Shown one piece after another: positions 1-64,000 of a stretch of 64,000 bases of DNA; within the stretch, counting starts at the first letter, position 1; each line of letters opens with the position of its first letter. The stretch comes from Thalassobacter stenotrophicus. GTDB lineage: Bacteria > Pseudomonadota > Alphaproteobacteria > Rhodobacterales > Rhodobacteraceae. The notes beneath the pieces are model-generated. The model was not told the DNA's origin. It saw nothing but the letters and a program-made list of their open reading frames with translations, and ran no database searches. The stretch spans positions 1 through 64,000 of the forward strand of contig NZ_CYRX01000030.1 of assembly GCF_001458315.1 (NCBI RefSeq), given 5' to 3'. Position numbers and translations under genes: made by a program.

Positions 1-29
1 GCAACGCAACAGGTTGTAAGGGTCGGCGC

Positions 30-80
30 GGCATAAACCGGAGCGCGGCATTATGGCCCTTATGCCGACATCGGCATAAG
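30..80. repeat. Palindromic GGCATAA/TTATGCC repeat cluster at an element junction
   Basis: The strongest part is an inverted repeat at 59-80: CTTATGCCGA, a 2-base centre, then TCGGCATAAG. A further GGCATAA lies at 30-36 and a related TTATGGCC at 51-58. The recognisable ArdC coding homology begins immediately to the right, at about 81. Clustered short inverted motifs that end exactly where gene homology starts are typical of the end of a mobile element or a recombinase site. Which family is involved cannot be decided here, because the rest of the element lies outside the window. Confidence 0.55.
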
Positions 81-383
81 GCCCATGCCACGAAAGCCCC
101 GCATCGGCTGAACCGTGATTTCGGGTTCTCGAAGTTTGGCAACACGTCCTATGCGCGCGAGGAGATCGTCGCGGAATTGACCTCGGTGTTCCTGGGTCAG
201 ACGCTCGGCTTCACGGCGCATACGCTCGAGATGAATGCCGCCTACCTCCACAACTGGTTGCGCGTTCTTCGGTCGGACAAGGGTGCGATCTTCAAGCACG
301 CCGCGGATGCGCAGCGCGCCTGTGACTATCTGATCGCACAATCTGAGGCGGGTAGGGCAGGGCGCAGTGCCGAGGCCGCCTGA
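81..383 (+). pseudogene. ardC: ArdC-family antirestriction protein, C-terminal remnant
   Basis: The frame is open from the window start, but homology to the ArdC (DUF1738/zincin-like) family is visible only from about position 81. From there it reads HATKAPHRLNRD, then YAREEIVAEL, then a C-terminal block with NWLRVL and AIFKHAADAQRA, which are the usual metallopeptidase-like C-terminal features. The first His of the HExxH-type zinc motif and all upstream domains are missing; the codons before 81 encode unrelated sequence overlapping a palindrome. ArdC proteins protect incoming plasmid DNA from restriction and bind single-stranded DNA. I read this as a gene truncated by recombination. An alternative is that the intact 5' part lies left of the window with a rearranged sequence between. 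Confidence 0.7.
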
Positions 384-406
384 CCACACGGAGAACGGAG
401 ACTCGC

Positions 407-616
407 ATGTCACGCAAGGAACCCAAGACGCTGCGGGTGGCCTGCTTCGAAGACGGCCGCCGCAAGATCATCACCTTCAAACGCGGTGCCTATTGGTGGA
501 GCCCGTCCGAGGGCGCTTACCCGCTCTCGGCGGCACTCGAGAGCATCAAGGAACAGGGCGGCTGGATCGAAACCATCCCCAACCCGAACTACAGAGCCAG
601 AGGGCTGTTCGGGTAA
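407..616 (+). CDS. Small hypothetical plasmid protein
   Basis: A 69-residue protein with an ATG start preceded by a purine-rich stretch (GGAGAACGGAGA). It is basic at the N-terminus and contains an aromatic centre (RGAYWWSPSEGAYPL) and a C-terminal NPNYRARGLFG tail. No domain is recognised. It follows the ardC remnant by 23 bases and precedes two hairpins and the DUF3768 gene, so it belongs to the accessory array. Coding is supported by codon bias and a plausible ribosome site rather than by known function. Confidence 0.55.
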   Translation: MSRKEPKTLRVACFEDGRRKIITFKRGAYWWSPSEGAYPLSAALESIKEQGGWIETIPNPNYRARGLFG

Positions 617-622
617 GGCGCC

Positions 623-668
623 TTCTGCTTCGGTCCTTCCGCCAAGCAGAAAAGTGAAAGCGGGCTTT
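623..668 (+). promoter_or_regulatory. Two hairpins in the leader of the DUF3768 gene
   Basis: The first is TTCTGCTT (623-630) paired with AAGCAGAA (644-651). The second is AAAGC-GG-GCTTT (657-668). The second hairpin occurs in near-identical form at 6081-6092 and 10749-10762, each time shortly before another gene of the same array. They may be weak terminators or attenuators between genes; the T-runs are short. Confidence 0.5.
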
Positions 669-702
669 GGGAAGGGTGTTTCAACTTCTCAAAGGAGATC
701 CC

Positions 703-1092
703 ATGTCCATGACCGTTCAATCCCAGCCAGACCGTCCGGATCCGACCGTGATCGCGGCGCAAAACGACGCGTTTCGCAAGCTCGCGTGCCTTGGAGTGGC
801 GCCCGCGCAGCCCACCCAGGGCCGAATGCATGTCACCCGCTCGCTTATGGAGGCCGGTGACGGCTTCATGGCCGAGGCGGTGAAGGCCACCGGTGCGTTC
901 GATACATTCGAGCCTGAGAATGATCCCGAGGGATGGCACGATTTTGGCGCGGTCGAGATCCGGGGCGAGACCGTGTTCTGGAAAATCGATCTCTATGAAG
1001 CAGACTCGGATTTCCGCTACGGGGCTGAGACCCCGGACAATCCCGCCACCACCATGCGCGTGCTGACCATCATGCTGGCGCGCGACTGGTAG
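703..1092 (+). CDS. DUF3768 family protein
   Basis: A 129-residue protein. The start at 703 is chosen because AAAGGAGATCCC lies just upstream; longer in-frame readings lack a ribosome site. The sequence has the DUF3768 pattern: an N-terminal helix ending in NDAFR, a central DPEGWHDFGAVE block, then VFWKIDLYEAD and a C-terminal segment ending TMRVLTIMLA. The family is common on alphaproteobacterial plasmids and conjugative elements, usually near relaxase or ParB-like genes, and has no established function. It is followed at 1131 by a terminator-like stem and then by the ParB-like gene. Confidence 0.75.
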   Translation: MSMTVQSQPDRPDPTVIAAQNDAFRKLACLGVAPAQPTQGRMHVTRSLMEAGDGFMAEAVKATGAFDTFEPENDPEGWHDFGAVEIRGETVFWKIDLYEADSDFRYGAETPDNPATTMRVLTIMLARDW

Positions 1093-1130
1093 GGCAGGGG
1101 ACACCCCCTGCTGAAACCCCAGGCGATGAA

Positions 1131-1166
1131 GGCCCACTGACCCCTCAAAGGGAGAGTGGGCCTTTT
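1131..1166 (+). terminator. Rho-independent terminator after the DUF3768 gene
   Basis: GGCCCACT (1131-1138) pairs with AGTGGGCC (1155-1162), and a TTTT run follows directly. It separates the DUF3768 gene from the ParB-like gene, so the latter probably has its own promoter between about 1167 and 1240, or depends on read-through. Confidence 0.7.
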
Positions 1167-1247
1167 GTCGTGGTGATCCCTGAAGCCGGGGATTGGTCAC
1201 GCGGGTGAAGGCGCGGGCCACACCTCACCCACCTGGAAGGATACCCC

Positions 1248-3230
1248 ATGACCACGAACTTTGCCCCTCTCACCGTCGCCATCGGCGATCTGGTCCCGCA
1301 TCCCGCCAATGTGCGCAGCAACTCGCCGGAAACCTATGATCCCGAGAACATCGCGCATCTGAAGGCCAGCATCGCCGTTCTGGGCCTCTTGCAGCCGATC
1401 CTGGTCCAGAAGTTCGACGGCAAATACGCCGTGCTGGCCGGTGGCCGGCGGCATGCCGCGCTGAAGGAGCTGGTCGCTGACAAGGCCATCAAGGGCTTCA
1501 CGGCGAAGACCAAGGTGGACTGCCGCCTTGTGCCAGAAGACTGCGACGTCACCACGGCGCTGTCGCTCGCCGAGAACGTCACCCAGGCGCCGATGAACGC
1601 CATTGACGAGTTCGAGGCTTTCGCCCGGATGATGGAGGTCGATGGCCAAACGCCCGAGACGATCGCAAAGACCTTCGGCACCACGGTGGCCGCCGTGAAA
1701 GGCCGGTTGCGCTATGGCCTTATCCACCCCGACATCCGCGCCGCGGCCCGGGGCAAGGTGATCACGCTCGACACGATGAAGGCCTTTGCTGAGCATCCAA
1801 GCCAGGAGGCGCAGCGCGAGGTCTTCGAGGCGCTCACGAAGGACGGCGGCTATCTGCAGGCCTATACCGTCCGTCAGGCCCTCAAATCCCGCGGCGTGCA
1901 GGTCAGCGACGATATCGGGGCTTTCGTGCGCGTGGACTACGAGGCGCGTGGCGGTGCCGTCGCAGCCGATCTGCTGGATGAGCATTCCGTGCTTGAGGAT
2001 GCGGCTCTGGTCGAGACCATCTTGCTCGAGAAGCTTGGTGCAGCCGCCGAGGACGCCCGTATGAGGCTGGGCTTTGCTTGGGCCGATGCGATGGTCCGCT
2101 ATGATTACGCGACCATGGCCGATTACGGCCGCGTCTATCCCGGCCCGATCGAGCCTGATGAGGCTGCGCAAAAGCGCGTGGATGAAATCACCGCCGAGCT
2201 TGAGAAACTGCAGCTCGAGATGGAGGATGAGGGGCTCGAGGACGGTGCCTACAACGCCCTTTACGAGCGCGTGGACGCCTTGGAAGAGGAAGCCCGCGAT
2301 CTGCAGGAGGCCTACAGCGCCGAGGACCTCGCCCGCGCTGGTGTGATTGCCTCGTGGCAGGGTGGGCAGATCACGCTCCATATTGGCCTCGTGCGCCCGG
2401 AGGACACCGTCAAAGAGGAGGGTGCGCGCGGCTCCTCGGCTAACCCGACTGGGGAGGAGGCCCCAGACGCCGGAGAAATCACCTATCCAGCCTCGCTGGC
2501 AGAGGACCTCAAGACCGAGCGGGCCATGGCCCTTGGCGCCGCGATGGCGCTGCATCCGGAAGCCACGCTCGATCTGACGCTCTTCAAGCTGGTCAGTGAC
2601 GTTCTGGCCAGCGGCATGAGTGTCACACAGGCGATCAAGATCGATGCCCGCAAGGAATACCGCAGCCATGCCAAGATGGACGAGATCGACGAGACCTCGC
2701 TTGAGCAGGTGGCGGCGGCGCATGATGCGCTTGACCTCTCCTGGCTCGATGATACCCGCCCGCCCGCCGATCAGTTCGCGGCGTTTCGCGCGCTGAAGAC
2801 TGGGGAGAAGGCCAAGCTCGTGGCCTATGCCACGGCCAGCACCACGCAGTCCTGCTTCGCGCGGGACCGCCAGCGCGACAGCCTGATGCATGCGTTCGAG
2901 ATCGAGATCATGCCCGACATCCGCGCCCACTGGACGCCGAATGCGGCGCTCTTCAACCGCTTCAAGAAGGCCTGGCTCCTGAAGATCCTCGGTGAGGATC
3001 TGGGTCTCGCCCAGGAGGCTGTGACGCTCGCCTCGTCGAGCAAGAAGGAGATCGTCGCCTTCTGCGACAAACTCTTCGCTGAACCCTTCGCCACGCTCAC
3101 CGACGCGCAGCGCGCTGCCGTGGCCGCCTGGTGCCCGCCGATGATGCAGACCGCCGGTGTCGCCTGTGATGAGGCGGAGCCCACTGCGGAAACCCCGGAG
3201 CCTGACAGCGAGGTCGCGCAAGCGGCCTGA
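1248..3230 (+). CDS. Large ParB/RepB/Spo0J-family protein
   Basis: A 660-residue protein with the ParB N-terminal nuclease-like fold. It opens with LVPHPANVR (about residues 15-23), has LLQPILVQ near 48-55 and the signature GGRRHAAL at 65-72, then a LAENVTQAPMN-type motif near 107-118. A KorB-like helix-turn-helix region follows (about 125-200). The C-terminal half is long, acidic and helical (about 300-370), with no recognised domain. At this length it belongs to the long plasmid ParB-like group rather than chromosomal ParB (about 300 residues). No parA is adjacent, so a role in gene regulation or DNA binding is as likely as partition. The ATG lies after CTGGAAGGATACCCC, a good ribosome site. 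Confidence 0.85.
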   Translation: MTTNFAPLTVAIGDLVPHPANVRSNSPETYDPENIAHLKASIAVLGLLQPILVQKFDGKYAVLAGGRRHAALKELVADKAIKGFTAKTKVDCRLVPEDCDVTTALSLAENVTQAPMNAIDEFEAFARMMEVDGQTPETIAKTFGTTVAAVKGRLRYGLIHPDIRAAARGKVITLDTMKAFAEHPSQEAQREVFEALTKDGGYLQAYTVRQALKSRGVQVSDDIGAFVRVDYEARGGAVAADLLDEHSVLEDAALVETILLEKLGAAAEDARMRLGFAWADAMVRYDYATMADYGRVYPGPIEPDEAAQKRVDEITAELEKLQLEMEDEGLEDGAYNALYERVDALEEEARDLQEAYSAEDLARAGVIASWQGGQITLHIGLVRPEDTVKEEGARGSSANPTGEEAPDAGEITYPASLAEDLKTERAMALGAAMALHPEATLDLTLFKLVSDVLASGMSVTQAIKIDARKEYRSHAKMDEIDETSLEQVAAAHDALDLSWLDDTRPPADQFAAFRALKTGEKAKLVAYATASTTQSCFARDRQRDSLMHAFEIEIMPDIRAHWTPNAALFNRFKKAWLLKILGEDLGLAQEAVTLASSSKKEIVAFCDKLFAEPFATLTDAQRAAVAAWCPPMMQTAGVACDEAEPTAETPEPDSEVAQAA

Positions 3231-3240
3231 GCCATTACGC

Positions 3241-3274
3241 GACCCGCGCGTGGACCACGTCGCCCGCGCGGGTC
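3241..3274 (+). promoter_or_regulatory. Strong inverted repeat between parB-like and DUF3085-like genes
   Basis: GACCCGCGCG (3241-3250) and CGCGCGGGTC (3265-3274) form a perfect 10-base-pair stem with a 14-base loop, 10 bases after the parB-like stop codon and 33 bases before the next ATG. There is no T-run, so it is more likely a processing or attenuation element than a simple terminator. Confidence 0.5.
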
Positions 3275-3306
3275 GACCCTTCCAAACCGAACAGAAAGAC
3301 ATCCCC

Positions 3307-3900
3307 ATGGCTATTCTCAAGTTCTCTGCCTCCGCAGTTGCGGCGCAGATCGCCCATGCGCGCGCCTGCAAAACCTTCCTGCCCAACTGGAACGGGCCCG
3401 TGGACAGGCCCGCCCTGATCCTGATCGTCGGCAATGGTGTGCATCTGCGCTCAAACGGCATCGATGGCACGACCACCCGTATCGTCACCACCGAACAGGC
3501 CGATCCGTCCTTCGCCTTCGCCGACGGCATGAACCCGTTTCGGGACACCGACTGGATGGCGCAGCGCCGCATGGCGTTTCGCGATCTGACCGGCCAGTTC
3601 TACACCGACACCCTGGATGACGTGCAGGTGCTCATCGACCGGGGGCGGGGGGCCATCCGGCTGGCCACCGATGGCCACAGCATCCGCGTCTTCGTGCGCC
3701 GGGCCTCGGACTATCTCATCGGCGGGACCTACGAGGTGCCCTCGGGCCTCGGCGGCACCTTCCGGGTCATCCTCGAGGATGCCTGCGACACCTTCGCGAT
3801 CGTGCAGAACTGCGGCAATTGCGAGGATTTCGACGCCATGCAGCCCTACCGCGTGCCGCTCGATGCGCTGATGGAAATCGATGACCGGAGGGCGGCGTAA
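3307..3900 (+). CDS. Hypothetical plasmid protein, DUF3085-like
   Basis: A 197-residue protein starting with ATG at 3307, shortly after a purine-rich stretch (GAACAGAAAGAC). The N-terminal 60 residues (LKFSASAVAAQIAHAR, then LILIVGNGVHLRSNG) resemble DUF3085, a family found on alphaproteobacterial plasmids. The C-terminal half has a GTYEVPSGLGG segment and a Cys pair (NCGNC) that could bind metal, but I see no known catalytic motif. It sits alone between two hairpin-rich spacers in the accessory array. The DUF assignment is tentative. Confidence 0.7.
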   Translation: MAILKFSASAVAAQIAHARACKTFLPNWNGPVDRPALILIVGNGVHLRSNGIDGTTTRIVTTEQADPSFAFADGMNPFRDTDWMAQRRMAFRDLTGQFYTDTLDDVQVLIDRGRGAIRLATDGHSIRVFVRRASDYLIGGTYEVPSGLGGTFRVILEDACDTFAIVQNCGNCEDFDAMQPYRVPLDALMEIDDRRAA

Positions 3901-3905
3901 CGCGC

Positions 3906-3994
3906 CCTTTCTCAAACAAGCATCGCCAATACCCTGCCAGGCCTGCGGCCTTCTCGGGACATTGGCGACAACAATTCCCCCAATTAGAGAAAGG
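3906..3994 (+). promoter_or_regulatory. Nested stem-loop leader that buries the next ribosome site
   Basis: Three nested pairings can be drawn. The outer one is CCTTTCTC (3906-3913) with GAGAAAGG (3987-3994). The middle one is CGCCAAT (3924-3930) with ATTGGCG (3961-3967). The inner one is AGGCC (3939-3943) with GGCCT (3947-3951). The outer right arm contains most of the AAAGGA ribosome-binding site used by the ATG at 4003. Such a leader could repress translation until the outer stem opens. This is read from pairing only; no ligand class is recognised. Confidence 0.5.
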
Positions 3995-4002
3995 ACTCTG
4001 AG

Positions 4003-4656
4003 ATGGGATGGCTCTTCTACACCGACCGCCGCGTCAAAACCTACGCGGATGAGAAAGCGGAAATCGCCCGGCTCTGCACCTCTCATGGCGACACGCGCAA
4101 AACCGAACTGGTCAAAGCCTGCAAGGTCGGCTCCACCTGGTATGCGGCGGCAAGGGTCACCAATCTCGACGGCACCGCTGTCGAAGACGCGACCTATGTG
4201 ACCGATGTGGATGGCTCCATCACGTTCGGGGCTGTCTTCCTCACCCGATATGATGACGGCTGCTGGGGCTACAAGGACATGGAGGAAAGCGCTGGCCCGA
4301 ACGAGTCTCGTGCTCCCCTTGCGTTGATCGGGCTCCTCTCCAACCTGAAAGACCCGGACAGCTACGCCCAGGACTGGCGCCAGCGCTGCCGGGATTGGGC
4401 TGCGATCCCGGACTACGAGGAAGGCGACAAGATCAGGCTCGCCACCCCTGTGACGCTCACCGATGGCAGCACTTGCCAGATCGTGACCGCGACGCACTAC
4501 AGGCGTGGGCGGCAAAAACGCCGCTGCTACCGCATCGAGGAAACCGGTGGGCTCGTACGCCTGTCGAAGGCCTCGCTTGCGGGCTCGGAGCTGCTCAGTT
4601 TCGCGAAGGGTGCGGCCAGTCCTGTGCTGGCGGAGTATCTCGCGGGGCGAGACTAG
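4003..4656 (+). CDS. Hypothetical plasmid protein starting MGWLFY (possible DUF6927)
   Basis: A 217-residue protein. The N-terminus (MGWLFYTDRRVKTYADEK) and the central CWGYKDMEESAGPNES block recall a conserved alphaproteobacterial plasmid family catalogued as DUF6927; the number is from memory and should be treated as tentative. The C-terminal third is rich in basic and polar residues (HYRRGRQKRRCYRI). No enzymatic motif or membrane segment is visible. Its ribosome site lies inside the stem-loop at 3906-3994, suggesting translational control. Confidence 0.7.
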   Translation: MGWLFYTDRRVKTYADEKAEIARLCTSHGDTRKTELVKACKVGSTWYAAARVTNLDGTAVEDATYVTDVDGSITFGAVFLTRYDDGCWGYKDMEESAGPNESRAPLALIGLLSNLKDPDSYAQDWRQRCRDWAAIPDYEEGDKIRLATPVTLTDGSTCQIVTATHYRRGRQKRRCYRIEETGGLVRLSKASLAGSELLSFAKGAASPVLAEYLAGRD

Positions 4657-4713
4657 GTGCTGCGCCGGACGGTTCATCGACCTGCCCGGCGACAGCAGAT
4701 CCTGCGGCTTATC

Positions 4714-4743
4714 TTGACAGAGCAATGCAAATGCATTACCTAT
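4714..4743 (+). promoter_or_regulatory. Promoter and candidate operator of prlF-yhaV
   Basis: A perfect -35 TTGACA lies at 4714-4719, with a weak -10 (TACCTA) around 4737-4742 at 17-base spacing. Between them sits the inverted repeat AATGCA-AA-TGCATT (4724-4737). An operator overlapping the spacer fits autorepression by PrlF, an AbrB-type DNA-binding antitoxin. The promoter call is by consensus only. Confidence 0.6.
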
Positions 4744-4782
4744 CGCAGGCAGCAAAGACCCCCATTCTTTCAGGAGACTGCC

Positions 4783-5109
4783 ATGACAGCGCTCGCACAA
4801 GATGTCTCGAAACTCACGGATCGGTATCAGACGACCGTGCCGGCGGGTGTGCGCAAGCAGCTCAAGCTGGGCAAGGGCGACCAGATTCGCTACTGCACCG
4901 AGCCGAGTGGCAGGGTCTATATTGAGCCCGTGCGCAGCGACGAGGAAGATCCTGTGCTCGGCGCCTTTCTCGATTTTGTCGAGGCCGATATCAAGGCGCA
5001 TCCGGACCGCATTCGGGCGTTCGATGGGGCTTTGCATGACCGTCTTGCAGCACTGGTCGGAGACGTTGACGTCGATCTCGATGCGCCGCTATCGCTCGAG
5101 GATGAATGA
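4783..5109 (+). CDS. prlF: PrlF-type antitoxin (AbrB fold)
   Basis: A 108-residue protein. Residues 8-50 form a SpoVT-AbrB DNA-binding domain (SKLTDRYQTTVPAGVRKQL then GDQIRY), as in PrlF/SohA. The C-terminal half is acidic and would wrap the toxin. The ATG at 4783 is preceded by CAGGAGACTGCC; the longer in-frame reading has no ribosome site. The stop codon overlaps the start of yhaV by four bases, the usual translational coupling. PrlF neutralises YhaV and represses the operon. Confidence 0.88.
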   Translation: MTALAQDVSKLTDRYQTTVPAGVRKQLKLGKGDQIRYCTEPSGRVYIEPVRSDEEDPVLGAFLDFVEADIKAHPDRIRAFDGALHDRLAALVGDVDVDLDAPLSLEDE

Positions 5110-5624
5110 GCGGCGATAGCGTGCCCGCTCAAGCGCCCCTTGTCGTAAACGGATGGTCGATTTATGCGCATCCGCTCTTTCTGGACCAGCTCGAAGGGCT
5201 GACCCTGGAGGTCGAGGCGCGTAAGGCACGCGATCCCAAGACCTGGCGCAAGAAGAATTCCACGAAACGGCTGGCCGCCATCTTCAAGCTGGTCACCGAG
5301 GCCATACCGGCAGATCCGGGTGCCGCCGCCTTCCGGCAAGGCGGCACACTCGGCGATCACCGCAAGCACTGGTTCCGGGCGAAATTCTTCCAACAGTATC
5401 GGTTGTTCTATCGGTTCAACAGCGATGCGAAGGTCATCGTGGTGGCCTGGGTGAACGACGACAAGACCCTGCGCGCCTATGGCAGCAAGACGGATACCTA
5501 TGCGACGTTCAAAGGGATGCTGGAAGATGGCAACCCACCTGACAATTTTGACGCGCTCCTGAAAGAAGCCGCGGCGGCGGACAAGCGGTTCGAAACTTCC
5601 CTTGAAGCGGCGCCCGATCGGTAA
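5106..5624 (+). CDS. yhaV: YhaV-type mRNA interferase toxin
   Basis: A 172-residue protein matching YhaV toxins over its full length. It has NGWSIYAHPLFLDQL near the start, then the RLAAIFKLVTEAIP helix, then GDHRKHWFRAKFFQQYRLFYRF with the conserved basic and aromatic residues, then a C-terminal WVNDDKTLRAYGSKTD block. YhaV is a RelE-superfamily ribosome-associated RNase that stops translation when its labile antitoxin is lost, which stabilises the element in its host. It overlaps prlF by four bases. Confidence 0.9.
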   Translation: MSGDSVPAQAPLVVNGWSIYAHPLFLDQLEGLTLEVEARKARDPKTWRKKNSTKRLAAIFKLVTEAIPADPGAAAFRQGGTLGDHRKHWFRAKFFQQYRLFYRFNSDAKVIVVAWVNDDKTLRAYGSKTDTYATFKGMLEDGNPPDNFDALLKEAAAADKRFETSLEAAPDR

Positions 5625-5724
5625 GTGGCCTAGGATGATTTTCTGCGACCCTAACGGCACCGCCGTTTACGGTATCACGCAAGGTGATGTAACCTCACGC
5701 CTTAACACGGTTGGAGAAAACGCA

Positions 5725-5889
5725 ATGGACGAAACGGGAAAGGAAGGGCCACTTCTTGGTCTCGATGAGCAATGCGCGTCCCAGATGAAGCGGGGCCGTT
5801 TGCCAGTCGCGGTGCACGTTGCAGACATGCCCCATGGCCTTGGCAAGCTTCTGGATAAAGCTCTCGAGGAGCATTTCCATGGCCGCTGA
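5725..5889 (+). CDS. Small hypothetical protein upstream of an antitoxin-like gene
   Basis: A 54-residue protein with ATG after a GGAGAAAACGCA ribosome site. It has no recognisable domain (internal segment HVADMPHGLGKLLDKALEEH looks helical). It overlaps the next small gene by 11 bases, so the two are probably translated together. A short inverted repeat (ATCAC-GCAAG-GTGAT, about 5674-5688) lies upstream. Confidence 0.5.
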   Translation: MDETGKEGPLLGLDEQCASQMKRGRLPVAVHVADMPHGLGKLLDKALEEHFHGR

Positions 5890-6031
5890 AGCGAATTCTT
5901 ATGACGCCTGGTTTTGCGCGCAGGTGCAGGCCGCGCTGGAGGATGCACGCTCGGGAACATCTCAGGTTCAGGTGATGCAGGCCGCACAGGCATTGATTGA
6001 TGCGAAACGGGAGGTCGAAGCCAAGTCCTGA
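5879..6031 (+). CDS. Solo antitoxin-like stability determinant (ParD/RelB type)
   Basis: A 50-residue protein with the pattern of short plasmid antitoxins that precede ParE/RelE toxins: YDAWFCAQVQAALEDARSG, then the QVMQAAQALID helix. No toxin gene follows; the next coding sequence is the large helicase. It could be an orphan antitoxin, or act with the 54-residue protein it overlaps. Assignment is by sequence pattern only. Confidence 0.5.
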   Translation: MAAEANSYDAWFCAQVQAALEDARSGTSQVQVMQAAQALIDAKREVEAKS

Positions 6032-6043
6032 CCAAGCCTTGGA

Positions 6044-6092
6044 GGTCAGCGCGGTCTGACCCCCGTCACCATGAAAAGCGAAAGCGGGCTTT
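6044..6092 (+). promoter_or_regulatory. Hairpin pair before the helicase gene
   Basis: GGTCAG (6044-6049) pairs with CTGACC (6056-6061), and AAAGC-GG-GCTTT (6081-6092) is followed by two more T residues. The second is a copy of the small hairpin seen at 657-668. It may terminate the upstream small operon or attenuate transcription into the helicase gene. Confidence 0.5.
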
Positions 6093-6133
6093 TTGTCCTT
6101 TGGAACTCAGACCCTGATCCAAAGGAAAATCCC

Positions 6134-9100
6134 ATGTCCAAGCCCAATCCGGCAAGCCCGGCTCTCTCAACCTCCGACGCTGATTTCACCTCTGCGCTGG
6201 CGCAGATCGGCGCGGAGATCGACCATCAACCCCTGCGCAGTTCAGCGCTGGCGCGCATCATGCGCGAGACGTTTCATGGCAGCGATGCCGGGGGCGCCTG
6301 GGACTGGCGCATAGCCTATGACCTGATGCAGGCCGCAGCCATCCAGGTTGTGCTGCGTGGGGACGGCGCGGCAGGTGACTTCGCTGCTGCAAAGCTGCTT
6401 GCCTCACGGCTGCTGACGGAAACCCGCCGCTCCGAGCAGCAGATCCGGCTGCAGCAGTTTTCCACGCCGCTGCCATTTGCGGCGCTGGTCTTGCGGGCCG
6501 CGGCGATCCGCAAGGGCGAGACCGTTCTGGAGCCCTCGGCTGGCACCGGTGCCCTGGCAGCTTTCGCCGCCCGGGCTGGTGCCACGCTTTTGCTCAACGA
6601 CATCGACCCCTTTCGCCAGTGCCTCCTGCGGGCCCTCTTCGGTGGCGATGTGACGGGCCATGACGGTGAGCATATCGACGATCTGCTGCAGACGCCGGTT
6701 CTACCCGACGTCGTGGTGATGAACCCGCCCTTCGCCTCCTCGGTCGATCGTTCCCGCGACAAGCACATCGCTGCAAAACATCTCATCGGGGCTGCAAAGC
6801 GTCTCGCGCCCGGCGGGCGGCTGGTGGCGATCATGCCGCCGGGATTCACGCCCGAACGCGATGCCGCGCATTGGTCCCGCGCCTGCGGTCTCCTGACGCC
6901 ACGCTTGGCGCTGACGATGCCGGGGCAGGTCTACCGCAAGCTCGGCACCTCTGTCGAAACCCAGCTGATGGTCTTCGACAAGGTGCAGGAGGACGGCGAA
7001 ATGATCCGCGCCGCGGTTCAGGATCTGGAGGAAGTCCTTCCTTTCGTTGACGCCGTGGCCGCGACCCGGACCGAGATGCGCCCAGTCCAACGGGCGGCAG
7101 CGATCCCTCATACTCGGTCGAGCGTTCCATCATCTGCCCCGCGCAAGGCCGCCGCTGCGCCTGTCGCCCCCTCCAAACCCCGGGCCAAGGCCGTTGTCCC
7201 GCTCAGCTTCACAAGCCTTCAGACCCCGCGCGACAACACGCCCATCTCGGACATCTATGCGCGCTACCGTCCGCAACGGATCGAGATTGCGAGTGCGCAG
7301 GAACATCCCACGCCGCTCGTTGAAAGCATCGCAATGGCCTCGGTTGCCCCGCCCATGCCCTCAAACACGGGCAGTGATGACTTGCGACTGCCCGCGAAGC
7401 TGATCGAGGAGGGTCACCTCTCCGAGGCGCAGCTGGAAACCATCATCATGGCGCATGACGCCCATGGGCGCGACCTGCCCGGTCGGTTCACTATCGATTA
7501 CGACCAGACCAAGCTGACGCGCGCCGATGATGACCAGGATGCACGTGCCTATCGCCTTGGCTATTTCCTCGGCGACGGCACCGGTTGCGGCAAGGGCCGC
7601 GAATGCGCGGGGCTCATCCTTGTCAACTGGCTGGCCGGGCGCAGAAAGGCGATCTGGGTCTCCAAATCCGCCACGCTTATTGAGGACGCGATCCGCGACT
7701 GGACCGATCTCGGCGGCTCGCCTGCCGACATTCAGCCGCTTTCCAAATGGAAATCGGACCAGCCGGTCCCGATGGGCGACGGTATCCTCTTCGTCACCTA
7801 CGCCACGCTGCGGTCCGCGGGCAAATGCGGCACCACGCGACTGAGCCAGATCCTCGAATGGATGGGCGCGGAGTTCGAAGGCGTGCTGGCCTTTGATGAG
7901 GCCCATGCCATGCAGAACGCAGCAGGGTCCGAGCAGGGCAGGGGGGTCAAACCCTCCCAGCAGGGCCTTGCTGGCCTGCGGCTGCAACTGGCAGCACCCC
8001 GCGCCCGCGTCTTCTACATCTCGGCCACGGGTGCCACGAGCGTGCACAATCTCGCCTATGCCGCGCGGCTGGGGCTCTGGGGGCAGGGCCCCGAATACCC
8101 CTTCCCAAGCCGCGAGAGTTTCGTTTCTGCGATGGAAGCCGGCGGCGTGGCTGCCATGGAGGTGGTCGCGCGTGATCTTAAGACGCTCGGCCTCTACACG
8201 GCGCGCGCCCTCAGCTTTGATGGCGTGGAGTATGACGTGCTCGAACACGCGCTCACCCCGGCCCAGATCGAGATCTACGACGCATACGCGGGTGCGTTTC
8301 GGACGATCCACCACAATCTCGAAGCGGCGTTGACTGCGACCGGCGTCAACGATGCCTCGGGCGAGACCAATGCGTCGGCAGCACGCGCCTCGGCCAAATC
8401 TCGCTTCGAGAGCACGAAGCAGCGCTTCTTCAACCATCTCCTGATGGGCATGAAGGCTCCAAGCATCATCCACGCCATCAAGGACGATCTGGCAACGGGC
8501 AAGGCTTGCGTCATCCAGGTGGTTTCGACAGGTGAGAGCCTGCTGAAACGTCGACTTGAGACAATGGACCCGGAGGATGAACTCGTTGAGGGGGCCTTGA
8601 CGCCGCGCGACTATGTTCTGGGCTACCTCGAACAGGCCTTCCCGATTCATGCGCAAAAGCTGGTCGAGATCGACGGCAACATGGTGGCCGAACCTTTGCG
8701 GGATGAGACCGGCGCGCTCGTTGTCTCGCGCGAGGCGCTCGCCCTGCGAGATGCGGCCATGATGGAGTTGATGACGCTCGCCCCGATCCCTTCGGCGCTG
8801 GATCAGATCCTCTGGGCCTTTGGCGACGAGGCCGTGGCAGAAGTCACGGGGCGGTCCATCCGACCCCTCAAGGCCGAGTATGGTCATCTCTTCATCGAAA
8901 AGCGCGCCGCCAGCAGCAATTCATCCGAAACCCAAGCCTTCATGGACGGTGATAAGGATATCCTTATCTTCTCCGATGCGGGCGGTACGGGCCGGTCGTA
9001 TCATGCGGCGCAAACGGCGAAGAACCAGAAACGGCGGCGGCACTACCTGCTGGAGCCCGGCTGGCGCGCCGATGCGGCCATCCAGGGGCTGGGCCGCACG

Positions 9101-10408
9101 CATCGCTCGGCGCAGGTCAGCGCGCCCTTCTTCCGGGTCTGCACCTCCGATGTGCATGGCGAAAAACGTTTCACCTCGACGATCGCCAAACGCCTCGACC
9201 AGCTGGGGGCTTTGACCAAGGGTCAGCGCGAGACCGGCTCGCATGGCATGTTCCGCGAAGAGGACAATCTCGAAAGCCCGATCGCGCGGGCCGCACTACG
9301 TGGGTATTTCGCCGATCTTGCCGCCGGACGCGCTGAGGCGATGAGCTACGAGAGCTTCACCGACTGGACGGCCCTGCGGCTGATCGACAAGGACGGGGTG
9401 CTGCTCGAGGAGCTGCCGCCGATCCAGCGGTTTCTCAACCGGGTGCTTGCCCTTCCCATCCACATGCAGAACGCGCTCTTTGCCGAGTTCATGCGTCGGA
9501 TCGCTGATCAGACGGAACGGGCGCGCGCGGCGGGCACGCTCGATCTCGGCGTGGAAACCCTGCGCGGCGAAAAGATCGAGCAGGTCTCCACCGAGGATCT
9601 CTGGACCTGCCCGAAATCCGGGGCGGTGACGCGGATCATCGGACTTGAGGTGACGGACCCGGTCCACGTGCTGTCGGCGGATGACGCCCTGTCGCGCAAT
9701 CCCGACAAGCTACCGATGGTTAACCGTGCTTCGGGACGCGCAGCGCTCATCTCGGCGCGCCCCATGCAGATGTATGACGAGGACATTGTCACGCTGATGC
9801 GCAAGGCGGTGCGGCCAAACGGGTCCAGCTATCTGGAGGAGACGCGGTTCGAGTCCTCGGCCTGGGAAGACATCGGAAGGCCTGAGTTTGCAAGGCTTTG
9901 GGATGCCGAGGCTGCGTCCCTGCCAAAAACCACCACGATCAAGCTCTACCTGCTGACCGGGCTCTTGTTGCCTATCTGGAAGGACATTCCGACCACCAAT
10001 GAGCGCATCTACCGGGTCACGCCCGACGGGGCGACCGCGATGATCGGGCGGACGCTGAGCGAAGAAGGGGCGGCCGCGCTGCGCGCCCGCTTCCTCGTCT
10101 CCAATCCGCAAACACCGCAGGAGATGCTGACCGCCGCCCTCGGCACCACCGCGCCGGTCGATCTGGGCCGGGGTCTGACTCTGACCCGTCGTCGTGTCGC
10201 AGGCGAGATGCGCCTTGAGTTGGGCGGTGCGGATCGGGGCATGATCGACGGCCTCAAGGCCCTCGGCTGCTTCACGGAGATCATCGCCTTTCAGTTGCGG
10301 GTGTTTCTGCCGCACGGGGACGGGATCGACACAGCGGGCATCCTCTCCCGGATTGTTGGAACCGGACCAGACGCCACTTGGGACGTAACTTCAGTGGCAG
10401 CAGAATAG
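6134..10408 (+). CDS. Methyltransferase-strawberry notch helicase fusion
   Basis: A 1,424-residue protein. Residues about 100-310 form a Rossmann methyltransferase domain (ETVLEPSAGTGALA, then VVVMNPPF near 193-200, the N-PP-F motif of amino-methylating enzymes). A linker with Pro/Ala repeats follows. Residues about 430-1,100 match the bacterial strawberry-notch/SNF2-like helicase: a GTGCGKGRE P-loop near 482-490, a DEAH box near 589-592 and the helicase C-domain with GLGRTHRSAQ near 990. The rest resembles the SBNO C-terminal region. Such proteins are common on plasmids and ICEs and have been suggested to protect or remodel incoming DNA, but no activity is established. The ATG at 6134 follows AAAGGAAAATCCC; the upstream in-frame start lacks a ribosome site. 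Confidence 0.88.
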   Translation: MSKPNPASPALSTSDADFTSALAQIGAEIDHQPLRSSALARIMRETFHGSDAGGAWDWRIAYDLMQAAAIQVVLRGDGAAGDFAAAKLLASRLLTETRRSEQQIRLQQFSTPLPFAALVLRAAAIRKGETVLEPSAGTGALAAFAARAGATLLLNDIDPFRQCLLRALFGGDVTGHDGEHIDDLLQTPVLPDVVVMNPPFASSVDRSRDKHIAAKHLIGAAKRLAPGGRLVAIMPPGFTPERDAAHWSRACGLLTPRLALTMPGQVYRKLGTSVETQLMVFDKVQEDGEMIRAAVQDLEEVLPFVDAVAATRTEMRPVQRAAAIPHTRSSVPSSAPRKAAAAPVAPSKPRAKAVVPLSFTSLQTPRDNTPISDIYARYRPQRIEIASAQEHPTPLVESIAMASVAPPMPSNTGSDDLRLPAKLIEEGHLSEAQLETIIMAHDAHGRDLPGRFTIDYDQTKLTRADDDQDARAYRLGYFLGDGTGCGKGRECAGLILVNWLAGRRKAIWVSKSATLIEDAIRDWTDLGGSPADIQPLSKWKSDQPVPMGDGILFVTYATLRSAGKCGTTRLSQILEWMGAEFEGVLAFDEAHAMQNAAGSEQGRGVKPSQQGLAGLRLQLAAPRARVFYISATGATSVHNLAYAARLGLWGQGPEYPFPSRESFVSAMEAGGVAAMEVVARDLKTLGLYTARALSFDGVEYDVLEHALTPAQIEIYDAYAGAFRTIHHNLEAALTATGVNDASGETNASAARASAKSRFESTKQRFFNHLLMGMKAPSIIHAIKDDLATGKACVIQVVSTGESLLKRRLETMDPEDELVEGALTPRDYVLGYLEQAFPIHAQKLVEIDGNMVAEPLRDETGALVVSREALALRDAAMMELMTLAPIPSALDQILWAFGDEAVAEVTGRSIRPLKAEYGHLFIEKRAASSNSSETQAFMDGDKDILIFSDAGGTGRSYHAAQTAKNQKRRRHYLLEPGWRADAAIQGLGRTHRSAQVSAPFFRVCTSDVHGEKRFTSTIAKRLDQLGALTKGQRETGSHGMFREEDNLESPIARAALRGYFADLAAGRAEAMSYESFTDWTALRLIDKDGVLLEELPPIQRFLNRVLALPIHMQNALFAEFMRRIADQTERARAAGTLDLGVETLRGEKIEQVSTEDLWTCPKSGAVTRIIGLEVTDPVHVLSADDALSRNPDKLPMVNRASGRAALISARPMQMYDEDIVTLMRKAVRPNGSSYLEETRFESSAWEDIGRPEFARLWDAEAASLPKTTTIKLYLLTGLLLPIWKDIPTTNERIYRVTPDGATAMIGRTLSEEGAAALRARFLVSNPQTPQEMLTAALGTTAPVDLGRGLTLTRRRVAGEMRLELGGADRGMIDGLKALGCFTEIIAFQLRVFLPHGDGIDTAGILSRIVGTGPDATWDVTSVAAE

Positions 10409-10422
10409 GCGAGGGGACGATC

Positions 10423-10728
10423 ATGACTCTCGGAGAGATCAAAGCCGCCATCGATGCAGGTCAGACCGTACATTGGGCCAACACCGGCTACCGCGTGCAC
10501 AAGGACAGCCTCGGCCAATACCTGATCACGTTTGAGCCGAACGGTAGCACCATCGGGCTGACCGACCGGAGCGGGCAGCGGTTGAACGGGGAGGAAGCAG
10601 AGTTCTTCATTGCGGGATCGGAGGAGGGCGACGAGAATACCCAGGACAGCCATCCGAGGCCAGACGGGCAGGGGAGGGGCGTCGTACCCGGCGGGAAGGT
10701 GGCACAGTCTTTCAGGCGTCAGCGCTAA
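10423..10728 (+). CDS. Small hypothetical protein after the helicase
   Basis: A 101-residue protein starting 14 bases after the helicase stop, with GAGGGGACGATC as ribosome site, so it is probably in the same operon. The first 70 residues are folded-looking (TLGEIKAAIDAGQTVHWAN, then YLITFEPNG), while the tail is rich in Gly, Asp and Arg and probably disordered. No family recognised. Confidence 0.65.
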   Translation: MTLGEIKAAIDAGQTVHWANTGYRVHKDSLGQYLITFEPNGSTIGLTDRSGQRLNGEEAEFFIAGSEEGDENTQDSHPRPDGQGRGVVPGGKVAQSFRRQR

Positions 10729-10748
10729 ACTGAAGGTTGGGAAGAAAG

Positions 10749-10762
10749 GAAAGCGAGCTTTC
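10749..10762 (+). promoter_or_regulatory. Small hairpin before the DUF736 gene
   Basis: GAAAGC-GA-GCTTTC, related to the AAAGC-GG-GCTTT elements at 657 and 6081. It lies about 90 bases before the DUF736 start and may act in termination or attenuation. Confidence 0.45.
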
Positions 10763-10853
10763 TGGTTTGTGATCCCTCAAGGGGTCGAGAAAGCAATCCC
10801 GGATGCGCTGGCAAGAACGTCAGGCACCGAACAATCTGAAAAGGAACCATCCC

Positions 10854-11582
10854 ATGTTCGCAGGAACCCTCACCCGCAATGTCGAGACCGCAGCCGCTCA
10901 GTACACCGGCATGATCCACTCGACGCGCTTTGACATCGCCATCCAGTTGGAGGCGCGGGCCAAGATGTCCGAACGCAGCCCGGATTTTGACGTGACGGCA
11001 GTCAACAAATCCGGTCGCAAGGTGCGCATCGGCACGGCCTGGAACGAGACCGGCAATACCAGCGGCAACCCCTACGTCTCGATGCAGATCGATGTCGGCT
11101 TGGGCCCGTTCCGGGTCAACGCGGTGCAGACGAAAGAGGCGCGCGCGACCCAAAGCGGCGACTTCGAGATCATCCCGCTGGTCTCGAACGGCCTGATGAA
11201 GTCCGGCTCGATCTCGGGCGAGTTGACCGCCATGGACGCTGACAACGCCTTCACCGGCTACATCGCCAACATGATGTTCGATCTGGAGTTCATGCTGATC
11301 GAGAACAGCTACAAATCCGAGGAGACCCACCCGGATTACCGCGTCGAGGTCAGCTCGCCCCGGGGCACACCGATCCGCGTCGGATCGGCGTGGATGGCCA
11401 AAAGCAGCCGCACGGGCAATGACTACCTGTCGCTGCTGATCAACACGCCCGATGGCGATCTGCGCGTCAACGCCGTGCAGAACGAAAAACAGCGCGGCGG
11501 GCAGACCTTCTCGATCATCCCGTTCATCGACAGCGGTGAGCAACCGCAGGACGCAGGCGCGGGGCTGTCGCTGGTTGCCTAA
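10854..11582 (+). CDS. Tandem DUF736 protein
   Basis: A 242-residue protein made of two DUF736 units, about residues 1-112 and 115-235. Each unit ends with the same pattern: FRVNAVQ then FEIIPL in the first, LRVNAVQ then FSIIPF in the second, each preceded by a G-AW and a Y-S segment. Single-domain DUF736 proteins (about 100 residues) are frequent on alphaproteobacterial plasmids and have no known role; here an internal duplication has made a two-domain form. The start at 10854 follows AAAAGGAACCATCCC. A strong terminator at 11616 closes the unit. Confidence 0.85.
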   Translation: MFAGTLTRNVETAAAQYTGMIHSTRFDIAIQLEARAKMSERSPDFDVTAVNKSGRKVRIGTAWNETGNTSGNPYVSMQIDVGLGPFRVNAVQTKEARATQSGDFEIIPLVSNGLMKSGSISGELTAMDADNAFTGYIANMMFDLEFMLIENSYKSEETHPDYRVEVSSPRGTPIRVGSAWMAKSSRTGNDYLSLLINTPDGDLRVNAVQNEKQRGGQTFSIIPFIDSGEQPQDAGAGLSLVA

Positions 11583-11882
11583 TCGGCGCGCGAGGGGGAG
11601 ACGATCTGAACCGAAAGGGGAGCCGTGGGACCACGGTTCCCCTTTTTCTGTACTGGTGTGGTTGAATGAACCCGGCGTACATTGCTGACGTTCGTGTCGC
11701 CCGCAGCTAATGCTACCGAAGAGCCCAGAAGATCCAATGCTGCACGTTGCATCAATGTCCGCTCTTTTGCGCAGATGAAAATGTAGGTCTTTTTGTTAAG
11801 GAATCTCAAGCCGGTTGGCATTGACGCAAAGCTTTTTGCCCGTAGAAATACGGATTGGTGTTTGCGCCGACACCTGCGATGA
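11583..11882. other. Intergenic stretch before the sensor kinase
   Basis: Apart from the terminator at 11616-11647, this 300-base stretch shows no convincing gene. It is visibly more AT-rich than the accessory array to the left, as is the downstream kinase region, which suggests the boundary between two segments of different origin. It should contain the promoter of the kinase operon, but no clear -35/-10 pair stands out. Confidence 0.5.
11616..11647 (+). terminator. Rho-independent terminator after the DUF736 gene
   Basis: AGGGGAGCCGTGG (11616-11628) pairs with CCACGGTTCCCCT (11631-11643), with one G-T pair, a 2-base loop and a following T-run. It is the clearest terminator in the window and ends the accessory array. 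Confidence 0.85.
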
Positions 11883-13403
11883 ATGCAAATGGCCGTCTCA
11901 TATCCAACAAACTTCTGGCGGAACACTTTGCTATGGGCGCTTGCCGTCATGCTCGCTCTCGGCGGGGTGGCGTTTTTTGAACGACAGAACTTGGTGCGTG
12001 AACTGACGATCAAAAGTGAAACGCTGCATCGTCTGGCCTCACAGCGGGCTGATCAGCACGATGCGCATCTGACATCGTTGTCTGCAATTTTTGTGGCTGG
12101 TGGGATGGAGCGGCAGGACTTACTGTTAGACGTGGCCGCGACGATCAGGCGGTTTTACCCACGTATTACGTCGGTGAATGTTGTCCCATACGTTCCGTCC
12201 CAAACCGCCATAGAAACGCAGCCCGGTCTTTCGTTACAGGCGAGGGAACGCGTCATTGAATTGGCCCGCCGCTCGACCGGGGCTTTGCAAATTGGGCCAA
12301 TGCCGGACCTGCCGGATCACTATCTGCTAGTGAAACGCACCCCTAATTCTGATGCGGCACGGCACGGTTTAGCGCTGGTGATTGACGCCCGCGCGCTGAT
12401 TGCCACAGATGATCCGTTTTGGGACACGCCATCAGCTTCTTTGCGTCTGTCGACGCCTGATGGTCAAACGGCATTGGTCGGTGAGGTTTCATCGGGTGAG
12501 ACTGGGTTTTCCAAACCGCTCGGCAGTGCGTCTCAGCCTTTGGTGTTTGAGACCTCTTTGACAATTGGGCTGTCTGACCTGTTGCCGGTCGAGACAGTGG
12601 TCTTTGTTATCGCACTGGTCACGGCCCTCTTTTTGCTGTCAGCCTTCGGTCTAAAGCAACGCGCGCGCACCAAAGATGCAGAAGACCGCGCCAAGCTGAG
12701 CGCGCAGGAAACGCGGCTAGCCCACGCCTCCCGCGTGAATGCAATGGGCGAAATGGCCAGCGGCATGGCGCATGAACTGGCGCAACCTCTGACCGCAATC
12801 CTGAGTCAAGCGCAGGCTGGCCGCCATTTGGCGCGGCGTGGTGAGGTCGCACGTCTTGGCACTGTGTTGGACGACACGGTATCCCAAGCACAGCGCGCGG
12901 CAAATCTCCTTGATCGCCTGCGAAGGTGGAGCAAACCGAACCGTGCCCCGTCTGAGGCCTGTTCCGTCCATGAAGCCGCGCAAAGCGTTAAAAATCTGTT
13001 GGCATTGGAGGCCAAGACGAAGGGGGCTGGCATTACCCTGTCGCTGTATGATCACCCACTTTTCATTGACGCCGATCCGGTCGAGTTGGAACAGGTTGTG
13101 TTTAATCTGATGCGCAACGCGCTTGATGCCTCGGACGAGGCACAGGTCACGATCCGCACGTATGTCGATGGCCCGTCGGTCATTTTGGATGTCAGCGATA
13201 CCGGGCCGGGGGTGTCTGACGACCTTAGGCCTCGCGTCTTTGAGCCTTTCGTGACAGGCAAACCGGATGGAACGGGGCTTGGCCTTGCGCTGTGTCAAAG
13301 GCTGATTGAGGAAATGGGCGGTGATATCAAGCTGCTCGACGACACCGACCAGACCACGTTCCGTTTGTCCCTGCCGCGCTCAATCAAGACGGTGAGACCA
13401 TGA
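11883..13403 (+). CDS. Membrane sensor histidine kinase
   Basis: A 506-residue kinase. A transmembrane helix at about 14-32 and a second at about 238-257 frame a 200-residue periplasmic sensor region with no recognised fold. The cytoplasmic part has a HisKA domain with the phospho-acceptor in AHELAQPLTAI (His297) and an ATPase domain with NLMRNALDA (N box), DTGPGV (G1) and GTGLGLAL (G2). This arrangement, paired with a FixJ-type regulator, is typical of proteobacterial FixL/DctB-like kinases. It overlaps the regulator gene by four bases. ATG codons at 11883 and 11889 are both possible; neither has a strong ribosome site. The next two genes are exported proteins, possibly its signal partners or targets. 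Confidence 0.88.
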   Translation: MQMAVSYPTNFWRNTLLWALAVMLALGGVAFFERQNLVRELTIKSETLHRLASQRADQHDAHLTSLSAIFVAGGMERQDLLLDVAATIRRFYPRITSVNVVPYVPSQTAIETQPGLSLQARERVIELARRSTGALQIGPMPDLPDHYLLVKRTPNSDAARHGLALVIDARALIATDDPFWDTPSASLRLSTPDGQTALVGEVSSGETGFSKPLGSASQPLVFETSLTIGLSDLLPVETVVFVIALVTALFLLSAFGLKQRARTKDAEDRAKLSAQETRLAHASRVNAMGEMASGMAHELAQPLTAILSQAQAGRHLARRGEVARLGTVLDDTVSQAQRAANLLDRLRRWSKPNRAPSEACSVHEAAQSVKNLLALEAKTKGAGITLSLYDHPLFIDADPVELEQVVFNLMRNALDASDEAQVTIRTYVDGPSVILDVSDTGPGVSDDLRPRVFEPFVTGKPDGTGLGLALCQRLIEEMGGDIKLLDDTDQTTFRLSLPRSIKTVRP

Positions 13404-14005
13404 CCAACCATGTTTACCTCGTTGATGATGATGAGGCTGTTCGCAACGCGCTGAGCCTTTTGTTGGAAACCGTCGGGCTGAATGTGTGCAGTTTTGCCTC
13501 GCCCGAGAAATTCCTGAGCCAAGTGGCAGACTTGACGCCGGGATGCCTGATCCTTGACATCAGGATGCCTGCTATTTCGGGGCTGAAACTGCAAGAAAAG
13601 CTAACCGAGAAAGGCGTGTCATGGCCCACCGTCATTATCAGCGGACACGGCGATATCGAGGCGTGCAGGCGCGCGTTTCGCAATGGGGCGATTGATTTTC
13701 TGAGCAAGCCCGTCGACGAACAAAACCTGATCGACGCAATCCAGAAGGGTCATGCAGAGCTGGAAGCTAACCAGCAGGCTTTGGAAGAACGCGCAGAAGC
13801 GGTGGCATTGGTGCGCAATCTGTCCACACGCGAACAACAGGTTCTTGAGATGATCGCAAAGGGTCTGACGACCAAGCAAATCGCTGACGCGCTGACCCTG
13901 TCACCCCGCACAGTTGAAAGTCACCGCGCGGCTATTGCGGCCAAAGCGGGCACGTCCTCGGCGGCGGAATTGACCCGTTATTGGTTGGATGCACAGGCAG
14001 ACTAA
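13400..14005 (+). CDS. FixJ/NarL-type response regulator
   Basis: A 201-residue regulator. The receiver domain (1-120) has the acidic pocket VDDDE, the phospho-acceptor Asp53 in ILDIRMP and the conserved Lys in FLSKPVD. A LuxR-type helix-turn-helix follows (about 138-195: LSTREQQVLEMIAKG, then KQIADALTLSPRTVESHR). The partner kinase is directly upstream with a four-base overlap. Likely targets are the exported haem-binding-type and ankyrin genes that follow; an inverted repeat in their leader (14053-14071) is a candidate site. Confidence 0.9.
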   Translation: MTNHVYLVDDDEAVRNALSLLLETVGLNVCSFASPEKFLSQVADLTPGCLILDIRMPAISGLKLQEKLTEKGVSWPTVIISGHGDIEACRRAFRNGAIDFLSKPVDEQNLIDAIQKGHAELEANQQALEERAEAVALVRNLSTREQQVLEMIAKGLTTKQIADALTLSPRTVESHRAAIAAKAGTSSAAELTRYWLDAQAD

Positions 14006-14052
14006 CACACTTATCAGTAGAACTACGGACACCTTTGCGGATGCTACGAATA

Positions 14053-14071
14053 TCGCCGATCACAGCGGCGA
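14053..14071 (+). promoter_or_regulatory. Inverted repeat upstream of the HbpS-like gene
   Basis: TCGCCG (14053-14058) and CGGCGA (14066-14071) form a symmetric site with a 7-base centre, 41 bases before the ATG of the exported HbpS-like protein. It could be an operator for the adjacent response regulator or an mRNA leader hairpin. Confidence 0.4.
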
Positions 14072-14111
14072 ATTAGAACTGGAGCATCAGTTCAACAAAA
14101 GGAAATACACA

Positions 14112-14594
14112 ATGATCCGTTCCATCGCACTTGCCACAGCTCTGCTGACACCCGCTGCAGCCTTCGCCCAAGACCTGCCCACAGCTCCTTACTTGCCGCT
14201 CGATATGGCAACCACAGCAACACAGGCTGCCGTCGCTGCATGTTCTGCCGAAGGTCACAATGTCAGCGTCGCAATCGTTGCGCGCAGCGGCGAGACCAAA
14301 GTGCTATTGCGTGCCGACAACGCGGGCCCGCATACCGTTGGGTCCAGCACAGGCAAAGCGTTCACATCCGCCAGTATGGGCCGTGACACGGCAGGTCTTG
14401 CGGGGTTTATCGGTGGTAACCCTGAAAACGGTGGTCTGCGCGATATGGACAGCCGTCTGGTGATCCAGGCTGGCGGCCTGCCCATCCGGATCGGTGGCGC
14501 ATTGGTCGGTGGCATCGGTGTCGGTGGCGCACCATCTGGCGCAATTGACGAGACATGTGCCCGCGCAGGTCTTGACGCAATCGGTGCTGAGTAA
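14112..14594 (+). CDS. Exported HbpS/GlcG-family (DUF336) haem-binding-type protein
   Basis: A 160-residue protein. Residues 1-19 are a signal peptide (IRSIALATALLTPAAAFA, cut before QD). The mature part is a DUF336 domain of the GlcG/HbpS family: AACSAEGHNVSVAIVARSG, then HTVGSSTGKAFTSASM, and the C-terminal GGLPIRIGGALVGGIGVGGA loop that is diagnostic of the family. HbpS of Streptomyces is an extracellular haem-binding protein that senses redox stress and acts on the kinase SenS; here too a kinase and regulator lie directly upstream. Haem binding by this protein is inferred, not shown. Confidence 0.82.
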   Translation: MIRSIALATALLTPAAAFAQDLPTAPYLPLDMATTATQAAVAACSAEGHNVSVAIVARSGETKVLLRADNAGPHTVGSSTGKAFTSASMGRDTAGLAGFIGGNPENGGLRDMDSRLVIQAGGLPIRIGGALVGGIGVGGAPSGAIDETCARAGLDAIGAE

Positions 14595-14647
14595 AGTACA
14601 TGGCCCGTCCCTCGGGGGGCGGGCCCCTCTTTCTGAAAGGCAACATC

Positions 14648-15313
14648 ATGTTTCGTTTCCTGCTGCTCGCTTTGGTAATTGGTTCTTTTGGGTCTGCCCA
14701 TGCGCAGACAGCCCCGTCAGCATCAGACATTGCGTCCTACACAGGTCTGCATCTTGCCGCCCACGAAGGCGACGTGGATGTAATTAACCGACTGATCGGA
14801 GCAGGTGCCGATGTGGACATCCGAGATCGATCCCAGCGCACGCCTGCTCATGTCGCGGCGTTCGCATCACACGATGACGCGCTGACGGCACTTGCAAACG
14901 GAGGCGCGGATATGAATGCGCTGGAAAACCGCGTCTATGACGTGCTGACCATCGCCGCTGTCGCGAACGATCCTGAAATGGTGTCACTTGCAATGGAACT
15001 CGGGAACGCCCCTGACCTGATCACCAGTGTCTACGACGGGACAGCCCTTATCGCGGCCGCCCACCTCGGGCATCACGACGTTGTTGCACGTTTGGTGGAT
15101 GGCGGCGCACCACTGGATCATATCAACAATCTGGCGTGGACGGCTTTGATAGAGGCTGTCGTTTTAGGAGACGGCGGCCCAGATCATATCAAGGCGTTGC
15201 AAATCCTCGTTGATGCAGGAGCAGATAAATCCATCGGTGATCGCGATGGCGTCACACCGCTGCAACACGCCACGTCGCGCGGCTACGCCGAAATGGTCGA
15301 AATCCTGCAATAG
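14648..15313 (+). CDS. Exported ankyrin-repeat protein
   Basis: A 221-residue protein with a signal peptide (residues 1-20, ending SAHAQ) and about five ankyrin repeats (TGLHLAAHEGDVDVINRLI, RTPAHVAAFASHDDALTAL, then further repeats ending TPLQHATSRGYAEMVEIL). Periplasmic ankyrin proteins such as AnkB of Pseudomonas support catalase and peroxide resistance. It follows the HbpS-like gene by 53 bases with an AAAGGCAACATC ribosome site, so the two are probably co-expressed. No enzymatic domain is present. Confidence 0.85.
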   Translation: MFRFLLLALVIGSFGSAHAQTAPSASDIASYTGLHLAAHEGDVDVINRLIGAGADVDIRDRSQRTPAHVAAFASHDDALTALANGGADMNALENRVYDVLTIAAVANDPEMVSLAMELGNAPDLITSVYDGTALIAAAHLGHHDVVARLVDGGAPLDHINNLAWTALIEAVVLGDGGPDHIKALQILVDAGADKSIGDRDGVTPLQHATSRGYAEMVEILQ

Positions 15314-15506
15314 GATGTGGGGCAATGACCTTACCAAATCGTGCTATTTTGAAGGCTGCCGTGCCCACCAACCTCAATGCAACCTTCCCATAGCAGCCGT
15401 TGGCGCAACCGCAGCGAAAGGGCACTTTGTCCCGCATCCTACCAGTTCGCGCACGGCGCAGCGAAGGTCCGGTCTACAACTTCCCGGCCACTCCATGGCT
15501 CTAAGG

Positions 15507-15839
15507 CTAGTCAGTGAAGACCTGTCTCGCTGACGCCAGTCTCATCCAATCCCGGCCGCCGAACGCGACAAGAGCGAGATATATCTGTGCGGCGTCTACA
15601 TGCGGTTTGAATACGATGGTCAGTCGCTGACCGGTGCCGCCATGGCGCACCAGCCATCCGTCCAACTTGCCGCTGAGGCGAGCACCAGATTTTGGGTTTG
15701 CGGCAATGTTCTGGATAAGGGCATCGATTTCATCTAGTCGACGGCTCGCCGCTGCAAGGTCACCGTCAGTCACGTCGACAATATGATCAACGATACCGAT
15801 AAGGTCCCGTTCGAAGAACGGATGCCTGATAAATCGCAT
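15507..15839 (-). CDS. parE: ParE-type toxin
   Basis: A 110-residue RelE/ParE-superfamily protein: the N-terminal FIRHPFFERDLIGIVDHI, the helix RRLDEIDALIQNIAANP and the C-terminal strand region RLTIVFKPHVDAAQIYL fit plasmid-stabilisation toxins. The start (ATG at 15839) overlaps the antitoxin stop as TGATG. ParE toxins poison DNA gyrase and kill cells that lose the element. The canonical C-terminal part is a little longer than usual. Confidence 0.75.
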   Translation of the reverse strand: MRFIRHPFFERDLIGIVDHIVDVTDGDLAAASRRLDEIDALIQNIAANPKSGARLSGKLDGWLVRHGGTGQRLTIVFKPHVDAAQIYLALVAFGGRDWMRLASARQVFTD

Positions 15840-16114
15840 CAGGTCTTTTTGGCCATCGCCGCAAGATGGGCCCGTGCGCTGGCCGTGACGTCGGACGCTT
15901 CGCCGACGGGTTCCCATTGGTCGAGTGGCAGAGACAGGCGGCGTTCCAATTCAGCCTCAAACAAAGACCGTTCACGATCTCGCTCTGCCTTGGCCTTCGC
16001 CAATTCACCCGAAACAGCCGCGCTCATATTTGGGTACTCTCCAGCTTCGACCAGTTCCTTGGCAAATGTGTAGGCCGTGTCGGTGAAACTGACAGATTGC
16101 TTTTGAACGCTCAT
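15839..16114 (-). CDS. parD: ParD-type antitoxin
   Basis: A 91-residue protein. An N-terminal ribbon-helix-helix (QSVSFTDTAYTFAKELVEAG, then NMSAAVSGELAKA) is followed by a charged tail that would bind the toxin. The ATG at 16114 has AAGGAGTTTGCC upstream; the longer upstream reading has none. It is the first gene of the parDE pair and should repress it. Confidence 0.78.
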   Translation of the reverse strand: MSVQKQSVSFTDTAYTFAKELVEAGEYPNMSAAVSGELAKAKAERDRERSLFEAELERRLSLPLDQWEPVGEASDVTASARAHLAAMAKKT

Positions 16115-16742
16115 GGCAAACTCCTTGGTGCTCCAATAGACTACCGAATTTTGCCGCTTCTGGCAAGCAGGTCGGGCCGACCGAGCGAAATGCGTCAATA
16201 GCCTTGCGGCCTCCCCGCTCGGCTGCGCGTGTCGCAGGGGAGAACGGCCCTTCGGTCCGTCGCGCATTCGGCCATGCGGCCTCACCGCGGCGTCGCACCC
16301 GGCATCCCGGTTTGCCCGCCTCGCGAGCACGTCCCACCCCGGCCGCTCCGCCGGATTGCGCTCTGGTCTGTTTTGGCCCGAGGCCAAAACGATCCCGCCA
16401 CTGCATCCGTCTCCCGCGTCCGGTCGGGCCGTTTGCCTGCTCGGGTCGGCCAAACCTACCGTCAAAACACACACACATGAGTGCGGAAGCATATCCTCCG
16501 GATGGCCCCCAAATCAGCCCGCGTCAAGGATCGCAAAACTTTTCGGCGAGGGCGGCGCTTGTGGTGCGGGGCGGTCCCGTGCGTGAGCGCGCGCATGTGT
16601 CGGGTGCTGCGCGCGGAAAACTTTTGCGCCCGGCAAGCCGGCGGCTGCGCCGTCCCTGACCCGGGCAGATTCGGAAACCAGACATTCGGCCATGCCCCCA
16701 CACTCACGTGGTGGCTCTATAACCGAACACTGGAGACCAGAC
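16115..16742. other. Non-coding, hairpin-rich stretch before the mobilisation module
   Basis: About 630 bases with very high GC and no credible gene; the open frames are low-complexity shadows. It has many repeats of GGCCTC/CGGCC type and a strong hairpin at 16370-16390 (GTTTTGGCC, loop CGA, GGCCAAAAC). A CACACACACA run lies near 16464-16475. It may hold the promoter of the DUF2493 gene, and could be part of a replication or transfer origin, but no iterons were found. Confidence 0.45.
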
Positions 16743-17672
16743 ATGGCTTACGACACCGCAAACACCTACGAGACCATCGAGCTTTTCGGACTGACCGAGA
16801 AGGACGCACAGCTGCCGATCCCGGAGGATCACGTCCTGACCGACCGCATCATCCGCGAGAGCTTCGAGGCTTTGCTCGGGCAATTGCGCAACACCGGCCT
16901 CGAAGCGGAGATCGAACCGCTCGCGCACGGGCTCGCGACGATCCTGCAGCGCCGCAAGGTGGCGCTCGGTAAGGAGGTCGACCGCACCGCCGACAAGATC
17001 GGCGCCCTGGCAAAATCCCACGATGGATCGGAGATCGCCGAGACCGCCATTGAGGAGGCGCAGGCGCGCTTTGTGCAACTGCGCGAGATCGTCGGCGCCA
17101 TCGAGGTGATGAGCGAGGCGGCGGCGGAATGCTACGAGATCGAGACCGGTCACGCCTTCATCCCGGCAGCCGGGTCGCGCGCAAGCGTCCGCGCGCAAGA
17201 GACCGGGGCGGTCTTCGAGGCACGGCAGCTCCTCGAGCAGCACGACCGCGAAACCGCCGAGAAGTCGAAAGTCGCGGGGGTTCCCCTGATCGTCTCAGGC
17301 GCTACCGACTGGACCGATGTCGATGTGGTCTTCAACACGCTCGACAAGGTTCGCGAACGGATCAAGCAGAACCGCAATCAGGAGATCTTCCTCTGCCACA
17401 AGGGTGGCAAGCACGGGGCGGAGATGATTGCGGCCCGGTGGGCCCGGGCACGCGGGGTAGCGCAGGCGCGCTTCGATCCGCGCTGGTCAGCGCATGGCCG
17501 GGCGGCACCGTTCAAATGCAACGACGAAATGCTCGACGACAAGTTCGCGGCGACGGGGGTTGTCCTCTTCGGCGGCAACGGGGTCGCGCTGAACCTCGGG
17601 CAGAAGGCGGAAGCGAAAGGTCTGACGGTCATGCGGGTTGCGGACCCGGCGAAGAAGGCGTCGCAGGATTGA
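16743..17672 (+). CDS. DUF2493 (YspA-type SLOG) protein
   Basis: A 309-residue protein. The N-terminal 170 residues are helical and acidic. The C-terminal part (about 180-285) is a SLOG-fold DUF2493 domain: VPLIVSGATDWTDVDVVF, then EIFLCHKGGKHGAEMIAARWA, in which GGKHGAE is the nucleotide-binding glycine motif, then VVLFGGNGVALNL. SLOG domains bind or process nucleotide ligands and are often linked to conflict systems. This two-part form is a regular companion of relaxase genes on alphaproteobacterial plasmids. Its role is unknown. A GC-rich stem after the stop (about 17681-17705) may terminate it. Confidence 0.8.
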   Translation: MAYDTANTYETIELFGLTEKDAQLPIPEDHVLTDRIIRESFEALLGQLRNTGLEAEIEPLAHGLATILQRRKVALGKEVDRTADKIGALAKSHDGSEIAETAIEEAQARFVQLREIVGAIEVMSEAAAECYEIETGHAFIPAAGSRASVRAQETGAVFEARQLLEQHDRETAEKSKVAGVPLIVSGATDWTDVDVVFNTLDKVRERIKQNRNQEIFLCHKGGKHGAEMIAARWARARGVAQARFDPRWSAHGRAAPFKCNDEMLDDKFAATGVVLFGGNGVALNLGQKAEAKGLTVMRVADPAKKASQD

Positions 17673-18210
17673 AGAGAGGGGGGCGCGCTTGGCGCGGCCC
17701 TTTCGTCATGTCTCATGGCGCGTGCGGTCGGTCACGCGTAATCGGCAGCTCGCAGCAGCCAGCACCGTCATCCTTCTACCCGTTACGTCAGCGTGCGGCC
17801 CATCCGCATCGGTACGAGCTGGGGATGGCGCGCACCACACGCACATCGTCAGCAGCGCAAGACGCGAGGGGTCGAGACGTCGCACATGAGGCTGAAGACC
17901 TGCACGTCCCTCGGGGCATGTTTCGGAACATCGCATCCACGCGGGCGGGCTCCGTCAGCACCCCGGCAAGGCTCGGCGGGACGCGGACGCGGATGGTGGC
18001 GGCTGCGTGATAGCAAGGGTCATCCGGGTCTCTCCTTTTTGCTCATAGATGTGGATCGCACGGGGTCGGCCCAATCGTGCCCTCAGCTCACGCTTCGGCA
18101 AGCACAAATACGGCTTCCACGGCTAGCCGCGGACCCTCCGCATTTGCGCTTGCGACCGGCCCTCTTGCCCCCGTGCCGGGTGATCCCCATCGCAACAAGG
18201 AGAGACCCAA
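17673..18210. other. Non-coding stretch, possibly with gene debris
   Basis: No convincing gene in 538 bases. A GC-rich imperfect stem at 17681-17705 follows the DUF2493 stop. On the minus strand a short stretch near 17950-18010 reads like the beginning of a protein (TIRVRVPPSLAGVL) but soon degenerates, so a decayed gene is possible. Nothing else stands out. Confidence 0.4.
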
Positions 18211-18417
18211 ATGACCAACCACTACATCGCCACCGTCCCCGTCAAGTTCACCGATACCGATGGCCAGGAGCGCACCCGTTTTCAGCGCGTGGGCGCGATG
18301 TTCCGCAACACCCGCAACGGGGACGGCTCGGAGTTCTTCAGCCTCAAGCTCGACTTCCCGGTCGCGGTCTCGGAGCTGGTGATGTTCCCACCGAGCGCGA
18401 AAGATCCCCAGGACTAA
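18211..18417 (+). CDS. Small hypothetical protein near the mobilisation genes
   Basis: A 68-residue protein with an excellent ribosome site (AAGGAGAGACCCAA before ATG). It contains TVPVKFTDTDGQERTRFQRVGAMF and a C-terminal LDFPVAVSELVMFPP, giving a compact beta-rich look. Its location between the DUF2493 and mobC genes is a usual place for short conserved plasmid proteins. No function is known to me. Confidence 0.7.
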   Translation: MTNHYIATVPVKFTDTDGQERTRFQRVGAMFRNTRNGDGSEFFSLKLDFPVAVSELVMFPPSAKDPQD

Positions 18418-18935
18418 ATCCTCTGACGAGGATGGGCCGCCCCAGGACGATCTTGGGGCGGCCCGATCCCTGTTCCAGGGATGCCGGTCCCTGCGCGTTC
18501 AACGGACGCACTCCGCCCGGAATGAACAGGCCGCGACAGACCGGCCAGTCAGCCTCAAGGGGGCCATCCACAAAAACCTATCGGCCAGGGCCTCCCGGTT
18601 TTTGCGGCAGAGATTTGGGGGCCCAAATCTGGCCCTCCTTGACCCTGCCTGTCCGCCCTGTCGGAGGGGTTTGCGCCCGCCCGCGGTTCCGTCCGAACAC
18701 ATGGGTGTTCGGCCAGACCCTCGGGCGGGGCTGGCGGACGGGACCCCTGGGACAGGTGGGTCGCCCGGTGGTGAGGGCGGCAGAGCCGCGTCCCTGCGGG
18801 CCGCGGCGTGAAGCGGACACCAAGGCTGCCTGAGCCTGATTGCGACGTAAGTATATAATTGACAGCTTGGTATATTATCGTAAGGTAGGGGCAGCCTTGG
18901 TGGAAGGTGGCAGGAAATAGGGGGTCTTTCTTCGC
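18418..18935 (+). other. Candidate origin of transfer (oriT) region
   Basis: A non-coding stretch of 518 bases directly before mobC and the relaxase. It contains three strong hairpins: 18434-18464 (11-base-pair stem GGGCCGCCCCA, 9-base loop), 18611-18630 (9-base-pair stem AGATTTGGG, GG loop) and 18693-18712 (8-base-pair stem CCGAACAC, 4-base loop). Close to mobC an AT-rich patch has two direct repeats, GTATATAATT (18851-18860) and GTATATTATC (18870-18879), 19 bases apart, with a perfect TATAAT at 18854-18859. Hairpins plus repeats beside mobC-relaxase fit an oriT; the nick site is not identified. Confidence 0.5.
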
Positions 18936-19529
18936 ATGTCTCGCTCAAAACGCCTCATCGATGCGGAGCGCATGGAGATCGTTCGCGAAGCTGCGGAAGG
19001 CGTTTCCACTTCAGTGCTGGCGGAACGGTTTGGCGTGTCGGTGCGGGCGATCCAGTACACGCTCAAAGCTGATGCCGAGCGCCAGACCGATACCGCTATT
19101 CCGGTCTCAGCAGTCAGTGTGAAGGTCACGGCTGCGGAGCTTGCGGCGCTCGACGAGGTGCTGGCCGAGGCCGGGATCGAGAGCCGTGCCGAGGGGCTCA
19201 GGCGGCTCATTCAGGCGGCAGGCGGGGTGTTCGTTCCGGACGCGCAGATGGCAGCAGAGATGGCGCGCTACCGCGCCTCTCTGCACGAGGTCGGCAATGG
19301 GGTCGCGCAGATTGCCAAGCAGATGACGCAGGCCAACCGGCAGGGGCAGGGGGCCGTGGGGGGCACGCGTGCCGAGTTCACCGAATTGCGCCTTGCGCAG
19401 ATGCGCGGGCTGGCGCGGTTCATCCTGGATTCTGCTGACGAGATCGATCTGCTTCTGCGCCGCCGTCGTGATGCGATGCAGCTGCAGGCCACGGCCGCGC
19501 TGAGGGAGTTTGCCCATGCGGCTGAATGA
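18936..19529 (+). CDS. mobC: MobC-like relaxosome accessory protein
   Basis: A 197-residue protein. The N-terminus (about 5-50) is a helix-turn-helix-like segment (ERMEIVREAAEG, then LAERFGVSVRAIQYTL). The middle (about 60-95) matches MobC/VirC2-type ribbon-helix-helix proteins (VKVTAAELAALDEVL then SRAEGLRRLIQAA). The C-terminal half is helical with the MobC pattern GNGVAQIAKQMTQANRQG. Such proteins bind oriT and help the relaxase open the strands. It ends 14 bases inside the relaxase gene. Confidence 0.8.
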   Translation: MSRSKRLIDAERMEIVREAAEGVSTSVLAERFGVSVRAIQYTLKADAERQTDTAIPVSAVSVKVTAAELAALDEVLAEAGIESRAEGLRRLIQAAGGVFVPDAQMAAEMARYRASLHEVGNGVAQIAKQMTQANRQGQGAVGGTRAEFTELRLAQMRGLARFILDSADEIDLLLRRRRDAMQLQATAALREFAHAAE

Positions 19530-21849
19530 TGCCGTCCATGCCGTCACGGGCGAGGTCTTCCGGGATGGCTGGAGCCGCGTCCGGGGCTCGATGCAAGGTT
19601 TGCACGTGGCCAAGCAGACCCAGCTTACGCGTGCGGCAGCAGGGCATCGGCCAGCGGTCTTCAAGGCGATCCGGGGCGGCGGCACGCATACCAAATCGCA
19701 GCTCGCAAACCAGCTCGATTACCTCACCACCAAGTCCACCCATATCGTGGACAGTAGCGGGTTCCTGGATGGCAAGACGAAGCTCGAGGCGGGTGACATC
19801 AAGGATCTGACCGAGCGCTTTGCCAAGCGGTGGGATGCGGGCTTCAAGCCCAAGCTTGGGCAGACCACCCACATGCTCATGTCCTTCCCCATCGGCACGC
19901 GCGGGGAGGATGTGCGCGACATCGCGACGGACGTGGCCGAGCGGTTCTTCCAGACCGATAAGGGGCATTTCGACTACATCATCGCGGTGCATGAGGACCG
20001 CGATCACCCGCATGCGCATCTGGTGCTGAACCGCCGCTCGCAGGAAGGCGAGTTCTTCTTTCTGGGGCGCAACCACCGCTTCAACTATGACGACTTCCGC
20101 CTCGCCATGGTCGAGGAGGCGGAGAAGTACGGCGTGCGGCTGGAAGCCACGCGGCGGGTGGAGCGCGGCGTCGTGCATTACCCGGCCCGCACCAGCGAGG
20201 TTTATGCGGCGAAAGAAGAGGGTCGCGCGCCCCGCGAGCGCGAACGCGTGGGGCAGGACCTGACCCGGACGCTGGCGGAGATCGTCAACACCAGAACCGT
20301 CTACCATTCGCTTGCCGCAGAGGCCTCCCGGGAGGCCCGGGAAGACATCGCCGCGGCACTCTTCCGCGCGGGCGAGGTGCTGGCGCGCGGCGGGCAGGTG
20401 GACCGAACAGGAGATGTGTATATGGCCGAGGATCAAAGTTTCGAGGATCTGAGAAGCCTCTATGCCGAGAAGCTCGCGCGGGTGCAGGGCATGATCGCCG
20501 AGAAGCCTGACGCGGAACGCCCCGTGCTGGAAAAACGCCTCATCGAGATCCAGACGCAGGTCCAGCACATGCAGCCTCTCGGTTTGCGATCATCCACGCT
20601 GTCAGAGACCCCCTCGGAAGGCGGGATCTATTCCGAGGCCAATATCGATGCCAGCCAGCGCGAGCGACTGGCCGAGCCCGACCTGAGATCGCGCATTGAC
20701 GTAGCACTACGGGGCACCGGGATCAGCACATCGGAAGTGGTGGCCCGGATCGAGACCGGGGCCTCGAGCGCCGCGCTCGAGCATCAATGGATCGCCAATG
20801 ATCTCTCCAAAGTGGCCGAGACGCGCGATCTGAACCTCGAACGCCGCGCCGATCTGGAACAGGCGCGAGCCATTCTCAACGATGTGCATGTCGAGCTTGG
20901 TACGCTGTTGGAGCGCGAGAACGTGCTGCGCCGGGATGGCGTCGTGGAAGCAGAAGCGGTTTGCGAGCGGTTCCATTATCATGAGGGCGCGGTCCGGGCG
21001 ATGGAAGGGACAATCCGTCAGGAAATGCGCGCAGACGGCCTGACAGCGCAGCAGATCGAGGACCGGGACTGGGAGGTTGTCTCACGGGCGGAGCGCCGGA
21101 TCGAGACGGAGCAGCGCGCTTATCTCGAGGCACACCCGGACTTGCTCGCACGTCCTGGCGATGTGATCGATCGGTCTGAGCCCTACAGGGAGACCATCAC
21201 CGATGCGGCCCGCGCCAGCGAGATCACCCGCGAGGTCGACCGGATCATGGAGGGACGCGACATCCGCACGCCCGTTGCAGATGCAGTTACGGATGATTTG
21301 CGCGCGCGCTATCCGGACATGCCGTCCCACCTCGCCCGCGGGCTTGGCGCGACCTATGCGGCCGTCGTCGAGATACGCGACACGGAGGTCATCAATCAGG
21401 TCCGCCGCGAAACCGAGATGCGCGACGGGCTCGGGTCTGGCATGCGCGACGCACTCCTCGCAGCCCGTGGTGAAACTGCGCCGCAGTCTGGCAGTGCCGA
21501 CCGCCTCGCAGACGATATTGCGGGTGTCCTGGACCATGAGCGGGCGGGGGAGTTGTCCGCGCCCTTCGAGACCGAGGCGGAGCGGGACGCCTTCCGCGAC
21601 GAGATCGCGCGGGTGCTTGATAACCGTCAACTTGAGCGGCTCACATCCGGCGATGCCGATGCGCTGGAGAAGGTTCTCGAGGACCGTCTCGACCGGCTCT
21701 ATGTCGCCAAGGTTTACCTGCAATCGGATGCAGCGACGGCCAACACGGAGGCCTTGCGCCAGGTGGTCGATGATCTTGCCGACACCGAATATGAAAAACA
21801 CCGCGCGACAGACGTGGATGGCGAGACCGAGCGGGGTCAGGTCCATTGA
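19516..21849 (+). CDS. MOBP-type (VirD2-like) relaxase
   Basis: A 777-residue relaxase that nicks oriT and leads the transferred strand through the secretion channel. The histidine triad is in HEDRDHPHAHLVLNR (His159, 164, 166, 168), the metal-binding motif III of the VirD2/MOBP group. A motif I Tyr is likely in QLDYLTTK (about residue 74). The C-terminal 450 residues are helical and charged with no helicase or primase motif. The ATG at 19516 overlaps mobC; a TTG two codons earlier is less likely. The stop overlaps the TraG start, so mobC, relaxase and traG form one operon. Confidence 0.9.
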   Translation: MRLNDAVHAVTGEVFRDGWSRVRGSMQGLHVAKQTQLTRAAAGHRPAVFKAIRGGGTHTKSQLANQLDYLTTKSTHIVDSSGFLDGKTKLEAGDIKDLTERFAKRWDAGFKPKLGQTTHMLMSFPIGTRGEDVRDIATDVAERFFQTDKGHFDYIIAVHEDRDHPHAHLVLNRRSQEGEFFFLGRNHRFNYDDFRLAMVEEAEKYGVRLEATRRVERGVVHYPARTSEVYAAKEEGRAPRERERVGQDLTRTLAEIVNTRTVYHSLAAEASREAREDIAAALFRAGEVLARGGQVDRTGDVYMAEDQSFEDLRSLYAEKLARVQGMIAEKPDAERPVLEKRLIEIQTQVQHMQPLGLRSSTLSETPSEGGIYSEANIDASQRERLAEPDLRSRIDVALRGTGISTSEVVARIETGASSAALEHQWIANDLSKVAETRDLNLERRADLEQARAILNDVHVELGTLLERENVLRRDGVVEAEAVCERFHYHEGAVRAMEGTIRQEMRADGLTAQQIEDRDWEVVSRAERRIETEQRAYLEAHPDLLARPGDVIDRSEPYRETITDAARASEITREVDRIMEGRDIRTPVADAVTDDLRARYPDMPSHLARGLGATYAAVVEIRDTEVINQVRRETEMRDGLGSGMRDALLAARGETAPQSGSADRLADDIAGVLDHERAGELSAPFETEAERDAFRDEIARVLDNRQLERLTSGDADALEKVLEDRLDRLYVAKVYLQSDAATANTEALRQVVDDLADTEYEKHRATDVDGETERGQVH

Positions 21850-23858
21850 GCGCCTCCATGGGAAAAGCGCGGATCGCAACCGGCGTCTTGCTGGTGACGC
21901 TGGTGACCGGGGCGATGGGCTATACCATCGCCTCGGCGGTGCTGACCTACCAGGACCTTGGTTTCGGGGCCGAGATCGACTTTGCCTATATCGCGCAGAA
22001 CTATCTGGCGATCCGCGATCGCCGCCCCGAAGATGCCCAGCTCATCCACCTGATCGTCGGCAGCTTCGCCGCCGCTGGCATGATGCTGAGCCTCGCCCTC
22101 TCGGGGTCCGCCCTGACACGCTTTGGCCAGACCCATTGGCAGACCGCGCGCGAGATGAAGGCCAACGGGTTCTTCGGGGCGCCCGGCACCGGGTTCATCC
22201 TCGGCAAGCTGGGGCCGCCGGGCTCCCGCGCCAATTACATTTGCTCGAAGGTTTTCCCGCATGCGCTGATCGTGGCGCCCACGGGCCGCGGCAAGACCAC
22301 GGGCTTTGTCATTCCGAACCTGCTGACCTGGCAAGGCTCCGCCGTGACGCTCGATGTGAAGGGGGAATGTTTCGAGGCAACGGCCCGGCACCGCGCAGAC
22401 CAAGGCGACAAGGTCTATCGCTTTGCCCCCACCGATTGGGAGGGCAAGCGCACGCATCGTTACAACCCGCTCCTGCGCATCTATCAACTGAAAGATTCCG
22501 CGCGCCAGCAGATGGAATTGCAGCTCCTGGCGACGCTCTTCCTGCAGAGCGACAATGACCGGGTGCAGGGCCTGCTCAAAGGCGGGATCGATCTCTTTGT
22601 GGCAGCAGGCCTGCTGGCCTTCCAGCGCAAGCGTCCGACCTTGGGCGAGATCTACCGCATCGCGGCCTCGGGCGGGAACAAGCAGAAGGAGTATTTCGCG
22701 CGGGGCCACGAGGTCGACAACAGGGCGGCCAAGCTGATCTTCACGCGGCTGGCGTCGACCAACAATGACACGCTGACCTCCTATGTCTCGCTCCTGATGA
22801 CCTCGGGGCTCGATCAATGGCAGAACCCCGCGATCGATGAGGCGACGGCGGTGTCGGACTTTGATTTCCGCACGATCCGCAAGAAGCCCTTTTCGGTCTA
22901 TCTCGTGGTCCAGCCGCTGATGGTGAAGCCGCTCGCGCCGCTGATCCGGCTCTTCTTCTCTGATCTTCTCTCGGCAATGCAGGAAAAGGATCCCGGGCCA
23001 GACGAGCCGTGGCCAGTGATGATCATGCTCGACGAGTTCAACCGTCTCGGCAAGATGCCCATCGTGGTCGAGAGCATCGAGACCCTGCGGACCTATCGCG
23101 GCCATTTGGCCGTGGTCACCCAAACCATCCCCGCCCTCGATGAAATCTATGGCGAGAACACCCGCCGCGCCCTGCAGGGCAACGCGGGCGTGAAACTCTA
23201 TCTCACGCCCTCGGATGAAAAAACCGTCGAGGAGCTGAGCAAGGCGGTCGGCAAGACCACGAAGACCGTCATCACGCGCTCCCAGTCCATCGGCAAGAAC
23301 CCCTTCGAGGGCCGTAGCCAGTCCACGCGGACTGAAGAAAGCTCGTTGTTGCCCGAAGATGAGGCGCGCCGTCTACCGCTCGATGAGATTGTCATGGTCA
23401 TCGATGCCCAGATGCCGGTCCGTGCAAAGCGGATCCAATATTTTGACGATCGGCTGTTCAAGGCGATCCACGCGGCGCAAACGGGGGAGTTGCCGTTTCC
23501 GGAGCCTGGGGGAGGTGGGTCGCAGGGCACGCTGCCGCTGAGTATGCGCGCCATGCCGATGGCGCCGCCGCCGGATGGGCCAGGGGGAACAGAAGCCGAT
23601 GTGGAGAGGGCAAGCCTGGCTGGCGATGGTCAACCGTCAGGCCAAGCCGACGCCGCTCCAAAGAAGACCGCGCCTATCGTTCAAGCCGTCATCGCCGAGA
23701 AACAGCGTCAGATGGAGATGGATTTTGGAAGCCAGGTCGTGGATGCTGAAGCTGCGAGCGTCGTTGATGAGGCGCAAATGCGCTCTGCAGTCGATGGCTT
23801 GGACGACATGGAAGCGATGCTGCGAGAGGAGGATGGTGAAAGGCTGGTTGCGCGATAG
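21846..23858 (+). CDS. traG: TraG/VirD4 type IV coupling protein
   Basis: A 670-residue coupling ATPase. Two membrane helices near residues 9-33 and 67-88 anchor it. Walker A is APTGRGKTTG (about 144-153) and Walker B is VMIMLDEF near 394-401, followed by the conserved VVTQT motif. The Pro- and Gly-rich tail after about 555 is probably disordered. It connects the relaxosome to the VirB channel encoded at 28.8-40 kb. The start is taken as TTG at 21846, overlapping the relaxase stop; ATG at 21858 is equally possible. Confidence 0.9.
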   Translation: MSASMGKARIATGVLLVTLVTGAMGYTIASAVLTYQDLGFGAEIDFAYIAQNYLAIRDRRPEDAQLIHLIVGSFAAAGMMLSLALSGSALTRFGQTHWQTAREMKANGFFGAPGTGFILGKLGPPGSRANYICSKVFPHALIVAPTGRGKTTGFVIPNLLTWQGSAVTLDVKGECFEATARHRADQGDKVYRFAPTDWEGKRTHRYNPLLRIYQLKDSARQQMELQLLATLFLQSDNDRVQGLLKGGIDLFVAAGLLAFQRKRPTLGEIYRIAASGGNKQKEYFARGHEVDNRAAKLIFTRLASTNNDTLTSYVSLLMTSGLDQWQNPAIDEATAVSDFDFRTIRKKPFSVYLVVQPLMVKPLAPLIRLFFSDLLSAMQEKDPGPDEPWPVMIMLDEFNRLGKMPIVVESIETLRTYRGHLAVVTQTIPALDEIYGENTRRALQGNAGVKLYLTPSDEKTVEELSKAVGKTTKTVITRSQSIGKNPFEGRSQSTRTEESSLLPEDEARRLPLDEIVMVIDAQMPVRAKRIQYFDDRLFKAIHAAQTGELPFPEPGGGGSQGTLPLSMRAMPMAPPPDGPGGTEADVERASLAGDGQPSGQADAAPKKTAPIVQAVIAEKQRQMEMDFGSQVVDAEAASVVDEAQMRSAVDGLDDMEAMLREEDGERLVAR

Positions 23859-24013
23859 GGTGGCGGGCATGGCGACCTGCGCGTAGCCTCCGTAACGCTG
23901 AATGTCACAAACGATGCTTTTTGACGCCGAAAAAAGGGGCTGGTTTGCATGACCGTTCGATCTTTCGCTCGGAACGTCGTGGGCAGGGTCCAGCCATCTC
24001 CACCTTGTTCAGA

Positions 24014-24520
24014 TTATGCCCCGAGACGGCGCAGCCGCTTGTCGATCTCGGCGGGGGGTAGGAAGACCGCCTCATCCGCCCGCCAGATTTGCAGGGCGGA
24101 GACAAGAAGCCCGACATCGCAGGCTTCGGCGGCGTGCAGCTCGTCGATGATCCAGAGGATGCCATGAACGCGCACCGCGCGAGCGGTGGCGACCTTGCGT
24201 AGAAGGTTGTCGCCGGTCAGGAGGATGCCGTTTTCCTGGCAGGTTGTCGTCACGAGGGCGAAGCAATCATTGGCCGACAGGCGGCTATGTTCCCGCTTTA
24301 GAGCGAAAACCCGCGCGACTTCTTCCCCCGGCAGATCGTAGGTGGCGAGGCCACCGTCTTCGAGCATCCGCCATTCCTGCGCCGTGAAATCGAGCAGCTC
24401 CTCCTCACGGATGGGCAGGGGCACGATGAAGCGATAGGGCAGCCGCAGCAGCACGTGCAGCAACTCTCCCTTCTTCAAGTCGATCAGACAGGACGCATCA
24501 TTGACGACAACACAGGTCAC
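24014..24520 (-). CDS. PIN-domain nuclease-like protein
   Basis: A 168-residue protein with the PIN-fold acidic residues in order: VVNDASCLIDL (Asp8 and Asp14), a central acidic stretch, SANDCFAL and LLTGDNLLRK. PIN proteins are metal-dependent RNases and often act as VapC-type toxins. The GTG start at 24520 overlaps the TGA of the upstream XRE-ImmA gene, so it is translated by coupling. HTH-ImmA plus PIN pairs have been proposed as toxin-antitoxin-like units. Here the pair is divergent from a CBASS operon, so it may be part of the defence cargo. Confidence 0.78.
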   Translation of the reverse strand: MTCVVVNDASCLIDLKKGELLHVLLRLPYRFIVPLPIREEELLDFTAQEWRMLEDGGLATYDLPGEEVARVFALKREHSRLSANDCFALVTTTCQENGILLTGDNLLRKVATARAVRVHGILWIIDELHAAEACDVGLLVSALQIWRADEAVFLPPAEIDKRLRRLGA

Positions 24521-25596
24521 TGGTCACGAGGCCCCCTGATGTCGCGTTCGACAACGCTCAAGGGGAGCCCGAGCATCTGCGCCGCCCGCACGGGGGAAAT
24601 CATCTCCTCGCCGAGCGCGCGCCAGACGAGGCGCTCGAAGCGCTGCGGCTTCTCGAAGGCCGCAAAGCCCTCGCCTGGACCGATAGGCTCCGGCTCCTCG
24701 CGCCGCCAGCTTCGCGCATAGGTCTTGAACGCATATTCCACAGCGCTCTTCGACAGGATGCCCACCTGGCCGAGCCGCACGAGCATCGCGGCGGCGGAGA
24801 CGCCATAGGTGCGCTTGAGCCGCATGATCTCTATCCAGGTCATGCCGTGACGGTTTCGGCCAGCTTCCTCTTCCAGATGCTCACGCGGAATGAGGAACGC
24901 CCCCGCGAAGCGGTGCATCGAGGGCTCCTTTTTCAGTGCGGCATTGCCGGTTTCGGTGATGATCCGGTGCGCGAGTTCGTGGGCGAGGTTGAAGCGCTTG
25001 CGTTCGACATTGGTGTGCCGCGAGACGACGATCACCTCAGTCGGTGCGCCCTCCGCCCGTTCGACATGACAGGCCAGCCCGTTGATGCGTTCCGGGAGAT
25101 CGGCCTCGATGACCTTGAGTCCCTTGTCTTCGAGCAGGGCGGTCATACTCGGGATCGGGTCGATCCCAAGCTGCCACTCGCGCCGCACGTCCCGCGCCTT
25201 GGCGTCGATGGCCTCTTCATCGGCCACCATGTCCACGCGCAGCGCGGCGAAGGGGTCTTCAGCGGGGTGCATATCGAGGATGTCCTCGATGGCGAGATAG
25301 TCTTCGAGCTTCTCGATGACGATGGATTCCGCCATCGCGCGATCCTGCGCCGAGGCGGTCGAGTTCTTTCGCCACTCGACGCTTTCCAGAGCTTCGACCT
25401 GACCGCCGAGCAGGAAGTCCAGTGACACGCCGAGCGCCTTGCCGAGGCCGACCAGCACTGACGAGGACGGCATCATCTTGTCCGCCTCGTATTTGCTGAT
25501 GGCCTGCGCTGACACGCTTGGGGTTACGCGCTCCGCGAGCGCTTGCATGGATAGACCCGCCCTCTTGCGGGCAAGCCTGAGTCTTTGTCCGAACAT
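24517..25596 (-). CDS. XRE helix-turn-helix fused to ImmA/IrrE metallopeptidase
   Basis: A 359-residue protein. Residues 1-65 are an XRE DNA-binding domain (FGQRLRLARKRAGLSM, then ISKYEADKMMPS). Residues about 150-290 are an ImmA/IrrE zinc-peptidase domain with HELAH at 206-210. ImmA cleaves a phage repressor and IrrE/DdrO control DNA-damage genes. In some CBASS loci a separate HTH repressor (CapH) and ImmA-like protease (CapP) switch on the defence genes; this gene joins both functions in one chain. I chose ATG 25596, which has GGGAGAGGATC upstream, over the longer reading from 25638. It diverges from the DUF2188-CBASS genes, with a candidate operator between. Confidence 0.88.
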   Translation of the reverse strand: MFGQRLRLARKRAGLSMQALAERVTPSVSAQAISKYEADKMMPSSSVLVGLGKALGVSLDFLLGGQVEALESVEWRKNSTASAQDRAMAESIVIEKLEDYLAIEDILDMHPAEDPFAALRVDMVADEEAIDAKARDVRREWQLGIDPIPSMTALLEDKGLKVIEADLPERINGLACHVERAEGAPTEVIVVSRHTNVERKRFNLAHELAHRIITETGNAALKKEPSMHRFAGAFLIPREHLEEEAGRNRHGMTWIEIMRLKRTYGVSAAAMLVRLGQVGILSKSAVEYAFKTYARSWRREEPEPIGPGEGFAAFEKPQRFERLVWRALGEEMISPVRAAQMLGLPLSVVERDIRGPRDQ

Positions 25597-25662
25597 GATC
25601 CTCTCCCGGCGGTTATTGTTGTGGTTGATAAACGCCATTTCTTCCTATATATTTAAACACAA

Positions 25663-25681
25663 GGTTGTCGCATCGTCAACC
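25663..25681. promoter_or_regulatory. Candidate operator in the CBASS divergent promoter region
   Basis: GGTTG (25663-25667) and CAACC (25677-25681) form an inverted repeat with a 9-base centre. It lies in the AT-rich 108-base gap between the XRE-ImmA gene and the DUF2188 gene, next to a TATATATTTAAA stretch (25646-25657) that could serve as -10 for either side. An XRE-type regulator would be expected to bind such a site. The assignment rests on symmetry and position only. Confidence 0.45.
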
Positions 25682-25704
25682 GAAATCGACACGTGAGGCT
25701 TGAA

Positions 25705-25929
25705 ATGTCTAAGAAAAATCAGCATGTTGTGCCGCATGAAAGCGGTTGGGCAGTGAAGGGGGCGGGTAACTCCCGCGCGTCTTCCGTCCACGGCACGCAG
25801 CGCGAGGCCATCACGGCCGCGCGGGAATCCGCCATTCGTCAGGGCAGCGAGATGCTGATCCACGGCGAGAACGGTCGCATCCGCGAGCGCAACACCTATG
25901 GCAAGGACCCGTATCCGCCGAAAGGCTGA
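25705..25929 (+). CDS. DUF2188 family small protein
   Basis: A 74-residue protein with the full DUF2188 pattern: KKNQHVVPHESGWAVKG, then AITAARESAIRQGSEMLIHG and a terminal RIRERNTYGKDPYPPKG. The family is very widespread in bacteria and has no proven role. The start at 25705 uses GAGGC six bases upstream. It begins 14 bases before the patatin gene, so it is the first gene of the CBASS transcript. It is not a standard CBASS component. Confidence 0.85.
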   Translation: MSKKNQHVVPHESGWAVKGAGNSRASSVHGTQREAITAARESAIRQGSEMLIHGENGRIRERNTYGKDPYPPKG

Positions 25930-25943
25930 AGGGCATAAGCGGA

Positions 25944-26981
25944 ATGGATGTCAGGATGAGCAACGGTGGGAACAACAGGCAGATACGTCGCATCCTCTCC
26001 ATCGACGGGGGCGGGATTAAGGGCACGATGCCCGCTGCATTCCTCGCGGGGCTCGAGGAAGATCTGGGCCAGCCCATTGGGCGCTATTTCGATCTCATCG
26101 CGGGCACATCGACGGGTGGCATCATCGCACTCGGCCTTGGCCTCGGCCGCACGGCAAAGGAACTGCTCGAGCTTTACGAGCGTCGCGGGCCTGTCATCTT
26201 CGGTCAGGACAATGCGGATGATGAACCGCTGGGGAGGATACGGCAGGCATGGCGCACCCTCACCGCCACAGGTCGGCACGTCGTCGGTCCAAAGCACGAT
26301 GCGGCAATTCTTGCCCGTGAACTCAAGGCCGTTCTCAACAACGATCTGATCGGGCAATCACAGACCCGGTTGGTGATCCCGGCGTGGGATGCCGATCTCC
26401 GCAGCCCTTATATCTACAAGACCGCGCATCACACACGCCTGCAAACCGATTATCGCAAGACTGCGCTTGATGCCGCCCTGGCTACGGCAGCGGCACCTAC
26501 GTATTTCAAGCGACATCGCACTGCTGATGATATTGGCCTGACCGATGGCGGGACATGGGCCAACAATCCCACAGCCATTGCTGTCGTCGAAGCCATCACT
26601 CTTCTGGGGTGGCATCCGTCAGACCTGCGCATTCTGAGCCTGGGGTGTCTGGACGAAGTCTACATGCTGCCCGAAAGTCCAGGGTTTGCCGGACTCGGCC
26701 TCAAAGTCCTCAACCTTTACGCGGATGGGCAATCACATGGCGCCCTCGGCATGGCAAAACTTCTGACGGGACACCCTTACGATGGGGATCGCATCTACCG
26801 CATTTCGCCGTCTGTCCCGAGCGGGTTTTTTACCTTGGATGACACCACGAAGATCGGCCGCCTCAAGGGCCTCGGTATGTCAGAAGCCCGAAAAGCAAAG
26901 CCCCACCTGACCCCGATCTTTTTCACCCAGCCTGCCGATACCTTCGTGCCGGTCTATCAACTCAAGGAGAAAGCGGCATGA
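25944..26981 (+). CDS. capV: CBASS effector, patatin-like phospholipase (CapV type)
   Basis: A 345-residue patatin-fold phospholipase. The oxyanion loop DGGGIKG is at 21-27, the nucleophile elbow GTSTG at 54-58 (Ser56) and the catalytic DGG at 201-203. CapV enzymes are activated by a cyclic nucleotide made by the adjacent CD-NTase during phage infection and degrade the inner membrane, killing the infected cell. The stop overlaps the start of the CD-NTase gene by four bases. ATG 25956 is an alternative start. Confidence 0.92.
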   Translation: MDVRMSNGGNNRQIRRILSIDGGGIKGTMPAAFLAGLEEDLGQPIGRYFDLIAGTSTGGIIALGLGLGRTAKELLELYERRGPVIFGQDNADDEPLGRIRQAWRTLTATGRHVVGPKHDAAILARELKAVLNNDLIGQSQTRLVIPAWDADLRSPYIYKTAHHTRLQTDYRKTALDAALATAAAPTYFKRHRTADDIGLTDGGTWANNPTAIAVVEAITLLGWHPSDLRILSLGCLDEVYMLPESPGFAGLGLKVLNLYADGQSHGALGMAKLLTGHPYDGDRIYRISPSVPSGFFTLDDTTKIGRLKGLGMSEARKAKPHLTPIFFTQPADTFVPVYQLKEKAA

Positions 26982-28177
26982 ATCAGATGTTGCGACAGCC
27001 GCTGACCGACAGTGATATTCGGCGGCGCACGCAGATATTCACCATCCTGGACGAGATAGGCGAGGATCTGGACCTCACCGAAACCCAGTTTGATCGTGCG
27101 CGCCAGAGCTATGGTGCCGTCGGAGACTGGCTGTCCGGTTCAACTGATCCCCTACTCGTCAGTGTTCTGGTCTATCTCCAAGGGTCCAGTGCGCTTGGAA
27201 CGGCCGTGAAGCCAATCGGGCGGCGGGAATTCGATGTCGATCTGATCTGCTTTTGTGCAGGTATCGCGTCCGGCATCTCACCAGCGACCCTGAAGGCGGC
27301 GGTTGGAAACCGGCTCAAGGAACACGCCACCTATGTGCGCCTTCTCGAAGAAAAAAAGCGTTGTTGGCGTCTCAACTATGCGGGGGACTTCCACCTCGAC
27401 CTATCCCCGACGATAGCAAACCCGGTCTGCGGCAACCGGGGCGAATTGGTGCCCGACCGGGCTCTGAAGGAATGGCATCCGACAAACCCGCGGGCCTACA
27501 AGACCCTGTTCGGTGAGCGCGCCGCACTCCGGCCTACCTTTGTGGGCAAGTTTATCGCCATGCAGCGGGACGAGGCGACGGTGGAGCCGTTCCCCGCCCG
27601 AGAAGCAGTGAAAGGCATCCTGCGCCGCATCGTGCAATTGCTCAAACGGCACCGCGACTTTTTTTATCAGAACAACACGCAAGATGTGGCCCCGATTTCC
27701 GTTATCATTACCACCCTTGCGATGCAGTCCTATGCCTATTGCGTGCGCAACCACGTCTTCCATGACGAAATGGATCTGTTGGTCGAAACGATCCGGATGA
27801 TGCCGCACTTCATCGACCGCCCCATTCTGGACGGACGGCGGGGCTATGCCATCCTGAACGAGACAACCAACGGGGAAAACTTCGCCGACAATTGGAACAA
27901 GGATGAACGCCGAGCACCAGCATTCTATGCGTGGCACGCACAAGCTCTGTCCGACTTTGAAGTCCTTCGCGATGCTGTTGGTCAGGACCGCGTGTCATTG
28001 AACATGGAGCGTTCGTTCGGTTCCGGTGTCACCGGACGGGTTCTCGGCAACCGCGTCAATGCGGTGTCGGATGGTCGCAAATCGGGTCTGCTTTCTGTCG
28101 CACCTGTGGTCGGGCTGACGACATCGAAGGTCGCAGCATCAACGACCGTGCCCACAAATACGTTCTTCGGTGATTGA
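26978..28177 (+). CDS. CBASS CD-NTase (cGAS/DncV-like nucleotidyltransferase)
   Basis: A 399-residue enzyme. The nucleotidyltransferase motif is GSSALGT (Gly69, Ser70) followed by EFDVDLI (Asp86, Asp88), and the third carboxylate is Asp141 in FHLDLSP. This set and the length fit CD-NTases of the cGAS/DncV family, which make cyclic oligonucleotides on phage infection. The product cannot be told from sequence. The C-terminal 25 residues are Ser/Thr/Val-rich and end FFGD; in type II CBASS this tail is the site of E2-dependent conjugation, usually through a terminal Gly or similar residue. It overlaps the capV stop and the E2 start, so the three genes are tightly coupled. Confidence 0.92.
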   Translation: MNQMLRQPLTDSDIRRRTQIFTILDEIGEDLDLTETQFDRARQSYGAVGDWLSGSTDPLLVSVLVYLQGSSALGTAVKPIGRREFDVDLICFCAGIASGISPATLKAAVGNRLKEHATYVRLLEEKKRCWRLNYAGDFHLDLSPTIANPVCGNRGELVPDRALKEWHPTNPRAYKTLFGERAALRPTFVGKFIAMQRDEATVEPFPAREAVKGILRRIVQLLKRHRDFFYQNNTQDVAPISVIITTLAMQSYAYCVRNHVFHDEMDLLVETIRMMPHFIDRPILDGRRGYAILNETTNGENFADNWNKDERRAPAFYAWHAQALSDFEVLRDAVGQDRVSLNMERSFGSGVTGRVLGNRVNAVSDGRKSGLLSVAPVVGLTTSKVAASTTVPTNTFFGD

Positions 28178-28650
28178 TGATAGGACGAGGCGGGCAATAC
28201 GACCTGACCCTGTCGCAGCAGCTGCTGTTCCTGAAGGCAAGCCCGGCTATCAGTGGTGTGGGGCAGGTCCGCGCAAACAAATTGACATGGCAAGAGCCTA
28301 TACAACCGACCGCCTTGGCGCGCTCCTACCTTGCCACTATCACGCTTCAGCCGGGTCAAACGCCCGGTGTTCAGATAGACGACCCGGATCTGGAGTTGCT
28401 GGCGGCAGGGCGTCCTTTGCCTCACGTCTACAGAGATCCGCTGCGCCTTTGTCTTTATCTTCCAGGTGCCAGGGAATGGGACGCGCGGAAGCGGATCGAC
28501 CAAACCATCATTCCGTGGACTTACCTTTGGCTCTATTATTTCGAAGATTGGCTTTGGTCAGACGACTGGAAAGGTGAAGGGCAACACCCCGGCGAAGAGC
28601 CTGAGCCAGTTGGCAATCGGGCGATGCGCAGGGCCGTGGCACGGTGCTAA
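28177..28650 (+). CDS. CBASS stand-alone E2-like protein
   Basis: A 157-residue protein with the layout of the E2-like protein of short type II CBASS operons. The probable catalytic Cys is Cys92 in LRLCLYLP, followed by the conserved TIIPWTYLWLYYFEDWL helix (110-126) and a W-G-G-type segment. It has no E1 or JAB domain, and no such gene follows, so this is the short form lacking Cap2-E1 and Cap3. Related E2 proteins join to the CD-NTase C-terminus and tune its activity. I chose ATG 28177, overlapping the CD-NTase stop as TGATG. It converges on virB6. Confidence 0.85.
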   Translation: MIGRGGQYDLTLSQQLLFLKASPAISGVGQVRANKLTWQEPIQPTALARSYLATITLQPGQTPGVQIDDPDLELLAAGRPLPHVYRDPLRLCLYLPGAREWDARKRIDQTIIPWTYLWLYYFEDWLWSDDWKGEGQHPGEEPEPVGNRAMRRAVARC

Positions 28651-28786
28651 AATTGTCGATTCCGCCTGTGGCAGAAACGGTCGTGTTTGGCCACGTGCCT
28701 TGTGTCGCGAGGGATCAACCGTTTAGCAATGACAAAAACCCGCGGCGAAACCTTTGCAGTTTTGGCAAGTTTTTGGCACCTGGCTG

Positions 28787-29866
28787 TCACCGCCTGCCCA
28801 ACCTACCAAGTCTCGAAAGCTGTGCCAGCATTCGAGCGCCTGTTCCGGTTGCGTCACCCGGACGAGCCGCAGTTGGCCCTCCAGCAGTATTTGGTCGGCT
28901 TGGCAACGCTTGCACGCCAAAGAATTGCCGCGCGCGCAGAGCTGCGTACTCCGCGCCAGTCGCACCTCCGATGGCGTATCGGTTGTAGACTTGCTGGCTT
29001 CCTGCAAGCCCTCGGGCAAAGGCATAGCTACCGCCGAATCCAGCTGAGAGCGCTGGCATCATGATGTTCCCAGAAATGGCTCGAACCAGAAAGGGCGTTG
29101 CTATGATGAACCCCTTCGCCATCAGCACCATCATGAAGAACGGGATGAGCGCGCCGATGTTGGAGGCGCCTTCCGGGTCGCCCAGCTCGGCAAGTAGGGC
29201 GCGCGAGACACCCGTGATCGTTGCGAACACACCGGCAACGACAATCGGGTACATCGCAAAGGAAATCAGCGCCGAAAGCCAGCGCGCGAAATAATCCTTG
29301 GTCACTTCAAAGAGGGTCAGGAAGATCATGACCGGCGCAATCCCGATCAGAAGAGCGATCATGAGCCGAGACGCAACGACAATGAATGCCGCCAAACCAC
29401 CGAGGATCGAGAGCAGCAGAACGCCAAGGGTGTCCAACAGGGCACCGGCCATCCAGTTCAGTTCAGACCCCGCGGCATTCAGATAATCGCCGAGCGCTGC
29501 AATCAGGTCGTCGAACTCCTCAGCAAAGGTACCGGACGGACCGGGTGATCCGCCGCCGACAGACGCCACAAGCGATCCTGCAATGCTGTCGATTCCATTC
29601 AAGATCGCTGCAGCAAGGATGTTGAACTGGACCCAGTTTGTCGCGAAGACACCTATCAACCCCACTTTCACGGCGAGCCAAAAGGCCGTGCGCCCGTCCA
29701 TCGCCCGATATTGGTAGATCGTGTTGATGAAAACGAGGATGACAACGAGTGTCGTGCCGAGTACGAGCATCGTTCCGACTGTTGCGGCAACCGCGCCAAA
29801 TTGAGTCTCGGCAGCGGTATTGAGATATCCTTCAGCCGTTTCCACGAAGTAGGTGACGACGCTCAT
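28787..29866 (-). CDS. virB6: VirB6 polytopic T4SS channel protein
   Basis: A 359-residue inner-membrane protein with about six hydrophobic helices (for example TVGTMLVLGTTLVVILVF, LLLSILGGLAAFIVVA, ALLIGIAPVMIFLTLF) and the conserved VirB6 pattern IALLIGIAPVMIFLTLFEVTKDYFARWLS, of which the Trp is nearly invariant. The C-terminal 60 residues are Gly/Ala/Arg-rich and cytoplasmic. VirB6 forms the inner-membrane part of the DNA channel. It is the last gene of the virB operon in transcription order. Confidence 0.88.
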   Translation of the reverse strand: MSVVTYFVETAEGYLNTAAETQFGAVAATVGTMLVLGTTLVVILVFINTIYQYRAMDGRTAFWLAVKVGLIGVFATNWVQFNILAAAILNGIDSIAGSLVASVGGGSPGPSGTFAEEFDDLIAALGDYLNAAGSELNWMAGALLDTLGVLLLSILGGLAAFIVVASRLMIALLIGIAPVMIFLTLFEVTKDYFARWLSALISFAMYPIVVAGVFATITGVSRALLAELGDPEGASNIGALIPFFMMVLMAKGFIIATPFLVRAISGNIMMPALSAGFGGSYAFARGLAGSQQVYNRYAIGGATGAEYAALRARQFFGVQALPSRPNTAGGPTAARPGDATGTGARMLAQLSRLGRLGRR

Positions 29867-29872
29867 GGAACC

Positions 29873-30277
29873 CTACCAGTTTCCAGCGGCTTGGCAGATT
29901 GGCATGGCTTCGCGCCGAAGCTCATTTGCCTGCCGTCGGTAATCTGAAGTCGCTTCCACGATGTCCCAGTATTCGGACGAGGCGAAACGCTCGACGTATA
30001 CGCGTTCGGCTGCCACCCAAGATGGATACCGCGTGGGACATTCACAGCTTTGGGCTTCAACGATGCGTTGCATACTCTGCGCCCGATAGATTTGTTGGAT
30101 CAGCAGCCGTTTGTGGGACTCGCGTATATCGATGTCTTGCATCCACTGTGGCTCTGGAGGCTGGTCAGGACAGACATCAGGCTGATGTTCGAGCGTTGGG
30201 ACCAGGTTCCGCTCGGCCACGCCAGCGGTTGGGCAGAGAGCGACGAGCAGGCCTGCCGTTGCAACGACCCGCATCAT
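29873..30277 (-). CDS. Exported T4SS-associated hypothetical protein
   Basis: A 134-residue protein with a signal peptide (MRVVATAGLLVALCPTAGVA) and a helical mature part rich in Arg, Glu and Tyr. Five Cys residues occur in the mature chain, including SCEC, suggesting disulphides. It lies between virB6 and a DUF4177-like gene, overlapping the latter by four bases. It could be a periplasmic channel accessory; no family is recognised. Confidence 0.65.
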   Translation of the reverse strand: MMRVVATAGLLVALCPTAGVAERNLVPTLEHQPDVCPDQPPEPQWMQDIDIRESHKRLLIQQIYRAQSMQRIVEAQSCECPTRYPSWVAAERVYVERFASSEYWDIVEATSDYRRQANELRREAMPICQAAGNW

Positions 30278-30462
30278 TCTGAAGCCGCCTTCGTCGCAAC
30301 AGTTTCACGCTTCAAGAACGTGGTGTAGCCGTAGTCACCGACCTCGGCGGTGATCACCTCCCAACCTTCTGCGCCACGCTCATTCAAGGCACTTCGCATC
30401 GCGTCGTAGTCCTTTTGTTTCTTCACCTGAAAAGACAGGATGTCATATTCAAAGGTCTTCAT
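30274..30462 (-). CDS. DUF4177-like small protein
   Basis: A 62-residue protein with the DUF4177 look: KTFEYDILSFQVKKQKDYDAMRS, then LNERGAEGWEVITAEVGDYGYTTFLKRE. DUF4177 proteins are small beta-alpha-beta proteins of unknown role. It overlaps the end of virB11 and the start of the next gene by four bases each, which is why I accept it inside the operon. Confidence 0.72.
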   Translation of the reverse strand: MKTFEYDILSFQVKKQKDYDAMRSALNERGAEGWEVITAEVGDYGYTTFLKRETVATKAASE

Positions 30463-31445
30463 GGGGAAGCTCCAATCTCGGTTGCGCCGGGGAGGTAGAA
30501 TTCGGTGATGCCGCGTTTGCCGTCATGGCGACCGGCTTGAATGATCACATCGATGGAGTTCTCGATGTACTGGATCATGTCGCCATAGGTCATCGGGATT
30601 TCGGTCTTGAGTGCCGCGATCGCGAGCCGCTGCACGGCCAATTGCGGGGTTTCGGCATGCAGTGTGGTCATGGACCCGCCATGGCCGGTGTTGATGGCTT
30701 CCAGAAAGGTCATGGCCTCCTTGCCGCGCACCTCGCCCAGGATGATCCGGTCGGGGCGCATGCGCAGCGTGGCGGTGAGAAGCACATCGGCGGTCTGGAA
30801 TTCCGCGTCGCGATTGGCGATGAGGGTCACGGCATTTGGCTGGGTCGGTAAAAGCTCGGCCGCTTCTTCGATGGTCACGATGCGTTCCTCGGCCGGTACG
30901 TGAGAGAGGATCTTGCGCGCGGCGACGGTCTTGCCGGTGGAGGTGCCACCCGAGACGATCATGTTGAGTTTGTTCTCGACGCAGAAGGCCAGCGCATCAT
31001 CGATCAAACCCGCGGCCACCACTGCGCGCAAGGCGCGCTTTTTTTCGATGCGCAGGTCTTCGAGCTTGCGCTCTTTTCCGTATAGAAAATCGAGTGCGAT
31101 GCCCTCGAGTGGCAGGCTGGAGAAGAACCGCAGGCTGATTGACATGGCCGAGAGCACGGCGGGCGGGGTGATGACCTGTGCGCGGATCGGGCGCCCCTTA
31201 TAGGTGATCGAGACCGAGACGATGGGGCGGTCCTTGCTCATCGTCGTGTTGGCCGAGGAGGCGATCTGGTTGCCGAGGTCCCTGACCTGAACGCCCGTCA
31301 GCCTCTGGTCCAGCGCACGCATGAAGTGATCGCCCTGGAATTCGCCCCAGCAGGTCCCGTCTGGGTTGATGCAGATCTCGATGACATCGTCGCGGGCGGC
31401 GGCGTCGATCCGGTCGAGCGAGGTTTCGAGATAGCTCAGCGACAT
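30459..31445 (-). CDS. virB11: VirB11 secretion ATPase
   Basis: A 328-residue hexameric traffic ATPase. Walker A is GGTSTGKT, the Asp box contains RIVTIEEAAEL, Walker B is RIILGEVRG and the His box is GHGGSMTTLHA, all in the usual order. It energises pilus assembly and DNA transfer from the cytoplasmic face. The ATG at 31445, four bases after the virB10 stop, is chosen; the longer frame overlaps virB10 deeply. Confidence 0.93.
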   Translation of the reverse strand: MSLSYLETSLDRIDAAARDDVIEICINPDGTCWGEFQGDHFMRALDQRLTGVQVRDLGNQIASSANTTMSKDRPIVSVSITYKGRPIRAQVITPPAVLSAMSISLRFFSSLPLEGIALDFLYGKERKLEDLRIEKKRALRAVVAAGLIDDALAFCVENKLNMIVSGGTSTGKTVAARKILSHVPAEERIVTIEEAAELLPTQPNAVTLIANRDAEFQTADVLLTATLRMRPDRIILGEVRGKEAMTFLEAINTGHGGSMTTLHAETPQLAVQRLAIAALKTEIPMTYGDMIQYIENSIDVIIQAGRHDGKRGITEFYLPGATEIGASP

Positions 31446-31449
31446 GGGC

Positions 31450-32829
31450 TCAGAATATCTCCAGATCGCGGTCGACCATGACCGTGACCCGGGCGCCCTG
31501 GTCGACATAGATGACGGGGCCGATTGAGAGATAGTCGCCGATGACGCTGTCCGTCGCATCTGACAGATCATCGCCCACGTCTTCGAGAACGTCGGCGGCA
31601 GTCTCATCCTGGACCTCGGATGCGGCGGCACTTGGTGCGGCGGAAATCAGCGAGATCAGGGCTGCCGACCCGAAACGCTCGGCAAAGCGCGTGTCTATGA
31701 GGCCGGTGACGCCAGAACGGCCCAGTTCATCACCTCCGAAGGAGCTGATCTGGACGGTCTGGTTGTCGGGCAGGATGATCCGGTCCCAGGCGATCGTGAC
31801 GCGGCGCTGCGCGATATCGACGCCAGCGCGGTAGCGCCCGACGAGACGGGATCCGCGGGGGATCAAGAGGCGCACGCCATCGACGCTGTAGACATCCTCG
31901 GAAACAACGGCCCGGGTCTGGCCGGGCAGAGAGCTGTCGAGGGCGGTTTCCATGACGGCCTGGATCATCGTGCCCTGGATGATCGTGTTGGAGGGGTTGG
32001 CGATGACCTCAGCTTGCGTCACCGAAGTGGGCAGCGCACCATTCAGCACAAAATCCGTCACTTCCCCAAAAGTGCGTTCGGTCAGAGCCGTTTCATTCGC
32101 TCCGGAGGCACCGCCAAAAGCGATGGTGGGCGAGGTGATGCGCCGCTCCTGGAAGGCGCGTTCCTCCGCGGCGCGGCGCTCCAGCTCGGCCATGCGCCGG
32201 GCTTCTTCCTCGCGGCGCAGTCGCTCTTGCTCGCGTGCGCGCAGCTCATCCTCCGTAGGGCCCGCTGGGGCGGGTTGGGGTCGGCTGGCCTCGAGTTGGG
32301 CCAGTTCCAGATCCATGCGGAGTTGCTCAAGGCTGCGATCCCGCGCCGTCAGTTCGTCCTGAAATCGTTGCTGTGCGGCTTCCGAGGCGGCTTGCAGCGC
32401 CGCAATCTGAGCAGTCAGCGCGTCAATTGCCTCTGCGGCGGCGGTGTCTTCCTCGACAACTGGTTCAGGGGCGTTGCGCAACTCCTCGATCTGGGCCTGC
32501 AGGGCGGTGATCTGCGCCAGAAGCTCCGCGTTGGGTTCGACGGGGTCTGGTCCGACGAACACAACCTCGGGCTCGGGCGGGGGCAAGGTCTCGATAGCGC
32601 CAAAGCCGTCCCCCTCGTTTTGGAAGACGTCCGGGGTAGCCGTCGGCAAGGCTTCCTCTTCTTCGGGCTGTGAGAGGAGATAAAGCAGGGCACCACCTGC
32701 GCCGATGACGAGGACCACGATCAGCGCGAGAAGGGGCGACCGGCGCTGCGCCGCCGTGGGGGCGCGGGCACTGCCTTTCTCCAGGGCGGCGAGGCGCCTT
32801 TCCAGCTCGGTGTTCTCGGTATCGCTCAT
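31450..32829 (-). CDS. virB10: VirB10 core-complex protein
   Basis: A 459-residue protein. A cytoplasmic N-terminus precedes one membrane helix (about 27-46, LLALIVVLVIGAGGALLYLL). A long Pro/Glu-rich and coiled-coil region (about 50-240) spans the periplasm, and the C-terminal TrbI/VirB10 domain (about 245-459) has the RLLIPRGSRLVGRY strand pair and the LPDNQTVQISS segment. VirB10 links inner and outer membranes in the T4SS core. The start ATG overlaps the virB9 stop by four bases. Confidence 0.92.
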   Translation of the reverse strand: MSDTENTELERRLAALEKGSARAPTAAQRRSPLLALIVVLVIGAGGALLYLLSQPEEEEALPTATPDVFQNEGDGFGAIETLPPPEPEVVFVGPDPVEPNAELLAQITALQAQIEELRNAPEPVVEEDTAAAEAIDALTAQIAALQAASEAAQQRFQDELTARDRSLEQLRMDLELAQLEASRPQPAPAGPTEDELRAREQERLRREEEARRMAELERRAAEERAFQERRITSPTIAFGGASGANETALTERTFGEVTDFVLNGALPTSVTQAEVIANPSNTIIQGTMIQAVMETALDSSLPGQTRAVVSEDVYSVDGVRLLIPRGSRLVGRYRAGVDIAQRRVTIAWDRIILPDNQTVQISSFGGDELGRSGVTGLIDTRFAERFGSAALISLISAAPSAAASEVQDETAADVLEDVGDDLSDATDSVIGDYLSIGPVIYVDQGARVTVMVDRDLEIF

Positions 32830-33521
32830 GAGGTGGCCTCCGCGGGCGGGATCGCCTCGATGCAGACCACCTCTTCGCCAAGTCGCAGGACCCATTGGCG
32901 GTTCACGCCGCTGACGCGGATCACGCCGTCTTCAGGAGTTTGCGTGTTGACCGTGCGCTCGCGGCCGCCCGCGTAGCGGAAGATCGCGGGCACAGGCGCG
33001 TTTCTTGGAAACGCGAAATACGTGAAGGTCCCGTCATCCCAGACGCGGGCCGGGGTGAACTCGGTGCGTGCGCTGGCGCCGTAATTGTAGTTCGGCGCTT
33101 GGGCGGCGATGGCCCGGGTAGGGCGCGCAGCGTCCTCCGGATAGCGGAACTGCACCACGTAGAAGGTTGGGCTGCGGACCTCCTGGACGTTGAAGTAGTA
33201 GCTCCGGCGGTTCGTATAGACTGTCACATTGGTATGCACCCCGCGCGCCACAGGCTTGATCGCGAAGGCCTGACCACCGGGCACGCCATCGATCTCAAAC
33301 CCTTCCGTGTCGCCCGCGATAATCGAGCGGATGCTTTCGCCCTCGCCGAACTCGACGGTGGTCACATGGGTGAGCGAGACGCTGAGACGGTAGACCTGAC
33401 CCTCCTGGTAGGTGGCCAAGCGCACCCGGCTGTCGTTGGGACCGCCACGCGGGATGGCTTCGGCAGAGGCGAGGCCGGGCAACAGGGCAATGACAAAAAT
33501 AAGCGATCTTATAAACAACAA
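32826..33521 (-). CDS. virB9: VirB9 outer-membrane core protein
   Basis: A 231-residue VirB9/CagX-type protein with a signal peptide (to about residue 20, LASA-EA). The conserved blocks RLATYQEGQVYRLSVSL, GVHTNVTVYTNRRSYYF and DGTFTYFAFP are present. It forms the outer layer of the core complex with VirB7 and VirB10. The start is TTG at 33521 after GGAGAACTGACG; no in-frame ATG gives a signal peptide. Confidence 0.9.
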   Translation of the reverse strand: MLFIRSLIFVIALLPGLASAEAIPRGGPNDSRVRLATYQEGQVYRLSVSLTHVTTVEFGEGESIRSIIAGDTEGFEIDGVPGGQAFAIKPVARGVHTNVTVYTNRRSYYFNVQEVRSPTFYVVQFRYPEDAARPTRAIAAQAPNYNYGASARTEFTPARVWDDGTFTYFAFPRNAPVPAIFRYAGGRERTVNTQTPEDGVIRVSGVNRQWVLRLGEEVVCIEAIPPAEATS

Positions 33522-33523
33522 CG

Positions 33524-34177
33524 TCAGTTCTCCAATCTATCGGAGCGGATGGAATATTCGAGGACGGTGAAGCCGAATGGATTGGTCCAGACCTCATCGA
33601 TGGAGCGACGGGTCTCCGGGCGGAACTCGAAGAGAAGGGTCGCGGTGAAGAGGCCGGTCTGGGTGCCGTTAATGGACGTCAGGCGCTTGCGCAGGCGGAC
33701 CGTCGCGCGGTTGGTTCCGATCCGGTTGATGCTGAGGATTTCCACGTCGAGCCGAGCATTGGGGCCATAGACCGTCGGCGGATAATTCTCGTTGGCGCTG
33801 TTCCAGATCTGGCGCAGCCCGCTCTCGGCAGCCCCGTCGGAGCGGCGCAGGACGCTGCGGATGCGTAGATCGTTGTCGAGCTGGTTATAGACCTCCCGGT
33901 CGGTCACATAGCGGAACACCTCCGCCTCGATGATCGCCTGGTTGGCGGTCACCGAGGAGGCGCCGACCGAGGCTTCGGGGAGTGCAAAGCCGGTGGCGGG
34001 ATCATAGGGGACAACGACGGGGGGCGGGTCGACATCGAGGATCGAGACCGCCGCCGCGCTCAGACAGCCGATGACACCGAAGACAAGGCCCATCAGGCCA
34101 AGGCGTTGCCAGAGCCGTTCGCGGCGCAGGGCACCGTAGACCAGTTCTTCCTCGATGATTTCTTGTTCAGTCGCCAC
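33524..34177 (-). CDS. virB8: VirB8 inner-membrane protein
   Basis: A 217-residue protein. The N-terminal cytoplasmic segment is followed by one membrane helix (about 26-46) and a periplasmic VirB8 domain with ATGFALPEASVG, REVYNQLDNDL and the C-terminal NPFGFTVLEYS motif, which is diagnostic. VirB8 nucleates the inner-membrane platform. A GTG start at 34177 is used; there is no better in-frame ATG. Confidence 0.9.
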   Translation of the reverse strand: MATEQEIIEEELVYGALRRERLWQRLGLMGLVFGVIGCLSAAAVSILDVDPPPVVVPYDPATGFALPEASVGASSVTANQAIIEAEVFRYVTDREVYNQLDNDLRIRSVLRRSDGAAESGLRQIWNSANENYPPTVYGPNARLDVEILSINRIGTNRATVRLRKRLTSINGTQTGLFTATLLFEFRPETRRSIDEVWTNPFGFTVLEYSIRSDRLEN

Positions 34178-34194
34178 TCGTCATGCCCCCACGA

Positions 34195-35004
34195 TCAGTC
34201 TGCCCGGAGGTCCGGTAACGTGAAATCCATGAAGCGCTGTTCTTCGGCGATGGTGGCGGCATCGATCACGCCGCCGGTGCCATCGCCCACGGTCTGGATG
34301 GCTTCGAGTTGCCACATGGCGACCAGCGCAATGGCGAGCTCCGCGGTCACGCGCGTGTTGAGATCGATGCTTTCCTTGAGTTCGTCCATGTCGTCGATAA
34401 GCCCCACAAGGCGGTCGACCCGCTCGAGCGATTGGCCGGCATCTTCATAGCTGTTCTGGGCGGCGGCTGAGACGAGCGCGCCGGTTGTGGCCTGCGTCGC
34501 CACGCGGTTAGCCCCGGGATTTCCGCTGGTGGCCATTTCCGAGAGGGTCTCATCGTCAAATCCCAGATCGGCTAACACCCGGTCCATCTGGGTTTCGATC
34601 TCGCCCGCATCGGAACCGGACAGACCGGAGAAATCCCCCGTCTTGATGGCCTCGATGGTGGCGAGGATATCGCCGAATTCCTGATCGAGCAGGCCGTTCA
34701 GCTCGTCCTCCATCTCGGTGCGGATAATCTCGGGAAGCTCGGCAAGGCGGGTAAGTGCTTCATAGGTTCTTTGCAGCTCCGCGAGTTGGTCCGTGAGTGT
34801 CGCAAGCTGTTCGCGGAGCTGCGTCAGCTGCTCGTTTTGCAGGATCTCGTCTTCGATCATCTGCCGGAGCTGCTGGATGTTTTGCGCGATGTTCTGTGTG
34901 TCGACGACGGGTACGCCCTGTGAAAGGGCCGGGGACAGGGTGCCGAGATGCAGACCGATCCCAAGCGTCGTGGCCAAGGCCGTCCTCACGAGTAAGTCTC
35001 TCAT
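34195..35004 (-). CDS. virB5: VirB5-like pilus-tip protein
   Basis: A 269-residue exported protein (signal peptide to about residue 29, ending PALSQ) dominated by helices (about 35-125 is coiled-coil-like, QIIxL heptads). It is in the usual place next to virB8 and has the helical-bundle character of VirB5/TrbJ. Its last 70 residues (ESIDLNTRVTAELA, ending FMDFTLPDL) match the end of the neighbouring transglycosylase gene, indicating shared ancestry. It overlaps that gene by one base. Confidence 0.75.
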   Translation of the reverse strand: MRDLLVRTALATTLGIGLHLGTLSPALSQGVPVVDTQNIAQNIQQLRQMIEDEILQNEQLTQLREQLATLTDQLAELQRTYEALTRLAELPEIIRTEMEDELNGLLDQEFGDILATIEAIKTGDFSGLSGSDAGEIETQMDRVLADLGFDDETLSEMATSGNPGANRVATQATTGALVSAAAQNSYEDAGQSLERVDRLVGLIDDMDELKESIDLNTRVTAELAIALVAMWQLEAIQTVGDGTGGVIDAATIAEEQRFMDFTLPDLRAD

Positions 35005-36158
35005 CAGTCTATCTCCCTGATCGTGAATTCCATGAAGGCGCCCTCGGCCATGCGGGCGCTGGCCTGTGCCAATTCCTCGGCCGAAAGCACGCGGGTCCGC
35101 GCCGCTTGAAGACGAATACGCGCGGCGACGAGACGCACGAGTTCGGCGCGGGCATAGGTGTTGAGTGCGACGCTTTCCTGCATGTCTTCCGACTCGGAAA
35201 TCCGCTCGACGATATCCGCAATGCGCAGGGCGGCCTGCCTGATCGCAGCGGGTGAGTTGTTGCCATAAAAGGCCGCCCCATGACCCGTGAGGGAGAGGTT
35301 TGCATTTGCCAGAAGCGCGGGGTCGATCGTACCGAGCGCTTCGATCCCGCCGATGCGGCCCAGGTAGAGATTGTAGCGTTCGGGGATGACCTGAACGTAG
35401 TGCTGGGTCTCGCGGAAGGGTGGCACGCCCCCATATTCGAACACGCGACCGGGTCCGGCGTTGTAGGCCGCGAGGGCGTTGATGATATTGCCGTCAAAGG
35501 TGTTGAGCTGGGCCGCCAGATACCGCGCGCCGCCATGCACCTGCAGGTAGGGGCTGTCATAATATTCCGGGTTGATACCAAGATCGCTGGCGGTGCCGGG
35601 CATGATCTGGGTGAGGCCAAAAGCGCCGACCGGCGAGCGGGCGCCGATGGTGAAGCGGCTTTCCTGCCAGATGAGAGCCTGCAGCAGGGCTCGCCATTGG
35701 ACTGGGGAGAGGCCCGCGCGGCCCACGCCCGCTAATCCGCTGGTTTCCCGGGCGACGCGGATGATGAGCTGCTCGATGTTTTCCGCCGCATCGCCAAACA
35801 TCTGTGCGCCGCCGGGATTGGGGTCGATGTCGGCATTGCCGTAGACCGCTTCGACGGAACGGGCTGGATCGCCGCTTCCGTTTTCCAGCCCTGAAACCAT
35901 CGCGGGTAGGCCCTGACCGCCGAAGCTGGTTTGGGCATCGAGGATGCGTTGCAGGGTTTCCAGTTGGTCGCGTTCGATCTCGGCAATGAGTTCGCGCACG
36001 GCAAGCTTGTCCGCCTGAACGGCCAAGTCAGCCTCGCGATCGCCTGTTTCGACGATATCACGCGCGGTCAGCCCACTGTCATTGGTCGGCACGCCTTGAG
36101 ACGAGGCCAGACCGGGCAGCAGGCAAAGCGCCACGATATGAGGCAGGCTAGACTTCAA
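35004..36158 (-). CDS. Lytic transglycosylase embedded in a VirB5-like helical protein
   Basis: A 384-residue exported protein. Residues 1-21 are a signal peptide. Residues about 28-80 and 310-384 are helical and resemble the adjacent VirB5-like protein; the tails ESVALNTYARAEL and FMEFTI match its ESIDLNTRVTAEL and FMDFT. Between them (about 150-265) is a complete SLT transglycosylase domain with catalytic Glu166 in WQESRF, then GLTQIMPGTA and AAYNAGPGRVFEYGG. So a wall-cutting enzyme is built into a VirB5-type frame. The start is TTG at 36158, preceded by GGAGGGCGACA. A second transglycosylase (VirB1) lies at the operon head. Confidence 0.85.
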   Translation of the reverse strand: MKSSLPHIVALCLLPGLASSQGVPTNDSGLTARDIVETGDREADLAVQADKLAVRELIAEIERDQLETLQRILDAQTSFGGQGLPAMVSGLENGSGDPARSVEAVYGNADIDPNPGGAQMFGDAAENIEQLIIRVARETSGLAGVGRAGLSPVQWRALLQALIWQESRFTIGARSPVGAFGLTQIMPGTASDLGINPEYYDSPYLQVHGGARYLAAQLNTFDGNIINALAAYNAGPGRVFEYGGVPPFRETQHYVQVIPERYNLYLGRIGGIEALGTIDPALLANANLSLTGHGAAFYGNNSPAAIRQAALRIADIVERISESEDMQESVALNTYARAELVRLVAARIRLQAARTRVLSAEELAQASARMAEGAFMEFTIREID

Positions 36159-36315
36159 TGTCGCCCTCCGGCGCGCCGAGGGGCTTGAAGGTGCAATCTG
36201 GCGCGACGGGGGCCGTCGAGGCCAGGAAGGTGAAGCAATTGGCCTGCGGCTCCTGGTACTGGGCGCAGGAGGCCAAAGCGCCGAGCGCGGTGAGAAGAAA
36301 CAGAGTACGAATCAT
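36148..36315 (-). CDS. virB7: VirB7-like lipoprotein
   Basis: A 55-residue lipoprotein. The signal IRTLFLLTALGALASC ends in an LASC lipobox with Cys17, and the mature part (AQYQEPQANCFTFLAS, then DCTFKPLG) has two further Cys. VirB7 proteins are small outer-membrane lipoproteins that pair with VirB9 by disulphides. The ATG overlaps the virB4 stop by four bases and the tail overlaps the transglycosylase start by 11 bases. Confidence 0.78.
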   Translation of the reverse strand: MIRTLFLLTALGALASCAQYQEPQANCFTFLASTAPVAPDCTFKPLGAPEGDIEV

Positions 36316-38687
36316 GAAAGCCTCCAAAAGTCTGGGCGGTCGCGGTAATCGGCGCCCACGAGCGCCTCGCCTTTTTCCATGCCGCCGAGGATGGTGAGAT
36401 TGGGCCCGAGGGCGCTCAGATCGGCATCAATGACGATCGAGCCCTGGTCGTCGCGGATGAGGGCCAAGCGGCTGTCGCTGCCAGTGTTGAGAAGCACGTC
36501 GAGTTCCTTCTCATAGAGGTTCAGCATCGCGTAGTCGGCCGCATGGGCGCGGATGTTCGGAAGCAGGATTTGCGTCGGCACCGCCTCGACGATGGTCTTG
36601 CCGGTTCGGGTGCGCTCGAGCTGGCTGGCGTATTGCGTCATCATCACAGCGACGGTGTTCTGTTTGCGTGCGGTCACGAGCCAGTTCGAGAGCCGCTCGG
36701 CGAAATATGCGTTGTCGAGCGCCTTCCAGGCCTCGTCGATGACGATGATGGTGGGGCGGCGGTCCTCGATCTCGCGCTCGACCCGGCGGAAGAGATAGGA
36801 GAGGACCGCCATCCGCTCCTTCTCGGCCTCGCTGTCGAGAATGCCAGTGAGATCGAAGCCGACCACATCCCCCTCGAGTGAGAAGGTGTCTTCCAGGGTC
36901 TGGCCAAAGATCCAGCCGTAGCGGCCCTCTTCGGTCCACTCGAGCAGGCGCTGGTGCAGATCGCCGCCATCATCGGTGGACACAAAAAGAGATGCGAAGT
37001 CGCGCCAGTTCCGCAGGGCCGGATTGGTGGCCTGGGCATTCTGGCGCACCACTTCCTGGATGCGGTTGGTCTGCGCCGGGGTCAGGGGTTTGTCGGCGCG
37101 GTAGAGCAGCGTTGTGAGCCAGTCCGAGAGCCAGGCGGTGCCGCGCGCATCGGTTTCGGTCCAGAGCGGATTGAGACCCGTGGGCTCGCCGGCGTTCAGG
37201 GACGCGTAGCGCCCGCCATTGGCGCGCACCGCCATCTCCATACCAAGACGGTAATCGAAGACGAAGATCCGCGCCCCTGCTCGACGGGCTTGGGTCATCA
37301 GGAAGGCCGACAGCACCGATTTGCCCGACCCGGGCCGCCCCATGATCAGGGTATGCCCGCTGGTCGGTTCTTTGTCGGGCGATCCCTGCTCGTGATAGGA
37401 AAACCGGTAGGCGCTCTGCTCCGGTGTGGGCAAATATGTGACGACCCGGCCCCAGGGGGTAAGTGCTGCAGGTTTGCCGAGCTGTGTCCGGTGGAAGGCC
37501 GCAAAATCCGCGAAGTTGCGGTTGGTGACCGCGCTGGCGCGGACGCGCTTTGGCTGGTTGCCGGGGTGCTGGCTCAGGTAATGCGCCTTGGCCGCGACCC
37601 GCTCGCCAATCATCTTCACGCCTTCGGTTGCGGCGGCGTTCACGATCTCGGCGCTGAGGGTTTGCAGTTCTTCGAGCGTGTCGCAAAAGAGCGTCACGAC
37701 CATGTGATGCTCGCCGAAGCTTTGGCGCTTGGCCTCGAGATCATCGGCGGCGATGTCGAGGGCTTCTAGGAGCGAGAGGGCTGCGTCCTGGCTGGCCTGC
37801 ATCTGGCGCTTTTGCCGCTTGATGCGGCCCGCCATGAGGTTCGAATTGATCGGCGTGAAGGACTGCGTGACGATCATGTCGACCGGCAGGTTCAGCATGT
37901 CGAACATGGTGCAGGACGTGCCTTCGGAATACTCTCCGATGGTGAAGCTCTTGCCGTAGCGATGCCCCACCACGCCTTCCGAGAGCTCGAAATGGTCTCC
38001 GTGGAACGTCACGCGGGTATTGGCGACGTTGAAGGACAGAAAGCCGAAGGTGTTCGCCGGGTAGAGCGGCAGCTCGGTTCCGGTGTTCAGCGCGCCCAGA
38101 AACCCCACCAATTCCCCCGATGCGGCCGACAGCAAGCGCGGCTTGAGCTCGGTAAGCCCCGAGAGGAAGACGTTCACGGCCTCACCGAGGCGCTGCAGGC
38201 GTTTGCGGGTCTCCTCCTTCAGTCGGTCCGGTGCGCTGCGGCTCAGGAACGGCAGGAGGCTTTTGGGGGGTGGGCGGTGAATGACAGTGAGCGTCAGTGT
38301 TTTGTCGCGCAGCCCGCTGGTCTCGAGTTTCGCGCGCCAGCTCCGGTCCACCTCGCCCGCGAAGCTGTCCTCACGGATGGGGTCGAGATCAGGTTTGATG
38401 GCCTTGGAGACCTTGTGGACGTAATAGCTGAATTCCGGCCCAAGCTGCGCGATAATGCGGGCAAAAAGTGACGTCACCTTGTCGAGATAGGCATCGTCGG
38501 TCGTGTAGCTGTTGATCCCCTCGAGCCGGATGCAGCGGAAGAGTTCGTTGACCCGGGTCCGCACGGTCTGGTCGTCAACGAGGCTCACATAGGGCAGCAT
38601 ATGCGCGAGGCGGGTCTCGCGCGCATACCAGTCTGGCGTCATTGTGCGGGCATCGAGCGCAGCATCACGGGCGTCATCACGGGGCAT
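36312..38687 (-). CDS. virB4: VirB4 ATPase
   Basis: A 791-residue ATPase with a CagE/TrbE/VirB4 N-terminal domain and a C-terminal motor. Walker A is GRPGSGKS (about 443-450), and Walker B is TIIVIDEAWKAL, followed by the conserved TARKQNTV and QILLPN motifs. VirB4 drives pilin extraction and substrate passage. It overlaps virB3 by 11 bases. The start at 38687 is in keeping with the overlap pattern of the operon. Confidence 0.93.
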   Translation of the reverse strand: MPRDDARDAALDARTMTPDWYARETRLAHMLPYVSLVDDQTVRTRVNELFRCIRLEGINSYTTDDAYLDKVTSLFARIIAQLGPEFSYYVHKVSKAIKPDLDPIREDSFAGEVDRSWRAKLETSGLRDKTLTLTVIHRPPPKSLLPFLSRSAPDRLKEETRKRLQRLGEAVNVFLSGLTELKPRLLSAASGELVGFLGALNTGTELPLYPANTFGFLSFNVANTRVTFHGDHFELSEGVVGHRYGKSFTIGEYSEGTSCTMFDMLNLPVDMIVTQSFTPINSNLMAGRIKRQKRQMQASQDAALSLLEALDIAADDLEAKRQSFGEHHMVVTLFCDTLEELQTLSAEIVNAAATEGVKMIGERVAAKAHYLSQHPGNQPKRVRASAVTNRNFADFAAFHRTQLGKPAALTPWGRVVTYLPTPEQSAYRFSYHEQGSPDKEPTSGHTLIMGRPGSGKSVLSAFLMTQARRAGARIFVFDYRLGMEMAVRANGGRYASLNAGEPTGLNPLWTETDARGTAWLSDWLTTLLYRADKPLTPAQTNRIQEVVRQNAQATNPALRNWRDFASLFVSTDDGGDLHQRLLEWTEEGRYGWIFGQTLEDTFSLEGDVVGFDLTGILDSEAEKERMAVLSYLFRRVEREIEDRRPTIIVIDEAWKALDNAYFAERLSNWLVTARKQNTVAVMMTQYASQLERTRTGKTIVEAVPTQILLPNIRAHAADYAMLNLYEKELDVLLNTGSDSRLALIRDDQGSIVIDADLSALGPNLTILGGMEKGEALVGADYRDRPDFWRLS

Positions 38688-38955
38688 AGCTGTCCCCGCC
38701 GTGGATGGACCGGTTGCGCGTGGGCGGTGTCTCCTGCAGCGCCGTCATCATCACGTCGATGAAGCGCGGGTCCCAATCGGCGGCCTTCCAAAGCACCGGA
38801 TAGAGCAGGGCCGCGACAGCCAGCACCGCGATATGCTGGACCCAGACGAACAGGAGCACCGAGCCAAAGAGCCAGACCATCGCGTACATGATGGGCAGGC
38901 CCAGAAGCTTCGGCGGGCGCACGAGCCCAAGAAAGAGGGGCGAGCGTTCAGCCAC
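38677..38955 (-). CDS. virB3: VirB3 inner-membrane protein
   Basis: A 92-residue protein. The N-terminus PLFLGLVRPPKLLGLP is the standard VirB3 motif (L-GLTRP), followed by two close membrane helices (IMYAMVWLFGSVLLFV and IAVLAVAALLYPVLW) and a short tail. The start is GTG at 38955, overlapping the virB2 stop by eight bases; the longer open frame upstream runs through virB2 in another frame. VirB3 works with VirB4. Confidence 0.88.
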   Translation of the reverse strand: MAERSPLFLGLVRPPKLLGLPIMYAMVWLFGSVLLFVWVQHIAVLAVAALLYPVLWKAADWDPRFIDVMMTALQETPPTRNRSIHGGDSYAP

Positions 38956-39241
38956 CGGCAAAGACCGCAGCAACAATCGTGGGGGCTGCCGCAACACCGG
39001 CGATGCCGACAAGCACCCAAAGCGCCTGGCGCAGATCGATGATGTTGAAGAACCAGCTGAGAAAGACCCCGAGAACGGCAAGCGTCGCGATGACAACGCC
39101 AAGTGGGCCGGTCAGCGCATCGACGATGCCCTGCAACAGGCTCTGGATCGGGGAGAGATCAATGCTCTGGGCGAGGGCGGGTTCGGCAATCAGCAGGAAT
39201 AGCGCCAGCGAGGCGACAAAGAGGTTTGAAATCTGTTTCAT
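38948..39241 (-). CDS. virB2: VirB2 pilin
   Basis: A 97-residue pilin precursor. A long signal peptide (KQISNLFVASLALFLLIAEPALA) is followed by a 70-residue mature part with two hydrophobic helices (LGVVIATLAVLGVFLSWF, ALWVLVGIAGVAAAPTIVAA). Length and layout are classical for VirB2/TrbC pilins. It overlaps virB1 by four bases. Confidence 0.9.
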   Translation of the reverse strand: MKQISNLFVASLALFLLIAEPALAQSIDLSPIQSLLQGIVDALTGPLGVVIATLAVLGVFLSWFFNIIDLRQALWVLVGIAGVAAAPTIVAAVFAGG

Positions 39242-39942
39242 GAATTTGATCCTTCCAATCGGGCCACGACGGCCATGACGCGGGCCACGTGGTTCTGGGT
39301 TTCTCGGTAAGGGGGAATGCCACCGTGTTGGCGCACGGCGTCCGGCCCCGCGTTGTAGGCCGCCAGCGCCAGATGCGGATCGCCGAACGTCTCCAGCATC
39401 ATCGCGAGGTAGCGGGCGGAGCCGTCGAGGTTCTGCAGCGGATCACGCGGGTCGACGCCCAGATCACGCGCCGTCGCTGGCATCAATTGACCAAGGCCAA
39501 TGGCACCTGCACTTGAAATCGCATCCTGCCGGTAGGCGCTCTCAACCTCGATGTTGGCCCGATAGAGAGCCAGCCAATCCGTCACGGAAAGCCCCGCGCG
39601 ACGCAGGCCAGGATGGCCGGCATAGCGCAAGGCCGTGGTCTGAATCCCGGAGAGGACATCGGCGCGGGGCAGGGGAGGCGGGCGGGCAAGGGCCGCGACT
39701 TGGACGCCCTCTTGCTCGGCCTCTACCTCGCCGAAGATCGCGATCCCATCGGAGGCCGAACCCTGACCAATCCCGTCATTGTAGTTTCGAGCAAAGCTGC
39801 TTTGGGAGCGGGACGGGATCAGGGAGCCGTCGCTCTCCATGACCAGCACCATTTGCGCGGAGGCTGGCGCGGCGACCAGCCAGAGGCAGACGAGGTTAGT
39901 TGTCAGCGCCCTTGGCTGATGGGGCTTTGTCTGACGGCGCAA
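39238..39942 (-). CDS. virB1: VirB1 lytic transglycosylase
   Basis: A protein of about 234 residues. The SLT domain has the catalytic Glu in NIEVESAYRQDAISSAGAIGLGQLMPATA, and AAYNAGPDAVRQHGGIPPYRET follows. The start is uncertain: the frame stays open for 100 codons upstream, but a signal peptide (ALTTNLVCLWLVAAPASA) fixes the real N-terminus nearby. TTG 39942 or ATG 39987 would give a basic n-region before it; both overlap the preceding gene. VirB1 opens the peptidoglycan for channel assembly. Confidence 0.8.
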   Translation of the reverse strand: MRRQTKPHQPRALTTNLVCLWLVAAPASAQMVLVMESDGSLIPSRSQSSFARNYNDGIGQGSASDGIAIFGEVEAEQEGVQVAALARPPPLPRADVLSGIQTTALRYAGHPGLRRAGLSVTDWLALYRANIEVESAYRQDAISSAGAIGLGQLMPATARDLGVDPRDPLQNLDGSARYLAMMLETFGDPHLALAAYNAGPDAVRQHGGIPPYRETQNHVARVMAVVARLEGSNS

Positions 39943-40276
39943 GTTTGTGCGTACGGCTTGTACCCGCCTCAAGCGGCAGGTCGACATGCGCAAAGCCAAG
40001 GCCAATGAAGAAAGACACCACGCCGGAGATCGTCTTGAACTCGCGGATCTTGATATCGTTGTAGGTCGTCCGCGTGCGGGCGGTGACGAGGAGCTTTTCC
40101 ACGCCATCATCAGAGACAACGCGCATGATCCAGACCCCGTAATAGCTGGGGCCTTTCTTATGTGCCGACTCCTGGCACAGGATTTCTGCGCTATAGCCGC
40201 TTTCCACGAGCTCGCGGAACCTGGCTTCCGTAACCACATTTGGTGCTTCGATGTCCCAGTTCATGGCCCGGCTCAC
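39896..40276 (-). CDS. Hypothetical first gene of the virB operon
   Basis: A 126-residue protein. GTG 40276 is chosen for its TTGGAGAAAGC ribosome site; ATG 40264 is possible. It has a central KLLVTARTRTTYNDIKI segment, then a hydrophobic stretch (ISGVVSFFIGLGFAHV) and a charged tail. It precedes virB1 and lies just inside the promoter with the 14-base palindrome at 40329. No family is recognised; a regulatory or early-assembly role is possible from position. Confidence 0.6.
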   Translation of the reverse strand: MSRAMNWDIEAPNVVTEARFRELVESGYSAEILCQESAHKKGPSYYGVWIMRVVSDDGVEKLLVTARTRTTYNDIKIREFKTISGVVSFFIGLGFAHVDLPLEAGTSRTHKLAPSDKAPSAKGADN

Positions 40277-40328
40277 GCTTTCTCCAATGGCGCGACCCCA
40301 GGCATTCCCACTTGAAGCCCAGAGTTAC

Positions 40329-40342
40329 GATAGTATACTATC
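40329..40342. promoter_or_regulatory. Perfect 14-base palindrome at the head of the virB operon
   Basis: GATAGTATACTATC, fully self-complementary, lies 53 bases before the first gene of the virB operon and about 90 bases before the divergent secreted-protein gene. A matching half, ATATACTATC, occurs at 42364-42373, before the divergent secreted-protein gene at 42321. The site suits a dimeric repressor, for instance the XRE protein encoded at 40851. Binding is inferred. Confidence 0.65.
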
Positions 40343-40432
40343 AACCGCAAGATGTAATATCGTGCTTTAGCTGTAGTTTGGTCACGCAAACACTAGTCAC
40401 GGCCAGTGTCTGCGATCAAGGAGATAACAGGT

Positions 40433-40726
40433 TTGAGAAACCCAAGGTTGACAGGCCTGCTCCCATTGCAAGCTATGGTCCTTCTGATCTGCGTTCCCGG
40501 ACCAGTTTTGGCGGAATCCTGCTTCGCCCCGGCCCGTCCTTTCATGCCAAGCGATTCGCAGGCAGCGCGGGACTATGCGGCTATCATCCGTGGCGACTTC
40601 GAAGATTACATCCAGGATATCCAGAGCTACTTCCGTTGCCTCGACAGCGAGCGCGCCCGCGCTTTCGAAGAAGCGCGCGAAGTCAGCGAGGACTATGGCC
40701 GGTTCCTGCAATTGGTAGGGGATTGA
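40433..40726 (+). CDS. Small exported hypothetical protein
   Basis: A protein of about 97 residues with a signal peptide (RLTGLLPLQAMVLLICVPGPVLA) and a mature part containing two Cys (SCFAP and FRCLD) and a helical acidic C-terminus. TTG 40433 with GGAGATAACAGG upstream is chosen; GTG 40406 is also in frame. It diverges from the virB operon and has no recognised family. The Cys pair suggests a periplasmic disulphide. Confidence 0.6.
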   Translation: MRNPRLTGLLPLQAMVLLICVPGPVLAESCFAPARPFMPSDSQAARDYAAIIRGDFEDYIQDIQSYFRCLDSERARAFEEAREVSEDYGRFLQLVGD

Positions 40727-40790
40727 TGGGCAACCTTGGGAGCATCAGACTTGCAGCCCATGGAAACCAGACGCCGATAACACCCTCATA

Positions 40791-40849
40791 TATCTACTTT
40801 TTAGATAACAGATTTCATCCGCTAGCGACGTCACAAAAGGTATGTGACG
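40791..40849 (+). promoter_or_regulatory. Inverted repeats upstream of the XRE regulator
   Basis: Two symmetric sites precede the regulator. TATCTA (40791-40796) faces TAGATA (40802-40807). CGTCAC (40829-40834) faces GTGACG (40844-40849) and encloses the AAAGG ribosome site two bases before the GTG start. The first resembles the TATACTATC operator motif loosely. They may serve autoregulation. Confidence 0.45.
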
Positions 40850-40850
40850 C

Positions 40851-41108
40851 GTGGCAAAGACAATCAGAAGCAAAGGGCAAGTGGCACTCTGCCAGGCGTT
40901 GGTCGACGCGCGCATCAAAGCGGGCCTCGGCCAGAAAGACTTGGCGGATAGGCTCAGATGCCACCAATCCCTTATTGCCCGTCTTGAAAGCGGTCAGCGC
41001 CGGGTCGACGTTGTCGAACTGGTCGTTTTGGCGCGTGCCATCGGCTTTGATCCGTTCCAGCTTCTGGCGATCGTTGAAGCCGCCACGGAGCCCGACCACA
41101 GGATTTGA
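40851..41108 (+). CDS. XRE-family regulator
   Basis: An 85-residue helix-turn-helix protein (LVDARIKAGLGQKDLADRL, then HQSLIARLESGQRRVDVVELVVLARAIG) with little besides the DNA-binding domain. It starts with GTG at 40851. It is the nearest regulator to the virB promoter and the most likely ligand of the palindromic site at 40329. Direct targets are not shown by the sequence. Confidence 0.82.
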   Translation: MAKTIRSKGQVALCQALVDARIKAGLGQKDLADRLRCHQSLIARLESGQRRVDVVELVVLARAIGFDPFQLLAIVEAATEPDHRI

Positions 41109-41277
41109 AGCCAATGAATTGTTGAGAACACGGAAACCCATTTTCCCGGTCTGATGATCATTCCCTCCTTGAGGACCAGTTAGCCAACATCAAAGAAGCC
41201 CGGCGCGCGGTCGTAGTGAACGCTCTGCAACCCCACGCCGCAATTCGCAGCGCCACAGTGCAGGAAGCCAGTAAACA

Positions 41278-41505
41278 GTGAACGAAGATAAGGGTGAGGG
41301 CGTCGCGATCGCCAATCTGATCGGGACCGATGGGTGCAGTGTTGTTGGTTGGGTTTATCGCTGGAGTACAGGCTCACATGCGGTGATGTGGGACGTCCAA
41401 GGGCCCCAGCCGGTATCGGAAACCCGGCCGGAAATAAGTGACGAACAGAAGCAAGAAATCGACTTCGATGCGCTGACGAGGATCGGAAGAAGCGACGACG
41501 GGTGA
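41278..41505 (+). CDS. Possible small hypothetical protein
   Basis: A 75-residue frame starting GTG. The sequence NLIGTDGCSVVGWVYRWSTG and an acidic tail look protein-like, but no ribosome site or family supports it. It could be a real small gene in the gap between the XRE regulator and the next minus-strand gene. Confidence 0.4.
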   Translation: MNEDKGEGVAIANLIGTDGCSVVGWVYRWSTGSHAVMWDVQGPQPVSETRPEISDEQKQEIDFDALTRIGRSDDG

Positions 41506-41625
41506 ACAGAGCGAACCCGCGGTGTTTGCCGAAACGCCAAACAGCATGTGGACCGCGAAGCGTATGCGGTGAGGTCGTGCAAGCCAAAGAAGCCGTCTTC
41601 CATGACAAATCTACGTGGCGGCAGG

Positions 41626-42321
41626 TCAGTAGTTCACCTGCTCGAACCCGTAGTTGCCGTCATAGTCACGCCAATCGACGAAGACGGATCGGTGATAAAT
41701 GCCAGGGCAATGCTCGCCCCAACGTTCAAGTCCCACATGGGCCTCGGGCAGGGCAGTTATCGAAGATCGCTGCCATGAGAAATCGCCTTGGGTCCCGTAA
41801 GTGCCGAGGACCACGGTCGCGCTTCGGTTACAATCCCCATCGCGCCCGGACTCGTGCTGTCGTGCATACCGTACATCGAAGACGCGGATGGACCGCACGA
41901 AATTGAACTCTGGCCCGCTGATATCGATGTCCGCGCGGTCCTGAACGAGCCGCAGGGCGAGGTCGGTGGGAGCGAGATTATCTACTGGCAAGGATTGAAG
42001 CGGTCGACGGGTGTCGGTTCGGTACAAGGCTTCAAAGATGCGGCCAGCGTTGTTTTGTAACCGATCGTTCTCGTAGGAGGCGCCCATGGGACAGCGCCAG
42101 ATTTGCAGCGGTGGTTCGACCGGCCAAGGTGTAATCCGCCGGATAAATTCGGCGCGGGCTCGGGCGCAAGGGACGGAAGCAGGCCAGCCGCCAGACAGGC
42201 ACAAGAGGATCGCGCAATCGATCGGGTATGTTTGCGCGCGGGCGGGTATTGGCAGCGAAGAACTTGTCACGGTCAAAGCGACTGCGACCGAGGGGAGGAG
42301 CTTCTTGAGTAAATGGCGCAT
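41626..42321 (-). CDS. Exported Cys-containing hypothetical protein
   Basis: A 231-residue protein. ATG 42321 has GGAGGCTCCACAGC upstream. A signal peptide (about 1-30, ending PARAQ) is followed by a mature chain with six Cys, including CAILLCLSGGW, near CARARAEFIRR and a C-terminal HCPGIYHRSV. This pattern of a Cys-rich exported protein next to virB genes is found on several alphaproteobacterial conjugative elements, but no function is assigned. A half copy of the virB palindrome lies about 45 bases upstream. Confidence 0.65.
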   Translation of the reverse strand: MRHLLKKLLPSVAVALTVTSSSLPIPARAQTYPIDCAILLCLSGGWPASVPCARARAEFIRRITPWPVEPPLQIWRCPMGASYENDRLQNNAGRIFEALYRTDTRRPLQSLPVDNLAPTDLALRLVQDRADIDISGPEFNFVRSIRVFDVRYARQHESGRDGDCNRSATVVLGTYGTQGDFSWQRSSITALPEAHVGLERWGEHCPGIYHRSVFVDWRDYDGNYGFEQVNY

Positions 42322-42560
42322 GCTGTGGAGCCTCCGGGATAGGAGTTCAGCATACATACAATAATATACTATCGCAACGCTAAGTATAAATTCGCATAAT
42401 GAAGTTTATGTTAATTAATTTTCCACAAGGGTTACGGCGTGCGGTTAAGATGGTCTGTGGCGTTTCCAGCGGCGGCTAGGAGCCGCCTACGTGGCCGCCG
42501 CAAGTGCCAGTTTTCTAATCATTTTAGGGTCCTTCCCTGGTTGAAGTGAAGAAGGGAAGA

Positions 42561-42587
42561 TAACGGAGCCCATCCAGGGCTCCGTTA
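42561..42587 (-). terminator. Terminator after the membrane-anchor gene
   Basis: TAACGGAGCCC (42561-42571) and GGGCTCCGTTA (42577-42587) form a perfect 11-base-pair stem with a 5-base loop, eight bases past the stop codon of the minus-strand gene at 42596. The T-run on the minus strand is weak (TCTTCCCTTCTT). Confidence 0.75.
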
Positions 42588-42595
42588 CTAAGTTG

Positions 42596-43225
42596 TCAAC
42601 TGGCGTCTTTGAACTCGGCGTATTCGCCGCGTACTTGAACGGTCACGGTGGCGGTCTCGCTGTCGCGATTGCGCCAGAACCAGCCATGTTCGCCATCGAA
42701 GGCGGCAACGATCTCGCCTTCTTCTCCCGTCGAACCGCGGCCCCTTTCATAGGTCACCGACTGACCGCCGCCATGGCCGTGCAGGTCAAAGTTGACGCGC
42801 CCGCCCTCGACCAGCATCCGGTATTCTGCGGTCTGGCCCTCGGTCATAACGAGCTTCCACTCGGCGGAGTCTCCGGGTGCCAGGGTGAAGGTGGTCTCAT
42901 CGCGCCAGACCTCCGCTTCTTGAGCGTGGGCCGCCCCGACGAACAGGCCGAAGATGCCGTCTAGGAAGCTGGACTGGTCGCCGCCAGTGACCTCCAGCTC
43001 CAGCAACCGGTCGGCCTCCGCCTCTTCGGCGAGCTGGGTCTTGATCTCACCCATCTCTGCCAGACCGAGTACGCCGCCAATCCCGGTTGGGTCGATGTTG
43101 TATTCGGCGGGAAGCACGACAGTCACGAGAATCACAACGGCGCTGGCCGCAGCAATAACGGTGGAACGGATGAGCTGCGCGGAACTTGGCAGCTCATCGA
43201 GGCTCGGTTTTTCTGCGTTGAACAT
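42596..43225 (-). CDS. Membrane-anchored protein paired with HupE
   Basis: A 209-residue protein with one membrane helix (about 22-42, TVIAAASAVVILVTVVLPA) and a periplasmic domain that contains FDLHGHGGGQSVTYERGRG and GWFWRNR. The His/Gly segment could bind metal. It follows the HupE-like gene by 17 bases, and such anchored proteins commonly accompany HupE/UreJ-type permeases in Rhodobacteraceae. Its biochemical role is unknown. Confidence 0.7.
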   Translation of the reverse strand: MFNAEKPSLDELPSSAQLIRSTVIAAASAVVILVTVVLPAEYNIDPTGIGGVLGLAEMGEIKTQLAEEAEADRLLELEVTGGDQSSFLDGIFGLFVGAAHAQEAEVWRDETTFTLAPGDSAEWKLVMTEGQTAEYRMLVEGGRVNFDLHGHGGGQSVTYERGRGSTGEEGEIVAAFDGEHGWFWRNRDSETATVTVQVRGEYAEFKDAS

Positions 43226-43242
43226 CTGGGTCTCCTAAATTC

Positions 43243-43971
43243 TCAGGTGGCTACGAAGTAGCCGGTGATTTGCAGGCCCATGAGGATGAATCCCATGGAC
43301 ATCATGACGACGTTGGCGGTGTAGGCCTGTCGAAAGAAGTTCGGGGATTTCCGCCAATAACCCATGACGATGAGGATCACAGCAAGCGCCATGATCTGGC
43401 CGAGTTCGACGCCCACGTTGAACGCCAGAAGATTGGCCAGCAGCCCCTCTGAGGCGATCTCGTAGTCGAGGATCTTGGTGGCCAGGCCCGTGCCGTGGAA
43501 GAAGCCGAAGATCAGCGTCGCGGCCTTGGTGTTGGGCTGATATCCGAACCATCTCTGGTAGGCCCCAAGGTTGTCGAGCGCCTTGTAGACGACCGACAGC
43601 CCGATGATCGCGTCGATGATGTAGGCGTTGATGCCCCAGCCGAACCAGACGCCCGCGAGCATCGTGGTCGAGTGCCCAATGGCGAAGAGGCTGACATAGA
43701 TGCCCACGTCCTTCATCTTGTAGAGGAAGAAAACGACACCGAGCAGGAACAGGATGTGGTCATATCCCGTCACCATGTGTTTGGCACCGAGATACATGAA
43801 GGGGATGATGTTCACTCCCCAGATTTCCTGGATGTAGCCCGCGTCACCTTCGGTGACAGCGTGGGCAAACGCATAGCCTGCACTCAGAACGAGAGCCGAC
43901 AGCGTAAATAAGGACAGGATCGCGATCCGGCGCATGCCGGAATCGGTCCAGCCCCGATGGACTGTATTCAT
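43243..43971 (-). CDS. HupE/UreJ-type metal permease
   Basis: A 242-residue membrane protein. A signal-like first helix (residues about 12-32) ends AFAHA, and six or so helices follow. The family signature HAVTEGDAGY near the N-terminus, GYDHILFLLGVVFF and FFHGTGLA are present; these His-Asp motifs bind nickel or cobalt in the HupE family. ATG 43971 is chosen, as it gives the signal-like start. With the neighbouring sensor and exporter it suggests nickel/cobalt homeostasis. Confidence 0.85.
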   Translation of the reverse strand: MNTVHRGWTDSGMRRIAILSLFTLSALVLSAGYAFAHAVTEGDAGYIQEIWGVNIIPFMYLGAKHMVTGYDHILFLLGVVFFLYKMKDVGIYVSLFAIGHSTTMLAGVWFGWGINAYIIDAIIGLSVVYKALDNLGAYQRWFGYQPNTKAATLIFGFFHGTGLATKILDYEIASEGLLANLLAFNVGVELGQIMALAVILIVMGYWRKSPNFFRQAYTANVVMMSMGFILMGLQITGYFVAT

Positions 43972-44032
43972 GGATTGAACTCCGCGTAGGTATTTGATGA
44001 TCGCATGGAACGCGCCAATGGCGCGCGGTCGA

Positions 44033-44437
44033 TCAGACGCGCGGAGGTCGTTCGATCTGGTATATCCGCAGACGGTTCGAGGTGGCTGAACCCAGCCGCC
44101 AGGCGGTCCTGTAGATTTCCATGGGATGCGGCGACGGATCGCGGCCAGGCACGACCGCCTGGCTATGATCGTGATCGACGCTGTCGTGGCTGTGTCCATG
44201 CATGGCCCAAGCCAGGTCATCATCCAGACCGTGCGAATGCCCGTGCTCGGCAATCATTTCCGCGTGCTCCTGAAGCACGTCGAAAATCGCGGGCGCATGC
44301 GAGGTTGTGGGCATCACCGACCAGATAAGCACGGCCGCGCAGAGAAGCGTCGCGAACGCGGCCTTTCCGATTGTCCGTAAGGTTGTCATCAGCTCTGCCT
44401 GTCTGCTCGTCGCTCGCGTGGTGCGTCGCGGCACCAT
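44033..44437 (-). CDS. Histidine-rich exported protein
   Basis: A 134-residue protein with a hydrophobic segment (about 25-42, AAFATLLCAAVLIWSVMP) and a His-rich stretch (EHGHSHGLDD, then HGHSHDSVDHDHSQ). Such stretches bind nickel, cobalt or zinc. ATG 44437 has CAGGGGGATAG upstream; ATG 44389 would start closer to the hydrophobic segment. It diverges from the CsoR/RcnR-type gene, sharing its operator region. Confidence 0.65.
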   Translation of the reverse strand: MVPRRTTRATSRQAELMTTLRTIGKAAFATLLCAAVLIWSVMPTTSHAPAIFDVLQEHAEMIAEHGHSHGLDDDLAWAMHGHSHDSVDHDHSQAVVPGRDPSPHPMEIYRTAWRLGSATSNRLRIYQIERPPRV

Positions 44438-44444
44438 CTTGTAC

Positions 44445-44463
44445 TATCCCCCTGGGGAGGATA
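44445..44463. promoter_or_regulatory. Operator-like site for the CsoR/RcnR-family sensor
   Basis: TATCC at 44445 and GGATA ending at 44463 flank a C4TG4A core, so the site is a near palindrome with central C and G tracts. RcnR and InrS sites share such G/C tracts between AT-rich ends. It sits exactly between the divergent His-rich gene and the sensor gene, 11 bases before the sensor ATG. Confidence 0.65.
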
Positions 44464-44473
44464 AACTGTTTAT

Positions 44474-44734
44474 ATGACAACTCACCCTGTCCATGCAACC
44501 CATCCCGCCCTCGTCGCCCGGCTGAAACGCGCTGACGGACACCTGCGCGCGGTGATCGAGATGATCGAGGCGGGCAAGCCGTGCCTTGAGATCGCCCAGC
44601 AGATGCAGGCGGTCGAAAAGGCTATCACGAATGCCAAGCGGGCGCTGATCCACGACCACATGGACCATTGCCTCGACGCCGAAGGCTCGGAGACAGATCA
44701 CGCCGAGCTGCGGACGATCGCGCGTTACCTCTGA
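44474..44734 (+). CDS. CsoR/RcnR-family metal sensor (probably nickel/cobalt)
   Basis: An 86-residue all-helical repressor. Candidate ligands are Cys37 (KPCLEI), His62 and Cys66 (IHDHMDHC), with N-terminal His4, His7, His10 and His23. CsoR uses Cys-His-Cys for copper; the nickel sensor InrS adds an N-terminal His to the same triad, and RcnR uses Cys-His-His. The extra N-terminal His and the genetic context favour a nickel or cobalt sensor. It precedes the exporter gene by eight bases and should repress it. Confidence 0.82.
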   Translation: MTTHPVHATHPALVARLKRADGHLRAVIEMIEAGKPCLEIAQQMQAVEKAITNAKRALIHDHMDHCLDAEGSETDHAELRTIARYL

Positions 44735-44742
44735 GGGCTGCC

Positions 44743-46062
44743 ATGCTCGACATCCTCTCCGACCGCACTTACCGCCATCTGTTTCTGGCGCAGGTCGTAG
44801 CACTTCTGGGAACCGGGCTGGCGACGGTCGCACTCGGCCTGCTTGCCTTCGACCTCGCGGGTGACGGGGCGGCAATGGTGCTCGGCACAGTTTTCACCAT
44901 CAAGATGGTGGCCTACGTGGGCATCGCGCCCATTGCGGGGGCCTTCGCGGACCGGTTGCCGCGGCGCGCGCTGCTGGTAACGCTCGATCTCGTGCGTGCC
45001 GGCGTGGCACTTGCACTGCCCTTCGTGACCGAGGTCTGGCAGGTCTATGTGCTGATCTTCCTGCTGCAATCGGCCTCTGCCGCCTTCACGCCGACCTTTC
45101 AGGCGACGATCCCGGACGTTTTGCCTGAAGAGGCGCGCTATACCCGCGCTCTGTCGCTGTCGCGGCTGGCCTACGATCTGGAAAACATCGTCAGCCCAAC
45201 GCTAGCGGCCCTTCTGCTCTCGGTGATGTCCTACAATTCGCTCTTCGTTGGCACGGTTGCGGGTTTCGCCGGCTCGGCGCTGCTCGTAGTCTCTGTCCTC
45301 CTGCCAAACCCAAAATCGTCCGAGCCGCGCGGCATCTATGATCGGACGACACGCGGTATCCGCATCTATCTGGCCACGCCCCGCCTGCGCGGGTTGCTGG
45401 CGCTGAACCTTGCGGCAGCGGCGGCCGGGGCAATGGTTCTGGTCAATACCGTCGTTTTGGTACGCGGATCGCTCGGCCTGTCGGAAAGCGCGCTGGCCTG
45501 GACGATGTTCGCCTTCGGCGCTGGCTCCATGACGGCCGCACTGCTCCTTCCGCGCGTACTGGATACGCTGCCAGACCGGCCCGTAATGTTCGGCGGTGCT
45601 GCCCTGATGGTGGCGACATTGTTGGGGTTGGGGGCAACAGTCCTGACCGCCGGCCTTGGTTGGTTCATCCTATTGGGGGCCTGGCTGCTGGTAGGTCTGG
45701 GATATTCCGCCGTTCTCACCCCGTCTGGCCGGTTACTGCGCCGGTCCGCCCATGCCGGGGATCGCCCCGCTCTGTTTGCGGCGCAATTCGCGCTGTCGCA
45801 CGCTTGCTGGCTGGTGACCTATCCGCTGTCGGGCTGGCTGCTGACGTTCTACGGTGTCGTTCCTGCGCTGATCGGTCTGGCGCTTCTCGCGGCCACTGGC
45901 ATGCTCGCCGCTCTGAAACTCTGGCCAGCGAGCGATCCCGTGGAGCTTGAACACACGCACGACAACCTGCCACTTGATCATCCCCACTTGAAGGGGCATC
46001 GCAGGCACAGCCATGCTCTGGTGATCGACGAAAGCCATCCTCGCTGGGCCACACATTTCTGA
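44743..46062 (+). CDS. MFS exporter with His-rich tail (NreB/NrsD-like)
   Basis: A 439-residue major facilitator protein with 12 hydrophobic helices. The cytoplasmic loop 2-3 has GAFADRLPRRALL. The C-terminal 40 residues are His-rich (EHTHDNLPLDHPHLKGHRRHSH), as in the nickel exporters NreB and NrsD. It begins eight bases after the metal sensor. ATG 44743 with GAGGGCTGCC upstream is chosen. Nickel or cobalt export is inferred from the tail and the neighbours. Confidence 0.82.
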   Translation: MLDILSDRTYRHLFLAQVVALLGTGLATVALGLLAFDLAGDGAAMVLGTVFTIKMVAYVGIAPIAGAFADRLPRRALLVTLDLVRAGVALALPFVTEVWQVYVLIFLLQSASAAFTPTFQATIPDVLPEEARYTRALSLSRLAYDLENIVSPTLAALLLSVMSYNSLFVGTVAGFAGSALLVVSVLLPNPKSSEPRGIYDRTTRGIRIYLATPRLRGLLALNLAAAAAGAMVLVNTVVLVRGSLGLSESALAWTMFAFGAGSMTAALLLPRVLDTLPDRPVMFGGAALMVATLLGLGATVLTAGLGWFILLGAWLLVGLGYSAVLTPSGRLLRRSAHAGDRPALFAAQFALSHACWLVTYPLSGWLLTFYGVVPALIGLALLAATGMLAALKLWPASDPVELEHTHDNLPLDHPHLKGHRRHSHALVIDESHPRWATHF

Positions 46063-46175
46063 GCGTTAGCGATTTGACGGAGGGACTGTCTAATCAAGAT
46101 GGTTCGCAAACCTGTGAAAGAGGGAAGCCGATACCAGAGCGGCCAAAACAAACCAGCCAAAAGGATCATCAATTT

Positions 46176-46445
46176 ATGTACACACGAAGCGCCCTTCTTC
46201 TCACAACCGTCTTGGCCCTTGGGGCTTGCTCGGAGTCTTTCTCGAATTCACAAAACGCGTCGTCACGCCCGCCGTTACCGGAAAATATCCTGGAACTGGC
46301 AGCACCGAACCAAGACCTCGCGACCGCCTATCTGCGGCCCGAGGACAACTGCTACTGGTACATGCACGCGAGTCCGGTTGAAACAACGCGATTGCCGCTC
46401 AGGACGATCGAGGGAAACCCGATTTGCGTCAAACGGGCCGAGTAA
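46176..46445 (+). CDS. Small lipoprotein
   Basis: An 89-residue protein with a lipobox (LLLTTVLALGACSE; Cys18) and a mature part with two more Cys (DNCYWYMHAS, PICVKRAE). AAAAGGATCATCAATTT precedes the ATG. No family is recognised; the aromatic NCYWYMH segment is distinctive. Confidence 0.68.
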   Translation: MYTRSALLLTTVLALGACSESFSNSQNASSRPPLPENILELAAPNQDLATAYLRPEDNCYWYMHASPVETTRLPLRTIEGNPICVKRAE

Positions 46446-46549
46446 GCGATCTCTGGGAATGCCCGCAACCGGCTTGTCGCTTCCGTCCGCTTGGGAGGGA
46501 TCGATAACGTATCATCGACCTAGTGGTGCCCACATGGCAGGCTATTTCA

Positions 46550-47203
46550 ATGGATAGATTTTTCTCTATCAGTATGCCCGCGGCTCAGTTTGTTAGAAAT
46601 GTCCTGCTGTTCAGCTTCGCTGCATTACTGCCGGTCCTGCTGCTCTATGTCTTGCTGGCTCCGGGCTTTGCTCCGGCTCTTGCTGCCGGCGGACCGGCAC
46701 TCATGCGCTTTCTAAGGCAGGTTGCGACCAACGGTTTGCCCGTGGTTTTTGCCGTCAACTATGTCAGTTTTTTCCTTTTCGCTATGACAAAGCAACCAAA
46801 GGCGGGCTTAAGAGACACGGCGTTTTTCGTGCTGGTCGATGTGTTGCTCAGAGCCCTTCTCTTTCCAGGTCTCCACGCGCTTATATACGTTCTATCTGCC
46901 AACTGGTTCGGGTCATTCGGCGGCAATCGTTCAACCGCCTTGGCGGTTGTGTCCCCGACTCTTGCGCGCTCAGCGTTTTTCGAGAACATCTCCGGCGTTT
47001 ACCTCTATGCGACCATGATAAGCGCGTTGCCGCTCTACGTTTCGGCTCTCGGGGGGTCGGAATTTCTTGGACCGATTGTTCGTCGCTTGCCCATGAACAC
47101 GGGCGTGATGCTGCTTGCCCTGGCTGCGTTTGCCTTGTCGGTCGGGCTGATCACGATCGGCGCACAAGGTCGCATCTCTTCAGGCCAGGTGATGGCAGGC
47201 TAA
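46550..47203 (+). CDS. Polytopic membrane protein of unknown function
   Basis: A 217-residue protein with about five hydrophobic segments (VLLFSFAALLPVLLLYVLL, VFAVNYVSFFLFAM, TAFFVLVDVLLRALLFPGLHALIYVLS, MISALPLYVSAL, LLALAAFALSVGLITIG). No family motif is apparent. ATG 46550 is chosen as the start nearest the first helix. It converges on the permease gene with a four-base overlap. Confidence 0.6.
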   Translation: MDRFFSISMPAAQFVRNVLLFSFAALLPVLLLYVLLAPGFAPALAAGGPALMRFLRQVATNGLPVVFAVNYVSFFLFAMTKQPKAGLRDTAFFVLVDVLLRALLFPGLHALIYVLSANWFGSFGGNRSTALAVVSPTLARSAFFENISGVYLYATMISALPLYVSALGGSEFLGPIVRRLPMNTGVMLLALAAFALSVGLITIGAQGRISSGQVMAG

Positions 47204-48537
47204 TCACCGTGGGCGTGGGCGTGGGCGTGGGCGACTTGCGGTGCCACCCATTGCGACAAGTAAACGCGCTCGAAGGCGAACACAGCGATCATCCCGACAG
47301 CGGCGTAGAGAACGATCATCGGGTCGCTTTGAAGCTTCATCACGGTGAAAGCTGCAAGTACTATCGCATCGAGCGCCAGGGCAGTCAAAAGCACGATACC
47401 GAAGGCGCCGACGTCTGCTCGACGATAGCGGAACACGCCCCAATGTATGATCATGTCCATGACGAGGTAAAAGAAGGCACCGAGGGATGCGATCCGGCCT
47501 AAATCAAAGAGCACGGCCAACGTCGCTGCGATGACGACAGTATAGACCAGGGTGTGGCGTTGGATGGGACCTGGCATACCGAAGTGGCTGTGCGGGATCA
47601 TTTCCATGTCGGTCAGCATCGCCAGCATACGCGACACCGCGAAGACGCTGGCCAGAACGCCGGACGCCGTTGCGACAGCGGCCAGGATCACCGTGAGTAT
47701 GAAGCCGGTTTGTCCAAGGGCGGGCTGCGCCGCCTGTGCCAGCGAATAGTCACGCGCTGAGATGATCTCCTCGATCGTGAGACTCGAACCGACCCCGTAG
47801 GCGACCAACAGGTAGACGACGACGCAGATTCCGATCGAGAACATGATCGCTCGGCCAACATTGCGATTTGGTTCAGTGATCTCGGCCCCGCTGTTGGTGA
47901 TCGTGGTGAACCCCTTGAACGCGAGGATGGCCAGCGCCGTAGAGGCGATGAACCCCGTGAGCCCGTAGGATTGAGAGGTCTCGGACGCAGCGGCGAACGC
48001 AAAACCACTAGACCACAGGGCCGCGATGCCAAACAGAGCTATGCCTCCAATCTTGATCGCTGCCATGATCAGCGAGAACAGCCCGACCGAGCGATTTCCG
48101 GCGATGTTCACCAGAAAGGCGAAAACGATCACGGCCACGGCCAGGGCGGGGACCAGTGGGCCGCCTTCGATATCGAAAGGGCGCAAGACATAGGTGGCGA
48201 AGGTTCGCGCGACGAGGCTTTCCGCGATCACCATGCTGAGCGCCATCAGCAGCGCGGCACCGCCCGCGATGGCTCCGGGGCCATAGCACTTCTGCAGGAT
48301 CATGGCGATGCCACCCGAGGACGGCCATTTGTTCGACATCCTGATGTAGCTGTAGGCGCTGAAGCTTGTGACGACCGCGCCGGCGATGAATGCAAGCGGG
48401 AAAAGCGGGCCGGCGAGCTGCGCGATTTGCCCCGTCAACGCAAAGATTCCGGCGCCGATCATCACGCCTGTTCCCATCGCAATGGCTCCGCCCAGACTGA
48501 TGGAATCTTCGCGGTACGTTTCTTTTTCGCTCTGCAT
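47200..48537 (-). CDS. APC-superfamily permease with His-rich tail
   Basis: A 445-residue transporter with 12 predicted helices. The N-terminal SLGGAIAMGTGVMIGAGIFAL loop is the helix 1 signature of the amino acid-polyamine-organocation superfamily. The C-terminus ends APQVAHAHAHAHGD, encoded by four GTGGGC hexamers (47209-47232). The substrate is not known; a location beside a copper ATPase suggests a role in metal or amino acid balance. An AAAAGGGGACC ribosome site precedes the ATG at 48537. Confidence 0.82.
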   Translation of the reverse strand: MQSEKETYREDSISLGGAIAMGTGVMIGAGIFALTGQIAQLAGPLFPLAFIAGAVVTSFSAYSYIRMSNKWPSSGGIAMILQKCYGPGAIAGGAALLMALSMVIAESLVARTFATYVLRPFDIEGGPLVPALAVAVIVFAFLVNIAGNRSVGLFSLIMAAIKIGGIALFGIAALWSSGFAFAAASETSQSYGLTGFIASTALAILAFKGFTTITNSGAEITEPNRNVGRAIMFSIGICVVVYLLVAYGVGSSLTIEEIISARDYSLAQAAQPALGQTGFILTVILAAVATASGVLASVFAVSRMLAMLTDMEMIPHSHFGMPGPIQRHTLVYTVVIAATLAVLFDLGRIASLGAFFYLVMDMIIHWGVFRYRRADVGAFGIVLLTALALDAIVLAAFTVMKLQSDPMIVLYAAVGMIAVFAFERVYLSQWVAPQVAHAHAHAHGD

Positions 48538-48585
48538 AAATGGTCCCCTTTTAATTTTGGTTCGTCCGAATGCTGTTGCGCGCTT

Positions 48586-50931
48586 CTAGATACGAACGCC
48601 GCGAAGGCGCAGCGAATTGAGCACCACCGAGATTGACGACGCGCTCATGGCGAAGGCAGCAAACATCGGACTGATGAGGATGCCAAAGAAGGGAAACAGA
48701 ACTCCCGCCGCGACCGGCACGCCGGAGGCGTTGTAGATCAGCGCGAAGAACAGGTTCTGGCGGATGTTGCGCATAGTGGCCCGGGCGAGCCGCCGCGCAC
48801 GCACGATACCGTCGAGGTTGCCCTTGACCAGCGTGATGCCCGCGCTTTCGATGGCCACATCGGCGCCAGTGCCCATGGCGATGCCGACATCGGCTTGTGC
48901 CAAGGCCGGCGCGTCGTTGACGCCATCCCCGGCCATCGCGACCCTGTGACCCGCCTCTTGCAATTCACGGATGATCCGCGCCTTGTCCTCCGGCAGCACG
49001 TCGGCCCGGATCTCATCGATGCCGAGCCGTGCGCCGATGGCGTTGGCAGTGCGTTCGTTGTCTCCGGTCGCCATGATGACGCGGAACCCCAGTTCATGCA
49101 GGTCCTTGATGGCCGCAGGTGTGCTCTTCTTCACCGGATCGGCGACAGCGACAAGACCTGCAATGTCGCCATCCAGCACCACGAACATTACCGTCTCACC
49201 TTCGTCGCGGCGGGCATTGGCCTTGGCGGTCAACGCGCCTGCCTCGAGCCCTAGTTCGCGGATCATCGCCAGATTGCCGAGCGCCACCGCTTTGCCGCCC
49301 ACAACACCCTTGACGCCCTTGCCAGTGATCGCCTCGAAGTCCCGAGCATTGTCCATTTTGACATCTCGCTCCTCCGCACCCCTGACGATCGCTTCGGCCA
49401 AGGGGTGCTCCGATCCGCGCTCAAGCGATGCGGCGAGACGCAAGACCTCGGCTTCGTCGTGGCCGGGTTGCGGGAGTACGTCGACAAGCCGCGGCTTGCC
49501 TTCGGTCAACGTGCCGGTCTTGTCGACGATCAGGGTATCGACTTTCTCGAACCGCTCCAGCGCCTCGGCGTTCTTGATTAGGACCCCTGCCTGAGCGCCC
49601 CGTCCTGTCGCCGTCATGATCGACATCGGTGTCGCCAGGCCAAGCGCACAAGGACAAGCGATGATCAGAACCGCCACTGCCGAAATCAATGCGTAGGAAA
49701 GCGCAGGCGCGGGCCCCCAGATCGCCCAGGCGATGAAGGACAGGACCGCGATACCGATGACGGCCGGAACGAAATATCCCGCCACCTTGTCGGCATATTT
49801 CTGGATCGGGGCGCGCGAGCGCTGCGCGTTCGACACCATCTCGACAATTTGAGCCAGCATCGTGTCGGACCCGACACGCGTCGCCTCCATCACCAGACTG
49901 CCAGTGCCGTTGATCGTCGCACCAGTTACCGGGTCGCCTTCGGTCTTCTCGACCGGCACAGGTTCACCGGAGATCATGCTTTCGTCGATCGAGGACCGGC
50001 CGTCCAGAACCACGCCATCGACAGGAACCTTGTCACCGGGCCGTACGCGCAGCCGGTCGCCGACCTGTACGTCCTCCAGCGGGATCTCCTCTTCGGAGCC
50101 ATCGTCCCGCATGACCCGCGCGGTCTTGGCGGCCATATCGAGTAGCGCACGGATCGCCTTGCCGGTTCCTTCACGTGCGCGCAATTCCATCACCTGACCG
50201 AGCAGCACGAGCGTCACGATCACCGCCGCCGCCTCGAAGTAGACGCCGACATGGCCTTCGGAGTCTCGGAACCCATCAGGGAATATGTCCGGTGCGAGAA
50301 CGGCAACGACGCTGAAGAGCCAGGCGGCAAGAACGCCCATGCCGATCAGGGAGAACATGTTGAGGTTCAATGTGCGGAACGAAATCCATCCGCGTTCCAG
50401 AAACGGCCAGCCGCACCACAAGACCACTGGCGTTGCCAGGATCAATTCGATCCATTGTGTGGTGCCTTCGCCAAAAAAAGTCCGGACTGCGGGGAAACCG
50501 ACGAATGGCCCCATCGTGAGGACAAGGAGCGGGATCGTCAGGACTGTGCCGACCCAGAACCGCCGTGTGAAATCCACCAGTTCGGGATTTGGACCTTCAT
50601 CGCCCGGCACACCGGATTCCAGTTCCAACCCCATGCCACAGATCGGGCACGCGCCCGGATCAGGCTGCCGCACCTGAGGGTGCATCGGGCAAGTGTAAAT
50701 GGGACCATCATGCCCTTGGGGAACCAGATCATATCGTCCATCCGCCGGCGCGGCACCTGCTTGGTGGTCGTGATGATCATGTGCTGAATGGACCTCGAGC
50801 TCCGATTCCGGCACGAGATGCATCCCGCATTTCGGACAATTGCCGGGCTCAACCTGCCGCACCTCAGGGTGCATTGGGCAAACGAATACCGAAGAAGCTG
50901 CTGTGGTTTCAGAACTGTCGGGGGTGCTCAT
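48586..50931 (-). CDS. Copper P-type ATPase with CPMHP metal-binding domains
   Basis: A 781-residue P1B ATPase. The N-terminus carries two heavy-metal-binding modules of the CPMHPEV...CPKCGM type (residues 18-39 and 81-102) instead of GMxCxxC domains, with a His patch between them (HDHHDHQ). The body has [10 protein letters not shown] in the transport helix, [11 protein letters not shown] for phosphorylation, and the [10 protein letters not shown] hinge. This subgroup includes SilP- and CopA-like exporters of plasmid copper/silver islands. ATG 50931 follows GGAAAGGACCGCAAA. It is distinct from the second ATPase at 59485. Confidence 0.9.
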
Positions 50932-51009
50932 TTTGCGGTCCTTTCCGAGAATGCTTCTCTTGCCTAAGGCTTCCATCCACAGGAGGGTCAAGAGAGATCA
51001 GTATGGTGA

Positions 51010-51930
51010 TTACATTGCGGATCTGCGGGGTGGCGCTGTCCGGCCCCGTTCCCGTCGGGCGAGCACGATCAACGCCAGCCCGACCAACACCATCGGCATG
51101 GAGAGCAACTGGCCCATCGTCAAACCCCACTCACCAAAATGGAGCGCATGGCCAATCGGGTTGTCCGCCGTCACAAACTGTTGGTCCGGTTGCCGGAACA
51201 TCTCGACGAAACTTCGGGCAAGACCATAGCCGGTCAGAAACACGCCAGCCAAGGCACCGGGCATTTTCAGCCAGCCCCGGCCCCAAGCGAGATAAATGAG
51301 CAGCATTCCAAGAATGAGCCCCTCCAATAGCGCCTCGTACAGCTGGGACGGGTGTCGGGCGCAGAGGCCGCTAATCCCTGGGCAGGCCTGCGCGACTTCG
51401 CCGGGAAAGATCACCGCCCAGGGAACGTCCGTCGGCCGCCCCCACAGCTCGTTGTTGGTGAAGTTCGCCAGCCTCCCAAGAAACAAGCCTGGTGGTGTTG
51501 TCAAAGCCAGCAAGTCGCCAGTGCTGAGCAATGACGCGTTTTGTCGAAGGCAGAACAACAAGGCCGCGATGACAACGCCCGCGAAGCCCCCGTGGAAAGA
51601 CATGCCGCCTTGCCAGACCATCAGAATCTCCAAGGGATTGGCGAGATAATATGCGGGCTGGTAGAACAGTACAAAGCCCAGGCGACCACCAGCAATCACG
51701 CCGATGATGATCCACGTCAGAAGATCTTCGATCTGCGTCCGGTCAAGCGGCGGTCCAACTGATGTCCAGAGCGCGGGACGGCTTATGGCACTCAAACAAA
51801 TGCGCCAGCCAATCAGGATACCGAAGATATAGGCTAGCGCGTACCAGCGGAGTGCGAATGTGACCCCCCCGATGTCGAAGGAGAAGAGGTCGGTTCCAAT
51901 ATCCGGAAATGGCAATCCCGCTGGCAGCAC
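51010..51930 (-). CDS. lgt: Prolipoprotein diacylglyceryl transferase
   Basis: A 306-residue membrane enzyme that adds the diacylglyceryl group to the lipobox Cys of lipoproteins. The Lgt signature is seen as [20 protein letters not shown], preceded by [13 protein letters not shown], and followed by [13 protein letters not shown] with the essential His/Arg. Length and order are normal. Extra lgt copies often travel with copper islands of Rhodobacteraceae and other proteobacteria, presumably to process island lipoproteins. Confidence 0.93.
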
Positions 51931-52035
51931 TGGGTCAGTTCCTCATCAGGAATTTACGTGGGGATTAGATGGCATTAATCGAGCACCGCCAATGGCGCTG
52001 GCTCTGCGACAGGGCATCCAACGCCCATCCCGCAA

Positions 52036-52422
52036 TCACGCGGTGTCGAGGGCGTCCCGCAGGAGATCGCGGACTTCGCCGGCGACCGCGTCCAGGTCTT
52101 GGTTCTGCACCGCCTGCATCGAAGCGACAGGATCGACCGCGCTGACCTCGGTGTCGCCGTCCACTTGCCGCAGGATAACATTGCAGGGAAGCATCGCACC
52201 GATGCGAGGCTCGATCTCGATGGCTTTGTGCGCCATGCCCGGATTACAGGCCCCCAAGATGCGGTAAGGCGGCATGTCCGCATCAAGTTTCTTTTTCATC
52301 GTCGCTTTGACGTCAATCTCAGTCAAAACGCCGAAGCCCTTGTCTGCCAAAGCATCCCGAACACGCATCTCTGCGTCATCGATTTTGGTGTCTTTCAGGA
52401 CGCGATCATAGGTATAGGCCAT
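52036..52422 (-). CDS. DUF302 family protein
   Basis: A 128-residue DUF302 protein: helix pair VRDALADKGFGVLTEIDVKATMKKKL, then PYRILGACNPGMAHKAIEIEPRIGAMLPCNV, the conserved core with two Cys. ATG 52422 has GAAAGGAAAATTCCC upstream. DUF302 proteins occur frequently beside copper or sulphur-redox genes and may act in thiol or metal handling, but no activity is established. Confidence 0.88.
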   Translation of the reverse strand: MAYTYDRVLKDTKIDDAEMRVRDALADKGFGVLTEIDVKATMKKKLDADMPPYRILGACNPGMAHKAIEIEPRIGAMLPCNVILRQVDGDTEVSAVDPVASMQAVQNQDLDAVAGEVRDLLRDALDTA

Positions 52423-52563
52423 GGGAATTTTCCTTTCAGTGTCTCTATTTGTTGGCATACCGAGGCTAAACGGTTCAGGTCGCGGTTCGGTTCAATGTCC
52501 CGACCGCGAATGGTTTTGGCGTTGTGAGGACGGGTGCCGGAAAATAAACCGGCACCCATTGGC

Positions 52564-52914
52564 TCAGTTGTCCTGCATCATGGAGCCGTTGCCCATGCCC
52601 TGACCGTTGCCGGGCCGCGCAGGCGCATCTGCCATATTCGACCGCATCATCTGCATCCGCTCCATCCTATCGGCAGGAGCGGCCATCTCTTCCGGCGTCA
52701 CCGCGCCGTCGCCATCGGCATCGAGGTGTTGGAAACGATCCACCATCATTCCGCCCATGTTCGCCATCATGCCCGGACCACCGTTCTGCATCATGCCTGC
52801 CCCACCTTGGGCACCAAGCTGCCCACCGTGCCCATGGTTGGCATCCGCGAAGGCCGCGCCACCAAAGGCGGTTGCAGCCAGGGTCATTGCAGCGAGTAAA
52901 GTGTTGCGTTTCAT
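52564..52914 (-). CDS. Exported Met-rich EF-hand protein
   Basis: A 116-residue protein with a signal peptide (LLAAMTLAATAFGGAAFA) and a low-complexity Gly/Met region (GGAGMMQNGGPGMMANMGGMM), followed by one EF-hand loop (DADGDGAVTPEE). Met clusters bind Cu(I) in periplasmic copper proteins; the EF-hand would bind calcium. A periplasmic copper-buffering role is plausible from composition and location. ATG 52914 is chosen for the signal peptide. Confidence 0.75.
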   Translation of the reverse strand: MKRNTLLAAMTLAATAFGGAAFADANHGHGGQLGAQGGAGMMQNGGPGMMANMGGMMVDRFQHLDADGDGAVTPEEMAAPADRMERMQMMRSNMADAPARPGNGQGMGNGSMMQDN

Positions 52915-53221
52915 TTCGATCACCTCGTGTCAGTGTTGCGATACCCACTATATGGGATGCACCTGCAGATGCGGAATAACACGCGAGCCGGTGTTTTGTA
53001 TCGCGAGGTCACAAAGGCGGGGTCTGTTACAAACTGCGACAAATCAATTCGGGGCGAACGCTCCTCTTCATCTAAGACATGCGATATCCAGAGAAAAACC
53101 TGTCGAGGAGTCGTGTACCAACTGACACCGAAACCATGTTTCGGTGGAAGTGAAATTCGGAAGAGTTGGTGTCGAGAGTGGCAGAGGCCCTGATGTTCCC
53201 GAAAATTCAGTCATTCAACCC
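52915..53221. other. Divergent intergenic region with a strong hairpin
   Basis: This 307-base gap lies between the EF-hand gene (minus) and a lipoprotein gene (plus). A 9-base-pair hairpin at 53126-53146 (CACCGAAAC, CAT loop, GTTTCGGTG) lies 75 bases before the lipoprotein start. No gene, and no obvious CueR-type site, is seen. Confidence 0.5.
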
Positions 53222-53869
53222 ATGGCAGGAGGCTGCAAGTTGCTCTTTTTGAACCGCATTTTCTTGGTGCTTGCCTTGGTGATTTTGGCGGGGTGCGGTG
53301 CAGGAAACGACATGCGCCCTGATGCTTCAGCCGAAGTCATCAGTAGTGCATCCTACAGTCACGACGGACCGGCCGCGTTGACGCTGTACACTATGATCAA
53401 TAACAGGTCCGGGGCGGGTGCGCATACCAGCGTCATGATCAATGGGTCGCAGCGCGTTATCTTCGATCCGGCAGGAACGGTCCGGCTGAGCGCGGTACCG
53501 GAACGGGGAGATGTGCTTTATGGCATTACTCCACAAGTGGCCGATTTTTACGCACGGGCTCATGCACGGGAGACCTACCATGTCGTCATACAAGAGATCG
53601 ATGTGTCCCCCGAAGTCGCGGAGCGCGCCTTGCAACTTGCATTGGCAAACGGTCCGGCTGCTTCAGGCTTTTGTAGCGTCAGTACTTCTGCGATCCTAAG
53701 GCAATTACCAGGATTTGAATCCATTGGACGCACATTTTTTCCAAAGCGCCTGATGGCGGATTTTGGCAAGTTGCCGGGCGTGCGAACCACAAAGCTGTTC
53801 GAGAACGATGAGGACGACAAATCCGTAGCGATCGCACAGTTCGAAAATTCACTTGCGACGCGGCCTTGA
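53222..53869 (+). CDS. Lipoprotein of unknown function
   Basis: A 215-residue protein. ATG 53222 starts a lipoprotein signal (LLFLNRIFLVLALVILAGCG; lipobox LAGC). The mature chain has LYTMINNRSGAGAHTSVMINGSQRVIF, a His in an acyl-hydrolase-like setting, then ANGPAASGFCSVSTSAIL with a Cys. Comparable proteins are found beside L,D-transpeptidases in Rhodobacterales; a cell-wall link is possible. No catalytic assignment is made. Confidence 0.7.
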   Translation: MAGGCKLLFLNRIFLVLALVILAGCGAGNDMRPDASAEVISSASYSHDGPAALTLYTMINNRSGAGAHTSVMINGSQRVIFDPAGTVRLSAVPERGDVLYGITPQVADFYARAHARETYHVVIQEIDVSPEVAERALQLALANGPAASGFCSVSTSAILRQLPGFESIGRTFFPKRLMADFGKLPGVRTTKLFENDEDDKSVAIAQFENSLATRP

Positions 53870-53956
53870 GTGTTCGTCCAACAATTCGTTGCAAGTTGTC
53901 CCTGCACGACGCGGTACTCGGCGTGTGAGCCAAAGATTCTCTGTCCTACGAATAGG

Positions 53957-54622
53957 TCAGCTTCGAGCGGTAACGCTGTCTTCGGCCGAGTAAAGGAACG
54001 CCGTCGATCCGACAGCGACATTCGGATAGAGATCATTGATATGGGCCATCACCATGCGCACGCATCCCGAACTGGCCCGGCCGCCAATGCTGCGAGGGCT
54101 CGGCGTTCCGTGAATTCGAAGGTACGTATCCCGATCTCCGACGAATAGATACAAAGCCCTGCTGCCCAAGGCATTGTTGGGGCCGGGCTCCATACCGTCG
54201 GCAAACCGCTCGTAAGCCTCCGGATCGCGTTCGATCATTGACTGTGTTGGCGTCCAGTGCGGCCATTCGACCTTTCGGCGGATCGTATAGGTGCCGGGTT
54301 CATAGAGATCGCCCTTGGCAATCGCGACCCCGTAGCGCATCGCGGTGCCATCTTCCTCGATATGGTACAGATAGCGCGCGATCGCATCGACGTGAATGTC
54401 ACCCGGGCGCAAACCGTCATTCGCCAAAACGCGTTGCGGCAGCAGCCTGGGATGCAGCCCCCATGGGTTGGTTGTTGCCGGGTCATAGTTGGCGGGCGTG
54501 ACCTGCGCATCCCAAGCTGCTTTTTCGGCTGTTGTCGGCCAGGTCTTAGCGAATGCTGGCGAACTCAGAGAAGCTGAAAACAGCGAGCCGGAAAGTGCAA
54601 GGAAGTGTCGTCTTGTAACCAT
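53957..54622 (-). CDS. L,D-transpeptidase (YkuD family)
   Basis: A 221-residue exported enzyme. A Tat-like signal (TRRHFLALSGSLFSASL) precedes the YkuD domain, with RIHGTPSPRSIG and the catalytic Cys in SSGCVRM. L,D-transpeptidases make 3-3 peptidoglycan cross-links or attach proteins to the wall. A second one lies at 56679. It is separated from dsbB by 42 bases on the same strand. Confidence 0.92.
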   Translation of the reverse strand: MVTRRHFLALSGSLFSASLSSPAFAKTWPTTAEKAAWDAQVTPANYDPATTNPWGLHPRLLPQRVLANDGLRPGDIHVDAIARYLYHIEEDGTAMRYGVAIAKGDLYEPGTYTIRRKVEWPHWTPTQSMIERDPEAYERFADGMEPGPNNALGSRALYLFVGDRDTYLRIHGTPSPRSIGGRASSGCVRMVMAHINDLYPNVAVGSTAFLYSAEDSVTARS

Positions 54623-54664
54623 GAAGCGAAGCCCTTTGTTTGTTTTCGATGAATGCGAGACGAT

Positions 54665-55177
54665 TCAAGAAACGTCCGCGACCCCATGCCATCGACCCTT
54701 TTGATGTCTTGCGATCGCGACCAACCAGAGGCAAGCAAGGACACCGCTTAGGATCGCGTTCCAACTCGCCATGGACAACGTCAGAAATTCCCAGACAACC
54801 TCATTGCACAGAACAAGAGTGGACGCATTTGAACTCGCAGAGGGCAGCAATTCCGATACCGACATTTGGGAAACATCGAGGCCGGATCCCGTGCAAGAAG
54901 TCGGTCCCTCCCACCAGCCGCGCTCGACACCGGTATGAAACATTCCCAACGCGGATGTGCTGAGTGCCGACAGGGCACCGATTATCAGGATTGGCAAAAT
55001 CGGCAGAGCAAAGAGCAACAGAGCGCCCATTCCAATGGCGATTGCGTGTGGGTAGCGTTGCCAGATGCACATTGCGCACGGCGCGTACCCAAGAGCCTGG
55101 AAAACGAAGGCCCCTAACAGCAAGGCGGCTGATCCTGCCGCCGCAGTCATGCCGAGAGATTTTGGTGTCAGGGTCAA
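54665..55177 (-). CDS. dsbB: DsbB-like disulphide-bond oxidoreductase
   Basis: A 170-residue membrane protein with four helices. The first periplasmic Cys pair is CAMC (34 and 37) in PCAMCIWQRYPH, a DsbB hallmark, and the second is Cys95 and Cys124. DsbB passes electrons from DsbA to quinone. Together with the DsbA-like protein at 62391 it can support disulphide formation under copper stress. Confidence 0.88.
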   Translation of the reverse strand: MTLTPKSLGMTAAAGSAALLLGAFVFQALGYAPCAMCIWQRYPHAIAIGMGALLLFALPILPILIIGALSALSTSALGMFHTGVERGWWEGPTSCTGSGLDVSQMSVSELLPSASSNASTLVLCNEVVWEFLTLSMASWNAILSGVLACLWLVAIARHQKGRWHGVADVS

Positions 55178-55290
55178 TGAACGCTCCCGTTGGCAATCGA
55201 TGGACCTGTTTCTCGCTTGTCAGGTTACGTAGACGGCAAAAGGCCTGTTATCATTCAGAGATTTGTAACGGTATGTATCCGTCTCGACCC

Positions 55291-56595
55291 TCAGCCGACT
55301 CTGATCCACGTTGCCATACCGTCGGCTTGGTGGCTCAACATGTGGCAATGCAGCATCCAGGATCCCGGATTGTCCAGGACGACGAGAATATCCCGCGTCT
55401 CGCCGATATCCAGGAAGGTCGAGTCCCGGTATGGACCGGCTTCCCCCGCCGCATCGAGTTCCCAGAAATGGTGGCCATGCAGATGCATGACGTGTGGAAA
55501 CCCGGTTTCGTTGCGGATTGAAATGCGCACGGTCGTCCCCTGCGCGACGGATAGGAAAGGGGTTCGAGGCAGTCCAGATACGTCATTGAGCGCCCATGTT
55601 CCAGTGCCGTTATGGGACGCGCTTCCCGCACCTCCCTGGAGCACCAGCTCCGCGGTTTGGCCGGGGTCTTGCGGGGCGGGCATTCGGTTGGCGGGCAACG
55701 CGGTGATGGGCACTTTCGCAGGGTCACGAGAGCCGGAAACAGCGATTTCGCCAAGGCTCAACGTCCACTCTCCAAAGCTGTCGTCGAATCTAATAGGCCC
55801 GGTCGCATCACCAATCACATCGCATCTTTGCCCCGGAGCTAGGAGGATGGGTTCGAGTGTCTGTGGCTGCGCCAGGGGCATACCATCCAGTGCAACGATC
55901 TTGCCTGCCAGACCGTCCAGCCCGACACGGTAAACCCTGTCGATAGAGGGATTTATCAGGCGCAAACGCAGGCGGTCGCCTTGTCTCACATTCTTGCTGG
56001 TTCCATTGGAAACAAGCGCCGTGACCGTATTGCCGATACGGCCCTCGGTCGCGAAATGAGCCGGGTTGAACCCTTCGTCGTACTGTCCGGACTGATCCAA
56101 CAAGACATCGAAGAACTGAACAACAATGTCATGGTCGACAGCCGGCGCATTTTGCTCCTCGACGATGAAGGCGCCGAAAAGGCCGCGGCTGACCTGATCG
56201 TAAGACAGGTAATGCGAGTGATACCAATACGTGCCGGCATCCGGGACGCCGAATTGATAACGATACGTGTCGCCCGGAATGACCACATCCTGAGTGAGAA
56301 CGTTGACACCATCCATCCGATTTGGAACCCGCAACCCATGCCAGTGAACAAGAGCGCCCTCCTCCAATCGGTTATCGAGGGTAATGCGGGCGGTTTGTCC
56401 TTGTCGCATTCTGACTTCTGGGCCCGGCAGACCACCGTTGAAGCCCAACATCGACACGTCGTACCCAGCAAGGCGCGCCTTGATCGATTGGGGCGCGAGG
56501 ATCAACTCGCGTGTCGCTGCTGGCAAGCGGGTACCAGCCAGCGCAACGGTCATCCCGCCAAGGAAAGACCTCCGGCTCAAAGACAATTCCGTCAC
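55291..56595 (-). CDS. Multicopper oxidase (CueO/CopA-like)
   Basis: A 434-residue periplasmic oxidase exported by Tat (LSRRSFLGG). The four copper motifs are complete: HWHG, WYHSH, HVMHLHGH and HCHMLSHQADGM, with the type 1 copper Cys in the last. It probably oxidises Cu(I) to less toxic Cu(II). The chain lacks the long Met-rich insert of CueO. A second, partial oxidase lies at the window end. Confidence 0.93.
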   Translation of the reverse strand: MTELSLSRRSFLGGMTVALAGTRLPAATRELILAPQSIKARLAGYDVSMLGFNGGLPGPEVRMRQGQTARITLDNRLEEGALVHWHGLRVPNRMDGVNVLTQDVVIPGDTYRYQFGVPDAGTYWYHSHYLSYDQVSRGLFGAFIVEEQNAPAVDHDIVVQFFDVLLDQSGQYDEGFNPAHFATEGRIGNTVTALVSNGTSKNVRQGDRLRLRLINPSIDRVYRVGLDGLAGKIVALDGMPLAQPQTLEPILLAPGQRCDVIGDATGPIRFDDSFGEWTLSLGEIAVSGSRDPAKVPITALPANRMPAPQDPGQTAELVLQGGAGSASHNGTGTWALNDVSGLPRTPFLSVAQGTTVRISIRNETGFPHVMHLHGHHFWELDAAGEAGPYRDSTFLDIGETRDILVVLDNPGSWMLHCHMLSHQADGMATWIRVG

Positions 56596-56678
56596 CTCAT
56601 GAATGATGGACTGGCTTTCGCCAACTGCCGCACTTGTGCCATTTCCGGAAGAGGAACTTCAAGGCGACAGAACGCTCC

Positions 56679-57260
56679 TCACGCCGTTGTCACTTTGGGA
56701 TACAGGAAGACGCGGGCGCCAATTTCTACGCGATCATACAAATCTTTTACGTGTTCATTCGTCAACCGCGCGCATCCATTCGACACGGCCGATCCAATGG
56801 TTTCCGGAGCGTTGGTTCCATGAATACGAAGATAGGTATCGCGTCCCTCATCATCATAGAGATACAGCGCGCGGGCCCCGAGCGGGTTGTTTGGCCCGCC
56901 TTTCAGCCCATCCTTGTACTTCGCGTATTTGCGTGGCTCGCGCCGGATCATGGCGTTCGTTGGCCGCCACCATGGCCATTTGGCCTTGCGCGCTACCGTG
57001 AACTCTCCGGGTTCGTACAAACCTTTGCGCCCTACCCCGACCCCGTAGCGGATCGCCATCCCGTCCTCGAGCATGAAATAAAGGAAAAAATCGTCGGGAA
57101 CGACGTGGACATCGTCTTTAACCCAGTCACCACGACGGGTGTTTACCAATTGCGGTTCGAACCGTTCGGGCAATTTGACTTTGTGGGCCCAGGCAATTGT
57201 GGGCAGAAAGCAACCCATCGCTCCGGCACAAATCAATTCTCGTCTCGTGAAATTCTGCAT
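56679..57260 (-). CDS. Second L,D-transpeptidase (YkuD family)
   Basis: A 193-residue exported enzyme starting at ATG 57260, where the signal (FTRRELICAGAMGCFLP) begins. The YkuD core has YLRIHGTNAPETIG and the catalytic Cys in SNGCARL. It is clearly related to the enzyme at 53957 (both have GPNNxLGxRALYL and YxPGxxTxxxKxxWPxW) and is probably a paralogue by duplication. Confidence 0.92.
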   Translation of the reverse strand: MQNFTRRELICAGAMGCFLPTIAWAHKVKLPERFEPQLVNTRRGDWVKDDVHVVPDDFFLYFMLEDGMAIRYGVGVGRKGLYEPGEFTVARKAKWPWWRPTNAMIRREPRKYAKYKDGLKGGPNNPLGARALYLYDDEGRDTYLRIHGTNAPETIGSAVSNGCARLTNEHVKDLYDRVEIGARVFLYPKVTTA

Positions 57261-57439
57261 GGCGCGATCTCCTCGGACCCATGAAAATTCAGTGCGCGTC
57301 AGGGGCAAAGAAAAGAAGCCGTGAACCGGGGCAAACGACGCGCCTTTGTTGCCTTGAAACTACGAAAATTCGCGCTTTTGGAACTCTCCAGCGCTGGAAT
57401 GTTGTTGTTTTACAGAGAACTGCAAGGAGGTGACTGGAA

Positions 57440-58366
57440 ATGCACTACTCACGGTTCTTTATGATGATCGGAACATCGACCGTGGTCATGTTCGTTCTGA
57501 TGTACCTGAACACCTATCTTTGGGGCCATATCTTCTTTTCGGAGACACGCCTTTACATGGCCATCCTGATGGGGGCGACCATGGCCGTGATCATGTTGGC
57601 GTACATGTTGTCCATGTATCAGAACACCAAAGCCAACATCGCGATCTTCGGGGGCGCCATACTTGTCTTTGCGGCAAGCCTCTGGCTGGTACGCGGGCAA
57701 TTTACGGTGCAGGACAGGTCCTACATGCGCGCCATGATCCCGCACCACTCGATCGCCATCATGACGTCGACTCGTGCCGAGATCACCGACCCGCGCGTCC
57801 GGGGGCTCGCAGACGACATTATCTATGCGCAGGACAAGGAAATCGCCGAAATGCGCTACCTCATTGCTGACATTGGCGCAAACGGTGAGGCATCGGCCAC
57901 GCCGACCGGAACGCCGGTACAGGTCGTGGATGCGCAACAGGCGCTTCAAACGGAGGTCGTGTCAAAAATCGATCCCGAGTTTCTGACGGAAGACGAAATC
58001 GCAGCGGTGTTCCCGAATGGTGGAGACTGCCGATTTGCCTACACCTCGGACAGTCCAGCCGTGCTGGTGACCGGTGAGACCGGCGAAGGGACTGGGGCCG
58101 CGATGAAGATCAGCGGTGACCTGGTGCGCCTGGATGCGCAGGGCGAAAATGCGTTTTCTCAAGGCCCGCTATCGGCCGAGATCGTAGAGACAGACGGTGA
58201 CCTGACCGATCTGATCGTCAGCGCGGAACCGACTACGAAGCCGGGTTCCGTGGTCAATTCACCTGCGCCGGATAAGGAGGAAAGCATATGCCCCGGGACA
58301 CAGACAGTAAATCCGCGCAGCTTTATCGCATGGTCATGCCGGGCCATGTCTGCCCCTACGGTCTGA
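57440..58366 (+). CDS. Membrane-anchored DUF305 protein
   Basis: A 308-residue protein. Three membrane helices (TSTVVMFVLMYLNTYLW, MAVIMLAYMLSMY and ANIAIFGGAILVFAASLWL) precede a DUF305 segment with the metal-binding-like MIPHHSIAIMTS and YAQDKEIAEM. The C-terminal 130 residues resemble a separate beta domain. The ribosome site AAGGAGGTGACTGGAA is excellent. The frame overlaps the next gene by 79 bases; the last 25 residues look unrelated to the rest, so a recent loss of an earlier stop or a frameshift is possible. Confidence 0.8.
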   Translation: MHYSRFFMMIGTSTVVMFVLMYLNTYLWGHIFFSETRLYMAILMGATMAVIMLAYMLSMYQNTKANIAIFGGAILVFAASLWLVRGQFTVQDRSYMRAMIPHHSIAIMTSTRAEITDPRVRGLADDIIYAQDKEIAEMRYLIADIGANGEASATPTGTPVQVVDAQQALQTEVVSKIDPEFLTEDEIAAVFPNGGDCRFAYTSDSPAVLVTGETGEGTGAAMKISGDLVRLDAQGENAFSQGPLSAEIVETDGDLTDLIVSAEPTTKPGSVVNSPAPDKEESICPGTQTVNPRSFIAWSCRAMSAPTV

Positions 58367-59052
58367 AATCGAAAGACCTGCTGGAGCGGCAAGGCTTCGA
58401 GGTGGAAGACCATCCGCTTGAGACCCGTGAAGACACCGATGCTTTCATGGAGAAGCACGGGGTCGAGACGACGCCGCAGACCTTCATCGGCGGAGAACGG
58501 ATCGGCGGCTACGATGATCTCAGGGTGTTCTTTGACATCGACCCACCCGAGGAAGAGCAAAGCGACACGACCTACCAGCCGGTCATCGCGATCTTTTCCG
58601 TCGCCGCGCTATTGGCACTGGGCCTGTCTTGGCACCAGTACGGGTCGGTCTTTACCTTGCGCGGGTTCGAATGGTTCATTTCGCTGTCCATGACCATTCT
58701 CGCGATCCAGAAATTGCAGGATGTCGAAGGGTTTTCGACGATGTTCCTCAACTACGATCTGCTGGCGCGCAAATGGGTACGATACGGCAAGCTTTATCCG
58801 TTCGGCGAAGCGTTGGCAGGTGTCCTGATGACTGCCGGCGCGCTGCTGTGGCTCTCGGCGCCTGTCGCCCTGTTTATCGGCACGGTCGGCGCTGTCAGCG
58901 TATTCAAGGCTGTCTACATTGACAAGCGGGAGTTGAAATGCGCCTGCGTCGGCGGTGACAGTTCCGTCCCGCTGGGGTTCATTTCGCTGACGGAAAACCT
59001 GATGATGATCTTCATGGGTATCTGGATGCCGGTCCGCGCAATTTGGTTCTGA
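58288..59052 (+). CDS. Glutaredoxin-MauE membrane fusion
   Basis: A 254-residue protein. Residues 1-85 are a glutaredoxin domain with VCPYGLKS (Cys22; the second Cys of the usual CPYC is Gly) and TPQTFIGGERIGG. Residues about 95-250 form four membrane helices of the MauE/DoxX type with KCACVGG in the last loop. MauE is needed for maturation of disulphide-rich methylamine dehydrogenase; this fusion probably moves thiols or metals across the membrane. The ribosome site AAGGAGGAAAGCAT is strong. Confidence 0.85.
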   Translation: MPRDTDSKSAQLYRMVMPGHVCPYGLKSKDLLERQGFEVEDHPLETREDTDAFMEKHGVETTPQTFIGGERIGGYDDLRVFFDIDPPEEEQSDTTYQPVIAIFSVAALLALGLSWHQYGSVFTLRGFEWFISLSMTILAIQKLQDVEGFSTMFLNYDLLARKWVRYGKLYPFGEALAGVLMTAGALLWLSAPVALFIGTVGAVSVFKAVYIDKRELKCACVGGDSSVPLGFISLTENLMMIFMGIWMPVRAIWF

Positions 59053-59073
59053 AACGTGCCGAACCGGCATCGA

Positions 59074-59472
59074 TTATTCGGACATTCGTACAGGTGAGAG
59101 ATCTGCGAGGATCGGGCAATCCGGACGATGATCCCCGGCACATTTCTCCACAAGCTCGGTAAGCGTCGTTCTCATGGATTGCAGTTTCTCTATCTTCTCC
59201 TCGATCTGGCGAAGATGGTCTTCCGCAACCGTTTTCACCTGAACGCTTTCGCGGTTTTCATCCTCGTAGAGAGCCAGAAGCGTCCTGCAATCTTCGATGG
59301 TGAACCCCAAGGCCCGTGCTCGACCGAGAAACGCCAGCTTGTGAACGTGGTTCTCGGTGAATGCGCGATAGCCGTTCTCACTTCGGTTCGGGCGGATCAG
59401 CCCGATTTCCTCGTAGTAGCGGATTGTTTTTGGGGGCACACCCGATTGTCGGGAAACGTCTCCGATGTTCAT
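59074..59472 (-). CDS. cueR: CueR-type MerR regulator
   Basis: A 132-residue MerR protein. The N-terminal helix-turn-helix is MNIGDVSRQSGVPPKTIRYYEEIGLI, and the C-terminal loop CAGDHRPDCPI carries Cys111 and Cys119, the Cu(I) ligands of CueR. It has the predicted targets on both sides of the copA-copZ gap at 62026-62115, where two CueR-type promoters are visible. It lies 12 bases before the copA stop on the same strand, so the two are co-transcribed. Confidence 0.93.
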   Translation of the reverse strand: MNIGDVSRQSGVPPKTIRYYEEIGLIRPNRSENGYRAFTENHVHKLAFLGRARALGFTIEDCRTLLALYEDENRESVQVKTVAEDHLRQIEEKIEKLQSMRTTLTELVEKCAGDHRPDCPILADLSPVRMSE

Positions 59473-59484
59473 GTCGAACCTCCG

Positions 59485-61995
59485 TTATTCTGCTGGAGCA
59501 GGAGTGACAGCTGCCAGCTCTGCCGGGATTGCGCGCTGCTCGTCCATCGCCGGCGCGATACCTCGCAGGCGCAGGGCATTGGTTAGAACGAACACCGACG
59601 ACAACGCCATCGCGCCCGCCGCGAGAATTGGTGACAGGAGCAGCCCAAAGGCCGGATAAAGCACCCCGGCGGCGACCGGAATCAGCGCGACATTGTAGGC
59701 AAAGGCCCAGAACAGGTTCTGCCGGATGTTTCGCATGGTTCGCCGCGACACTTCGAAGGCATTCACCACGCCGCGCAAATCGCCGGACATCAGGACGACA
59801 TCCGCGGACTCGATGGCCACATCAGTGCCGGTGCCAATGGCGATACCCACATCGGCATGCGCCAGCGCCGGGGCGTCATTGATCCCGTCGCCGACAAAGG
59901 CGATGCGCTTGTTCCCTTCGCGCAAACCGTCAAGCGCCGCGACCTTGCCGTCTGGCAGAACGCCGGCAACGACATGGTCGATGCCGGTTTCGCGGGCGAT
60001 GGCTTCGGCGGTTTCGCGTTTGTCCCCTGTGATCATCGCAACCGCAAGACCCTTCTCGTGCAGCGCTGCGATGGCTGCGCGGCTTGCCGGTTTGACCGGA
60101 TCGGCGACGCCGATCACGGCGGCGACACGTCCATCTATGGCAGCGTAAAGCGCCGTGCGACCCTTGCTTGCGATCTTCGTTTCCTCTGGAGTCAATGCCG
60201 AGACGTCAATGCCTTCGCGCGCCATGTAGCGGTCGGCCCCAACCAACACCTCCACGTCTTCGACCACGGCGCGCACGCCGTAACCTGTGACCGATTGAAA
60301 GCCTTCGGCCCCCGCAAGAGGTGCGCCCTCGGCCCGCGCGGCACGGACGATGGCGTCCGCGACAGGATGCTCGGAGAGCGACTCCACGGCGGTGATCTTC
60401 GAGAGCGTTGTTGAACGATCGAACCCTTCGGCCAGCACCAGGTCAGTCAGTGCGGGTCGCCCCTCGGTCACCGTGCCTGTTTTGTCGAGGGCGACCACAT
60501 CAACGGAATCAAGTTGCTGCAAGGCGTCGCCCTTGCGGAACAGGACACCCATTTCCGCAGCACGTCCCGTCCCGACCATGATCGAGGTCGGCGTCGCAAG
60601 CCCCATCGCGCAGGGGCACGCGATGATCAGCACCGACACACCGGCGATCAGCGCCATTGTCAGGGCCGGATCAGGCCCGAAAACCAGCCAGACCAGCACG
60701 GTCGCCGCCGCGATCGCCATGACGGCAGGTACGAACCAAAGCGTGATCCGGTCGACCAATCCCTGGATCGGCAGCTTGGCGCCCTGGGCCTCTTCGACCA
60801 TGCGAATAATTTGCGCCAGGGTTGTGTCGGCGCCGACCCGGGTGGCGCGGAATTGCAGACTTCCGGCACCATTGACCGTCCCGCCGGTCACCGGATCTCC
60901 GGCACTTTTTTCAGCGGGAATCGGCTCGCCTGTCAGCATGCTTTCGTCGACGCGGCTGGTCCCCTCGATGACCTCGCCATCAACCGCGATGCGTTCACCA
61001 GGGCGCACGATGACGATGTCACCCTGAACTAGCGCATCGATCTCGATCTCTATGCTTTCACCGTCCCGCATCACGCGTGCGGTCCGCGCCTGAAGCCCCA
61101 GCAGCTTCTGGATGGCCGCGCCCGTTCTCCCCTTAGCGCGCGCTTCAAGAAAACGCCCCAGCAAGATGAGGACGACGATGACCGCTGCCGCCTCGAAGTA
61201 GACAGAGCGCAGCGTGTCAGGCAAGGCCGATGGTACGAATGTCGCAACTACGGAATAGAAGTAAGCCGCCCCGGTGCCGACCGCGACGAGGCTGTTCATG
61301 TCGGGCGCGCCCCGGAATAGGGCCGGGAAACCCTTGGTGTAAAACGTCCGGCCCGGGCCGAAGAGAACGATTGTCGTGAGAACGAATTGAAGAAGCCAAC
61401 TCGTCTGCTGACCAATAGTGGTCTCGATAAGCATATGAACGGCCGGAATGACGTGGCCACCCATCTCGATCAAAAAGACCGGCAAGGCGAGGATGGCTGC
61501 AAAGGTGACCCGTTTGGCAAGCGCCAGAGCCTCTTCCTCCTTGCGCGCAACCCTGTCGTCACCGGCTTGGGCCGTTGCCACGGTGGCCGGATACCCTGCC
61601 GCGCCGCTTGCATCGATCAGATCGGATGTCGTGACAAGACCTTCGACGTAAACCACCGTCGCCGTCTCGGAGGCGAGGTTGACGTTCACCTCGACCACCC
61701 CGGGCACCGCGGCAAGCGCCTTGTCGACCCGCCCGACACAAGAGGCACAGGACATGGCCGCAATCGTGAGTTCGGCCCTGACCGTCCGCGCAGGGTAGCC
61801 CAGCTCGCGGAGAGTTTCGATGACTTCCGGAACGCGCTTGAGCGCGTCCACGCTCATACGCGCGGTTTCGGATGCAAGATTCACCGACACATCCTCTACG
61901 CCGTCGATTGCATTCAATGCGCGATCGACCCTGCCGACACAGGACGCGCATGACATGCCTTCGATCGGCAGGCTGATCTGTTTGGGTTCGGGCAT
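59485..61995 (-). CDS. copA: Copper-exporting P-type ATPase with two HMA domains
   Basis: An 836-residue P1B-1 ATPase. Two heavy-metal-associated domains have GMSCASC (Cys16 and Cys19) and AMSCASC (Cys83 and Cys86). The body has [12 protein letters not shown] in the transport helix, [11 protein letters not shown], and [10 protein letters not shown]. It pumps Cu(I) to the periplasm. I chose ATG 61995, preceded by CAGGTGAAACAT; the upstream ATG at 62016 lies within four bases of the predicted transcript start and has no ribosome site. Confidence 0.93.
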
Positions 61996-62025
61996 ATGTT
62001 TCACCTGTTTTTCCATTCGAGGTGG

Positions 62026-62056
62026 AATGTAGGGCTTCCAGTAACTGGAGGGTCAA
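62026..62056 (-). promoter_or_regulatory. CueR-type promoter of copA
   Basis: On the minus strand, -35 TTGACC (62056-62051) and -10 TACATT (62031-62026) are separated by 19 bases, the abnormally long spacing recognised by MerR-family activators. The spacer contains the dyad CTTCCAGTAACTGGAG (plus-strand 62035-62050), like CueR operators. The predicted transcript begins near 62019. Confidence 0.85.
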
Positions 62057-62084
62057 TGGGAGGGCGCCAAATAAATTTCTTCTC

Positions 62085-62115
62085 TTGACCTTCCAGCGCG
62101 GGGAAGCCCCATGTC
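62085..62115 (+). promoter_or_regulatory. CueR-type promoter of copZ
   Basis: TTGACC (62085-62090), then a 19-base spacer beginning CTTCCAGCGCGGGGAAG (from 62090), then -10 CATGTC (62110-62115). It has the same -35 and a similar dyad as the copA promoter, so one CueR protein should induce both genes. The -10 is weaker than that of copA. Confidence 0.75.
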
Positions 62116-62147
62116 ACCGGCAGAAATCAGATCAAGGAGTGGTTCCG

Positions 62148-62348
62148 ATGAAGTTCAGCGTTCCGGACATGAGCTGTGGGCATTGCACCGCAGCAATCGA
62201 AAGCGCAGTGAAAACCGCAGATCCGAATGCAGGCGTAGAATGTGACCTTTCTGCCCGACAAGTGCGTGTCGACAGCGTGTTACCAGCCGATCAGGTCCAA
62301 GCGATCATTCGGGATGCGGGCTATGACGTGGAACCTGCGGCCGCTTGA
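62148..62348 (+). CDS. copZ: CopZ-type copper chaperone
   Basis: A 66-residue HMA protein with PDMSCGHC (Cys10 and Cys13) and the normal beta-alpha-beta pattern. ATG 62148 has AAGGAGTGGTTCC upstream. It diverges from copA and probably hands Cu(I) to its N-terminal domains. A terminator follows at 62354. Confidence 0.9.
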   Translation: MKFSVPDMSCGHCTAAIESAVKTADPNAGVECDLSARQVRVDSVLPADQVQAIIRDAGYDVEPAAA

Positions 62349-62353
62349 TGCAG

Positions 62354-62383
62354 TGCCCGGACCACCCAGGGGCGGTCCGGGCA
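62354..62383. terminator. Bidirectional terminator between copZ and the dsbA-like gene
   Basis: TGCCCGGACC (62354-62363) and GGTCCGGGCA (62374-62383) form a perfect 10-base-pair stem with a 10-base loop. It stands between convergent genes and can serve both. The T-runs are modest on either side. Confidence 0.75.
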
Positions 62384-62390
62384 AGAACTT

Positions 62391-63122
62391 TCAGTCTTCG
62401 TCTTTGCGGGCTTCTTCGACCAAGTCGGCAAGCTGCGCCTTTTCGACAAAGCCAGGCACCAGCGCGTCACCGATCACGAAAGACGGCGTGCCGTTGAAGC
62501 CCAGAGCTTGGGTCAGTTGCATGGATGTCGCAATGTGCTCTTCGACCTCGGGGGCCTCCATGTCCTTGCGCAACTGCGCGATATCCAGGCCGATCTCCTC
62601 GGCAACGCGCAGCACGGAGGCCTCTTCCGCGCGGCCTTCCAGCCCCATCATCGCCCAGTGAAACTCTTCGTATTTGTCCTGCTTGCGCGCTGCCAAGGCC
62701 GCTTTCGCGGCGAACACCGATCCGTCTCCGAGAATGGGCCATTCACGATAGACGAGGCGAATGTTTGGATCCTCTTCGATCAAAGCCCGCACCTCGGGTT
62801 TGACCCGCCGACAATAGGGACAGTTGTAGTCGAAAAATTCCACAACGGTGACGTCCCCTTCCGGGTTGCCGAGAACCGGCGCATTCGGATCGTTCTCGAT
62901 CAGATCGCGCTGGTCATTCAGAACTTGGGCCTGACTGAGCTCCTGCGCTTGCGCCTGCCTCTGTTCGAGGATCGCCACGGCCTCCATGACAATCTCCGGG
63001 TTCTCGCGGATTGCCTCGAGCACAAGTTCCTTGACCCGGGACTCTGACAGTTCGTCGGCGAGTACCGGTATCGGAAGCAAGGCAGCTATCGCGACCGTCG
63101 TGAAGGCTTGTCTGAAACGCAT
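62391..63122 (-). CDS. DsbA-family thiol-disulphide protein (Com1-like)
   Basis: A 243-residue exported protein. A signal peptide (about 1-22) is followed by a helical N-terminal extension with NPEIVMEAVAILEQRQ and then a thioredoxin-fold domain with DYNCPYCRRV (Cys101 and Cys104) and the cis-Pro loop NGTPSFVI. This is the Com1/DsbA-like group. It may oxidise or protect thiols in the periplasm, working with the DsbB-like protein at 54665. Confidence 0.9.
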   Translation of the reverse strand: MRFRQAFTTVAIAALLPIPVLADELSESRVKELVLEAIRENPEIVMEAVAILEQRQAQAQELSQAQVLNDQRDLIENDPNAPVLGNPEGDVTVVEFFDYNCPYCRRVKPEVRALIEEDPNIRLVYREWPILGDGSVFAAKAALAARKQDKYEEFHWAMMGLEGRAEEASVLRVAEEIGLDIAQLRKDMEAPEVEEHIATSMQLTQALGFNGTPSFVIGDALVPGFVEKAQLADLVEEARKDED

Positions 63123-63123
63123 T

Positions 63124-63606
63124 TTAATTATCTCCCCGTTGTTCGTCGGCTTCTGTCCGCGCGGCCTGGACTTCGCGAACGCGGTCTGGCCAGGTGGACC
63201 GGATGAAGGCCAGGATGTTGTGAATTTGCTGGTCGGTCAGCACGTCTGCGAAACCCGGCATTCCGCTGTCGTATTCGACACCCTGACGCGCCAGAAGCGC
63301 CGCACCCCCCAGTTTTGTGTAATCGAAGAGCAGGCTGTCAGGATGATGCCAGGTGTGACCCGTCTCATCATGCGGTGGTGCTGGCAGGCGCCCATCCGCG
63401 CCGGGCGTTCGCCATTCCGGCTGGCCTTCCAGATTTGCGCCATGACAAGACGCGCAGTTGTCTGCGTAGAGCAACGCGCCTTCTTGGATGTCGGAGCTCT
63501 CCGCCTTGGACGCGCTGCCGACATCCGAGGATGCACTGGTCGAGAGCCAATAGGTGAAAGCGGCTGCGACAACAGTGATCGGAACGGACCAAACGAGATA
63601 CCTCAT
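63124..63606 (-). CDS. Membrane-anchored cytochrome c
   Basis: A 160-residue protein with an N-terminal helix (VWSVPITVVAAAFTYWLS), the haem site CASCH (Cys51, Cys54, His55) and a likely axial Met in SGMPGF. ATG 63606 overlaps the oxidase stop by four bases. It is a class I monohaem cytochrome and may carry electrons from the multicopper oxidase or another donor. Confidence 0.9.
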   Translation of the reverse strand: MRYLVWSVPITVVAAAFTYWLSTSASSDVGSASKAESSDIQEGALLYADNCASCHGANLEGQPEWRTPGADGRLPAPPHDETGHTWHHPDSLLFDYTKLGGAALLARQGVEYDSGMPGFADVLTDQQIHNILAFIRSTWPDRVREVQAARTEADEQRGDN

Positions 63607-64000
63607 GTGACCCGCATCCAGGTTGTCATGCCGGACGCGGCGTGGCTGAGCATGTGGCAATGGAACAGCCACTTGCCGGGATTGTCCGCCGTAAAGGCGA
63701 TCTCGCGGGACTCGTTGCCAGCCAACAGGATCGTGTCGCGCATCGGTCCGAACGCGCCGTCGGGGCGCAGCTCGCGGAAATGCATTCCGTGCAGGTGCAT
63801 CGCATGTGGGAACACGGTCTGGTTCTCGATCTTCAAGCGCACCGGCTCGTTCAGGGATAGATCGGCCAATGGCGTGTCGGTCATTTCGGCGACATCATTC
63901 AGGGCCCAGAACTTGCCCGCCTGGGCAAGCTGACGAAACCCAAGGCGTTCCCCTCCGAGCATGGCAGACTGCATCCGCCCCATTGCTCCACCGGACATGA
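63603..64000 (-). CDS. Multicopper oxidase, C-terminal part (cut by window end)
   Basis: About 130 residues of a second multicopper oxidase, running past the right end of the window. The last two copper motifs are visible: HAMHLHGMHF and FHCHMLSHAASGM. The frame opens with an ATG at 63998, but this is probably internal, because the earlier HWHG/HSH motifs are missing and must lie further right. Met-rich residues (GRMQSAMLGG) recall the copper-binding inserts of CopA-type oxidases. Confidence 0.85.
   Translation of the reverse strand, partial: MSGGAMGRMQSAMLGGERLGFRQLAQAGKFWALNDVAEMTDTPLADLSLNEPVRLKIENQTVFPHAMHLHGMHFRELRPDGAFGPMRDTILLAGNESREIAFTADNPGKWLFHCHMLSHAASGMTTWMRVT

Follow-up and report, generated by a model that had tools for sequence, protein, structure and literature searches.

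The closest described system is HbpS-SenS-SenR of Streptomyces. In S. reticuli, HbpS acts with the two-component system SenS-SenR to sense redox stress involving heme or iron (PMC4991794, PMC3754957), and SenR activates its own hbpS, senS, and senR (PMC3754957). The iron-binding residues of Streptomyces HbpS are an EXXE motif (78/81), Lys83, and Asp143 (PMC3754957). As stated in the 2016 HbpS paper, only the hbpS-like genes of some actinobacteria cluster with senS and senR (PMC4991794). The same family (DUF336, or PF03928) is also met elsewhere: EfgA, another DUF336 protein, binds formaldehyde (PMC8153426), and PF03928 genes are reported within catabolic operons (PMC3754957, PMC8153426). Finally, catalase requires ankyrin proteins in Pseudomonas aeruginosa and Campylobacter jejuni (PMC7567364).

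We analyzed a comparable locus in a window of 64 kb, that is, the whole stretch of 64,000 nucleotides. Our best explanation, with a probability of roughly 0.6, is that the locus is a self-contained, self-regulated three-component cassette in which a periplasmic HbpS-like protein is most likely the feedback partner of the kinase. At the level of sequence, the anatomy, the linkage, a conserved operator-like site that is found in the cassette alone when matches must be near-consensus, a predicted dCache fold, and mobility are established; we infer that HbpS acts on the kinase. Among the best matches listed in the open-license literature, we found no description of a proteobacterial kinase-regulator-HbpS cluster, and its operator-like palindrome and half-site are new here. 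Because the cassette recurs across proteobacteria, HbpS-type signaling probably extends beyond Streptomyces and its relatives. The link of an HbpS-like protein to a kinase and a regulator that are not related to SenS and SenR makes two questions directly testable: which signal DUF336/HbpS proteins sense, and whether they have repeatedly become partners of kinases. Given its small size and apparent self-regulation, the cassette could be transferred as a unit to a laboratory host, together with a reporter.

Gene anatomy and protein families

The earlier note had read the locus as genes for a kinase, a FixJ-like regulator, an HbpS/GlcG protein, and an ankyrin protein, and the open reading frames and Pfam bear this out: all four are present on the plus strand. 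The first gene (11883 to 13403) encodes a membrane histidine kinase of 506 amino acids, as judged from Pfam, catalytic motifs, and an AlphaFold2 model; a near-identical plasmid record has the same start. The protein is laid out as a transmembrane helix, a predicted periplasmic dCache sensor, a second transmembrane helix, HisKA (30.6 bits, with the phospho-His motif at His297), and HATPase_c (83.1 bits), with the transmembrane segments assigned from the sequence and the helices of the model. The next gene (13400 to 14005) shares 4 bases with the end of the kinase gene and encodes a FixJ-type response regulator of 201 amino acids (Pfam, NCBIfam, and motifs), with Response_reg (92.3 bits; phospho-Asp motif at Asp53) and a LuxR-type helix-turn-helix (GerE, 65.9 bits). 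The HbpS/GlcG-type protein (14112 to 14594, 160 amino acids) scores 99.2 bits against PF03928, where the curated cutoff is 25; its coding sequence sits within an open reading frame that opens at 13989. The optional fourth gene (14648 to 15313) encodes an ankyrin-repeat protein (Ank_2, 92.6 bits) with a signal-like N terminus. It probably starts at 14648 and not at the first ATG (14600), as the near-identical plasmid record has the equivalent start. Matches of this protein to NCBIfam effector models were set aside as generic ankyrin similarity, far under the curated cutoffs.

The periplasmic domain of the kinase is predicted to have a dCache (tandem PAS) fold. The model of amino acids 3 to 258 has a pLDDT of 94.1, and Foldseek matched it to 3lif (E = 4.0e-5; Z = 14.9 and rmsd of 3.3 over 199 aligned residues); no dCache model from Pfam matched the kinase sequence. 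LuxQ (3c30), whose sensor fold is related, was a weak Foldseek match; this kinase senses through LuxP, a protein partner in the periplasm. The putative partner here is HbpS-like, not a sugar-binding-type protein. dCache domains usually bind small molecules directly, and the input may therefore not be HbpS. A less likely but reasonable alternative to feedback is that HbpS and ankyrin are outputs only: a small molecule would bind in the dCache pocket of the kinase, the regulator would turn on hbpS (and ank), and their products would bind or detoxify heme, iron, an aldehyde, or the like in the periplasm, with no contact between HbpS and the kinase. Formaldehyde binding by EfgA favors this reading; against it, partnership with a kinase has been proven for a related protein of the DUF336 family (PMC4991794).

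The earlier note had proposed a proteobacterial analog of HbpS-SenS-SenR, and an analog, not a homolog, is what we see. A kinase homologous to SenS is ruled out by the predicted dCache sensor and by the HisKA core, as opposed to HisKA_3. At E = 0.01, Pfam found no HisKA_3 in the cassette kinase, whereas the SenS-like protein of S. chartreusis (named from its gene position) has HisKA_3 at 59.2 bits; the best match between the two kinases, at 25 bits, lies within the ATPase. The regulator is FixJ-like and is 30% identical to the SenR-like protein. By profile scores, FixJ/TtrR-type systems are the closest to the kinase core and the regulator, but the cassette proteins fall below the curated cutoffs for FixJ, FixL, TtrR, and TtrS (for FixJ, NF006900, 186.4 bits against a cutoff of 255). 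The cassette also differs from these systems in its sensor and in having hbpS as the apparent output.

The resemblance to the Streptomyces system lies in the PF03928 protein, which appears from its N terminus to be exported, in the placement of its gene beside genes for a kinase and a LuxR-type regulator, and in signs of autoregulation. The closest match to the HbpS-like protein among solved structures is S. reticuli HbpS (E = 3.9e-25), and the protein is 45% identical to a Streptomyces homolog over 135 amino acids. By inspection, its N terminus (MIRSIALATALL) is signal-like without the twin arginine of Tat export. In alignments, the EXXE motif is absent, while K82 and D146, the equivalents of Lys83 and Asp143, are invariant, as are Cys44 and Cys149 (24/24 and 45/45 rows). 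The structure model of this protein was too poor (pLDDT of 66.8) to judge the proximity of the cysteine pair. The gene order differs as well: kinase, regulator, and hbpS share one strand here, but hbpS of S. chartreusis is divergent from the other two genes. In addition, the cassette often includes ankyrin and has no catalase gene nearby.

Linkage across genomes

With the periplasmic domain of the kinase as the query, we found 13 strong matches in 295 genomes of the family, and in all 13 the genes for the regulator, HbpS, and ankyrin lie directly downstream. Two cases were left out of the 13: a weak match at 26% identity with two stops (G217; E = 3.7e-4), and a genome (G079) in which an ankyrin gene stands next to a 51-residue match to the C terminus of HbpS (73%) while the kinase has no match. 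A search of the class set with the sensor domain gave four matches, two of them new, and the same three genes follow directly in each. If HbpS were just one of several outputs, then some kinase-regulator pairs should come with different outputs, but there were none in the 17 kinase-ascertained matches, which represent 15 distinct genomes; this speaks against the reading of HbpS and ankyrin as outputs only. Nor did any of the inspected sensor-domain matches have the kinase without HbpS. On the other hand, HbpS orthologs at four loci (L106, L141, L143, and L146) with no detected kinase in the same genome speak for that reading.

In a scan seeded with HbpS, the kinase, regulator, and HbpS occurred together in 71 of the best 80 loci, and ankyrin followed HbpS in 40 of these 71. 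(Two of the 31 loci without detected ankyrin, L124 and L131, end too early to judge.) So, the linkage of four genes that the earlier note expected is conserved when ascertained from the sensor (13/13), but a fixed set of four is not supported, because ankyrin follows HbpS in only 40/71 loci. The adjacency of the genes is far above the chance expectation. By name, the species that carry the cassette include alpha-, beta-, and gammaproteobacteria; the records for Ensifer, Ochrobactrum, Streptomyces, and Embleya carried no gene tables, and the Streptomyces genes were taken from open reading frames. Two divergent copies (L195 and L196), with kinases at 36 to 37% identity and HbpS at 44 to 45%, also have the regulator and HbpS directly downstream. 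The kinase reading frame is short (246 to 398 amino acids) in 4/71 loci (L100, L109, L130, and L154), and three plasmid loci (L036, L074, and L078) have the operator-like site and HbpS-ankyrin with no kinase on the same record.

We also considered whether HbpS might serve, as GlcG or NahX do, in a catabolic pathway that is encoded nearby and regulated by the two-component pair. Some loci do lie amid catabolic genes, and there is the precedent of PF03928 genes in catabolic operons. However, no other neighbor recurs across the 71 loci (the next family is in 13/71, at scattered positions), so a shared catabolic neighborhood was rejected, and the near-consensus sites all lie within the cassette. 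This role is very improbable.

Operator-like sites and the proposed circuit

The region from 14006 to 14111, a suspected promoter, contains a conserved, composite operator-like site at 14014 to 14051 (plus strand): TCAGTAGAACTACGGA, 14 nt, and CTACGAAT, starting 98 bp before the start of hbpS. Across loci, the motif is the palindrome TCCGTAG-NN-CTACGGA plus the half-site CTACGAAT, about 95 bp upstream of hbpS; the consensus in Streptomyces is instead CGGGCCGCGTCCCG (PMC4991794). With up to two mismatches, the palindrome is found in 68 of the 71 kinase-bearing loci (1/1420 shuffles), as compared to none of 6 loci that lack a kinase-regulator pair beside HbpS. The half-site lies at +14 nt from the palindrome in 69/71 kinase-bearing loci. 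Neither divergent copy has the palindrome at two mismatches; by eye, both have look-alikes with four mismatches at the same place, for which we make no claim because shuffles sometimes reach this level. A candidate regulator site, CCCGTAGAAATACGGA, lies before the kinase gene (11839 to 11854, plus strand) with two mismatches to the palindrome, and such a kinase-upstream site (two mismatches or fewer) occurs in 24/71 loci (1/1420 shuffles). A variant of it, CCGTAGNNNTACGGATT, is exact in 5 of the 13 carrier genomes, only before the kinase gene, with no control matches.

In the genome that the window comes from, the composite site is the sole match with three or fewer mismatches. In the 13 carrier genomes, the palindrome with no more than one mismatch occurs 16 times, always inside the cassette (a reversed control pattern had 12 matches), and no near-consensus copy (palindrome with at most one mismatch, or the exact kinase-promoter variant) lies outside it. 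A tolerant form of the composite matched 12/13 genomes, and the form with an exact half-site had no match in 5/13; in the thirteenth genome (G114), the palindrome and half-site are 15 nt apart. With every near-consensus site inside the cassette, the circuit appears to be a dedicated one that regulates itself, as judged from sequence at this stringency. That these sites lie solely on the cassette's own promoters would also fit HbpS and ankyrin being outputs only.

In the feedback reading, which we prefer, the membrane kinase would use its periplasmic dCache sensor and phosphorylate the FixJ-type regulator, which would bind the palindrome and half-site and switch on, rather than repress, hbpS (plus ankyrin where present). 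In a subset of lineages, the regulator may also drive the operon that encodes itself and the kinase. The HbpS-like protein would reach the periplasm and contact the kinase, most likely to help it sense and to give feedback, in the way that HbpS acts on SenS, and might also handle a ligand (heme, iron, or another small molecule). The ankyrin gene lies behind the operator-bearing hbpS promoter, which makes it a possible output, as the earlier note suggested; the protein may be an optional periplasmic helper. HbpS does co-diverge with the sensor after correction for the kinase core and the regulator (partial r = 0.25, 1/2000 permutations), but this was rejected as proof of contact: it is not specific, because a similar correlation links HbpS and the regulator (partial r = 0.31 given the sensor). 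Also counting against the preferred explanation are the missing EXXE, the presence of a kinase-promoter site in just 24/71 loci, the three plasmid loci without a kinase on the record, the short kinase frames in 4/71 loci, and the lack of the palindrome at two mismatches in the divergent copies. A broader idea, which we consider doubtful, is that unrelated kinases acquired HbpS-type proteins as periplasmic co-sensors on two or more independent occasions, with a closed loop in proteobacteria that has no targets besides the HbpS(-ankyrin) and kinase genes of the cassette and reads redox state via Cys44/Cys149 instead of EXXE.

The locus had also been linked to peroxide defense, with HbpS sensing heme/iron redox stress and ankyrin supporting catalase. 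The precedents from S. reticuli and from P. aeruginosa and C. jejuni, together with the 45% identity to a Streptomyces homolog, argue for this role, and the ankyrin protein resembles AnkB (of AnkB-KatB in Pseudomonas) and Cj1386 of Campylobacter in its signal-like N terminus and a possible tie to heme handling. However, no catalase partner was found for it: PF00199 catalase is absent from 12 of the 13 carrier genomes, and none of 99 locus stretches contains a homolog of catalase or KatG. In the genome of the window, the single KatG is encoded on a different contig, and no near-consensus site lies outside the cassette. Furthermore, no ankyrin was found after HbpS in 31/71 loci, and EXXE is not conserved. 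A peroxide or catalase role is therefore unlikely.

Plasmid cargo and base composition

Comparison of the flanks places the cassette in a cargo slot (11652 to 16200) of a roseobacter conjugative-type plasmid backbone, along with a ParE-like toxin gene and its neighbor. The flanks are 91 to 96% identical in five other plasmids, which hold different cargo; the left match ends at 11646 to 11726 and the right match starts at 16200 to 16242. In other records (H106 and H109), the right-flank match begins already near 15392 to 15429. The cassette is thus mobile, as read from these flanks, and the separate acquisition that had been suggested is supported. The lower GC content behind that suggestion is real: 56.9% for 11650 to 15390, versus 61.9% and 63.2% in the flanking pieces. 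Similarly, GC3 is 58 to 64% for the four genes, versus 84 to 85% for two flanking backbone genes. GC content is just as low in several other places within the window.

A mobile kinase-regulator-HbpS cassette

Four plus-strand open reading frames (kinase, 11883-13403; regulator, 13400-14005; HbpS-like, 14112-14594; ankyrin, to 15313) were found where the earlier note had placed the genes. Their Pfam domains are HisKA and HATPase_c in the kinase, Response_reg and GerE in the regulator, an HbpS-like domain (PF03928) in the third protein, and ankyrin repeats in the fourth. The phospho-acceptor His297 and the ATP-binding motifs of the kinase are intact, as is the regulator's phospho-acceptor, Asp53. 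For the ankyrin gene, a start at 14648 is preferable, which matches the near-identical record of Pseudosulfitobacter plasmid pDSM107133_e; this plasmid shares the four genes and their surroundings with the window (99.9% identity over 6901 bases). The kinase, regulator, and HbpS genes are a genuine, conserved, and mobile cassette, in which ankyrin is optional.

A scan of species genomes with an alignment of HbpS (A1) identified 419 relatives, and we analyzed the best 80. The sensor domain, the regulator, and HbpS occur together in 71 of these 80 loci (with a short kinase frame of 246-398 amino acids in L100, L109, L130, and L154); six have no kinase or regulator beside HbpS, and three are partial. 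Titles among the 71 include Sulfitobacter, Paracoccus, Mesorhizobium, Nitratireductor, Halomonas, and Castellaniella. The proposed linkage is conserved, but a fixed set of four genes is not supported, since ankyrin follows HbpS in only 40 of the 71 loci (of the remaining 31, two stretches are too short to judge). When the whole stretch is considered, 45 of the 71 have an ankyrin-family neighbor. Among seven plasmid records whose annotation includes a kinase, a regulator, and HbpS, ankyrin follows HbpS in three. A Martelella locus (L035, 5532-6688) has a second ankyrin gene and a nucleoside deaminase gene immediately before the kinase and no ankyrin after hbpS.

Searches seeded by the kinase gave a similar association. 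HbpS-like proteins are common in the family Rhodobacteraceae (103 of 295 genomes at E <= 0.001), and the periplasmic domain of the kinase is rare (14 of 295). Excluding genome G217, whose match is weak and broken, leaves 13 carriers; these are the 13 best HbpS matches by E-value, all at 73% identity or more, and all 13 have the order kinase, regulator, HbpS, ankyrin (in locus L044, the ankyrin match is spread across two overlapping ORFs). Genome G079 has an ankyrin gene and a 51-residue HbpS fragment (73% identity), with no match to the periplasmic domain of the kinase. When the sensor alignment was searched against the class, four of 385 genomes matched, of which two were new, both with the same four-gene order.

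The window belongs to contig C30 (119 kb), and the sequence to either side of the cassette is common to numerous plasmids, most of them conjugative. Of 168 matching records, 149 are typed as conjugative, and just one spans 80% or more of the query. Five relatives were inspected, and in these the homology ends at 11646-11726 and restarts at 16200-16242. This cargo slot (11652-16200) lies between DUF736 and DUF2493 genes on a roseobacter conjugative-type plasmid backbone. In the five relatives it holds different cargo: an S8 peptidase with an ATPase, a NotI-type restriction-modification pair, a TIR protein, an AAA ATPase with a rhomboid protease, or small regulators alongside VOC and SRPBCC proteins. 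Because the slot's contents vary and third-position GC is 58-64% in the four cassette genes versus 84-85% in two flanking backbone genes, separate acquisition, which had been suggested from lower GC, is supported. Beside the cassette, on the minus strand (15507-16132), are a ParE-like toxin gene (a Pfam match under the cut-off) and, upstream of it, a gene that overlaps it. In other plasmids the slot carries defense-like genes: 12 of 30 listed records have an S8 peptidase with an ATP-binding protein, and NotI restriction-modification and TIR genes also occur there. It could serve as a source for finding new defense systems.

An operator-like site and its distribution

A palindrome, TCCGTAG-NN-CTACGGA, sits between the regulator and hbpS, often overlapping the regulator's stop codon, and is followed after 14 nt by the half-site CTACGAAT; the window's copy of this composite operator-like site is at 14014-14051. 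With at most two mismatches, the palindrome is present in 68 of the 71 kinase-regulator loci (23 exact, 33 with one mismatch, and 12 with two), as compared to one of 1420 shuffled versions of the same stretches (dinucleotides approximately kept). It starts 90-99 bp upstream of hbpS in 68 of the 71, and the best match to the half-site is at +14 nt in 69 (exact in 46). A variant site lies upstream of the kinase gene in 24 of the 71 loci (11839-11854 in the window).

Across the 13 carrier genomes, all 16 palindromes with no more than one mismatch lie in the cassette (13 upstream of hbpS and three upstream of the kinase gene); a reversed control pattern had 12 matches. The composite site, with up to three mismatches, is present in 12 of the 13 and confined to hbpS (two further matches are the same palindrome read on the opposite strand). 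Exact copies of the variant CCGTAGNNNTACGGATT occur in five of the 13, each of them upstream of the kinase gene, and the control gave no match. Judging from near-consensus sites, we infer that the regulator would mainly control its own cassette, which shows signs of self-regulation.

In the six loci without the pair, the best palindrome has 6-7 mismatches (just 373 bases upstream of hbpS were available for L146). The genomes of L106, L141, L143, and L146 had no kinase match; the first three (Halomonas citrativorans, Mesopusillimonas, and Advenella) have close HbpS orthologues, and no site was found. The genomes of the other two (L148 and L160) carry a divergent cassette elsewhere: L195, from a Paenochrobactrum MAG, and L196, from Brucella thiophenivorans (identities of 36-37% for the kinase, 50-52% for the regulator, and 44-45% for HbpS; ankyrin in L195). 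The canonical palindrome is absent from both. In B. thiophenivorans, a solitary HbpS gene is also present, roughly 14 kb away from the kinase.

As for the three partial loci, L164 (re-read as L199) was complete on tblastn. In L097 (re-read as L198; Sulfitobacter brevis, 4064-7221), an insertion of about 2.5 kb splits the regulator gene; kinase, hbpS, site, and ankyrin are all retained. In L132 (re-read as L197; Devosia sp. 66-22, 3453-3642), kinase fragments alone precede an intact site and hbpS, with no regulator match in the locus. Finally, three plasmid records have HbpS-ankyrin without a kinase on the same record. Each has an operator-like site with 1-3 mismatches (L036, 8905-8920; L074, 5905-5920; L078, 5905-5920), which reflects either control in trans or relics.

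The sensor, the HbpS-like protein, and the redox reading

An alignment of the sensor domain (A2; the window and 56 of the 66 loci retained by a filter) yielded a structure model with a pLDDT of 94.1. The modelled fold best resembles dCache-type sensor domains, which come from both kinases and chemoreceptors (3lif, CqsR, Mlp24, and PctA). Invariant residues, numbered by the modelled stretch, include Q56, H57, H60, R92, Y145, K149, R150, N153, S213, and Q216, and the QHDAHLT-like and FYPRI motifs are also kept in L195 and L196.

The cassette may work like HbpS-SenS-SenR of Streptomyces, but it is not a member of that system. A SenS-like protein of S. chartreusis, divergently encoded beside an hbpS gene, carries HisKA_3, whereas the window's kinase has HisKA, and the two align best over part of the ATPase, at 25 bits; the window's kinase was therefore probably recruited separately. 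From linkage, the odds are about even that HbpS acts on the kinase, as had been proposed.

HbpS may sense redox state, but the catalase arm of the proposed peroxide defense was not supported. Catalase PF00199 is absent from the organism's own genome, whose one KatG is on another contig, and from 12 of the 13 carriers. A search of 99 locus stretches turned up neither a catalase nor a KatG homologue (for 18 of the 80 species-genome loci, the available stretch falls short of the full flank).

The best solved-structure match to the HbpS-like protein is S. reticuli HbpS (E = 3.9e-25). Among the residues named in PMC3754957 (His28, EXXE 78/81, Lys83, Lys108, and Asp143), Lys83 and Asp143 are conserved as K82 and D146, whereas EXXE is not conserved and, as read from the alignment, Lys108 and His28 are replaced by Arg110 and Tyr27. 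Two cysteines, at positions 44 and 149, are present in every row of two alignments (24 of 24 and 45 of 45), the larger of which comprises the window and 44 of the 80 loci, including L132, with its broken kinase, and five without a kinase or regulator beside HbpS. Both cysteines are retained in L195 and L196, and the Streptomyces homologue, in contrast, has no cysteine at either position. The pair is a candidate disulfide or redox switch.
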